A program made the translations under genes and the position numbers. A stretch of DNA of 36,026 nt from positions 1-36,026 of the forward strand of contig JAJYGA010000134.1 in assembly GCA_021785255.1 (NCBI GenBank), in the 5' to 3' direction. Positions 1 to 36,026 of the stretch are shown in pieces. Numbering within the stretch: the first letter of the stretch is position 1; each line of letters starts with the position of its first letter. Below the pieces are notes generated by a model. The model worked only from the letters and a program-made list of their open reading frames with translations, was not told the origin of the DNA and did not search any database. The stretch comes from Actinomycetes bacterium. GTDB lineage: Bacteria > Actinomycetota > Acidimicrobiia > Acidimicrobiales > Acidimicrobiaceae.

Positions 1-596
1 CCAGTCGTAAAACGTACTCTGTTCTGATCTTTTCTCTTAGATTTGAACTTAGGAAAACCGACTCTTCTACCTTTTCGCCTTCCATGTTTGGAACTCGTCC
101 AGTTAGATAACGCCTGGCTTAGGTCAGCTATGCCAGAGGCATACGCCTCTTTGGAGTTGTTTCTCCACCAGGGCGCTACTTCATTCTTCTCCTGATTCCA
201 TTGCTTACGTAGTGCCTCTAGAGTCCATTGGGTGGGGACGTAGTTCTCGTCCTTCTCTTTGGCATCCATATCTGACTTGACTTTGGCCAGCGCCCAGTTG
301 TAGGCGACTCTTCTGGCTCCGAAGTGAGACCATACAAGAGAAGATGACTGTGGATCTTTGGGCCACTCCACCTCAAAAGAAGCTCCTGTAATAGTCCATC
401 CAGTCGGAACCTTCTCACCGGTATCATCGCATAGTTGGAAGAGTACACTCACTGACTCTACCGCATCTCGGTATTGCTCGAAATCTCCGGTGAGTGATAC
501 TTTTCTTGTCGGTCTACCTTCGTCAAGAAGAACGTTACATCCGGTTAGTTCAGCCACTTTTTGGGCTTGCGCTTTTGTACGCATTACCGCAATCAT
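1..596 (-). CDS. tnpB: IS607-type TnpB RNA-guided nuclease, 3' part beyond window
   Basis: Reading the minus strand from the ATG at 596-594 gives about 198 open codons running off the window's left edge. The start overlaps the tnpA stop as ATGA, the usual tnpA-tnpB coupling in IS607 elements. Near residues 98-100 the protein reads ARRVAYNWALAKVKSD, then a PWWRNNSKEAYASG segment and a basic KSKRKDQNRVRF stretch. This matches the N-terminal half of the TnpB/OrfB family. Family members are RNA-guided DNA nucleases acting at the transposon donor site. The catalytic DED residues and zinc finger would lie outside the window, as would the guide RNA encoded at the 3' end, so activity cannot be judged. 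It is easily overlooked because it lacks a stop inside the window. Confidence 0.88.
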   Translation of the reverse strand, partial: MIAVMRTKAQAQKVAELTGCNVLLDEGRPTRKVSLTGDFEQYRDAVESVSVLFQLCDDTGEKVPTGWTITGASFEVEWPKDPQSSSLVWSHFGARRVAYNWALAKVKSDMDAKEKDENYVPTQWTLEALRKQWNQEKNEVAPWWRNNSKEAYASGIADLSQALSNWTSSKHGRRKGRRVGFPKFKSKRKDQNRVRFTT

Positions 597-1159
597 GAGC
601 ACACCGCTTCAATAGCACGTTGAGCTTTGTTGGCAGCCGAAGGACGACCATATAGACGAGCACACAAAGATGTGAGCAGTTCTGCGACATCGTGCACTAA
701 GTCGTCGTCTACCTCAGCAGGGTCTACCACAACCAATTTCCTTGACTGAGCCTCAAGTGCAGCCTCTATATATTCAGCTCCAAACCGACAAAACCGATCT
801 CGATGCTCAACCAAAATAGTATCTACTTTTGGGTCTTTAAGTAGAGACACAAACTTACTCCTATGCCCGTTAAGAGCTGAGCCAACTTCAGTTACTACAC
901 GATCTATTGAGTATCCATGCTCTGTAGTCCAAGCAAGGACTCTGACAACCTGGCGATCTAAGTCTGGCTTCTGATCCGCAGAAGAGACCCGTGCATATAT
1001 AACGGCAGACTTAGACACAGATGGTGGCGACTCTAAGTCCCCCACCAATATGAGTTGTCCAACTTTACGAGCAGGAACAGGTAAAGTACCGGCACGATAC
1101 CACTTATATGCTGTCTGAGGATGTATACCTTGGGACAGTGCTCACTCAGGTAATTTCAC
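593..1159 (-). pseudogene. tnpA: IS607-family serine recombinase TnpA, interrupted by TGA at codon 6
   Basis: The main open frame (593-1048, TTG) holds the small serine recombinase core: AVIYARVSSADQ with the catalytic serine, then DTILVEHRDRFCRFG. The homology continues upstream in the same frame, reading ALSQGIHPQTAYKWYRAG followed by TLPVPARKVGQL, the MerR-type helix-turn-helix that opens IS607 transposases. A GTG at 1159-1157 starts M-K-L-P-E, and codon 6 at 1144-1142 is TGA where the family usually has Trp. So the full gene appears to have one TGG-to-TGA change. Reinitiation downstream would remove part of the DNA-binding domain. No Shine-Dalgarno sequence is seen before the GTG. The element's end should lie between 1160 and 1335, but IS607 elements lack terminal inverted repeats, so I cannot place it. 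Confidence 0.85.
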
Positions 1160-1335
1160 TGCTGCTTGGTATAGTACATATGTTCGAATTGTTGCAACCC
1201 TATAAAGAGGTTTTGTCCTGCAGTCACGCAACGAACGATCAGCCCGATGAACCTTTGGCACGCCCTATTTGTTATATCATAAAGAGACAACCAAGTTGAG
1301 CTTGGTCGGCGTCACAACCATGAAAGTTACCCACC

Positions 1336-2244
1336 TTGAGAGATACGGCAAATGCAACCAAGCAATTTCAAGAGTCGATTAAGTACATAAGATGGGTTAT
1401 TGATACGCTCGAGATACCTGGACTGTCTGACATCCATATTCACTTCATGCCGGACAACGTCATGGAGAAGGTGTGGCGTTACTTTGATGAGAAGGGTCCG
1501 CTCATCGGCAGAGACTGGCCCATTCTATATAAACTGCCAACCATAGATCGCATGACACTCCTTGATGAGATGGGAGTCATCGAATTCCCATCTCTATGTT
1601 ATCCCCACAAAGCCAATATGGCTGAATGGCTTAATGATTGGTGTACAGATTTTGCGCAAAGTCATCCGCAGGTTGTTCACTCAGGTACATTCTTCCCTGA
1701 AGTCAATGCAGTCAACTATGTGAAAAGATCCTTGAGGGAAGGTTCTAAAGTCTTCAAAGCTCATATTCAAGTAGGTGGTTACGATCCACGCGACCTTCTC
1801 TTACAGGGGGTTTGGGAGTTACTACAAGAAGCTCGCGTGCCTGTCGTTGTCCACTGTGGGTCGGCCCCCATCCCGGGACCCTTTACCGGAATAACGCCAA
1901 TGCTAGACGTTCTTCGCAACTTCCCAAAACTCAAACTAGTCATAGCTCACATGGGTAATCACCAGTACGCTGAGTTCTTGCAGCTAGCTTCGGACTTTGA
2001 AAACGTATATCTCGATACCACAATGGCGTTTACGCCTTTTACGGATCTCACAGACCCATTTCCAGCCAACTTAATACCAAAGCTGAAAGAACTGCAAGAC
2101 AAAGTGGTACTGGGCACTGATTTTCCAAACATACCTTACGGTTACGACGTGCAGATACGCTCGCTATTTGAACTTGGGCTCGGAGAACAGTGGCTAGCAA
2201 ATGTCCTTTACTACAACGGACATAGACTTCTGAGAACTATTTAA
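1336..2244 (+). CDS. Amidohydrolase-2 family metal-dependent hydrolase
   Basis: A 302-residue TIM-barrel amidohydrolase (PF04909 type). Visible metal and active-site elements are HIH at residues 34-36, H143 in KAHIQVGG, H173 in VVVHCGS, H205 in VIAHMGNH and D262 in LGTDFPN. The family includes decarboxylases and hydrolases of cyclic amides or lactones, so the substrate is unknown. The TTG at 1336 is the first possible start after an in-frame stop at 1321, with no clear Shine-Dalgarno. The ATG at 1320 is in another frame. The IS607 element lies just upstream and may have displaced the native promoter. The gene is convergent with the liv-type transporter, with a shared terminator between them. 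Confidence 0.8.
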   Translation: MRDTANATKQFQESIKYIRWVIDTLEIPGLSDIHIHFMPDNVMEKVWRYFDEKGPLIGRDWPILYKLPTIDRMTLLDEMGVIEFPSLCYPHKANMAEWLNDWCTDFAQSHPQVVHSGTFFPEVNAVNYVKRSLREGSKVFKAHIQVGGYDPRDLLLQGVWELLQEARVPVVVHCGSAPIPGPFTGITPMLDVLRNFPKLKLVIAHMGNHQYAEFLQLASDFENVYLDTTMAFTPFTDLTDPFPANLIPKLKELQDKVVLGTDFPNIPYGYDVQIRSLFELGLGEQWLANVLYYNGHRLLRTI

Positions 2245-2279
2245 TACGATGTGTGCAGATGCGCAACCACTAAATTAAA

Positions 2280-2317
2280 ATGGTGTGGTCATAAACACCT
2301 GTTTACAACCACACCAT
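2280..2317. terminator. Hairpin terminator between convergent genes
   Basis: A perfect 10-bp stem (ATGGTGTGGT at 2280-2289 with its complement at 2308-2317) encloses a second 5-bp stem (TAAAC/GTTTA) with an ACCT loop. On the minus strand the stem is followed by a T-rich tract (TTTAATTTAG), so it best fits a rho-independent terminator for the binding-protein gene. It may act on the amidohydrolase transcript too. Confidence 0.75.
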
Positions 2318-2336
2318 CTCCATCGAGGAGTAAATC

Positions 2337-3614
2337 CTATTTAACCTTGGAATACATAGACGCTACCTCAGGTGCCGTTACATTGTAGATAGGATGTAAC
2401 TGACCCGCCGTATTGAACTGAACCACCTGAAACGCTGAGAACACGTTATGGTAGGCGTTAAAGTTTTCCGGACCGCTTGCCCCTTGGTAGTTGATCTTCT
2501 CACCTTTTGCCAAAGCGGCAAGACCTTGCTTGTAGGTGTACACTTTCACTCCTGGTGGATTGCTCACCTTGGTAATGTCAGCTCTCCAAACTTGCGGATT
2601 CGTCGAGTGTGCCATCGTCATAGCTAGAGCCGCAATCACTACACCGTCGTACATCGCAGGCGAAGCCGGGAGTGGCTTGTTCGTATGCCACACAGCTTGA
2701 TAGGCAGCCAGAAATGCATTGTTGGATTGCGCGTATGCCGCCGGTGCAGTCATACCGGTCATATACTTAGCTGCATATGAGAGTCCCATAGCCTGTGCTA
2801 GCTGTATCGAGCCTCCAGTATCTCCCGTGATGAACTTAACGTTCATGTGGCCAAGTTGCCTAACGTTTGCAAACAAAGTCGCCGCCGTCTGTGGGTCTGC
2901 ATGGAAAAAGACACACTGCGGATTCCCTTGAAACGCCTTGGACACCTCTGTAAGGTAAGAACTTTGACCCGCAACCAACTGCACGTTTTGCAACAACGTA
3001 CCGCCATTGTGAGTAAATGCTGACACAACTGGAGGTACCTCCGCCTGAGCGTTGGCATCGGATGTATACATCAAAGATGCCCTCTTACAACCATTGTGCA
3101 GGGCAAAGTATGCCTCAGCAGCAAGTAGCGCTGAATCCGATGGGAACAACCGATACACGTAAGAATACTTCATATGATCTAACTGTGTAGTTCCACCTTC
3201 CATCAGATCCACGATCTTGGCATTTTGAAAGTCGTTTATGACTCCCATTATCTCAAGTGACGAGGGTCCCATGATGAACTTGGGATTATGTAGCCTCAAC
3301 GTCTGCCAGGCCGTTACAGCATCAACGGGGTCGCCTGCTGTATCTTCAAGAACTGGTGTAAGTTTTTGCCCCATGACTCCGCCTGCAGCATTGACAGCTT
3401 GAATACCTGCTTTCACTCCGTGATCAAACCACTGACCGACGAATCCTTCCGCACCTGACATTGGCAGAAGCTCGCCAACAACGATCGGGCCCGTTGGCTT
3501 TTGGCTACTCCCCGCGTTAGACGCAGATGAAGCGCCAGATCCGCAAGCTGCAGCAACAAGGGATAACGCAGCGACCGAGGCCACTCCTTTTATCCAACCT
3601 TTAATGCCCCCCAC
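2337..3614 (-). CDS. livK: Branched-chain amino-acid-type ABC transporter substrate-binding lipoprotein
   Basis: An extracytoplasmic binding protein of the Peripla_BP_6/LivK family, 425 residues. I start at the GTG 3614-3612 because an AGGAGG Shine-Dalgarno sits five bases upstream. An upstream GTG at 3644 would place that motif inside the gene. The N-terminus has a basic patch, a hydrophobic segment and a lipobox ending in Cys24 (LVAAAC), followed by a Ser/Ala/Gly-rich linker, so it should be a membrane-anchored lipoprotein. The mature part opens with GPIVVGELLPMSGAEG, typical of the family, and continues with FIMGPSSLEIMGV. It closes the livHMGF-livK operon with a 124-bp gap before it. Ligands in this family range from amino acids to amides, urea and aromatic acids, so specificity is open. 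Confidence 0.9.
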   Translation of the reverse strand: MGGIKGWIKGVASVAALSLVAAACGSGASSASNAGSSQKPTGPIVVGELLPMSGAEGFVGQWFDHGVKAGIQAVNAAGGVMGQKLTPVLEDTAGDPVDAVTAWQTLRLHNPKFIMGPSSLEIMGVINDFQNAKIVDLMEGGTTQLDHMKYSYVYRLFPSDSALLAAEAYFALHNGCKRASLMYTSDANAQAEVPPVVSAFTHNGGTLLQNVQLVAGQSSYLTEVSKAFQGNPQCVFFHADPQTAATLFANVRQLGHMNVKFITGDTGGSIQLAQAMGLSYAAKYMTGMTAPAAYAQSNNAFLAAYQAVWHTNKPLPASPAMYDGVVIAALAMTMAHSTNPQVWRADITKVSNPPGVKVYTYKQGLAALAKGEKINYQGASGPENFNAYHNVFSAFQVVQFNTAGQLHPIYNVTAPEVASMYSKVK

Positions 3615-3702
3615 TTTTTCCTCCTTTTTTAGTACACATTGCACGCCTTAACCATTTAGTCAACAGCGTCAGATCCATCTGAGTCAGGTGAATCCGTTCA
3701 TC

Positions 3703-3720
3703 TCCCCTGCCACCAGGGGA
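3703..3720 (-). promoter_or_regulatory. GC-rich stem-loop in the livF-livK intercistronic gap
   Basis: A perfect 7-bp stem (TCCCCTG / CAGGGGA) with a four-base loop lies between the livF stop (3739) and the livK start (3614). No T-run follows on the minus strand, so it is not a classic terminator. Partial attenuation or 3'-end protection, giving different levels of binding protein and transporter, is a plausible role by inference. Confidence 0.45.
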
Positions 3721-3738
3721 TTACGATAGGTCAGAAAG

Positions 3739-4473
3739 TCACTCTCTTACGACGGGAGCGACTGCTCCCAAAAATATCTGACCTAGATCTAAGGTGGCTA
3801 CCATCTCAGCGGGGCCATCATGACGGTTTCTTCCCGCCACCAACACATAGACCCACTCCGAGTTTGCAATCGCCCTTTCAACGTTCTGCTCTACGACCAC
3901 AATCGTGGTACCCATATCAGCAATTCTTCTCACCTGTTGCCACACCACATCGACGTACTTAGGAGAAAGACCGGCAGTGGGTTCATCTAGCAAGAGAGCT
4001 TTAGGATTTCCCATCATCGCCCTTGCCATGCCTAACATATTTCGCTGGCCACCCGAAAGATCTCCCCCTTTTTTCGTCGGCATCGCGGCTAGGTCTGGGA
4101 AGATGTCCAGTACATCTGTGATACGTCCTTTAATCTCGCTTTTTTTAAGAGCACGAGCGCCAAAGGCACCAATCTCCAGGTTCTCAATAATCGACATGGT
4201 GGCATAGACGTTGGAGACTTGAGGAACGTAAGCTAACCCCACTCGCGCTCTCTCGTAACTTTGCAAGGCTGTAATATCGATTTCGTCCAAGAGTATCGCG
4301 CCCGAGGTCAACGGCAAGAGCCCAAACACCGCCTTTAAAAACGTGGACTTTCCAGCGCCGTTAGGTCCCACGATCGCGACGACCTGACCCACCTTGGCTT
4401 GGAGAGAGATCTCCCATACGATAGGTGAACTACCGTATCCAGCGGTAACAACCCTAGCCTCAAGAACACTCAC
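3739..4473 (-). CDS. livF: ABC transporter ATPase LivF
   Basis: The second ATP-binding subunit of the branched-chain amino-acid-type importer, 244 residues, the usual LivF length. Walker A GPNGAGKS lies near residues 36-43. The signature is DLSGGQRNMLGMARAMM, Walker B is ALLLDEPTAGLSP, and the switch histidine position reads VVVEQNVERA with Gln-Asn, as is common in LivF. It works with LivG at the membrane to power uptake through LivHM. The GTG start follows the livG stop by 3 bp, and a GGGGGG tract at the end of livG can serve as Shine-Dalgarno, so translation is probably coupled. Confidence 0.93.
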   Translation of the reverse strand: MSVLEARVVTAGYGSSPIVWEISLQAKVGQVVAIVGPNGAGKSTFLKAVFGLLPLTSGAILLDEIDITALQSYERARVGLAYVPQVSNVYATMSIIENLEIGAFGARALKKSEIKGRITDVLDIFPDLAAMPTKKGGDLSGGQRNMLGMARAMMGNPKALLLDEPTAGLSPKYVDVVWQQVRRIADMGTTIVVVEQNVERAIANSEWVYVLVAGRNRHDGPAEMVATLDLGQIFLGAVAPVVRE

Positions 4474-4476
4474 TCG

Positions 4477-5286
4477 TCAACCCCCCAGATAGGCGTCGAT
4501 AACCGCATCATTTTTTCGCAACTCCTTCATCTCCCCTGTAGCCAAAGTCGTCCCAACGGCCATAACGACTACAAATTCGCATATTCGCTCCACAATCTCC
4601 AAGTTGTGTTCAACCATCAAGAAGGTAATATTGTGCTCTTGATTCATGCGTTGAATATGCTCGCCGAGTCGCTGAATTAGAACTGGAGTGACACCAGCCA
4701 TAGGTTCGTCCAACAACAAGAACTCCGGTTCTGCCATTACGGCCCTTGCTAACTCAAGCAGTCGTTTCTGTCCACCCGACAGCGAAGAGGCATACTCGTT
4801 ACGCATGTCATAAAGTCCAAAGACATCGAGCGTATCAAGAGCCTTCTGAACAAGTTCATTGTCCTCGCGCTTAGTCACAGAGGGTCGGAATATAGCCGTA
4901 AATAGTCTTTCCCCTGACTGTTCCCTTGGTGACACCATCAAGTTCTCAAGAACCGTCATGGCCCCGAACTCTCGGGATATTTGAAAGGTTCGAATGAGTC
5001 CTAGATGTGCTATTCGATGCTGGGGCACCTTCGTAATATCGTCACCTTTGAACAAGACACGTCCACTATCTGGCCTCAAGGCTCCAGAGACAAGGTTGAC
5101 AACAGTTGACTTTCCGGCACCGTTAGGACCGATAAGCGCTGATATTGAACTCTTTGGTATCTCAAAGCTACAGTTGTCGACAGCTTTTACACCTCCAAAG
5201 TTCTTTGACACTGACTCAACTTTTAGTATCATCGAACTTTCATCGTCCATAAGATCCGATTTCGCACTAGAAGATACCGCGGTCAC
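4477..5286 (-). CDS. livG: ABC transporter ATPase LivG
   Basis: The first ATP-binding subunit of the importer, 269 residues. Walker A is GPNGAGKSTVVN, followed by LIRTFQISREF, the typical LivG Q-loop region. The signature is SLSGGQKRLLELARAVM, Walker B is FLLLDEPMAGVTP, and the switch is VEHNLEIV. The C-terminal extension ending in DAVIDAYLGG is the LivG-specific tail. The GTG start overlaps the livM stop (GTGA), with GAGGT upstream as a ribosome-binding site, so livM and livG are translationally coupled. Confidence 0.93.
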   Translation of the reverse strand: MTAVSSSAKSDLMDDESSMILKVESVSKNFGGVKAVDNCSFEIPKSSISALIGPNGAGKSTVVNLVSGALRPDSGRVLFKGDDITKVPQHRIAHLGLIRTFQISREFGAMTVLENLMVSPREQSGERLFTAIFRPSVTKREDNELVQKALDTLDVFGLYDMRNEYASSLSGGQKRLLELARAVMAEPEFLLLDEPMAGVTPVLIQRLGEHIQRMNQEHNITFLMVEHNLEIVERICEFVVVMAVGTTLATGEMKELRKNDAVIDAYLGG

Positions 5287-6305
5287 TTAGCTACCTCGGT
5301 CTCAAACGCTAAGTCGATCGATGAAGTTGGATTAGAACTTGCCTTTCGTGGAAGTTCTAAGAAACTTGCCTTTCTTTCAGGGAGTACGCCTTGAGGCCTA
5401 AACCACAAGACCGCTATTACGAGTACACCGATAATGATGTTACGAATATCTGGGATAAGGTTGGGGTACTGGGGCATCTGAGGAAGATACCTCGTGGCTT
5501 CGTTGAAAACAACCGCCACCAGAAGCGAACCAAGGATCGAACCCCAGTTATTACCGCGACCACCAACCAAAAGCGCTGCCCAGACGACGAAAGTCTCACC
5601 AGAGGTCCAGCCAGCTGGCGAGAGAGCTGTTATATAAGCGATGGTCAGCACTCCACCGATACCAACGAAGACGCATCCGATAACCATTGCCAGCATTCTG
5701 ATCTTAAAGGTGTTTTTCCCAAAACTCTCCACGACATCGGCATCCTCCCTCACAGCTCGCATCGCTCTCCCCAAAGGAGACTTGTAGAGTCTGTTGGCAA
5801 AAGCCACTGCCACCGCCATTATCAAACCCGACATGACGACGAAGAAGACATCATATGACGTCGGAGTCCAGTTCGTAATAGACCCAAATGGTTGAGGAAC
5901 GTTGAACAAGCCCGCCCAACCATCAAAGGCTTTGTTGTAGTTTCCGGCGAGTCCATACAGCAAAGTTCCAGCTGCTAAGGTCACTATCGCTAGATAATCG
6001 CTTCTAAGGCGCCGTAATGCAATGAAACCAACGATGAAACCTAACAGCCCGGAGGCCAGCACACCCATTAACGCGGCCAGCGGCCAGGGCCAAGAAAGAC
6101 CCAACACATAGTACACACCCGAGCCGGGTACAGCCTTAGGCATAGCAAAGACAGCTGACACATAAGCACCCACGGCCATAAAGGTAATTACTGTAAAGTT
6201 CAAAATTCCTGTATAGCCAAATTGGATATTCAGTCCGACTGTGAAGATGTTATAGATGAAAAAGAACACCAGTATTGTCGCCACGTAACTAAGAATCAGA
6301 TCCAC
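5283..6305 (-). CDS. livM: ABC transporter permease LivM
   Basis: An integral membrane subunit of the importer, 340 residues with about nine to ten hydrophobic segments. Family marks include LNIQFGYTGILNFTVITFMAVGAYV near the N-terminus and RAVREDADVVESFGKN, the cytoplasmic EAA-like coupling loop. Near the C-terminus it has GGRGNNWGSILGSLLVA and RPQGVLPER. The GTG start at 6305 has GGAGG seven bases upstream. It pairs with LivH to form the channel. An 86-bp gap separates it from livH. Confidence 0.93.
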   Translation of the reverse strand: MDLILSYVATILVFFFIYNIFTVGLNIQFGYTGILNFTVITFMAVGAYVSAVFAMPKAVPGSGVYYVLGLSWPWPLAALMGVLASGLLGFIVGFIALRRLRSDYLAIVTLAAGTLLYGLAGNYNKAFDGWAGLFNVPQPFGSITNWTPTSYDVFFVVMSGLIMAVAVAFANRLYKSPLGRAMRAVREDADVVESFGKNTFKIRMLAMVIGCVFVGIGGVLTIAYITALSPAGWTSGETFVVWAALLVGGRGNNWGSILGSLLVAVVFNEATRYLPQMPQYPNLIPDIRNIIIGVLVIAVLWFRPQGVLPERKASFLELPRKASSNPTSSIDLAFETEVAK

Positions 6306-6391
6306 AAGTCAACCTCCATCAACTCATCCACGTCGACACGGAAAACTGCCAAGCGTCCTTCCCGTTTTAGCCTTACATCCACTTAGTTCAC

Positions 6392-7267
6392 CTAAGCCTT
6401 TCCTCTTGCAGCAATAAGCCCCTGAGGACGTATCAGCAACATGACAACTAGGATCAAAAATGCGATATCTTGCGTATACGCAGAGTTGATAAATACCGCA
6501 GAGATCTCCATCGCCAGACCAATCAACAGCGCTCCCAACATTGCACCATATATCTGCCCGATTCCTCCCAGTATGACGGCCGCAAATATCACAAATAACA
6601 TGGCGTCACCGCTCGCTGTTTGGAACGAGACATCGTTAATCGCAAGAACAACTCCGCCCAACCCCGCCAAAATTCCAGACATCATCCAAGTCCACCTCGT
6701 GACAGTTCTGGTATCAATGCCGGAGATGGCAGCCAACTCCGGATTATCCGACATAGCACGCATGGACTTACCCAAGTTCGTCTTTTCTAAAAGGAGACGA
6801 ACCACAACCATGGCAACCAGTGCCACCCCAATAATGATCAGTTGAGATTTCGTGAAGCTAAAGGGACCTAATTTCAAAGGAGAACCTTGTGCAATCGGAT
6901 ACTGTTTGAAGCCAACGCCGTATGCAATCTGAAGTACGTTGTCCAAGACAAGCGACAGGCCAAAGGTAACGATCAACATGTAAAAAAGGCTCTTTCTTCG
7001 ACGCACGAAGGGATCCAAGAGGAACTCGGAGATGAGGACGGCCAAGATTCCCGTACCTAAGACACCACAGACTATCGCAAGCAAAAATGGAAGGTGTAAG
7101 GTTACGGAAAAGGTCCACGTGAGGAACATACCCACAGATAACAATGCTCCATATGCAAAGTTCACGTAGTTCGTTACTCCAAACTGCAGAGATAGTCCAA
7201 CGCTCATAAGAGCTAGAACTGAAGCTGTCACTAGACCAAAACCAATCGCTTGGAGAAAAAGTTGCAT
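6392..7267 (-). CDS. livH: ABC transporter permease LivH
   Basis: The other integral membrane subunit, 291 residues from the ATG at 7267-7265, the usual LivH length. I prefer this start because a GGGGG tract sits about six bases upstream and the LivH homology begins here (MQLFLQAIGFGLVTASVLAL). An open frame continues to 7342 but adds an unrelated lead. Motifs are LSLQFGVTNYVNFAYGALL, the coupling loop RAMSDNPELAAISGI, LGGIGQIYGAMLGALLIG and the closing LIRPQGL. It is the first gene of the operon, transcribed divergently from the two-component system. Confidence 0.92.
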   Translation of the reverse strand: MQLFLQAIGFGLVTASVLALMSVGLSLQFGVTNYVNFAYGALLSVGMFLTWTFSVTLHLPFLLAIVCGVLGTGILAVLISEFLLDPFVRRRKSLFYMLIVTFGLSLVLDNVLQIAYGVGFKQYPIAQGSPLKLGPFSFTKSQLIIIGVALVAMVVVRLLLEKTNLGKSMRAMSDNPELAAISGIDTRTVTRWTWMMSGILAGLGGVVLAINDVSFQTASGDAMLFVIFAAVILGGIGQIYGAMLGALLIGLAMEISAVFINSAYTQDIAFLILVVMLLIRPQGLIAARGKA

Positions 7268-7485
7268 CAACACCCCCAAATACTCCCCCAACACAACACA
7301 AGTTGCGGTTCTTAGTATGGACTGGTAAATTCGAAGCAACAAGATTTATTGAAACTTTAACCTTTAGTGTCATAAAAGAAGAAAAACCCATAAACACCAT
7401 GATCACAAGCGGAGGCACAACGTACGGTTTCAGTCAAATCTTGCTATCATTACAGAGCAGTTACAGACGCAACTGAGGAGGGCAG
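7268..7485. promoter_or_regulatory. Divergent promoter region, liv operon / two-component system
   Basis: This 218-bp spacer lies between the livH start and the sensor-kinase start and must carry the promoters of both transcription units. It is AT-rich in its middle (7340-7400). I see no promoter hexamers or palindrome convincing enough to place individual sites. Its position makes it the most likely target of the response regulator encoded at 9164-9874. Confidence 0.5.
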
Positions 7486-9180
7486 GTGCGACACGCTGAA
7501 GTCTCCTCGACTCTTACGGTTCGAATCGGAGCAACGCTTTTAGTAATACTTTTGATGCTTGTAATCGTGTTTGGCCTCATCAGTTACACTTCGACGTCAC
7601 GCGTTGCGGCACAGACTCATAAAGAACTCGCTCATCTATATGTGAATCTCCTCGCCACAAATGAGATCATAAGAAACCAGGTAGCCACCGATGCCGGAAA
7701 AGTAGTGGCGACTCCTTTAGCGACAGCCACGTTGAAAAGATTCTGCAAATCTATTGGTGTAAACGCCGCTCTATTTCCCTCTTACACAAAGATAACCACA
7801 CAGAACCAAAGTCCAAGCCAAAGTGCCAGCCCTAATCAACAAACCCTAAACACCTTAGCGACCAAGCCTTCAGAGCCAAGAGGCGAGATGCTCTGTGGCA
7901 ATTCGATGACGATCACCGGTGCCAACTTAACATCGGTCGTCATCAAAGGAGTAGGAGGAGGCCCAAGAGCACTTCTCGTCGCTGCTCCCAACATTGCTCA
8001 CTTTACCGACCAGGCGGAGGACATCGCATTTGTGGACTCGTTATGGGCATTCGTCATTGCTCTAGTATTGTTTGGAGTTATCTACCTGAGGATAATATTG
8101 GAAGTAAAACGGGCGAGTTTTGGACTTTCACCAGCAGAACTCACTGGCCTCTTGCAAGAACAAGAAGCATTGTTATACGGCATCTCCGAAGGAGTTATCG
8201 GATGCGATCAAAGTGGTCGAGTAAGGTTCTTCAACAAGGAGGCAAAAGAACTCCTAGGGCTGCCCGACATATCTTTCATGCGACCACTCTCAGTACTTGT
8301 ACGAGGGAAGCGTCTAAAAGAACTTTTGACCGAGGTAAATGACATAGAACATGACTCCGTAGTAGTACTAGGAGAGCATGTTCTCGTTGTCAACAACATC
8401 AAAGTGGAGCGAGAGGGAGTACACCTTGGATCAGTTGTGACAATAAAAGATATTACCGAATGGGAAAACCTACTTCGAGAGTTTGACGGGATGGTCGGCA
8501 TGACTGAAGCGTTACGCGCCCAAGCCCATGAGTTTTCAAACAAGCTTCACGTTATCGTAGGGTTGATCGGACTGGGATATCCTCAAGAGGCGATGGAGTT
8601 AGCACTTGACCTGACCAAAGATCACGCCACAATAACCGCAGCACTTGAAGGTGCGATCGACTCAAAAACTATCGTGGCTCTCTTGCTCGCCAAATCAGCC
8701 GTCGCAAACGAGAAAGGTGTAGCGCTGGAGATCGATCCAGTTTCAGAACTCAAAGGAGATCTCCACTGTGAACTTGAACTCCTAACAATTTTAGGAAATC
8801 TCATCGACAACTCGATCGAAGAACTTTCAAACATGGGAACTTTCTCAGAGAGTAGATCTATGGGTTGGATCACGGTGAAAATTACATCAGAAGGTGAGAC
8901 GCTCAAGCTGATCGTGAGCGATTCGGGTCGAGGAGTACCTATTGCACTCCAAGAAACCATATTCATGGATGGGTTCAGCACCAAGGCATCACGAAGCGGT
9001 GCCAGACGAGGACTAGGACTCGCTCTTGTAAAACAAATCGTCGAAAAACATAAAGGGGAAATTAGAGTAACCTCGATCCCAGGGGCATGTTTTGAAATTA
9101 TCCTTCCGGGTATGGTAATACCGTCGAGCCTTCACGATGGCCTAGTAAAAGAGGTGGTAGCGAGTGGCGATCACACCTAG
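7486..9180 (+). CDS. CitA/DcuS-family sensor histidine kinase
   Basis: A membrane sensor kinase of 564 residues. TM1 is at about 13-35 and TM2 at 184-206. They flank a roughly 150-residue extracellular region that contains a Gln/Ser-rich stretch near 105-125. A cytoplasmic PAS domain follows (about 222-325, opening EQEALLYGISEGVIGCDQSG). The phosphoacceptor H348 sits in RAQAHEFSNKLHVIVGLIG, the H-box diagnostic of the CitA/DcuS group. The ATPase domain has N442 (NLIDNSIEE), D479 (SDSGRGVP) and the G2 box GLGLALVKQIVEKH. This family senses C4-dicarboxylates, citrate or related acids. The GTG start has GAGGAGG upstream. Being divergent from livHMGF suggests it reports on the importer's substrate. 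Confidence 0.9.
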   Translation: MRHAEVSSTLTVRIGATLLVILLMLVIVFGLISYTSTSRVAAQTHKELAHLYVNLLATNEIIRNQVATDAGKVVATPLATATLKRFCKSIGVNAALFPSYTKITTQNQSPSQSASPNQQTLNTLATKPSEPRGEMLCGNSMTITGANLTSVVIKGVGGGPRALLVAAPNIAHFTDQAEDIAFVDSLWAFVIALVLFGVIYLRIILEVKRASFGLSPAELTGLLQEQEALLYGISEGVIGCDQSGRVRFFNKEAKELLGLPDISFMRPLSVLVRGKRLKELLTEVNDIEHDSVVVLGEHVLVVNNIKVEREGVHLGSVVTIKDITEWENLLREFDGMVGMTEALRAQAHEFSNKLHVIVGLIGLGYPQEAMELALDLTKDHATITAALEGAIDSKTIVALLLAKSAVANEKGVALEIDPVSELKGDLHCELELLTILGNLIDNSIEELSNMGTFSESRSMGWITVKITSEGETLKLIVSDSGRGVPIALQETIFMDGFSTKASRSGARRGLGLALVKQIVEKHKGEIRVTSIPGACFEIILPGMVIPSSLHDGLVKEVVASGDHT

Positions 9181-9874
9181 CGCTTCGGCAACCAAAGCCG
9201 ATCTCATTCGGACAATCGTAGTTGAAGACGACTTCAGAGTGGCAAAACTACACTCTGCATACGTCGAGATGACAGATGGATTTACCGTTGTCTCTCAAGC
9301 GCCCACAGGAGAGGCTGCTCTTCGACTAGTTCTACAACATCGACCTGATCTCGTACTCTTGGATCTCTACCTGCCAGATATAGAAGGTCTGGCTGTGTTA
9401 CGAAAACTTCGCCTTATCGATGCTCCACGACCCGACGTGATAGTAGTTACGGCTGCTAAAGACTCCGCCTCTGTCAAAGAAGCCATGCAAAGTGGCGCTT
9501 TGCACTATCTAACCAAACCCTTCGAGCCTAAACAGCTAACCGGGCGACTAGAAGCATATCGCCAGCTGCGCAACGAGCTCGCAAATCGCGCTGAAGTCGA
9601 CCAAGAGCAAATCGATCGTCTCTGGTCCTACATTAGAACCTCTCCGGAACGCGACCTTCCCAAAGGACATTCGGCTCACACACTTGCACTTGTCGTGTCC
9701 ACCTTGCGAGCCACTGATAAGGAACTCACAGCCGACGAGGTATCCAAAACAACCGGAATCTCAAAGACTAGCTCTCAAAGATATCTATCGTATCTAGCTC
9801 GGATATCCAAGGTATCAGTTACAATGCGATATGGAGCTGCAGGTAGGCCGGAGCATCGCTATCGCTGGATGTGA
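9164..9874 (+). CDS. CitB/DcuR-family response regulator
   Basis: A response regulator of 236 residues. Its GTG start lies inside the end of the kinase gene (17-bp overlap), with GAGGTGG upstream, so the pair is co-translated. The receiver domain has the acidic pair E21/D22/D23, phosphoacceptor D67 in VLLDLYLPD, T96 and K118 (YLTKPF). The C-terminal part contains a helix-turn-helix (ADEVSKTTGISKTSSQRYLSYL) and the family ending YGAAGRPEHRYRW, as in CitB/DcuR. It should bind DNA when phosphorylated by the cognate kinase. Likely targets are the divergent liv promoter and its own, by inference. Confidence 0.92.
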   Translation: MAITPSASATKADLIRTIVVEDDFRVAKLHSAYVEMTDGFTVVSQAPTGEAALRLVLQHRPDLVLLDLYLPDIEGLAVLRKLRLIDAPRPDVIVVTAAKDSASVKEAMQSGALHYLTKPFEPKQLTGRLEAYRQLRNELANRAEVDQEQIDRLWSYIRTSPERDLPKGHSAHTLALVVSTLRATDKELTADEVSKTTGISKTSSQRYLSYLARISKVSVTMRYGAAGRPEHRYRWM

Positions 9875-9918
9875 CTGCCTTATCTGCCTGACATTTCGAA
9901 AGGTCAATCTCGAAAACG

Positions 9919-9934
9919 AGTGCTACTCAGCACT
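9919..9934. terminator. Candidate bidirectional terminator between regulator and asd
   Basis: A 6-bp perfect stem AGTGCT/AGCACT with an ACTC loop lies in the 97-bp gap between the convergent response-regulator and asd genes. A T-run (9948-9953) follows on the plus strand after a spacer, and CGTTTTC follows on the minus strand. The stem is short, so this is a modest call. Confidence 0.4.
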
Positions 9935-9971
9935 TTACAGTCAACCTTTTTTCACCGCCTGCCTGAGCCAA

Positions 9972-10994
9972 CTACACTCTTCCTAAGGCAATTAGCGTCT
10001 CTGCAATCTGAACTGCGTTTAAAGCAGCACCTTTTCTAAGGTTGTCTCCAACGACAAACATTGCAAGGGAGTTGAAAGCGGATGAATCAACTCGAACTCT
10101 TCCTACGAGAACCTCATCTCTACCAGCGCATTGCAGTGGGGTCGGCACTGGATCATATCGGACCCCCGAAGTGGATCCCAGCGCCTCAATGGCCTCGTCA
10201 TGGTCAGGAGTGTTTTCAAACTCCGCCGTAATTGAGATACTGTGTCCAGTAAATACGGGCACACGAACACACGTCGCAAAGACTTTAAGATCCCTTAAGC
10301 CTAAGATTTTTTGGGACTCTTGTACAAACTTAAGTTCCTCCGTTGTGTCATGATCGACGAAAGACCCTGCAAGCGGAATAACGTTTGCCCCAATAGTAGC
10401 AGGAAAGACGTGATGAGATGGAAATTCAACTGCCCTCCCATCAAAGGTCAATACTGAAAGCTCGCTACTTCTTGTAGCAAGTTGACTTTGAAGTTCATCA
10501 ACGCCACTTCTTCCCGCTCCCGAGACCGCTTGGTAAGTAGAAGCCACGACTCTTTTCAAACCGTAAAGCTTGTGAAGTGTCTGCAAAGGAAGCACTGCAA
10601 CCATAGTCGTGCAGTTGGGATTAGCGATAATCTTTGAAGACGTATCTGCTAACAACGACCCATTTACCTCTGGCACAACTAGCGGGACCTCAGGATCCAT
10701 TCGCCATGCCGGTGAGTTGTCGATCACATAACTCCCACCCTCAGCCACCTTGCGCGCAAGTATCTTGGAGGCCGAAGCTCCCGCGGAAAATATCGAGAGA
10801 TCCAACCCTGAAAAGTCTGCGTCATGGGCATCTTCCACCAACACATCTTCTCCGTTAAAGTCCAGCTTCGTCCCTGCAGATCTAGAAGAGGCGAAGAATC
10901 TGATCTGCGAGACTGGAAATGACCTCTCCAAAAGGATGGAGCGTATTACGGCTCCCACTTGACCAGTCGCTCCGAAAACTCCAACACGATACAT
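9972..10994 (-). CDS. asd: Aspartate-semialdehyde dehydrogenase
   Basis: Reduces L-aspartyl-4-phosphate with NADPH to aspartate semialdehyde, the branch-point step to lysine/diaminopimelate, threonine and methionine. The protein has 340 residues. I start at the ATG 10994-10992, which begins the Rossmann motif MYRVGVFGATGQVG and has AGGAGA about eight bases upstream. A longer frame to 11048 would overlap lysC and lacks homology. The active-site cysteine is C128 in ANPNCTTM, and SGAGRSG and the dimer-domain EFPSHHVFP segment are present. It follows lysC by 10 bp on the same strand, the common actinobacterial lysC-asd operon. Confidence 0.95.
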   Translation of the reverse strand: MYRVGVFGATGQVGAVIRSILLERSFPVSQIRFFASSRSAGTKLDFNGEDVLVEDAHDADFSGLDLSIFSAGASASKILARKVAEGGSYVIDNSPAWRMDPEVPLVVPEVNGSLLADTSSKIIANPNCTTMVAVLPLQTLHKLYGLKRVVASTYQAVSGAGRSGVDELQSQLATRSSELSVLTFDGRAVEFPSHHVFPATIGANVIPLAGSFVDHDTTEELKFVQESQKILGLRDLKVFATCVRVPVFTGHSISITAEFENTPDHDEAIEALGSTSGVRYDPVPTPLQCAGRDEVLVGRVRVDSSAFNSLAMFVVGDNLRKGAALNAVQIAETLIALGRV

Positions 10995-11004
10995 AAGTAT
11001 TCTC

Positions 11005-11475
11005 CTAAAGTCCAAAGGCACTATGAAGTGCAAGTACCGCTGCCTCAAGCTGCGACTCTCGTACTACACAAGATATACGAATTGCCGAGGTCGATATCAT
11101 CTCAATATTGATATTCTGTGCTGCCAAAGTCTCAAACACCTGTGCAGTAACTCCTGGATGCGACTTCATTCCAGCTCCCACCAATGAGACCCGTCCTATC
11201 TCCTTATCGCCGTAGACTGCCTCGGCACCTATGTCTTTTGCAACTTTCTCTGTCACCTCGATAGCACTTTGCATATCCTGGCGCGGTGCCGTAAAGGATA
11301 TGTCAGTAAAGCCATCTATAGAGGTATTTTGAACAATCATGTCCACATTTATACCTCTATCGGCAATAGATCGGAAGATCTGAGCAGCCACTCCAGGTTT
11401 ATCTGGAACCTTGGTAATTGTGATCTTCACCTCTTGAGCTTCGTGACTGATCGCAGATACTACGGCCTGTTCCAT
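11005..11475 (-). CDS. lysC (beta): Aspartokinase beta subunit from internal start within lysC
   Basis: Inside lysC, the ATG at 11475-11473 is preceded by an AGAGGAGG Shine-Dalgarno eight bases upstream, stronger than the one at the gene's own start. It would yield a 156-residue protein opening MEQAVVSAISHEAQEVKI and containing just the two ACT domains. In Corynebacterium glutamicum and Bacillus subtilis, lysC is known to encode alpha and beta subunits by such in-frame overlap, and the start falls at the same domain boundary. The beta chain would join alpha in an alpha2beta2 regulatory complex. The ribosome site is seen directly; its use is inferred. Confidence 0.75.
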   Translation of the reverse strand: MEQAVVSAISHEAQEVKITITKVPDKPGVAAQIFRSIADRGINVDMIVQNTSIDGFTDISFTAPRQDMQSAIEVTEKVAKDIGAEAVYGDKEIGRVSLVGAGMKSHPGVTAQVFETLAAQNINIEMISTSAIRISCVVRESQLEAAVLALHSAFGL

Positions 11476-12213
11476 CGTTGGATCCTCCTCTTTAACCCAA
11501 GTTCCCGGTTCCCACGTAAAGCTTGAACGAACATGCAGTGGGACGTTGAAGTTGCGAGCGAACTCAACAGACCGAAGGGCCAATACCCGTCCGCCAGAAG
11601 AAGCCAGCTCAAGCATCTCCTCAAAGGAGATAGTACCTAGCTTCCTTGCCGTCGATACTACTCTCGGATCTGCAGTATAGACACCTGATACGTCGGTATA
11701 GATCTCGCAAACAGAAGCTCCCAGAGTCGCAGCGAGAGCCACGGCTGTAGTATCAGAGCCACCTCGACCCAAGGTCGTCACATCTTTTGAAGTTGAGACT
11801 CCTTGAAAGCCAGCAACAACAGGAACTTTGCCTTCTTCGATTGCTTTTCGAAGGCGGTCTGCCTTGATATCTAAAATCTTAGCTTTCATGTGCGACGTGT
11901 CAGTAATTATTCCGGCCTGTGATCCGGTAAAAGATATTGCGTGGACTCCGAGGTCGGCAAGAGCCAGACACAAAAGCGACATTGATATTCTTTCCCCTGC
12001 GGAAAGCAGCATGTCCATCTCTCTAGGTGTCTGCGTCTTGGATACTTGATCTGCCAGATGAATCAGCTCGTCTGTCGTCTTTCCCATCGCGGAGACCACA
12101 ACGACCACTTGATTGCCAGCTCTTACCGTTCTCGCCACGTGATCCGCTACCGCGGCAATCCGTTCTGAGTCCGCTACTGAAGTACCACCGTATTTCTGCA
12201 CCAACAAGGTCAC
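11005..12213 (-). CDS. lysC: Aspartokinase, alpha subunit
   Basis: Phosphorylates L-aspartate, the first committed step to lysine, threonine and methionine. It has 402 residues. The N-terminal amino-acid kinase domain opens QKYGGTSVADSERI and contains TLGRGGSDTTAVALAATL, the substrate-binding glycine-rich region. Two ACT domains follow: ITKVPDKPGVAAQIFRSIAD, and VSLVGAGMKSHPGV with its partner. These form the allosteric site usually responding to lysine and/or threonine. The GTG start at 12213 has no strong Shine-Dalgarno but matches the family N-terminus. The gene also carries an internal start for a beta subunit (see 11005-11475). Confidence 0.95.
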   Translation of the reverse strand: MTLLVQKYGGTSVADSERIAAVADHVARTVRAGNQVVVVVSAMGKTTDELIHLADQVSKTQTPREMDMLLSAGERISMSLLCLALADLGVHAISFTGSQAGIITDTSHMKAKILDIKADRLRKAIEEGKVPVVAGFQGVSTSKDVTTLGRGGSDTTAVALAATLGASVCEIYTDVSGVYTADPRVVSTARKLGTISFEEMLELASSGGRVLALRSVEFARNFNVPLHVRSSFTWEPGTWVKEEDPTMEQAVVSAISHEAQEVKITITKVPDKPGVAAQIFRSIADRGINVDMIVQNTSIDGFTDISFTAPRQDMQSAIEVTEKVAKDIGAEAVYGDKEIGRVSLVGAGMKSHPGVTAQVFETLAAQNINIEMISTSAIRISCVVRESQLEAAVLALHSAFGL

Positions 12214-12307
12214 GCAAACAAGCTAATAGCTCTAGAGTCCAAACTCTGATAAGACAGATAAGTTCATTCCCGGCTAATTGAAGAAAAGAGCGACTAGTTT
12301 TTCTTGA

Positions 12308-13066
12308 GTGCCAAGTACTAAACGACAACGAATAAGAGAAAACCAGCAAAGAGTAAGGGCTCAACAGCAAGCCGTTAAGAAGAAGCAAACTTTGAAAAAG
12401 CGTGCGCTTCAGATCGGGGCGTTGGCTGTACTTGCCGTAGTAATAATATTCTTCCAGGTGAGAGGCTCGTCAAAAAAGACCGCATCCACTAACGTTGTCA
12501 CTCAAGATCAAAGCGGTACGGTTTGTCCTCAGATAAACGGTAGTTCGCCAAGAATTACTCATTTCAAAAAAGCACCTGCTATGTGTATCAATACGGCAAA
12601 AACCTACAGTGCCACTGTACATACCACAGCCGGAACCTTTGTCATCTCGCTAGACGCAAAACAATATCCAATCACCACCAACAACTTTGTCTTTTTGGCT
12701 CGATATCATTTCTATAATGGTCTTGACTTTTTCCGGGTTATTCCTGGGTTTGTCATCCAAGGAGGAGATCCTCTCAACAATGGGACAGGGGGACCTGGAT
12801 ACAGCTTTGGAGGCGAATATCCAAAAGCCGGCCAATACAAGTTAGGTACTGTTGCTATGGCCAACACAGGACAGCCCAACACGAATGGGAGCCAGTTCTT
12901 TGTCATCTCCGGAACTCAAGGCGAGCAGTTGCCACCTAGCTATTCAATCTTTGGACAAGTGACCAAGGGGCTAAGCGTTGTAGAGAAGATTTCCAATGCT
13001 GGAACGGCCCAAGGCACTCCGACCAAAGAGTACAAAATGACAAGCGTCACGATTTCGCAAAAATAA
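12308..13066 (+). CDS. Membrane-anchored cyclophilin-type peptidyl-prolyl isomerase
   Basis: Catalyses cis-trans isomerisation of proline peptide bonds. It has 252 residues. A strongly basic N-terminal segment (about 1-32) precedes one hydrophobic helix (about 33-50) and a linker. The cyclophilin domain (about 100-250) would then lie outside the membrane, fitting a role in folding exported proteins. Active-site motifs are FFRVIPGFVIQGGDP, GTGGPGYSFGGE and QPNTNGSQFFVISG. The human-type tryptophan of the cyclosporin pocket is not evident. The GTG start lacks a clear ribosome site. It lies 15 bp upstream of a second cyclophilin and is divergent from lysC. Confidence 0.9.
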   Translation: MPSTKRQRIRENQQRVRAQQQAVKKKQTLKKRALQIGALAVLAVVIIFFQVRGSSKKTASTNVVTQDQSGTVCPQINGSSPRITHFKKAPAMCINTAKTYSATVHTTAGTFVISLDAKQYPITTNNFVFLARYHFYNGLDFFRVIPGFVIQGGDPLNNGTGGPGYSFGGEYPKAGQYKLGTVAMANTGQPNTNGSQFFVISGTQGEQLPPSYSIFGQVTKGLSVVEKISNAGTAQGTPTKEYKMTSVTISQK

Positions 13067-13081
13067 ACAGGGGGACAAACT

Positions 13082-13651
13082 ATGTTCGGTTCAAAGAAAA
13101 ACTATGACCCACCTGAGTTGGATGGGTCTTCAACCAAGATAACTTCCTTTAGTTCGCCGCCTTCTTTTATCCTTTCAGAAGGAGTGACTTATCACGCCCT
13201 AATAAAGACAAACTTCGGCGACATGTCAGTCGACCTGTTTGCCGACAAGGCTCCCATAACTGTCAACAACTTTGTCTTTTTGGCTTTATATCACTACTAT
13301 GACGGTCTTAGTTTTCATAGAATCATCCCCGGTTTTGTTGTACAAGGCGGAGACCCTTCCGGAAACGGTACTGGAGGACCTGGATATCGTTTTCGCGACG
13401 AACTTCCCCAAGAGGGCGAGTATGAGATTGGAACCTTGGCTATGGCTAACGCTGGCCCCAACACAAATGGGAGCCAGTTCTTCATAGTTTCTGGAAACTC
13501 TGGTATAAATCTGCCACCACTTTATGCCATATTTGGCAAAGTCGTGGATGGCCTTGATGTTGTAAGTATCTTGGACTCCAAAGGATCTTCAAGTGGAAAG
13601 CCTCAGGAACCCTGCATCATGGAGTCGGTCACAGTTACTACGTCAGCTTAA
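13082..13651 (+). CDS. Cytosolic cyclophilin-type peptidyl-prolyl isomerase
   Basis: A 189-residue cyclophilin without signal peptide or membrane segment, so cytoplasmic. Motifs are SFHRIIPGFVVQGGDP (active-site Arg in HRIIPGF), GTGGPGYRFRDE and PNTNGSQFFIVSG. A short non-conserved N-terminal lead (about 40 residues) precedes the domain. The ATG start has AGGGGG upstream. It is a close paralogue of the preceding gene, sharing stretches of identical DNA of 17-22 bp (for example 12679-12700 with 13264-13285). This points to tandem duplication with later gain or loss of the membrane anchor. Confidence 0.9.
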   Translation: MFGSKKNYDPPELDGSSTKITSFSSPPSFILSEGVTYHALIKTNFGDMSVDLFADKAPITVNNFVFLALYHYYDGLSFHRIIPGFVVQGGDPSGNGTGGPGYRFRDELPQEGEYEIGTLAMANAGPNTNGSQFFIVSGNSGINLPPLYAIFGKVVDGLDVVSILDSKGSSSGKPQEPCIMESVTVTTSA

Positions 13652-13955
13652 CAGTCCAGATTTTTCATTACAACATCCACAAGGCCGAAGGTTAACGTCA
13701 TGTATCTAACCGTTAGCTTGGCAGACACTCTATTCGGCCTGAGAAACTCTCATGTTTTCAAGTCACAAGCCGCTTCTTTACGTGTCAACTGGTGTTCTAT
13801 CGTAAATCTCGTGCAGGCATCACCAGTTGACTGATTTGTTAGCCGTGGTCATGTTATCCCGTAGTCATTAGATTAAACAAGTTCATAGGAGTCACGTCAT
13901 CACACGCAAATCCCAGGTACCTCACCTTCGACATCACGAAGATTAGCAGAACCGT
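13652..13955. other. Non-coding spacer between convergent genes
   Basis: A 304-bp spacer between the second cyclophilin and the S51 peptidase gene. I see no coding homology on either strand. Its only clear structure is the inverted repeat at 13784-13831. Confidence 0.6.
13784..13831. repeat. Perfect 11-bp inverted repeat, 26-base loop
   Basis: GTCAACTGGTG at 13784-13794 is matched by CACCAGTTGAC at 13821-13831. It lies in the convergent spacer about 130 bp after the cyclophilin stop and is followed by TGATTTGTTAG on the plus strand. It could be a long-loop terminator or a protein-binding site. The sequence alone does not decide. Confidence 0.6.
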
Positions 13956-14681
13956 CTATGAAACATACAAAGACGACTTCGAGGGATCGACTTCGACCTT
14001 TGAAGCTATCTCTTCAATTGTGCATGGTTTCCCGTCGATATAAGCGCTAGCACCGTGTTTCCCGCGTTCAGACATAGTTCCATCGGGTAGGCGAATGACT
14101 GAAGAACCCTCCGCAACCCCCAAAATAGCGACTCCTCTTGTGGCTAACTTGAGCGTGCGGTCCTTTCGCTCAGCAGGGTAACTCTCAAAATGAGGCACGA
14201 AAGCCAATGGAGAGATAAGACCTAGCCCCATCGTAAACGCGCCACCTCGGGGATCGGCCATCGGATCAGTAAGCACCATTCCACCTGCGGAGGAACCAGC
14301 CAAGACTGCTCCTCGTCTATAGGCGTACAACATAGCGCCATAGACCAAAGAATCCTTTAAAACAGAACGCAGGTGTAAGGGAGAACCTCCGGAGAGATAT
14401 ATGAAACGAGCCTCCGCGATCTCATCTGCAAATCGCTTGTTCATGGCGTCTCGTCGATTTAAAACCATCACTCCTTTTACCAAAGCTCCCAATTTAGAAA
14501 AGTGAGACTGTGCGTTGGAGACTGCCCTTTCAGGTATCTCATAAGCAGCAGCAGTCGGGAGCACGACAACTTCGTCCGAGTCCGCAATTTCCAAAAGCTC
14601 CTTATCGAACTGTGCCAACTCGCTCTGCCACTCACCGCCCCCTACGAGACTCAAGACCCCTTTAGGGATAAGATCACCCAT
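13956..14681 (-). CDS. Peptidase S51 / cyanophycinase-like serine peptidase
   Basis: A protein of 241 residues with the S51 fold. It shows SLVGGGEW at the N-terminus, VVLPTAAAYE, YLSGGSPLHLRSVL (the oxyanion-hole region), the nucleophile elbow VLAGSSAGGMVL with S131, and PHFESYPAER with the likely catalytic histidine. Relatives include cyanophycinase and dipeptidase E, which act on beta- or alpha-aspartyl peptides. No cyanophycin synthetase is in view, so a general peptidase is as likely. The ATG at 14681-14679 has GGAGAG five bases upstream. A longer open frame to 15149 is only antisense to the next gene. Divergent from the 3-hydroxyacyl-CoA dehydrogenase gene. Confidence 0.8.
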   Translation of the reverse strand: MGDLIPKGVLSLVGGGEWQSELAQFDKELLEIADSDEVVVLPTAAAYEIPERAVSNAQSHFSKLGALVKGVMVLNRRDAMNKRFADEIAEARFIYLSGGSPLHLRSVLKDSLVYGAMLYAYRRGAVLAGSSAGGMVLTDPMADPRGGAFTMGLGLISPLAFVPHFESYPAERKDRTLKLATRGVAILGVAEGSSVIRLPDGTMSERGKHGASAYIDGKPCTIEEIASKVEVDPSKSSLYVS

Positions 14682-14823
14682 CCAACTCTCCAATCCAAGA
14701 AGGCTACTCCGATATATTACTAACCTAAGAGCCGTTCCGAACCACACTCCTCTTCCAAAGCATTCCAGGCTTGCAAGAGGAGTAGATTCTATCTGAACAA
14801 GTCGACAAGACATAACCAATGAA

Positions 14824-15714
14824 GTGAATTTATCTGTAAGAGACGCTAATTTAGATCTCATGCAAATTGAAAAGGTAGGCATAGTCGGTTCTGGGATCAT
14901 GGGATCCGCAATAGCCGAGGTCACATTGTTGGGTGGATACAAAGTTACATTACATTCCCGACAAAGTACTACAGCGCACGTTATGATGCAGCAGTTAAAA
15001 GACTCCTTTTCAAAGATGGTCAAGAGAGAAATACTCTTACAAAGTAAGGCAAATGAAGCTATTTCAAGGTTTGAAGTTACCACCGAGATGCGAGATTTAA
15101 TCGACTCCGATATCGTTATAGAGTCCATAATCGAAGATCTTGAAACCAAACGAGAACTCTTTCAACGCCTCGATGGACTTTGTAAAGTCGACACAATTTT
15201 AGCTACCAATACCTCCACTTTGCCTGTGGTTGAAATAGCAGTTGCTACCAAAAGACCTGAACTCGTCTGTGGTATACATTTTTTTAACCCAGCGGCACGT
15301 ATGAAACTCGTTGAGGTAGTTACCCCTATTACGGTCGCCACGAGTACCGTTGATACGGTCATATCCTTTGTAACCTCCCTAGGCAAAGAACCCGTGAAGG
15401 TAAAAGACGAAGCTGGCTTCATAGTAAATGCTTTACTATTTCCTTTGCTCAATAGTGCTATTTACATGCTTGAACGCCACGTCGCCTCGATGGAAGAGAT
15501 CGATAGATCGATGCAGTTAGGATGTGGTTTCCCTATGGGGCCGTTCAGACTCTTAGACCTTATAGGTTTAGATACATCTCTAAAAATTCTCGAAACTCTT
15601 CACTTTGAATCAAGATCGCCTTCTACGGTCCCAGCACCAACGCTTCGAAGGCTGGTAGCAGCCGGACGACTTGGCAAGAAGTCACGATGCGGCTTTTATG
15701 ACTATGGACCATAA
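14824..15714 (+). CDS. 3-hydroxybutyryl-CoA dehydrogenase
   Basis: Interconverts acetoacetyl-CoA and (S)-3-hydroxybutyryl-CoA with NAD(P)H. The Rossmann motif is GIVGSGIMGSAIAE, then VIESIIEDLETKRELF and ILATNTSTLPV. The catalytic histidine is in GIHFFNPAARMKLVEVV, followed by DEAGFIVNALLFPLLNSA and GCGFPMGPFRLLDLIG. A C-terminal GKKSRCGFYDY closes it, a full-length single-domain member (296 residues from the GTG). Two starts are possible, GTG 14824 or ATG 14860. Neither has a strong Shine-Dalgarno, and the homology begins just after the latter. It lies 27 bp upstream of ethylmalonyl-CoA mutase, so probably the same transcript, supplying the C4 precursor. Confidence 0.9.
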   Translation: MNLSVRDANLDLMQIEKVGIVGSGIMGSAIAEVTLLGGYKVTLHSRQSTTAHVMMQQLKDSFSKMVKREILLQSKANEAISRFEVTTEMRDLIDSDIVIESIIEDLETKRELFQRLDGLCKVDTILATNTSTLPVVEIAVATKRPELVCGIHFFNPAARMKLVEVVTPITVATSTVDTVISFVTSLGKEPVKVKDEAGFIVNALLFPLLNSAIYMLERHVASMEEIDRSMQLGCGFPMGPFRLLDLIGLDTSLKILETLHFESRSPSTVPAPTLRRLVAAGRLGKKSRCGFYDYGP

Positions 15715-15741
15715 GTTTTATTGAGTCAAAGGAGCAGATAG

Positions 15742-17727
15742 GTGCAATCGAAAAACCCAACTACCCCAACGAAAAGAACCCGTGATGAACCCTGGGTGAT
15801 GAGAACCTATTCCGGACATTCAAGCGCCAAAGCGTCAAACGAACTTTATAAGACCAACTTAGCCAAAGGACAGACTGGACTATCAATAGCGTTTGATCTG
15901 CCAACTCAACTAGGATACAACCCGGATCACCCCCAATCAAGAGGGGAGGTCGGCAAAGTGGGAGTACCGGTCGTACACCTAAGGCACATGGAAGAACTAC
16001 TGCAGGGCATTCCAATCGACAAGATGAATACCTCCATGACCATAAACGCCACGGCTCCATGGCTTCTGGGCCTCTATCTTGCAATGGCCAAGAGACAAGG
16101 TGTCCAGTACGCATGTCTTAGTGGAACAATACAAAACGACATCGTTAAGGAGTACCTATCTCGAGGAACCTTCATATTTCCCCCTCAACACTCCCGCCGT
16201 CTTACGATTGACACCATCGCCTATACAGTAAGAAACGTTCCCAAATGGAATCCCATCAACGTCTGCTCCTACCACCTTCAGGAGGCAGGAGCCACTCCCT
16301 CACAAGAGATTGCTTACTCGCTTGCAACTGCAATCTCTATCCTCGATGCCGTTAGAGCCAGCGGTCAAGTAAGTTCAAGCGACTTTCCTAAGGTAGTGGA
16401 AAGAATCTCATTTTTCTGCAACTCCGGAATCCGCTTCATCGAAGAGACAGCAAAGATGAAGACCTTCACCCGGCTGTGGGACAAATTGACTGAGCAACGA
16501 TATGGCATCTCCGATCCAAGATATCGAAGATTTAGATACGGAGTCCAAGTCAACTCTTTAGGTCTCACTGAAACTCAACCTGAGAACAACATTCCTCGGA
16601 TCGTCTTGGAGACACTCGGAGTAACCTTGGCTAAAGACGCACGTGCCCGAGCCTTGCAATTGCCAGCTTGGAACGAGGCTATAGGGCTTCCTCGCCCTTG
16701 GGACCAACAATGGTCATTACGGATACAGCAGATTCTTGCCTTTGAGACGGATCTACTAGAGTATCAAGACATCTTCGAAGGTTCCTTGGTCATGGAGTCT
16801 CTAATCAGCGAGATATCGGAGCAGGCAGAGAACGAACTAGATGAAATCATCGAAGCTGGAGGAGTCTTCGAGATGATCGACGAGCTTAAAGCTCGGTTAG
16901 TAAAAAGTCAGTCTTTACGCACTTCCAAGATCGAAAATGACGAGATCACCGTAGTTGGGGTCAATCGCTTCACAGAGTCCGAAGATTCTCCACTAAGTAG
17001 CTCCGCAGAACTCCACTTTCTTATCGCCGATAAAAAAGCCGAGGCTTTCCTCATAAAGGATCTCAACGATTGGATCGCGAAGCGTTCAAAACGAAAGTAT
17101 GAAGAAGCAAAGAATACACTAATAAGAGCCGCCCGAGAAAATACGAACATCATGGAACCTACTATCTCCTTCGCTCTAGCTGGAGGTACCACAGGAGAGT
17201 GGGCCGACACCCTGAGAGAGATATTTGGCGAATATCGAGCCCCTACCGGTTTGTCTGGAGGTGCCGGACAACGAAGGACCGCCTTATCTCACCTTGCGAC
17301 AGAAGCTCAGACTCTCGCAGGTGGCCCACCTCGCCTACTAGTGGGGAAGCCGGGTCTAGATGGTCACTCCAACGGTGCAGAACAGATCGCTGTCGCAGCC
17401 AGGGACGCTGGGTTTGAAGTAATATACGACGGAATCCGCCTCACGCCAAGACAAATTGCCATAGCGGCCCGAGATGAAGACGTAGACATCGTAGGGGTTT
17501 CCATCTTGTCCGGGTCACATTTAGAGCTCTTGGGCGACCTTGTCAAGGAGATGAAAAATCTAGACGTAGATGTTCCATTAGTGGTTGGAGGAATCATACC
17601 AGATAAGGATCGCAAACTTCTCTTTGACCTCGGCATCAAAGCGATATACACTCCAAAGGACTACAAAGTTGAGTTCATGCTGAAAGAAATGCTTCAACTT
17701 GTAGCACAAAAAAGGAAAGGGGCCTAG
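15742..17727 (+). CDS. ecm: Ethylmalonyl-CoA mutase (coenzyme B12-dependent)
   Basis: Rearranges (2R)-ethylmalonyl-CoA to (2S)-methylsuccinyl-CoA with adenosylcobalamin. The 661 residues comprise an acyl-CoA-binding barrel (about 15-500) and a C-terminal B12 domain (about 530-661). The base-off motif D540-G-H542-x-x-G is followed by VSILSGS and VVGGIIP. Family-defining differences from methylmalonyl-CoA mutase are RTYSGHS (not RQYAGF), AFDLPTQLGY (not FDLATHRGY), MTINATAPW and NVCSYHLQEAGATP. It has the single-chain length of Ecm rather than a two-subunit Mcm. GTG start with AAAGGAG upstream. Crotonyl-CoA carboxylase/reductase and the epimerase nearby support the assignment. A related acyl-CoA mutase subclass cannot be wholly excluded. 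Confidence 0.88.
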   Translation: MQSKNPTTPTKRTRDEPWVMRTYSGHSSAKASNELYKTNLAKGQTGLSIAFDLPTQLGYNPDHPQSRGEVGKVGVPVVHLRHMEELLQGIPIDKMNTSMTINATAPWLLGLYLAMAKRQGVQYACLSGTIQNDIVKEYLSRGTFIFPPQHSRRLTIDTIAYTVRNVPKWNPINVCSYHLQEAGATPSQEIAYSLATAISILDAVRASGQVSSSDFPKVVERISFFCNSGIRFIEETAKMKTFTRLWDKLTEQRYGISDPRYRRFRYGVQVNSLGLTETQPENNIPRIVLETLGVTLAKDARARALQLPAWNEAIGLPRPWDQQWSLRIQQILAFETDLLEYQDIFEGSLVMESLISEISEQAENELDEIIEAGGVFEMIDELKARLVKSQSLRTSKIENDEITVVGVNRFTESEDSPLSSSAELHFLIADKKAEAFLIKDLNDWIAKRSKRKYEEAKNTLIRAARENTNIMEPTISFALAGGTTGEWADTLREIFGEYRAPTGLSGGAGQRRTALSHLATEAQTLAGGPPRLLVGKPGLDGHSNGAEQIAVAARDAGFEVIYDGIRLTPRQIAIAARDEDVDIVGVSILSGSHLELLGDLVKEMKNLDVDVPLVVGGIIPDKDRKLLFDLGIKAIYTPKDYKVEFMLKEMLQLVAQKRKGA

Positions 17728-17774
17728 AAAGCTATCATCAAAGCGGTTATAAATAGAGAGTAAGTGTTCAGTTT

Positions 17775-18578
17775 ATGAAAAATAATACCGACAAAACATC
17801 TATGAAACTGAGGCTGGCCGTCCTGTCCCTGACCGTCATAGCAGTAGCCACTGCCGCATTGGGCTACATGGAGCATATGAGCTACTTGCCCTATGCAGCC
17901 GTTGCTATATCGATCATTGCTGCATTAGTAGCCGTTTCAAAAGCTTCAAAACCAAAGAAAGAGCGCTTCATCTCTCAGATCAGCCCAGCGCTTCCAGTCA
18001 AGAATCCCAACCCAGCCGACGCTGATTCAGGCATAGCAAAAATAACCCAAAATGACATCACTTCCGACGGTCGGGTCGCGTGGGAAGGGATTTCGGATCC
18101 AGTGACAGGCATGCTAAACGATCTTTTTTTTGCAGGCCTTGTGGCAACTAAGGTGGCTACGGCTCGAAGAAGGCTTTGGCCTGTATCTATAGCTCTTTTG
18201 CACGTAAACTTCGGATCTGCTGTTTCAGATAAAAGTGACGAGCAAAAAGCTGCCAACGAGTTCGCCGAATCCATCATGTCGACTATAAGAGATGCTGACG
18301 TAGCTTGTAGGCTGTCAAGAAAAACCTTCGCCCTCATTTTGGACGACACAGACGAAGATGGAGGAGCTTGGGCTTCAGAGCGGATACAACTAGCTCAGGC
18401 TAGAAAAGGCGACTCCCGCATCTCCAAAGTGTCAGCAGGAGTCGCAAGTTATCCTAGCCACGGTATCGAGGCCACCGAGATTCTCTCAAAAGCACGAGAG
18501 GCCTTAGAAAAAGCCGTTAACAATGCGGATCTGCCCGGTCTCGGTCTTGTGATCGTTGCACCTCAGAGGCCTCTTTAG
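17775..18578 (+). CDS. Membrane protein with degenerate GGDEF domain, I-site retained
   Basis: A 267-residue protein. Two hydrophobic segments (about 13-31 and 38-56) are followed by a linker and a GGDEF-like domain (about 105-260). The domain has the usual opening DPVTGMLNDLFF and ending VSAGVASYPSHGIEATEILSKAREALEKA. At the signature position the sequence is SRKTF (181-185) instead of GGDEF, and the first metal-site segment reads ALLHVNF, so cyclase activity is not expected. An RxxD motif (R172-D175) sits exactly five residues before, as in product-inhibition I-sites. It could therefore be a c-di-GMP-binding receptor. Located 47 bp after ecm on the same strand. Confidence 0.8.
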   Translation: MKNNTDKTSMKLRLAVLSLTVIAVATAALGYMEHMSYLPYAAVAISIIAALVAVSKASKPKKERFISQISPALPVKNPNPADADSGIAKITQNDITSDGRVAWEGISDPVTGMLNDLFFAGLVATKVATARRRLWPVSIALLHVNFGSAVSDKSDEQKAANEFAESIMSTIRDADVACRLSRKTFALILDDTDEDGGAWASERIQLAQARKGDSRISKVSAGVASYPSHGIEATEILSKAREALEKAVNNADLPGLGLVIVAPQRPL

Positions 18579-18641
18579 AACCAGACGTTACAGGTCTTTG
18601 AAACTCTCCGCCGTTTCATCGTTTCAGTAATGGATCTTCTC

Positions 18642-18836
18642 CTACAATTTCTTTGGTCTTGATCTCGTGATAGGCAAAGGAGTGTTCCACCAGCGAGACG
18701 AAAACCTCCAGGTCATCGGGTCTTTCCTTCTAACCGTTCCGACAGAGGTCTCCCTCTGTTTCCGTAACTCCAAATAAGCCGCCGTTACAGCGGCTGTCTC
18801 CTCTTCGGAGGTTAGTCTCTCTCTCACACCGTCCAT
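18642..18836 (-). CDS. Acyl-CoA carboxylase epsilon-subunit-like small protein
   Basis: A 64-residue protein starting 12 bp after the pccB stop on the same strand. AAGGTG is a ribosome site overlapping the pccB stop region, so the two are probably coupled. It has an acidic helix (LTSEEETAAVTAAYLELRKQ) followed by a basic, Trp-rich C-terminal part (PMTWRFSSRWW). Size, position and layout match the actinobacterial AccE/PccE epsilon subunits, which strengthen the biotin-carrier/carboxyltransferase complex. Sequence similarity in this family is weak, so the call rests mainly on context. Confidence 0.55.
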   Translation of the reverse strand: MDGVRERLTSEEETAAVTAAYLELRKQRETSVGTVRRKDPMTWRFSSRWWNTPLPITRSRPKKL

Positions 18837-18848
18837 AGATAAATCACC

Positions 18849-20408
18849 TTAGAGTGGGACGTTTCCGTGTTTGCGCTTGGGAAGATCTTCTCGCTTTGAA
18901 CGCAAAACTCTCAGTGAACGGATCAGTATCTTCCTCGTCTCAGCCGGATCTATCACATCGTCGACGAATCCCCTTTCCGCCGCGATATATGGATTCGCAT
19001 ATCGTTCGGTATATTGTTCAACAAGTTCCTTACGCCTTCCAGCAGGATCTTCGGCAGCCGCAAGCTCTCTCCTATGAACCACCTCAACAGCTCCCTGAGG
19101 TCCCATCACGGCCAACTCCGCTGATGGCCATGCATAGGCGAAGTCAGCCCCAACTGACTTAGAGTTCATGACCACATAGGCGCCACCGTAAGCCTTTCTT
19201 GTGATAACCTGAATCCGTGGCACCGTAGCTTCACAGTAGGCATAAAGGAGCTTGGCTCCGTGTCTGATAATTCCGCCATACTCTTGATCCACCCCTGGCA
19301 TAAATCCAGGCACGTCCACAAACGTTACTATGGGAATATTGAAAGCATCACATGTTCTCACAAATCGAGCTGCCTTCTCTGAAGAGTCGATGTCCAAAAC
19401 GCCGGCAAGTACCGCGGGCTGGTTGCCCACGATGCCAACTACGTGTCCATCAAATCTAGCAAATCCGCAAGTAATGTTCATGGCCCAATACGGATAGTAC
19501 TCAAAGTACTCACCACCATCGACGCTAGCAGTTATGACGGTCTTCATATCGTAAGGTTGGTTCGAAGATGGCGGAATGGCATCTCTAAGTTCAGGAACAA
19601 GCCTCTCCGGATCGTCGTTGGGTTCAACAAACGGGGGTTCTTCCAAATTGTTAGACGGTAAGAAGTCGAGCAGGTAACGGACCTCATCCAGACACTGTTT
19701 CTCGTCATCCAAAACAAAAGTCGCAACTCCAGATTTGGTAGCATGACTCATCGCACCACCAAGCTCCTCGAGAGTAACATCTTCACCCGTAACAGTCTTC
19801 ACAACATCGGGTCCCGTAATGAACATATGAGATGTCTCTTTAACCATAAAGATAAAGTCTGTCATGGCAGGAGAGTAGACCGCTCCTCCTGCACAAGGTC
19901 CCATGATCACCGATATCTGAGGAATAACGCCTGAACTAGAAACGTTTCGACGGAATATTCCTCCATAAGAATGAAGCGAAACCACCCCTTCTTGAATTCG
20001 CGCGCCCGCTCCATCGTTCAATCCAATCATCGGTACACCAACAGAGGCGGCCAAGTCCATAACCTTATGGATCTTCTCAGCAAATACCTCGCCCAAGGCG
20101 CCCCCAAAAACAGTGAAATCCTGAGCGAAGACACAGACTCTCCGACCGTTTATAGTACCGAAACCCGTTATAACTCCATCGGTGTAGGGTCTATTTTCCT
20201 CGAGGCCCATCCCATGGGCACGGTGTCTGGCAAGCATGTCCAACTCTTGAAATGAGTTCTCATCCAAAAGGTACTCAAGACGCTCTCGCGCTGTCATCTT
20301 GCCCTTCATGTGTTGCCGTTCCACCGCCGCCGGTGATCCAGCGTTCAAAGCCTCTTGTCTTCTTCGTTCAAGTTCTACTAACCGTTCCGACATTAGATGT
20401 TCTGACAT
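18849..20408 (-). CDS. pccB: Acyl-CoA (propionyl/acetyl-CoA) carboxylase, carboxyltransferase beta subunit
   Basis: Transfers carboxyl from carboxybiotin to an acyl-CoA, forming methylmalonyl-CoA from propionyl-CoA and/or malonyl-CoA from acetyl-CoA. About 519 residues with two crotonase-fold halves. The first oxyanion glycines are in [15 protein letters not shown], the second in [19 protein letters not shown]. The substrate-selectivity position (Asp422 in Streptomyces PccB) is Val here. I start at ATG 20408. A TTG at 20426 extends the frame by six codons, and neither has its own Shine-Dalgarno. A strong AGGAGG lies further up, before a possible 14-residue leader ORF. The biotin carboxylase subunit is not in the window. 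The epsilon-like gene follows. Confidence 0.9.
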
Positions 20409-20419
20409 AGTTTCAAAGG

Positions 20420-20464
20420 CTACCAACTCCGAGAGGTCTTTGAATTCACGGACTTGCCTATCAC
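20420..20464 (-). CDS. Possible 14-residue leader ORF upstream of pccB
   Basis: GTG at 20464-20462 starts a 14-codon frame ([14 protein letters not shown]) ending in TAG at 20422-20420, 11 bases before the pccB ATG at 20408. It is preceded at nine bases by AGGAGG (20474-20479), by far the best ribosome site in the region. A leader whose termination reloads ribosomes at pccB would explain why pccB has no site of its own. No amino-acid run typical of attenuators is present. The peptide itself is unlikely to have a function. Confidence 0.35.
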
Positions 20465-20473
20465 AACAAAAAA

Positions 20474-20479
20474 CCTCCT
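20474..20479 (-). promoter_or_regulatory. Strong Shine-Dalgarno far upstream of pccB
   Basis: AGGAGG on the minus strand lies 65 bases before the pccB ATG, too far to serve it directly. It is correctly spaced (nine bases) for the GTG of the small leader ORF at 20464. Confidence 0.5.
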
Positions 20480-20562
20480 ATATCCAGTATTTATCTTTTG
20501 TTTTATGGTTTTTCCCACTTTGAGTGACCTATTTTCCCACGATTTGTGTTATTAGTAGTAAT

Positions 20563-21294
20563 ATGAAAGACGTTGAGTATCATTATGAGATAATGGACAA
20601 GCTTCCCGGAAGTGATTTCCTCCCTAGCATCGATGAAACGCTCACATATCTAGAAAACGATCCTTCTATGGATGACCTCCTTTACGTAGGCGGCGATATT
20701 ACCCCCACATCCCTACTTGCCGGGTACCAAAAAGGTGTATTTCCTATGAAGGTGAGCGACCTTGAGGAAGAGTTCGTGGGCTGGTTTTCACCTCGTACTC
20801 GCGCAATAATTCAATTGTACCCAGAGCTGAAAGAGGTGGAAATAAAAGTCTCGAAGTCCTTGAAGAAAGCAATGAGAGAGTTTGACTTCAAAGTTGACAC
20901 CCGTTTCCGAGATGTCGTAGAGTCCTGCGCATATCTCAGATCAGATGGAAACTGGATCGACAAAGACTACATCGACGTGTATGAAACTCTATTCACCGCT
21001 GGATACGCTCACAGCTACGAGGTGTACGATCGTTCTGAACCCAACAACCTTATAGGTGGTCTCTTTGGAGTCGGTGTGGGCAGATTCTTCTCTGGTGAGT
21101 CGATGTTTCATCTAGTATCCAACGCCTCCAAAGCGGCCTTCTATCATTTGGTCGCAGATTTAAGATCCAATGGATACGAACTCTTAGATGGCCAGTGGCC
21201 CACACACCATCTCAAGTCTTTGGGCATGGAAGAGATAGATAGACTCCAGTATCTAAGGATGCTCAAATCCACTTTCGCGAGAGAACACATGTGA
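20563..21294 (+). CDS. aat: Leucyl/phenylalanyl-tRNA-protein transferase
   Basis: Transfers Leu or Phe from aminoacyl-tRNA to the N-terminal Arg/Lys of proteins, marking them for ClpS-ClpAP/ClpCP degradation under the bacterial N-degron rule. Family blocks are LLYVGGDITPTSLLAGYQKG, VFPM, GWFSPRTRAII, DGNWIDKDYIDVYETLFTAG, HSYEVYD and IGGLFGVGVGRFFSGESMFH (the conserved catalytic Glu). LLDGQWPTHHLKSLG carries the conserved Gln. About 243 residues, typical length. The start is uncertain: ATG 20563, ATG 20593 or GTG 20524, none with a clear ribosome site. Divergent from pccB, and its end is only 12 bp from the convergent glycosylase gene. Confidence 0.9.
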   Translation: MKDVEYHYEIMDKLPGSDFLPSIDETLTYLENDPSMDDLLYVGGDITPTSLLAGYQKGVFPMKVSDLEEEFVGWFSPRTRAIIQLYPELKEVEIKVSKSLKKAMREFDFKVDTRFRDVVESCAYLRSDGNWIDKDYIDVYETLFTAGYAHSYEVYDRSEPNNLIGGLFGVGVGRFFSGESMFHLVSNASKAAFYHLVADLRSNGYELLDGQWPTHHLKSLGMEEIDRLQYLRMLKSTFAREHM

Positions 21295-21306
21295 GGCACA
21301 TCCTTT

Positions 21307-22236
21307 TCATGCATCAACGTTTATGTGATAAAAAAGCAGCTGAGAGATCCAGCCTCTATAGGGAGACCATCCATAGCTAATGTTACGTATGTTTTCTTCA
21401 ACAAGCGGGCTACCCAAAGCGTACAAGCTTGCCACGGCCTTTTTTAAACCAAGGTCACCTGAGGGGAAGACATCCTCAAATCCCAAGCCCCTAAGAAGCA
21501 CATACTCAGCGGTCCAGCGCCCCACGCCGTAGTAGCGCGTAAGGGATGCCATAGCCGCGTCGTAGTCGAGCTTCTTGAGCACAGCGAAGTCCAGTTGTTT
21601 TGAAACCAAGGCCTTAGAGATCTCCACGAGACCTCTGGCCTTCGTGCCACTAAACTGGGCCTCTCTAAGCACGTCAATTGACAACGACGCAACGTCGCCT
21701 GGTCTAGGTGTCAATAAATAGTCTTTGCCCTCAAATTGCAAAGTCGCACCTCCCGACACTTCGTGCAATCGAAGCAGCAGAGTCCGGGCAAATCCAACGT
21801 TCACTTGTTGAGCCGCAATAGCCCAAAGTAGCGACTCATATGGTTCGTAGTACAGAAATGGTCGAACCAATCCATATCTCTCATGCAACAGACCAACTGC
21901 TTCATCTCGAGAAAACAGATCCAACAAGCCATCAGGGGGAGAAAAGACGTAAAAGCACTCTACAATTCGCTCTCGAACCTTTGCAAGATCCAAATGAGAC
22001 AGCGACATCCCGTGTAATTCGACGCGCAATCCCTGTTGATTTGGCGTCTCTGAGACACTTAATATCGCTGTCCTATCAGAATCTTGCAGATAGACAGCCT
22101 TACGAAAATGCTCCGCTGATACAGTTTCGAACACTATGCCTGGAGCCCTACTCAGATACGACAACGTAGAGAAGAGACTGAAGTCTCTAGGAGTTGCGAT
22201 ATCGCAACTCAAAGTCACTACCGTTTCGTCTAACAC
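21307..22236 (-). CDS. AlkA-like DNA-3-methyladenine glycosylase (HhH-GPD)
   Basis: A 309-residue base-excision repair glycosylase. An N-terminal AlkA-type domain (about 1-110) precedes the HhH-GPD core (about 125-300). The core opens SLLWAIAAQQVNVGFARTL. The helix-hairpin-helix is in LTRYYGVGRWTAEYVLLRGL, followed by FPSGDLGLKKAV, in which D261 corresponds to the catalytic Asp of AlkA. No iron-sulfur cysteine cluster is present, as expected for AlkA rather than Nth/MutY. It would remove alkylated purines. GTG start, 62 bp after the thiolase stop on the same strand, so cotranscription is possible without a metabolic link. Confidence 0.85.
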   Translation of the reverse strand: MLDETVVTLSCDIATPRDFSLFSTLSYLSRAPGIVFETVSAEHFRKAVYLQDSDRTAILSVSETPNQQGLRVELHGMSLSHLDLAKVRERIVECFYVFSPPDGLLDLFSRDEAVGLLHERYGLVRPFLYYEPYESLLWAIAAQQVNVGFARTLLLRLHEVSGGATLQFEGKDYLLTPRPGDVASLSIDVLREAQFSGTKARGLVEISKALVSKQLDFAVLKKLDYDAAMASLTRYYGVGRWTAEYVLLRGLGFEDVFPSGDLGLKKAVASLYALGSPLVEENIRNISYGWSPYRGWISQLLFYHINVDA

Positions 22237-22298
22237 AATAATCCACTATTAAAGCGCGCAGCGCCCCACAGAACCAGCACTAGCTCTACCTTTGCAGC

Positions 22299-23492
22299 TC
22301 ATGGCGACACAGTCTCAACAATTAAGGCATCACCTTGTCCGCCACCGCCGCAAAGAGCTGCAGCACCAACACCTCCACCTCTCCTACCAAGTTCCATTAG
22401 GAGCGTAAGAGCCAATCGAGCCCCTGAAGCACCAATGGGATGTCCCAACGCTATAGCGCCTCCATTTACGTTCACAACCTCCTCTGATATCGATAGAGCT
22501 TCCATTGACGCTATGGCGACAGCAGCAAAGGCTTCGTTAATCTCAAAGAGATCTACGTCTCCTACGCTTTTCGAGATCTTTTGCAATGCAGCAGAGATAG
22601 CGTTGGATGGTTGGTGCAAAAGAGATGTATCAGGACCTGCGACCTGACCATAAGAAAGAATTCGTCCAAGGGGTCTCACCCCAAGTTTTGTCAATACCCG
22701 CTCAGACACTATTACAAGAGCCGCAGCACCATCAGATATTTGAGAAGCATTACCGGCAGTGACGGTACCATCCTTCGAAAATGCTGGTCGAAGCCGCCCT
22801 AACGACTCCACCGTAGTACCTGGTCTCACACCCTCATCTACATCTACGACGATAGGGTCACCTTTGCGATTTGGCACGGAAACTGCTACGATCTCCTCAG
22901 CAAACCTTCCAGATTTAATCGCCGCAGCGGCTCGCTCATGAGAACTTGCCGAAAAAGCGTCCTGTCTTTCCCTCGTTATGTTAGGTGTATCCCTACTCAC
23001 ATAGTGATCCGTTGAAAGACCCATGGCCTCGTGTTCAAAAGAACAGGTGAGCCCGTCATGCATCATTGAGTCAATGAGAGTCGCATCACCTAGTCGAAAT
23101 CCCTGGCGTGCCTTGGGTAGTAGGTGTGGCGCACCAGACATGGATTCCATACCCCCAGCAACAACAATATCAGCCTCCCCTGCTTTGATCATGAGATCGG
23201 CTAAATAGATAGCATTCAACCCAGAGAGACACACTTTATTTATGGTAGTAGCAGGTACGGACATAGGAATTGATGCCAACGTAGCCGCTTGACGAGCCGT
23301 AATTTGACCTTGGCCAGCCTGGAGGACCTGTCCCATCAGTACATAGTCCACATGCTCTCCCACTAAGCCTGCTCGTCTCAGTGCTTCGGATATGGCAAAA
23401 CCACCTAGATCCATTGCACTAAAGGCTGAAAGAGTTGAGGACAACTTCCCAATGGGCGTGCGTGCACCTGATAGAACATAAGATCGGGACAT
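22299..23492 (-). CDS. Acetyl-CoA C-acetyltransferase (thiolase)
   Basis: Condenses two acetyl-CoA to acetoacetyl-CoA, or the reverse. The 397 residues show the complete thiolase set. The acylated Cys88 is in [13 protein letters not shown], followed by [15 protein letters not shown] and [11 protein letters not shown]. The catalytic His is in [17 protein letters not shown] and the second Cys in [12 protein letters not shown]. The length and motifs fit the biosynthetic/degradative type II (AtoB/PhaA) group. AAGGAG precedes the ATG by seven bases. It is divergent from crotonyl-CoA carboxylase/reductase, which places it at the entry of the ethylmalonyl-CoA route. Confidence 0.92.
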
Positions 23493-23627
23493 ACAATCTC
23501 CTTACAAACAACGTTTAAAGTTATCCTAGTACCGTCAGAACATCCAAACTTGAGCCACTCGCACATACTTTGGTATCCGACATTTAGTGAGCCAACTAAT
23601 GATAGATTTTCGTATATTCTTACAACT

Positions 23628-24992
23628 ATGAACTCCTTTAGGCAAGCCATCGAAGCCGAGGCCTCTCCCGAAGAACTAAGGTCAATTCCAATTCCTGAAA
23701 CCTATCGTGCTGCATTTGTAAGAAAAGATGAGGTAGCCATGTTTGAAGGGTTACCTAGCTCTGAGAAAGATCCGCGGAAGTCTCTTCACGTGGAAGAGGT
23801 ACCGGTTCCAGAGATGGCACCTGACGAAGTTCTTGTCGCGGTTATGGCCTCCTCCATCAATTACAACACCGTCTGGACCTCCCTCTTTGAACCGTTGCCA
23901 ACGTTCGCGTTTCTTGAACGATTAGGCAAAAGTAGTTCCTATTGGAACAGACGTCACGATCTTCCTTATCATGTACTTGGATCTGACGGTTCAGGAGTCA
24001 TTTTGCGAACAGGATCAGCCGTTAGAAATTGGAAAATTGGAGATAAAGTCGTAATTCACTGCAACTACGTAGATGATCAAGATCCCACCGGGCATGATGA
24101 CTCTATGTTGTCTTATGATCAAAAGATCTGGGGATTTGAATCGAACTTTGGTGGTCTCGCTGATCTAACCCTAGTCAAGGCAAACCAACTTATGCCAAAA
24201 CCTACACATCTCTCATGGGAGGAGGCAGCTTGTAACGCGCTTTGCAACTCTACCTCATATCGCATGCTGGTTTCAAAAAATGGAGCCTCTTTGAAACAAG
24301 GACAACGGGTCCTTATCTGGGGAGCTACTGGCGGCATCGGAGGATACGCTGTACAGTATGCTCTCAATGGAGGGGCTACGCCAATTGGAGTCGTCTCCTC
24401 TGAGGACAAGGTCGAACTCCTACATGACCTAGGCTGTGAAGCCGTCATCAATAGAAGCGAAAAGAAGTACAGATTCTGGAAAGACGAGCATACGCAAGAC
24501 GAATCTGAATGGCGTCGCTTTGGAAAAGATATCCGTTCTCTTGTTGGTGATGATCCAGATATCGTCTTCGAACATCCCGGTCGACAAACCTTTGGAGCTT
24601 CAGTCTTTGTCACCAAACGAGGCGGCCTTATCATGACCTGTGCCGCTACAACAGGATACATGATCGAATACGACAATAGGCATCTCTGGATGAAGCTGAA
24701 GACAATAAAATCTTCTCATTTCGCCAACTACCGAGAGGCCTGGGACGCCAACAAGCTAATCTGCGAAGGCAAGATTCAACCTATTTTATCCGCCACCTAC
24801 TCGCTCCAGCAAGTTGGTGAAGCAACGAATTTAGTCCACAAGAACCAACACGAGGGCAAGGTTGGAATTTTATGCCTGGCTGAAAAACCCAACATGGGAA
24901 TCGACAACCACGAACTTAGAGAGAAAGTTGGCGAGGACAAGATAACACTTTTTGCACGGTATGGCAAAACAATTGGATCTAGTAACAACTAA
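23628..24992 (+). CDS. ccr: Crotonyl-CoA carboxylase/reductase
   Basis: Reductively carboxylates crotonyl-CoA with NADPH and CO2 to (2S)-ethylmalonyl-CoA, the signature reaction of the ethylmalonyl-CoA pathway. It is an MDR-superfamily enzyme of 454 residues. Diagnostic blocks are ESYRA-like ETYRAAF, DPRKSLHVEEVPVPE, SSINYNTVWTSLFEP, WGFESNFGG, the NADPH-binding WGATGGIGGYAVQ, YRFWKDEHTQ and HFANYREAW. Residues N80, F170, E171 and H364 coincide almost number for number with the CO2-binding N81, F170, E171 and H365 of the Kitasatospora enzyme. This supports true carboxylase function over a plain reductase. I start at ATG 23628, where the homology begins. An in-frame TTG lies at 23550. The epimerase gene follows by 29 bp. 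Confidence 0.95.
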   Translation: MNSFRQAIEAEASPEELRSIPIPETYRAAFVRKDEVAMFEGLPSSEKDPRKSLHVEEVPVPEMAPDEVLVAVMASSINYNTVWTSLFEPLPTFAFLERLGKSSSYWNRRHDLPYHVLGSDGSGVILRTGSAVRNWKIGDKVVIHCNYVDDQDPTGHDDSMLSYDQKIWGFESNFGGLADLTLVKANQLMPKPTHLSWEEAACNALCNSTSYRMLVSKNGASLKQGQRVLIWGATGGIGGYAVQYALNGGATPIGVVSSEDKVELLHDLGCEAVINRSEKKYRFWKDEHTQDESEWRRFGKDIRSLVGDDPDIVFEHPGRQTFGASVFVTKRGGLIMTCAATTGYMIEYDNRHLWMKLKTIKSSHFANYREAWDANKLICEGKIQPILSATYSLQQVGEATNLVHKNQHEGKVGILCLAEKPNMGIDNHELREKVGEDKITLFARYGKTIGSSNN

Positions 24993-25021
24993 AACATGGG
25001 TGGAAGGAATACAGAAAGAAA

Positions 25022-25423
25022 ATGAAACCACAGGAGATTGATCACATAGCAATAGCAGTCAAAGAGCTACAACCGGCGATCGACCTATACACTCAAATCT
25101 TGGGAGCGTCAGTTGAACACCGAGAACTTGTCGAAAGTGATGGGATAGAAGAAGTGCTTTTAAAGGTCTCCGACACGTTTATCCAGCTCCTCTGTCCTAC
25201 TACTGCCAACTCACCGGTGCAGAAGTACATAGACAAACATGGAGAAGGTCTTCACCATATGGGTCTTCGGGTAGAAAACTGCGAGGAAGCTTTAAAAGAT
25301 GCAATTGCAGCTGGGGCAACCAGCATCGATTCGAATCCGCGCCCTGGATCACGCGGCACCACAGTAGCGTTTTTGCATCCTAAGTCGACCTTTGGAGTTC
25401 TCATCGAACTCGTACAGCCTTGA
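25022..25423 (+). CDS. epi: Methylmalonyl-/ethylmalonyl-CoA epimerase
   Basis: A VOC-superfamily metalloenzyme (133 residues, usual length) that interconverts the 2R and 2S forms of methylmalonyl-CoA and ethylmalonyl-CoA. Metal ligands H8 (DHIAIAV), Q55 (FIQLL), H79 (LHHMGLRV) and E129 (LIELV) match the His-Gln-His-Glu set of the Propionibacterium epimerase. The A-G-A-T and SRGTTVAFLHP segments are typical. The start is ATG 25022, preceded by an A/G-rich AGAAAGAA. It lies directly downstream of ccr, where it is needed because Ccr makes the 2S epimer while Ecm uses 2R. Confidence 0.92.
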   Translation: MKPQEIDHIAIAVKELQPAIDLYTQILGASVEHRELVESDGIEEVLLKVSDTFIQLLCPTTANSPVQKYIDKHGEGLHHMGLRVENCEEALKDAIAAGATSIDSNPRPGSRGTTVAFLHPKSTFGVLIELVQP

Positions 25424-26009
25424 GGTTTCATGGGCAACCTTTTTGTTTTAACTGGCAGCTGATACATCAAGCTTCATACCCTTTTGACGAGACCCAAGCC
25501 AACTAAAATGAGGGCCCTTAAAGAGACAACTCTTAATACAACGGCACAACAGGAGATCAACCATTTCAAACAGTACAAACACTGTCAGATGTCTCGATCA
25601 TCGCTTGCCCTGGCGCCTCATCAAGACACTTTAAGTACGAAGACCCATGCTTGATCAAACCATTATCGTGTCTAAATAAGCACGGAAAACTTCTCCGTGG
25701 AACAAGGCTCCATGACAGAACGTCAAGACACCAAAGGTCTTTTGGTCTCAAATAAGAAACTCAGCATCGCAGAATCCGTCCACGAGGACTTCCCTCACAA
25801 TCATCTAGATGAAATATCGGTCACTGGAGGAAATGTACATTCGCCAGACAAAACATTTGGTCGCTGTCTAATGCCACTGAGAACAACCGAAGTTCTTCGA
25901 ATACGAGAGAGCACACACTTTTTGGACTCGATAGTGAAACATACGCTCTAGCCGCTTCAACAAACACTGCTGATGAATTTCCACACGTAATTTAATGAGA
26001 ACACTCCTT
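25424..26009. other. Stretch with no recognisable gene
   Basis: After the epimerase there are nearly 600 bp with only short open frames on both strands, none resembling a known family. A 6-bp hairpin CACGGA/TCCGTG (25681-25699) is the only structure I noted. Together with the pseudogene that follows, this looks like decayed sequence. Confidence 0.5.
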
Positions 26010-26319
26010 ATGCATTCAAGAGAATATCCATGTTTCAAAGTAGTTGCATGGTCGTCGTCTCGACCAAGCAACTCCGCACCACACGGCTCAATGACGGGTC
26101 TCCTATAGGAATAACCAGCAAGAGCACGAATTGATTCGTGCGAGTCAAATCGGAAAAGTGTAACAAAACCACTTCATTCCCATCGATGCGGCGCAGCATT
26201 TCAGCACCGCAAAATCCTGAAATCGCTCGCATTGTGGGAAACAACTCCTCCAACAAAAACGCTCCTTAGGCGCCAGTATCAGCCCTCGTTGTCCACCCTC
26301 TCCACAATTGAATGATCAC
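26010..26319 (-). pseudogene. Antibiotic-biosynthesis-monooxygenase-like protein, nonsense plus frameshift
   Basis: On the minus strand a GTG at 26319-26317 follows GGAGG and starts MIIQLWRGWTTRADTGA, then TAA at 26268-26266 where the family usually has Tyr. The same frame resumes GAFLLEELFPTMRAISGFCG, AEMLRRIDGNEVV. Near 26155-26140 (a T-rich run) the homology shifts frame to FDSHESIRALAGYSYRRPVI, EPCGAELLGRDDDHATTLKH. Joined, these give the RGWT...FPG...GAELLRR...FDS.EAIRAFAG...DDH.T.Y pattern of small ferredoxin-like ABM/heme-oxygenase-like proteins of about 100 residues. The 3' limit is approximate. Two independent lesions make sequencing error unlikely. Confidence 0.65.
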
Positions 26320-26339
26320 TCATCCTCCAATCTTTTACA

Positions 26340-27019
26340 TCTATGAGATGTTCGGTCCGGCCTTAGACGCCTCAATGAAGCCGAAAAAGAGGATGGGGTC
26401 TTGCGGCTCGAGGTGGCTAAGGGAACGAGAGGGTGGCGAGGAAGAATCCGAGATCGAGTAGCTCAAGGATACGGGCCTCTCCGTCATGGTCAAATCCACT
26501 AAAGCACATGCCAGCACTCTCGAGAACGCGGCGCTAACTTGGGTTCAGGACGTAGCTGCAGAAGAACGCTCGGGCGCCTCGGGCGGGTTGTGAACCACCT
26601 CCGCCTAAAGGTGGAGGCTTCGTGAGCTAGCTTGGATAGACATGGCCCCTCCAGCTTTAGATGAGATCGGTCACGTCACAAACGTATAAGGTAAGAGTAA
26701 TGACACATGAAGATAGTCAAAAAATACCTTCCCGAGGCGAGATCTTATGCACCCTCACCAAAGCTGCTATATGACACAACGTTTGTCCCTGGCGCATCTT
26801 CAATGGACTCAACATTGCGCGGTCAAACAAGAGGGATTCCTTCATCTCGCCACGACGCGCTCTCAGCAACAAAATAAGTCTGACATCCGTCACCTTAACC
26901 CAAAAGCCTCGTACAGGTTGCATCGGTTGCTTCTCCCCACAATGCTTCAAGTCCACCTTCTCAATTGTCGAAGCTATATCAAAGCAAGGTCTTTAGCACT
27001 GAGCTAAACGGAGGCAGGG
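26340..27019. other. Stretch with no intact gene
   Basis: Short frames only, with interrupted codons and slightly higher GC around 26380-26620 than the neighbours, suggesting remnants of foreign or decayed DNA. I could not match any frame to a family. The region ends with the Shine-Dalgarno (GGAGG at 27010-27014) of the next gene. Confidence 0.5.
26598..26617. repeat. REP/IS-end-like palindrome
   Basis: CCTCCGCC and GGTGGAGG form an 8-bp stem (one G-T pair) around a TAAA loop, embedded in GAACCA...CTTCGTG. It resembles the foot hairpins at the ends of IS200/IS605 elements and their REP-like derivatives. No transposase gene is adjacent, so at most it is a relic. Confidence 0.45.
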
Positions 27020-29722
27020 TTGAAGGATCAGGATGCAGAACGTACCACTTTGTGGAAGTCGGATGGTCGGCAACTTTTCTCCCGCACTATCGAACCCTTT
27101 GTGTCTCAAAGCACCTTATCCTTATATGAACTCGAAGGTCGCCTCTGGATAGCACGACTCGTAGTCGGATCACTATTCGTCCTTGCGGTTCTTTCCCTTC
27201 GAATCAAGGTCGAAGGTGTACTCCTGGGAGTAGCAACGCTCGCTTACATCCTGGGATACCTTCTGCTTCGATCAAGTCGAGTAAGATGTCCATGGTTCTG
27301 CTTAATCCTTTTTACCTTAGACATCACCTTCATCTCCGCCGCTGCCTCATTTACCGGTGGATCAAACAGTCCGCTTTGGTTAATGTTTCTCTTTCCCGTG
27401 GCAGTGATGTCAGTTACAAGGGGCACTCGATCCGCCCTAGCACTTGGGACTATCGCCCTTTTAATAAGAGCAGTTGTAATAGGAGACATGAGTCCATCCG
27501 GACGTGTTGCACCTTTAGTGGCTCTCATCTACGGAATCGCCCTAATCGTTGGTTTTGTTCATAAAGAGGTCACCAAGAGTCAAAGAAGCCTTACGAACGC
27601 AGTGCTCACGCTGCAACAAGGAGTACTCGGGTTCACCTCTGAAGAATCTACTGCTGATCTACTAAAGCGCAGCATTGCCCTTGGAGCGGAACTCACAGGT
27701 GCTACTTTCGGAGCGGTGTCTATATGGAACGAGCAGAACGACAACATCTACTTTGAAACTTTCGGATTGAAAAAAGCAGAGATTACTCATCTAGGTCATC
27801 CGCCTTCAGCAGCGGGACTATTGCTTAGGACAGCGTTATCAAAGTCCCCGATACGGCTGCGTGACGACGGAATAGACATCGGTGAACTGCGACTTCCTCC
27901 TGGTCATCCTCCGATCAGAAGCTTCCTCGGAGTACCAATTACATCAATCGACAATCGCAAAGGAGCCTTTTATTTGATAAATAAGGTCGGCGCCAGCGCG
28001 TTTACCCTTGAAGATGAGCGACTGTGTCAGATGATGGCCGCTCATGTAGCCTCTGCTGTTGTAGTTCGGAGATTGGTCGAGAGTCAAAAGGAGATGCATG
28101 ACTCACTGTTGCAGATGCTCGTTAAGATAAACGATTCAAGAGAAAAAGCCTCAACGGGTCACTCTGAGCGCGTACGACAATATGCACGTGCCTTAGCAGA
28201 ACAAGCCGGAGTCGAAGGTGAACAGCTTGAGTTGATAGCTGCTGCAGGTCTGCTGCACGACATAGGCAAGATGGGTATACCGGAGTCAATTTTGGGTAAA
28301 CCTGGACCTCTGAGTGACGAAGAACGCTCTCTTGTTATGACTCATTCAACGATAGGGGCTGACATAGTCGTCCAGGCGCTACCTCTTTCAGGTGCAGCAC
28401 CATTTATTCGCCATCATCATGAACACTGGAATGGACTAGGCTACCCCGATTCTCTAAAGGGAGAAGAGATACCTCTTGGCGCACGAATTGTAGCCATAGC
28501 TGATGCTCTAGACTCAATGACCGACGACCGACCCTACAGATCAAGCAGATCGCTTTCAGAAGCGATCGATGAAATCATGCTCTGTTCAGGTTCACAGTTT
28601 GATCCTCAGTTGGTCTCTCATCTCAAGGAAGTTGTCACAAGAATAGTTGGCGATCTCCAAAGTACAAAAGACGACTTGATCCATCGTCACGAACCCACTC
28701 TTGCCGAACAACATAGCGCCGCGAGAACAGCTGGGTGGCGCTTGTTCACACGTCTTTCAAGAGAACTTGATTCACTCCTTGATCCCAACAAGACAGCAGA
28801 AAACATACTGAAGCTCCTATGTGATGATCTCGATGTCTCCGGAGCAACGATTGGCCTTTTGGAATCGAACAGTGAGTCACTTAAATTTATTGCGTGGGAA
28901 GGAGTCCCCGTGGTTGCACCCGTAGGCACAGAACTACCCAAAGGAGTAGGACTGCCATGGGTCGCGTTAGAAAACGATCAACCGCAGGTGTTCATGGATA
29001 TAGTCTCAGATCCCAGATATGGGGCATCACACAGTATCGAGACTGCAACGGGAGCCTACCTGCCACTAAGAGCCAGCGGAAAGACTGTCGGCATCTTGAT
29101 ACTATATCGCGCCGTACCGCAGAGTTTCGGAGAACAAGAACTTGCATATTTGGAAGCGGTAGCTACCCCAGTTGCAGAACTACTCCTCATCGCTCAACTT
29201 CATCGAGAGGTGCAGCAGACATCCATTACCGATCCCTTGACCAATGTATGGAATCGACGTTACGGGATCGAGCAGCTGACTCGCTCATGTGCGCATCAAT
29301 CCCGAAGCGGTGCTACGTTCTCGCTGATTTTGTTGGATCTTGACGGGTTTAAAGCAATCAACGATAGATTCGGCCATCTCGCCGGCGATAAAGTACTTCA
29401 GGAGTCAGTAAAACGAATCGAACGCTGTCTGCGAGCAGAAGATGTTCTGGCACGCTATGGAGGCGACGAGTTCCTAATAGTTACTAGGGAAGGTTCCTTG
29501 GAAGATGCAGCAACACTCGCAAAAAGGGTAACGGCATCAACTCAATACGGAGTCATAAATCACGAGGGTAATGAGATACTCTTACCACACTGGTCCGTTG
29601 GAGTTGCAAACTGCCCACAAGACGGCACCTCTGCGAACGAACTTCTGCACGTAGCAGACACGAGACTTTATGAGAACAAACGTTCTGGATCGACGAGAAA
29701 AGCTAGCGGAGCCACATACTGA
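27020..29722 (+). CDS. Bifunctional c-di-GMP enzyme: membrane-GAF-HD-GYP-GAF-GGDEF
   Basis: A 900-residue protein that should both make and break c-di-GMP. About five or six hydrophobic helices occupy 42-180. GAF1 is at about 205-350. The HD-GYP domain at about 365-545 has H413-D414 in GLLHDIGKMGIP and the full HHEHWNGLGYP motif at 466-476. GAF2 is at about 590-725. A C-terminal GGDEF domain (about 735-890) has LLDLDGFKAINDRFGH, an intact GGDEF at 814-818 and RxxD (805-808) five residues before it, an inhibitory I-site. Both catalytic signatures are complete. TTG start with GGAGG upstream. The sequence before it is decayed, and no partner gene is adjacent. Confidence 0.92.
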   Translation: MKDQDAERTTLWKSDGRQLFSRTIEPFVSQSTLSLYELEGRLWIARLVVGSLFVLAVLSLRIKVEGVLLGVATLAYILGYLLLRSSRVRCPWFCLILFTLDITFISAAASFTGGSNSPLWLMFLFPVAVMSVTRGTRSALALGTIALLIRAVVIGDMSPSGRVAPLVALIYGIALIVGFVHKEVTKSQRSLTNAVLTLQQGVLGFTSEESTADLLKRSIALGAELTGATFGAVSIWNEQNDNIYFETFGLKKAEITHLGHPPSAAGLLLRTALSKSPIRLRDDGIDIGELRLPPGHPPIRSFLGVPITSIDNRKGAFYLINKVGASAFTLEDERLCQMMAAHVASAVVVRRLVESQKEMHDSLLQMLVKINDSREKASTGHSERVRQYARALAEQAGVEGEQLELIAAAGLLHDIGKMGIPESILGKPGPLSDEERSLVMTHSTIGADIVVQALPLSGAAPFIRHHHEHWNGLGYPDSLKGEEIPLGARIVAIADALDSMTDDRPYRSSRSLSEAIDEIMLCSGSQFDPQLVSHLKEVVTRIVGDLQSTKDDLIHRHEPTLAEQHSAARTAGWRLFTRLSRELDSLLDPNKTAENILKLLCDDLDVSGATIGLLESNSESLKFIAWEGVPVVAPVGTELPKGVGLPWVALENDQPQVFMDIVSDPRYGASHSIETATGAYLPLRASGKTVGILILYRAVPQSFGEQELAYLEAVATPVAELLLIAQLHREVQQTSITDPLTNVWNRRYGIEQLTRSCAHQSRSGATFSLILLDLDGFKAINDRFGHLAGDKVLQESVKRIERCLRAEDVLARYGGDEFLIVTREGSLEDAATLAKRVTASTQYGVINHEGNEILLPHWSVGVANCPQDGTSANELLHVADTRLYENKRSGSTRKASGATY

Positions 29723-30154
29723 GTTACAAAGACTGTTCACGCTCTGTAAAAATAAGAAATAAGCCTTTCCATAAAAATGCTGAAATTGCTAAGACAACAA
29801 ATGCCTCACCAATTCGTGGTGCAACAGATATGCCCAGACTTTCCCCAAATAACAACATCAAAATCTTCTCATTCAGTACGGCTACTGAGAGATCCTCTGT
29901 CCATGAGCAGAGCCTTGTCACAGTGTCGCATCACTAACCGTTTCTGGCTCTGTTATCTCAATATTTGATAAGACACTCGCGTATGTATCCTTAGCTGCAA
30001 CCCCAAAAGATAAAACGTTGTCATGTCCATAGCGCTATACGATTTGACATTAAATGTAAATCAAATAGTCATTGACTCATCAAGAAAGTTGATGACCACG
30101 TATATTGCTGCGCAACTATCAGAGGTGATCCCCAGCAATGCCTTGCATATGGCA
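29723..30154. other. Spacer without a confident gene
   Basis: A 432-bp gap between convergent genes. It holds a perfect palindrome ATAGCGCTAT (30029-30038), an imperfect inverted repeat GATTTGACATT/AATGTAAATC (30041-30062) and a hairpin TCATCAA/TTGATGA with a 5-base loop (30077-30095). The hairpin could help end the recR transcript. A 65-codon minus-strand frame (29724-29921) with one hydrophobic stretch has no family match or good ribosome site, so I do not call it. Confidence 0.5.
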
Positions 30155-30772
30155 TTAATGTTCTCTGCTCCCATCACTTAAAACATGCCTGCCCACTAAA
30201 GCTCGTCCGAGCGTAAGTTCATCGGCATACTCCAGATCTCCACCAACCGGAAGGCCGTTTGCCAACCTTGAAATTGTGATTCCGCTGTCGGCCAATAGCC
30301 TCGCTACGTAAAGGGCAGTTGCTTCTCCTTCAAGATTTGGGTTCGTGCAGACTATTACCTCGTGAATAGCAGCGTTGGAGGAGAGTCTTGCCAGCAACTC
30401 TTTAAGGCGTATTCGATCAGGACCTACTCCATCAATCGGATTCAGCGTACCTCCAAGAACGTGATAAAGACCCCTGTACTCCTTTGTCTTTTCAATTGCA
30501 ATGACATCTCTAGGCTCTTCCACAAGACAGATGGTGTTCTGGTCTCTCTCTGGATCGCTACAGATCTCGCAAAGTTCGTCTTCGGAGAGATTGAAGCAAC
30601 TAGTGCAGAATTTGACGACTTCTTTACATTTTACGATCGCCCGCGATAACCTAAGCGCACTCTCTGGATCAGCCTTCAGTAGATAAAACGCGATTCGTTG
30701 GGCCGACTTGGGTCCAACTCCTGGAAGTCTTCCAAGTTCGTCTATGAGTGTCTGTACCGATTGGGTGTACAA
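30155..30772 (-). CDS. recR: Recombination mediator RecR
   Basis: RecFOR-pathway protein that helps load RecA at gaps. The 205 residues comprise a helix-hairpin-helix ([20 protein letters not shown]), a zinc finger with C56, C59, C68 and C71, a Toprim domain ([16 protein letters not shown] ... [19 protein letters not shown]), and the Walker-B-like [19 protein letters not shown]. The TTG start lies 3 bp after the dnaX stop, and GGTAG from the end of dnaX is the only ribosome-site candidate, so translation is coupled to dnaX. The dnaX-recR order is widely conserved. Confidence 0.95.
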
Positions 30773-30775
30773 CTG

Positions 30776-32629
30776 CTACCTACTGTCTTCATTAGGATAT
30801 TCTTTGACTTGTGTGTTCGGGAAAACTTCCAATACGTTGGTGACGATGGGATCTACAGCATCTATTACTGTTCCCCCGCGGAATGCATCGTACATCTCTG
30901 ACGCATCTGGCGGAGACTCTTGGGTTAGATCGATTCCGCTCTCAGGTCGGTCAATGTCCAGTCGGAGTTCTATCTTCGCACTCGCCATCTTATAAAATAA
31001 AGCTATCGCCCTTTGAACATCGGCTTTGACTTCGCTCGCTCTTGTTAGATAGACCTCGCTTGGGAAAACTGCTCGAATGACTAGACCGTCTACATCGACA
31101 AAGCGAACTGTTTGAAATCGACTTCTAAGTTTGGGAGTCAACGACTCCACGATGAAGTTGCCCCAGTCTACGGTTAACTTTTCCTTTGATGGCAAAGTAG
31201 TTGAGACCTCGTTAGGCAAGACCTCACTTACGCTTGGCACTTCAGGAACAACACTATTTTCGGAACTCATTGCGAGGACAGGTTCGATCTCAGTTCTGTT
31301 GACACCGGTTTCTTGCGAGGGAGCCGTATTATCTCTTTGTTTAATTCCAATAGCTCTTCTGAGTCCCGCTATCGAGTCGCTCCTCGAAGGACTCTTTGGT
31401 GCTGCCCAGGTTGTGTCAGTAGCGTTTCGAGCGTCAGAGCTTGAAAGAGCCCGTATCACCTTACTAAGAGTACTAACCTCTTCTTCAAGCTCTTCAAGTC
31501 TCCTTCGCATCTGCGCAATGGCTTCGCTAGTGTTGGGACTTTCTTTAACCGACGTGGAGTTGGTTGTTTCACCAAGAGACAGCACTGCGACCTCTAACAC
31601 TGCGAGAGGATCTATTCCGTCTTTCATTGACAAAGAAGTCTTGCCAAGGGACTCCATCACCTTCGTTAGAGAAGAAAGCGAAGGCACCGAAGCTTCATTG
31701 CTCATCTTAACTGCTAGTTGGGAGTCAACTCCTACGACCCCTAAACGCTCCAAGAACGCCTCACGACAAAGTAACACTATTGCATTTGCAATATCCAACG
31801 GTTCCATGCCAGCTTCGGCTAATCGTTCAATGGAACTGATGGCTCTCTCTGTGTTCCCAGATACCACATCAAAGGTCAAGCCTAAAAGTTCTTCCTGCTC
31901 ATCATCTCTGGGAATCTCTCCCAGTGCCAGAGCCTGGTCTAAGAAGCTCAAAGTATCTCGCGCCGATCCCTTGCCCTTCTTCTTCGACCAAGATAAGATC
32001 GCCGGGTCGACGTTTAGTTCCCCACGACTACTGATCGACATCAACAACTGATCGGCAACTTCGTTGTCCAACAGGTGGAACTCGAAGTGCTGAGTCCTAG
32101 AACGAATCGTCTGGAGAACCTTAGTGGGCGAGGTGGTCGCCAACACAAAGACCACATGAGGCGGGGGCTCTTCCAACGTCTTCAGTAGCGCATTAGACGC
32201 GGCCTGAGAAAGCATATGAACCTCGTCAATGATGTAGATCTTCCACTTCCCATAGCTCGCCGTCGCCACAGTGCTTATGAGTGCCCTAATAGCGTCAACG
32301 CCTGAGTTGGAAGCCGCATCTAGTTCTTCAACGTCATAAGAGCGACCTTCCCTAATGAACACACATGATTCGCAGTTGTCGCATGGTTCACCTTGGACTG
32401 GAGAGGTGCAGTTCAAGGCTTTTGCAAGTATTCGCGCTGTGGAAGTTTTTCCCGTACCTCTAGGACCGGAAAATAAGTACGCGTGAGCCACTTTAGAAGA
32501 CGCAACGGCGTTTCTCAGGGCACGAGTGACGTGAGATTGTCCCAAAACCTCCTCAAATCGTTGAGGACGAAACTTTCGGTAAAGCGACTGGTACTCATCA
32601 ATAGGTGTCACACCTAAAGGATAGTTCAC
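30776..32629 (-). CDS. dnaX: DNA polymerase III subunit gamma/tau
   Basis: Clamp-loader ATPase of the replicative polymerase, 617 residues. It opens YQSLYRKFRPQRFEEVLGQ, with Walker A GPRGTGKTS near 55-63. A zinc module of C74, C83, C86 and C89 follows, then YIIDEVHMLSQAASNALLKT (Walker B and sensor region) and the SRC-like ATTSPTKVLQTIRSRTQHFEF. The C-terminal third is a low-complexity linker with a short coiled-coil-like segment (about 360-395), then a tau-type end. I saw no A-rich slippery site for frameshifted gamma. GTG start with weak GAGG upstream. Followed by recR in the same operon. Confidence 0.95.
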   Translation of the reverse strand: MNYPLGVTPIDEYQSLYRKFRPQRFEEVLGQSHVTRALRNAVASSKVAHAYLFSGPRGTGKTSTARILAKALNCTSPVQGEPCDNCESCVFIREGRSYDVEELDAASNSGVDAIRALISTVATASYGKWKIYIIDEVHMLSQAASNALLKTLEEPPPHVVFVLATTSPTKVLQTIRSRTQHFEFHLLDNEVADQLLMSISSRGELNVDPAILSWSKKKGKGSARDTLSFLDQALALGEIPRDDEQEELLGLTFDVVSGNTERAISSIERLAEAGMEPLDIANAIVLLCREAFLERLGVVGVDSQLAVKMSNEASVPSLSSLTKVMESLGKTSLSMKDGIDPLAVLEVAVLSLGETTNSTSVKESPNTSEAIAQMRRRLEELEEEVSTLSKVIRALSSSDARNATDTTWAAPKSPSRSDSIAGLRRAIGIKQRDNTAPSQETGVNRTEIEPVLAMSSENSVVPEVPSVSEVLPNEVSTTLPSKEKLTVDWGNFIVESLTPKLRSRFQTVRFVDVDGLVIRAVFPSEVYLTRASEVKADVQRAIALFYKMASAKIELRLDIDRPESGIDLTQESPPDASEMYDAFRGGTVIDAVDPIVTNVLEVFPNTQVKEYPNEDSR

Positions 32630-32700
32630 AACCTCAAATCCCTTTACATCTTGTTGAAAACAGAAGTCAGAAGGTTTGTGATGAACGCAAGACCAGCTAG

Positions 32701-33858
32701 TTAGTAGATACCATCGCCGGTTCGCTGATCAAAAAAATGCAGATGTTCCATATCGACGCCAAGTCTCAGTCTATCACCCGTCTTCACGGACACCGAAGGG
32801 TCGATACGAGCAACACCTTCGCCGCCACCGGTCAAGATCTCTTGCTCTTCGTCTTGCGCATTCTCGATCTTAACGACCGTTCCATCAAAAGAAAAATGCA
32901 CCATCAGCTCAGACCCGAGAGCTTCAACCAACGTCGCCTGGACGAACAAAACCGCACCAGACGGCGTTGACACAGAAGCAGCATTGAGGCTTTCTGGGCG
33001 GATTCCAACCGTGATAGCTTTGCCACTATAACTCATAAGCGCAGGTTTCCGAAGATGTAGAACTTCTGGGAGTTCAAGGGTCTGGGATCCAATTTTCAGC
33101 AACCTTCCTCCGTCAAAAAGTTCCGCTTGGTAAAGGTTCATGGCGGGAGAACCGATGAACGCCCCAACAAATTGGTTGATCGGATAGTCATAGAGATTTT
33201 GAGGAATATCACATTGGAGTAATCGACCGTCTTTCAAAACGGCAACACGGTCACCCATCGTCATCGCCTCAATCTGATCATGCGTGACGTACATTGTCGC
33301 AACACCAAGGCGTTCTTGAATGCGTCGCACTTCAGCTCTCATCTTCACCCGCAACTTCGCATCCAGGTTAGATAAAGGTTCGTCCATCAAAAACACTGCC
33401 GGTTCCCTGACTATGGCACGACCCATTGCAACTCGCTGTCTCTGACCACCTGACAGTTGTTTTGGCTTCCTATCTAGCCATTCTGTAAGGCCCAAAATTT
33501 CAGCTGCTTCTTCAACTTTTCGTCTAATTTCATCTTTGGACTGCTTGCGTAGCTTTAGAGCAAAACCAATGTTGTCCGCTACGGTCATATGAGGATACAA
33601 CGCATAGTTTTGAAAAACCATAGCAATGTCGCGATCTTTAGGTTCGACATCGTTTACGATACGATCACCAATGCGTAGCTCACCCGCAGTTATATCTTCC
33701 AGTCCAGCTACCATCCGAAGAACCGTTGTCTTCCCACATCCCGATGGCCCCACCAAGACCATGAACTCTCCTTCTTGAATTTCAAGACTCAGATCATGAA
33801 CCGCATGAAATCCATTCGGATAGACCTTATTGATATCGCTCAAACTTATCGTTGCCAT
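32701..33858 (-). CDS. Sugar ABC transporter ATPase (MsmK/UgpC/MalK type)
   Basis: The ATP-hydrolysing subunit of a CUT1 sugar importer, 385 residues. Walker A is GPSGCGKTT, the Q-loop FQNYALYPHMTV, the signature LSGGQRQRVAMGRAIV, Walker B VFLMDEPLSNLDAKLR, and the switch TMYVTHDQIEAMTMGD. The C-terminal region (about 240-385) is the MOP/TOBE regulatory part, with GIRPESLNAA and LGSELMVHF. ATG start with AAAGG upstream. It lies 64 bp after the alpha-glucosidase gene, so the operon brings import and hydrolysis together. Such ATPases can also serve several importers. Confidence 0.93.
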   Translation of the reverse strand: MATISLSDINKVYPNGFHAVHDLSLEIQEGEFMVLVGPSGCGKTTVLRMVAGLEDITAGELRIGDRIVNDVEPKDRDIAMVFQNYALYPHMTVADNIGFALKLRKQSKDEIRRKVEEAAEILGLTEWLDRKPKQLSGGQRQRVAMGRAIVREPAVFLMDEPLSNLDAKLRVKMRAEVRRIQERLGVATMYVTHDQIEAMTMGDRVAVLKDGRLLQCDIPQNLYDYPINQFVGAFIGSPAMNLYQAELFDGGRLLKIGSQTLELPEVLHLRKPALMSYSGKAITVGIRPESLNAASVSTPSGAVLFVQATLVEALGSELMVHFSFDGTVVKIENAQDEEQEILTGGGEGVARIDPSVSVKTGDRLRLGVDMEHLHFFDQRTGDGIY

Positions 33859-33922
33859 CTCACTTGACCTTTCACCGTTGAATCCCCCTAAGACGAGTAC
33901 CTACACATGACCAACCCCAATA

Positions 33923-35515
33923 TCAGCGCTTTATCACGACTACCTCTTTTGGTCCAACCTCAACTCGGCCATCGTCTCTAATTGTGACTCCTTCTAAATA
34001 CCTAGACGAAAGTACCCTTTGAGACTTTTCAGTCTCGATCTCATGGACTCCCTCACTAAAGTTCGCCATGACTTCAAGAGATCCGCAGCGATATCGCCAG
34101 GTCTCCTCAGTCGCCTCAATTAAGTCGTAGCTCGACAGTGTTTCTTTAGCTTCGTTTCGAAGTCTTATAAGACCTTTAGTAAGGTTCAGTATCGAGCCAT
34201 GATCTCTCAACTGTGACTCAACATCTCTGGCATCCTCGGGTCCGAAAGGGAGCCACGGTGTCGTCATAGGGTCACAGAATCCTCTTCCAGGACCTTCGCG
34301 CCAAGGCATGGGGGTCCGTGCGCGATCGCGCTGGAATCTTGCACCTGGAATCAACTTCGTCATAGGGTCCTTCTGAAGTTCAACGGCAACCTCCACGTCA
34401 CACATTCCGAGTTCGTCCCCGTAGTACAAAAAGACCGTGCCTGGGAGGGTAAGCAAAATGGTTAATGCCATCCGTATCTTATCATCATCACCGTCAGCCC
34501 ATCTTGTGGGGAAACGAGATATATCGTGATTAGATCCCGTCCACACAGGACTTGCGTCCACAGGCAACGCAGCTAAGGTTTTCCCAACTACTTCCGAAAG
34601 GGCCTTTGCATTAAACTCTGAAAAGACAAACATGAAGTTGAAGGCTAGGTTTAGCTCATCGTTGTTACCATAAAAAGACGCCAACTTTGAGAAGTCACCA
34701 ACCCAAGTCTCCCCAACTAGCAGTCGAGAGGGGTCGTAGGCGTCAGCAATCCTTCGCCAACTTCGGTAAAGGGGATGCACGTCCTCCCTGTTCTTGGAGT
34801 AGGTCTCAATCAAACCAAAGTGGGAGAACTCCTTCGACATCTCAGGCGCTGGCGGATCATCTTGCAAAAACCGATCTTTAAATACTCCATGCGCAACGTC
34901 TATTCGAAAGCCTGCGACATTACGGTCAAACCAAAACCTAAGTATGTTTTCAAACTCTTTTTGCACATCTTCATTCCACCAGTTCAAGTCGGGCTGGGTA
35001 GGAAGGAAGTTGTGCAGGTAATACTCTCCAGAAGACGGATCCAGCGTCCAAGCCGAACTACCAGTAGCATCGATCCAGTTGTTGGGAGGTGACCCATCGG
35101 GTTTGCCCTTGGCAAACACATAGTACTTGCGATACCTCGAGGTAGGATCTGAGAGCGCCTTTATAAACCACTCATGTTTGGAACTGGTGTGATTAGGTAC
35201 CAAGTCCAAGAGAACCTTCAATCCCAGACGATCACACCTATCAATGAACTCGTCTAGATCAGATAAGGCTCCATAGTCTGGATGAACTCCTAAATAGTCA
35301 GATACATCATATCCCCAGTCGTCATTTGGAGAGGGTGTTGTAGGCGACAACCACACGCCATCTACACCTAGTTCTAAGAGATACTCAAGACGATCCATAG
35401 CACCCCTAAGATCCCCAAAACCATCGCCGTTGCTATCAGCAAACGAACGCAGATAGACGTGATAAAGAACTGCGTTGTTCCACCAGTCATGAGGATTCCC
35501 AAGCTTCATTTCCAT
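33923..35515 (-). CDS. GH13 alpha-glucosidase (oligo-1,6-/maltase-type)
   Basis: A cytoplasmic glycoside hydrolase of 530 residues with no signal peptide. The family-13 barrel motifs are WWNNAVLYHVYLRSFADSNG, the calcium/loop NGDGFGDL, region I DLVPNHTSSKHEWF and region II GFRIDVAHG with the Asp nucleophile. Region III is LLVGETWV with the acid/base Glu and region IV WTGSNHDISRF. PMPWREGPGRGF is typical of alpha-glucosidases. It should release glucose from the non-reducing ends of imported oligosaccharides. Exact linkage preference (alpha-1,4, alpha-1,6, sucrose, trehalose) is not readable. Sits between a permease gene and the ATPase gene of a CUT1 importer. Confidence 0.92.
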   Translation of the reverse strand: MEMKLGNPHDWWNNAVLYHVYLRSFADSNGDGFGDLRGAMDRLEYLLELGVDGVWLSPTTPSPNDDWGYDVSDYLGVHPDYGALSDLDEFIDRCDRLGLKVLLDLVPNHTSSKHEWFIKALSDPTSRYRKYYVFAKGKPDGSPPNNWIDATGSSAWTLDPSSGEYYLHNFLPTQPDLNWWNEDVQKEFENILRFWFDRNVAGFRIDVAHGVFKDRFLQDDPPAPEMSKEFSHFGLIETYSKNREDVHPLYRSWRRIADAYDPSRLLVGETWVGDFSKLASFYGNNDELNLAFNFMFVFSEFNAKALSEVVGKTLAALPVDASPVWTGSNHDISRFPTRWADGDDDKIRMALTILLTLPGTVFLYYGDELGMCDVEVAVELQKDPMTKLIPGARFQRDRARTPMPWREGPGRGFCDPMTTPWLPFGPEDARDVESQLRDHGSILNLTKGLIRLRNEAKETLSSYDLIEATEETWRYRCGSLEVMANFSEGVHEIETEKSQRVLSSRYLEGVTIRDDGRVEVGPKEVVVIKR

Positions 35516-35551
35516 ATTATTCCTTGCCTATATTTTGCAATATGATCTCTA

Positions 35552-36026
35552 CTACCCCTTGACGGCGCCAGAGGTAAGACCGGACACCACAAACTTCCTA
35601 AAAACAAATACCAGTATGCCAATTGGTACTACTGCTACCACGCTAGCAGCAAAGATCGTGCCATATGGAACAACGTTTGGAGAACCAAAAAGAGCGATTC
35701 CAACAGGGATAGTGCGATATTTGTTGGAATTATCGAGCGTCAAGGCCATTAAGAACTCAGTCCAGCAAGCGGTAAAGGTAAACACACCGGCAGTAAATAT
35801 ACCTGGCAAAGACTGTGGAAGTATCACCGACCAATACGTACGGAGTGGAGAAGCTCCATCTATTCGACTAGTCTCCTCCATTTCTTTGGGTATACCTAAA
35901 AAGTAGTTACGCATGATCCATATAGCAAAGGGAAGGTTAAAAGCGGTATAAGGAACGATCAACGCTTGATAAGAACCCAACCATCCGATCTGGTGCATAA
36001 GAAGATATAGCGGTGACACCACCGCA
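35552..36026 (-). CDS. Sugar ABC transporter permease (MalG type), 5' end beyond window
   Basis: The C-terminal 157 or so residues of an inner-membrane CUT1 permease; the frame runs open to the right edge. The EAA coupling loop reads EMEETSRIDGASPLRTYWSV with ILPQSLPG, followed by hydrophobic segments and an ending VSGLTSGAVKG typical of MalG-like subunits. A GTG at 36022 is in frame but lies within the conserved region, so the real start is outside. It precedes the alpha-glucosidase by 36 bp. The partner permease and binding protein are presumably upstream, outside the window. Confidence 0.92.
   Translation of the reverse strand, partial: AVVSPLYLLMHQIGWLGSYQALIVPYTAFNLPFAIWIMRNYFLGIPKEMEETSRIDGASPLRTYWSVILPQSLPGIFTAGVFTFTACWTEFLMALTLDNSNKYRTIPVGIALFGSPNVVPYGTIFAASVVAVVPIGILVFVFRKFVVSGLTSGAVKG

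Follow-up and report, generated by a model that had tools for sequence, protein, structure and literature searches.

A 267-residue protein encoded directly downstream of an ethylmalonyl-CoA mutase gene (ecm) appears to be a catalytically dead, membrane-anchored c-di-GMP receptor of the PopA/SgmT kind that serves ethylmalonyl-CoA/acyl-CoA metabolism, a reading to which we give a probability of roughly 60%. The protein, here called psGGDEF for its degenerate GGDEF domain, lies in the window, that is, the whole 36,026-nucleotide stretch of DNA that was analysed. c-di-GMP is known chiefly for its part in motility, biofilm and development, and a dedicated receptor beside ecm through much of an actinobacterial class would tie it to acetyl-CoA assimilation.

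Architecture and active-site residues of psGGDEF

The gene and the elements discussed below, all on the forward strand, are as follows.

17775-18578 (+): psGGDEF, degenerate GGDEF protein of 267 aa (open reading frame with ATG start, Pfam GGDEF match, AlphaFold model)
17793-17945 (+): membrane hairpin at the N-terminus, with helices at residues 7-33 and 38-57 (AlphaFold model, two hydrophobic segments)
18093-18521 (+): GGDEF-fold domain, residues 107-249 (Pfam GGDEF match, model fold)
18165-18170 (+): R131-R132, an Arg pair conserved in the family, lying two and three residues past the PleD R313 position
18201-18203 (+): H143, where PleD has its metal-binding Asp, D327 (alignment)
18288-18299 (+): I-site motif R172-x-x-D175 (aligned to PleD R359xxD362)
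18315-18329 (+): SRKTF, residues 181-185, replacing GGDEF (translation of the reading frame, PleD alignment)
18381-18383 (+): R203, equivalent of PleD R390 and third I-site residue (alignment; role of R390 from passages of PMC7288161)

Pfam recognised the GGDEF domain at residues 107-249 with an E-value of 7.7e-13 and a score of 49 bits, the cut-off being 23.8; it was the only family above its cut-off in the scan of psGGDEF, in which no output domain was recognised, and SLATT_1 was rejected as a description of the N-terminus because it reached 16.5 bits against a cut-off of 26.3. The AlphaFold model has a mean pLDDT of 86 and a pTM of 0.67, and its best matches among solved structures (the first 12 listed) are GGDEF domains with Z-scores of ~22 over 151-161 residues; the top matches include the c-di-GMP-bound structures 3ign, GcbC (5euh) and PleD (9g86 and 2wb4). 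As modelled, the protein is a two-helix membrane anchor followed by a GGDEF fold. Among 66 family reading frames found downstream of ecm, two hydrophobic segments were seen in 47, one in 12 and none in 7.

A phmmer alignment places the psGGDEF stretch RDADVACRLSRKTF opposite RAIDLPCRYGGEEF of PleD (whose residue numbers were obtained by counting along the chain), and in it R172 and D175 fall exactly on PleD R359 and D362 with the five-residue spacing kept. The catalytic side of the domain looks very different: beyond the SRKTF and H143 replacements, S151 stands opposite the substrate Asn N335, and the NDTFGHxxGDE substrate loop is shortened relative to PleD. An active diguanylate cyclase was rejected because psGGDEF has neither GG[DE]EF nor the metal-binding Asp; a GTP-sensing degenerate domain of the CC3396 kind was rejected as well, since the positions of PleD D327 and N335 are replaced, and highly variable among family domains, and the D344 region is shortened. 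Judged from the alignment, the A site is dead, the examined catalytic and substrate residues having been replaced. The preliminary description of this DNA had reported the same reading frame, SRKTF for GGDEF, loss of the first metal-binding Asp and an RxxD at the exact -5 position, all of which the translation and the PleD alignment bear out.

According to passages of PMC7288161, the full I-site of PleD is composed of R359, D362 and R390 from one molecule and R313 from the next. The position of R313 is occupied by T129 in psGGDEF, and the nearby R131/R132 pair may take over its role as the arginine contributed by a neighbouring molecule.

Conservation, control domains and phylogeny

The conservation of these residues was assessed in the psGGDEF family, membership of which was assigned to every match of a family profile, built from 47 members, in the loci given. 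Loci L011-L063 and L204-L236 partly repeat genomes, and identical domains were removed before counting, which left 135 distinct domains, 134 of them scorable at the motif (the domain of L172 runs off the end of its locus) and 133 at R203, where two could not be scored. Not one of the 134 has an intact GG[DE]EF, and 133 keep RxxD (R172 133/134, D175 133/134). The PleD R390 equivalent, R203, is kept in 132/133 domains, R132 in 134/134 and R131 in 131/134, the remaining three carrying Lys; R179, four residues past D175, varies (119/134). The sole RxxD exception, at 1538-2335 of L121 (genome G052), has AGGEF and reads LDQRHTAARLAGGEF; this gene sits ~1.3 kb downstream of ecm. All six arginine codons are represented at R172 across 65 reading frames downstream of ecm, which indicates that the residue has been retained through repeated synonymous change. 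The preliminary description had proposed a candidate c-di-GMP receptor and singled out conservation of RxxD in orthologues as one point on which the proposal would turn; it is well supported by the conservation found, and the genome also carries GGDEF, EAL and PilZ genes.

As controls we used 52 other GGDEF domains, namely 40 low-scoring rows from five related genomes and 12 domains from the genome of the window, chosen by hand with family rows and most fragment rows left out. Under an A-site rule that also admits S, A or R as the first G and Q as the second acidic residue, 40 of the 52 control domains have an A-site, and RxxD is missing from 14 of these; of the other 12, whose A-site is degenerate, 9 lack RxxD and 3 keep it. 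In these counts L248 and L297 align poorly, and L294, scored as RxxD-positive, is doubtful owing to an insert. The absence of RxxD from many control domains implies that the GGDEF fold does not require it. RxxD is mostly absent from A-site-degenerate controls, and the psGGDEF family has the opposite pattern. A chance occurrence of RxxD was rejected on the 133/134 conservation, the six Arg codons and the control domains.

Within its own taxonomic family, psGGDEF had matches in 31 of 42 genomes, with 0/9 in genus g8, and across the order in 169 of 397 (E <=1e-8, a threshold at which other GGDEF proteins may be included). In the class, 113 of 296 genomes matched the 47-row family profile (E <=1e-15), weaker matches being mostly in long frames. 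The named relatives, Ferrithrix thermotolerans (DSM 19514, locus L013) and Acidimicrobiaceae/Actinomycetes MAGs, make Acidimicrobiia most likely the class that carries the family. A tree built from 148 GGDEF domains placed 87 of 87 family members in one clade with an SH support of 0.996, which shows a single origin for the family. A clear member was not found outside the class in a phylum-wide search, where matches reached at most 106.5 bits in frames of 394-742 aa, and in ten loci outside the class with the nearest GGDEF domains, 9/10 have an intact GGEEF. The tenth, a degenerate domain (GDHLF; L244, genome G641), keeps RxxD and adjoins the family in the tree (0.972); ecm was not found within the stretch examined around it. 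Tandem pairs of family genes occur in L131 (G365), L178 (G265) and L221 (G043), the first two pairs lying downstream of ecm.

Linkage to ecm and to c-di-GMP genes

Four genes of acyl-CoA metabolism around psGGDEF bear on its possible function.

14824-15714 (+): 3-hydroxybutyryl-CoA dehydrogenase-like gene (hbd), upstream of ecm (similarity)
15742-17727 (+): ecm, ethylmalonyl-CoA mutase of the MeaA type, 661 aa (Pfam MM_CoA_mutase and B12-binding)
18849-20426 (-): acyl-CoA carboxylase carboxyltransferase (pccB-like), convergent (similarity)
23550-24992 (+): ccr, crotonyl-CoA carboxylase/reductase (TIGR01751, 565.8 bits, cut-off 378.55)

The ecm product scored 466 bits against the NCBIfam Mcm equivalog, whose cut-off is 876, and was 51.8-58.6% identical to the best 13 of 30 listed plasmid rows (out of 410 matching records); two of these 13, annotated 'protein meaA', were 54.0 and 54.9% identical, whereas rows annotated scpA (methylmalonyl-CoA mutase) were 35.0-35.5% identical. 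Methylmalonyl-CoA mutase was rejected as its identity, the protein being below the Mcm cut-off and closer to meaA than to scpA. The ecm stop codon ends at 17727, so that the distance of 47 bp to psGGDEF given in the preliminary description agrees with the coordinates, as its naming of ecm does with the meaA similarity. An ethylmalonyl-CoA pathway-like cluster extends over 14824-25423 and comprises hbd, ecm, the carboxyltransferase, a thiolase, ccr and a glyoxalase-fold (epimerase-like) gene. The order hbd-ecm-psGGDEF-pccB (the last convergent) recurs in 7 of 7 named relatives. No terminator-like site was found on the forward strand between ecm and psGGDEF. A promoter-like match on that strand, at 17624-17652, falls within the 3'-terminal part of ecm and makes separate transcription of psGGDEF possible; such matches are near background frequency (5 versus a shuffle mean of 4.1).

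Synteny was counted in genomes found among the first 150 rows listed for each of the ecm and GGDEF queries. In 52 of the 68 genomes listed for both, spanning 17 families of the order by a hand count from the tables, a GGDEF match followed ecm on the same strand at a distance of no more than 1 kb; of the other 16, one overlaps ecm, nine are 1.1-4.3 kb downstream and six lack such nearness in the rows listed. The reverse count took 140 of the 150 listed ecm rows and found the family reading frame in 64/140 downstream regions, always on the ecm strand; psGGDEF was not found downstream of 76/140 ecm genes, some of them on contigs that end early. A possible start no more than 172 bp from the ecm stop is available to 56 of 66 family reading frames downstream of ecm, seven of them overlapping it. 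Beyond the order, ecm was upstream in 7 of 8 loci of the class (families f63, f71, f79 and f80), L235 (f68) being without it. The psGGDEF-ecm link is old, and many families of the class have conserved it.

This linkage has been lost in several lineages. Genus g8 has cleanly lost psGGDEF and kept ecm, the stop of which is ~220-235 bp from the end of pccB (L066-L068), and psGGDEF is unlinked from ecm in f59, f28 and others. The flanks of eight chosen unlinked loci were scanned (L061, L220, L221, L235, L325, L328, L329 and L333): psGGDEF stands directly before an enoyl-CoA hydratase gene in 3 of the 4 f59 loci scanned (L325, L328, L329), beside a CoA-transferase III gene in L221 and beside an AMP-binding enzyme in L235, and no acyl-CoA gene was found next to it in L333 (f59), L061 and L220, three of the eight. 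On the basis of this gene neighbourhood, psGGDEF could link c-di-GMP to carbon flow, as the preliminary description had suggested.

The genome of the window contains 11 strong GGDEF domains, 11 EAL domains and 1 PilZ domain, and 8 of its 12 GGDEF control domains have GGDEF letter for letter; from its gene content, the organism probably makes c-di-GMP. Within the window, some 8.4 kb from psGGDEF, a 900-aa protein (27020-29722, +) joins HD_5 (HD-GYP-like), GAF and a canonical GGDEF with RxxD, and is likely a c-di-GMP turnover protein. EAL was matched in 295 of 397 genomes of the order and in 131 of the 148 genomes listed for psGGDEF (by search match, not each verified by sequence), an association whose Fisher p of 2.6e-7 is inflated by relatedness, phylogeny being a confounder.

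The psGGDEF-listed genomes with no EAL match number 17, of which 16 belong to family f59 and one is G228. Besides psGGDEF, exactly one GGDEF domain that scores 113-141 bits and has both GGDEF and RxxD intact is present in 16/16 of these f59 genomes, on a different contig from psGGDEF, and a third GGDEF match, weak and partial, occurs in seven of them; their EAL-negative status leaves room for other phosphodiesterases, e.g. HD-GYP. The f59 members of the family have lost R179 and kept RxxD (read in 14/16 genomes). Family f59, in which a single intact-motif GGDEF protein and one candidate receptor occur without an EAL match, may hold one of the simplest natural c-di-GMP circuits, and would allow one to ask directly what c-di-GMP does. 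Genomes G044 and G126, each with ecm and a single GGDEF protein, lack psGGDEF, which is thus not obligatory; G063 and G093 have ecm with neither a GGDEF match nor psGGDEF. psGGDEF occurs together with c-di-GMP genes even where few of these are left; the converse requirement does not hold.

Proposed role, competing explanations and known systems

That psGGDEF binds c-di-GMP, forms dimers and affects Ecm in any way is our inference. In the proposed mechanism, c-di-GMP, probably as its usual intercalated dimer, would bind the I-site through R172, D175 and R203, which R131/R132 of a second psGGDEF molecule would perhaps complete. Binding would change the assembly of psGGDEF at the membrane, and the protein, as the last gene product of the hbd-ecm-psGGDEF group, would relay that state to the ethylmalonyl-CoA/acyl-CoA branch. 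The simplest route for its output would be to touch or position Ecm. Synteny between psGGDEF and ecm is no proof of interaction, and we hold only tentatively the more specific idea that psGGDEF binds Ecm and that c-di-GMP alters the activity of the mutase or holds it at the membrane, in a manner conserved across many families; we think it possible, with the odds against it. If it were true, c-di-GMP would directly govern a step of central carbon metabolism that depends on B12, and would do so via a dedicated receptor, one kept even where the network consists of one intact-motif GGDEF protein and psGGDEF.

Other explanations take the dead domain in different directions. psGGDEF could be a regulatory pseudo-cyclase that is paired with an active GGDEF enzyme and sets its output, the I-site cross-linking the mixed pair and the ecm linkage being incidental operon history. 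In each of the 16 f59 genomes just one intact-motif GGDEF protein does accompany a single psGGDEF, and the I-site operates between two molecules (passages of PMC7288161), but psGGDEF is syntenic chiefly with ecm or with other genes of acyl-CoA metabolism, and the two f59 genes occupy different contigs; we regard this pairing as unlikely. It is improbable, too, that the I-site pocket holds another ligand, be it a different nucleotide, a CoA ester or a compound related to cobalamin: the conserved R131, R132 and W199, lacking at the same places in PleD, suggest a specialised surface, and the neighbours of psGGDEF are acyl-CoA enzymes, yet all three single-molecule I-site residues of PleD are retained in the family and psGGDEF-listed genomes mostly retain EAL or an intact-motif GGDEF protein. 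RxxD might, finally, be kept purely for the fold, psGGDEF binding no nucleotide and acting as a scaffold or as a chaperone of Ecm. The motif is widespread in GGDEF domains and other residues, presumably structural, are likewise invariant in the family; its absence from 14/40 A-site and 9/12 non-A-site domains of the window's own and five related genomes, and its retention in f59 members that dropped R179, weigh against this view, and we give it little credence.

A receptor with a dead GGDEF domain would have precedents. PopA carries receiver domains, and PopA and SgmT serve the cell cycle or the extracellular matrix, whereas psGGDEF adjoins ecm. Like psGGDEF, PopA of Caulobacter and SgmT of Myxococcus combine a degenerate A-site with an intact I-site, through which c-di-GMP binding has been reported (passages of PMC5052742 and PMC3509222). 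SgmT additionally carries GAF, kinase and receiver domains, unlike psGGDEF, which consists of a membrane hairpin and a GGDEF domain only. In SgmT, R763A abolished c-di-GMP binding and I-site mutants were wild-type-like in motility and fruiting (PMC3509222, in part), which means that a conserved I-site need not yield an obvious phenotype.

With the PleD-type diguanylate cyclases psGGDEF shares the fold (model Z ~22) and the I-site residues R359, D362 and R390; unlike PleD, it has its catalytic and substrate residues replaced and the loop shortened, and a receiver domain was not found by Pfam. GdpP/YybT of Bacillus is built of membrane helices, PAS, a degenerate GGDEF and DHH/DHHA1. psGGDEF too combines membrane helices with a degenerate GGDEF; a GdpP/YybT-like protein was nevertheless rejected, as PAS and DHH/DHHA1 were not found in psGGDEF by Pfam. 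The GGDEF domain of GdpP has ATPase activity (passages of PMC7288161).

The mode of action that we propose, a degenerate A-site with an I-site that serves as receptor, is already known. No report of the family or of its ecm link was found in the open-access literature searched: papers listed on c-di-GMP together with methylmalonyl-CoA mutase, on GGDEF proteins of acidimicrobia and on degenerate or inactive GGDEF receptors did not evidently concern it, and the texts, in the portions available, that join c-di-GMP and ethylmalonyl-CoA mutase yielded incidental co-mentions only. GGDEF numbers in Actinobacteria are treated in PMC10746217 (in part), and control of carbon metabolism by c-di-GMP in an actinobacterium has a precedent in GlgX of Streptomyces, which the abstract of PMC9530166 describes as directly controlled by the second messenger. 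In GlgX the enzyme itself binds c-di-GMP, whereas for psGGDEF we propose a separate receptor protein.
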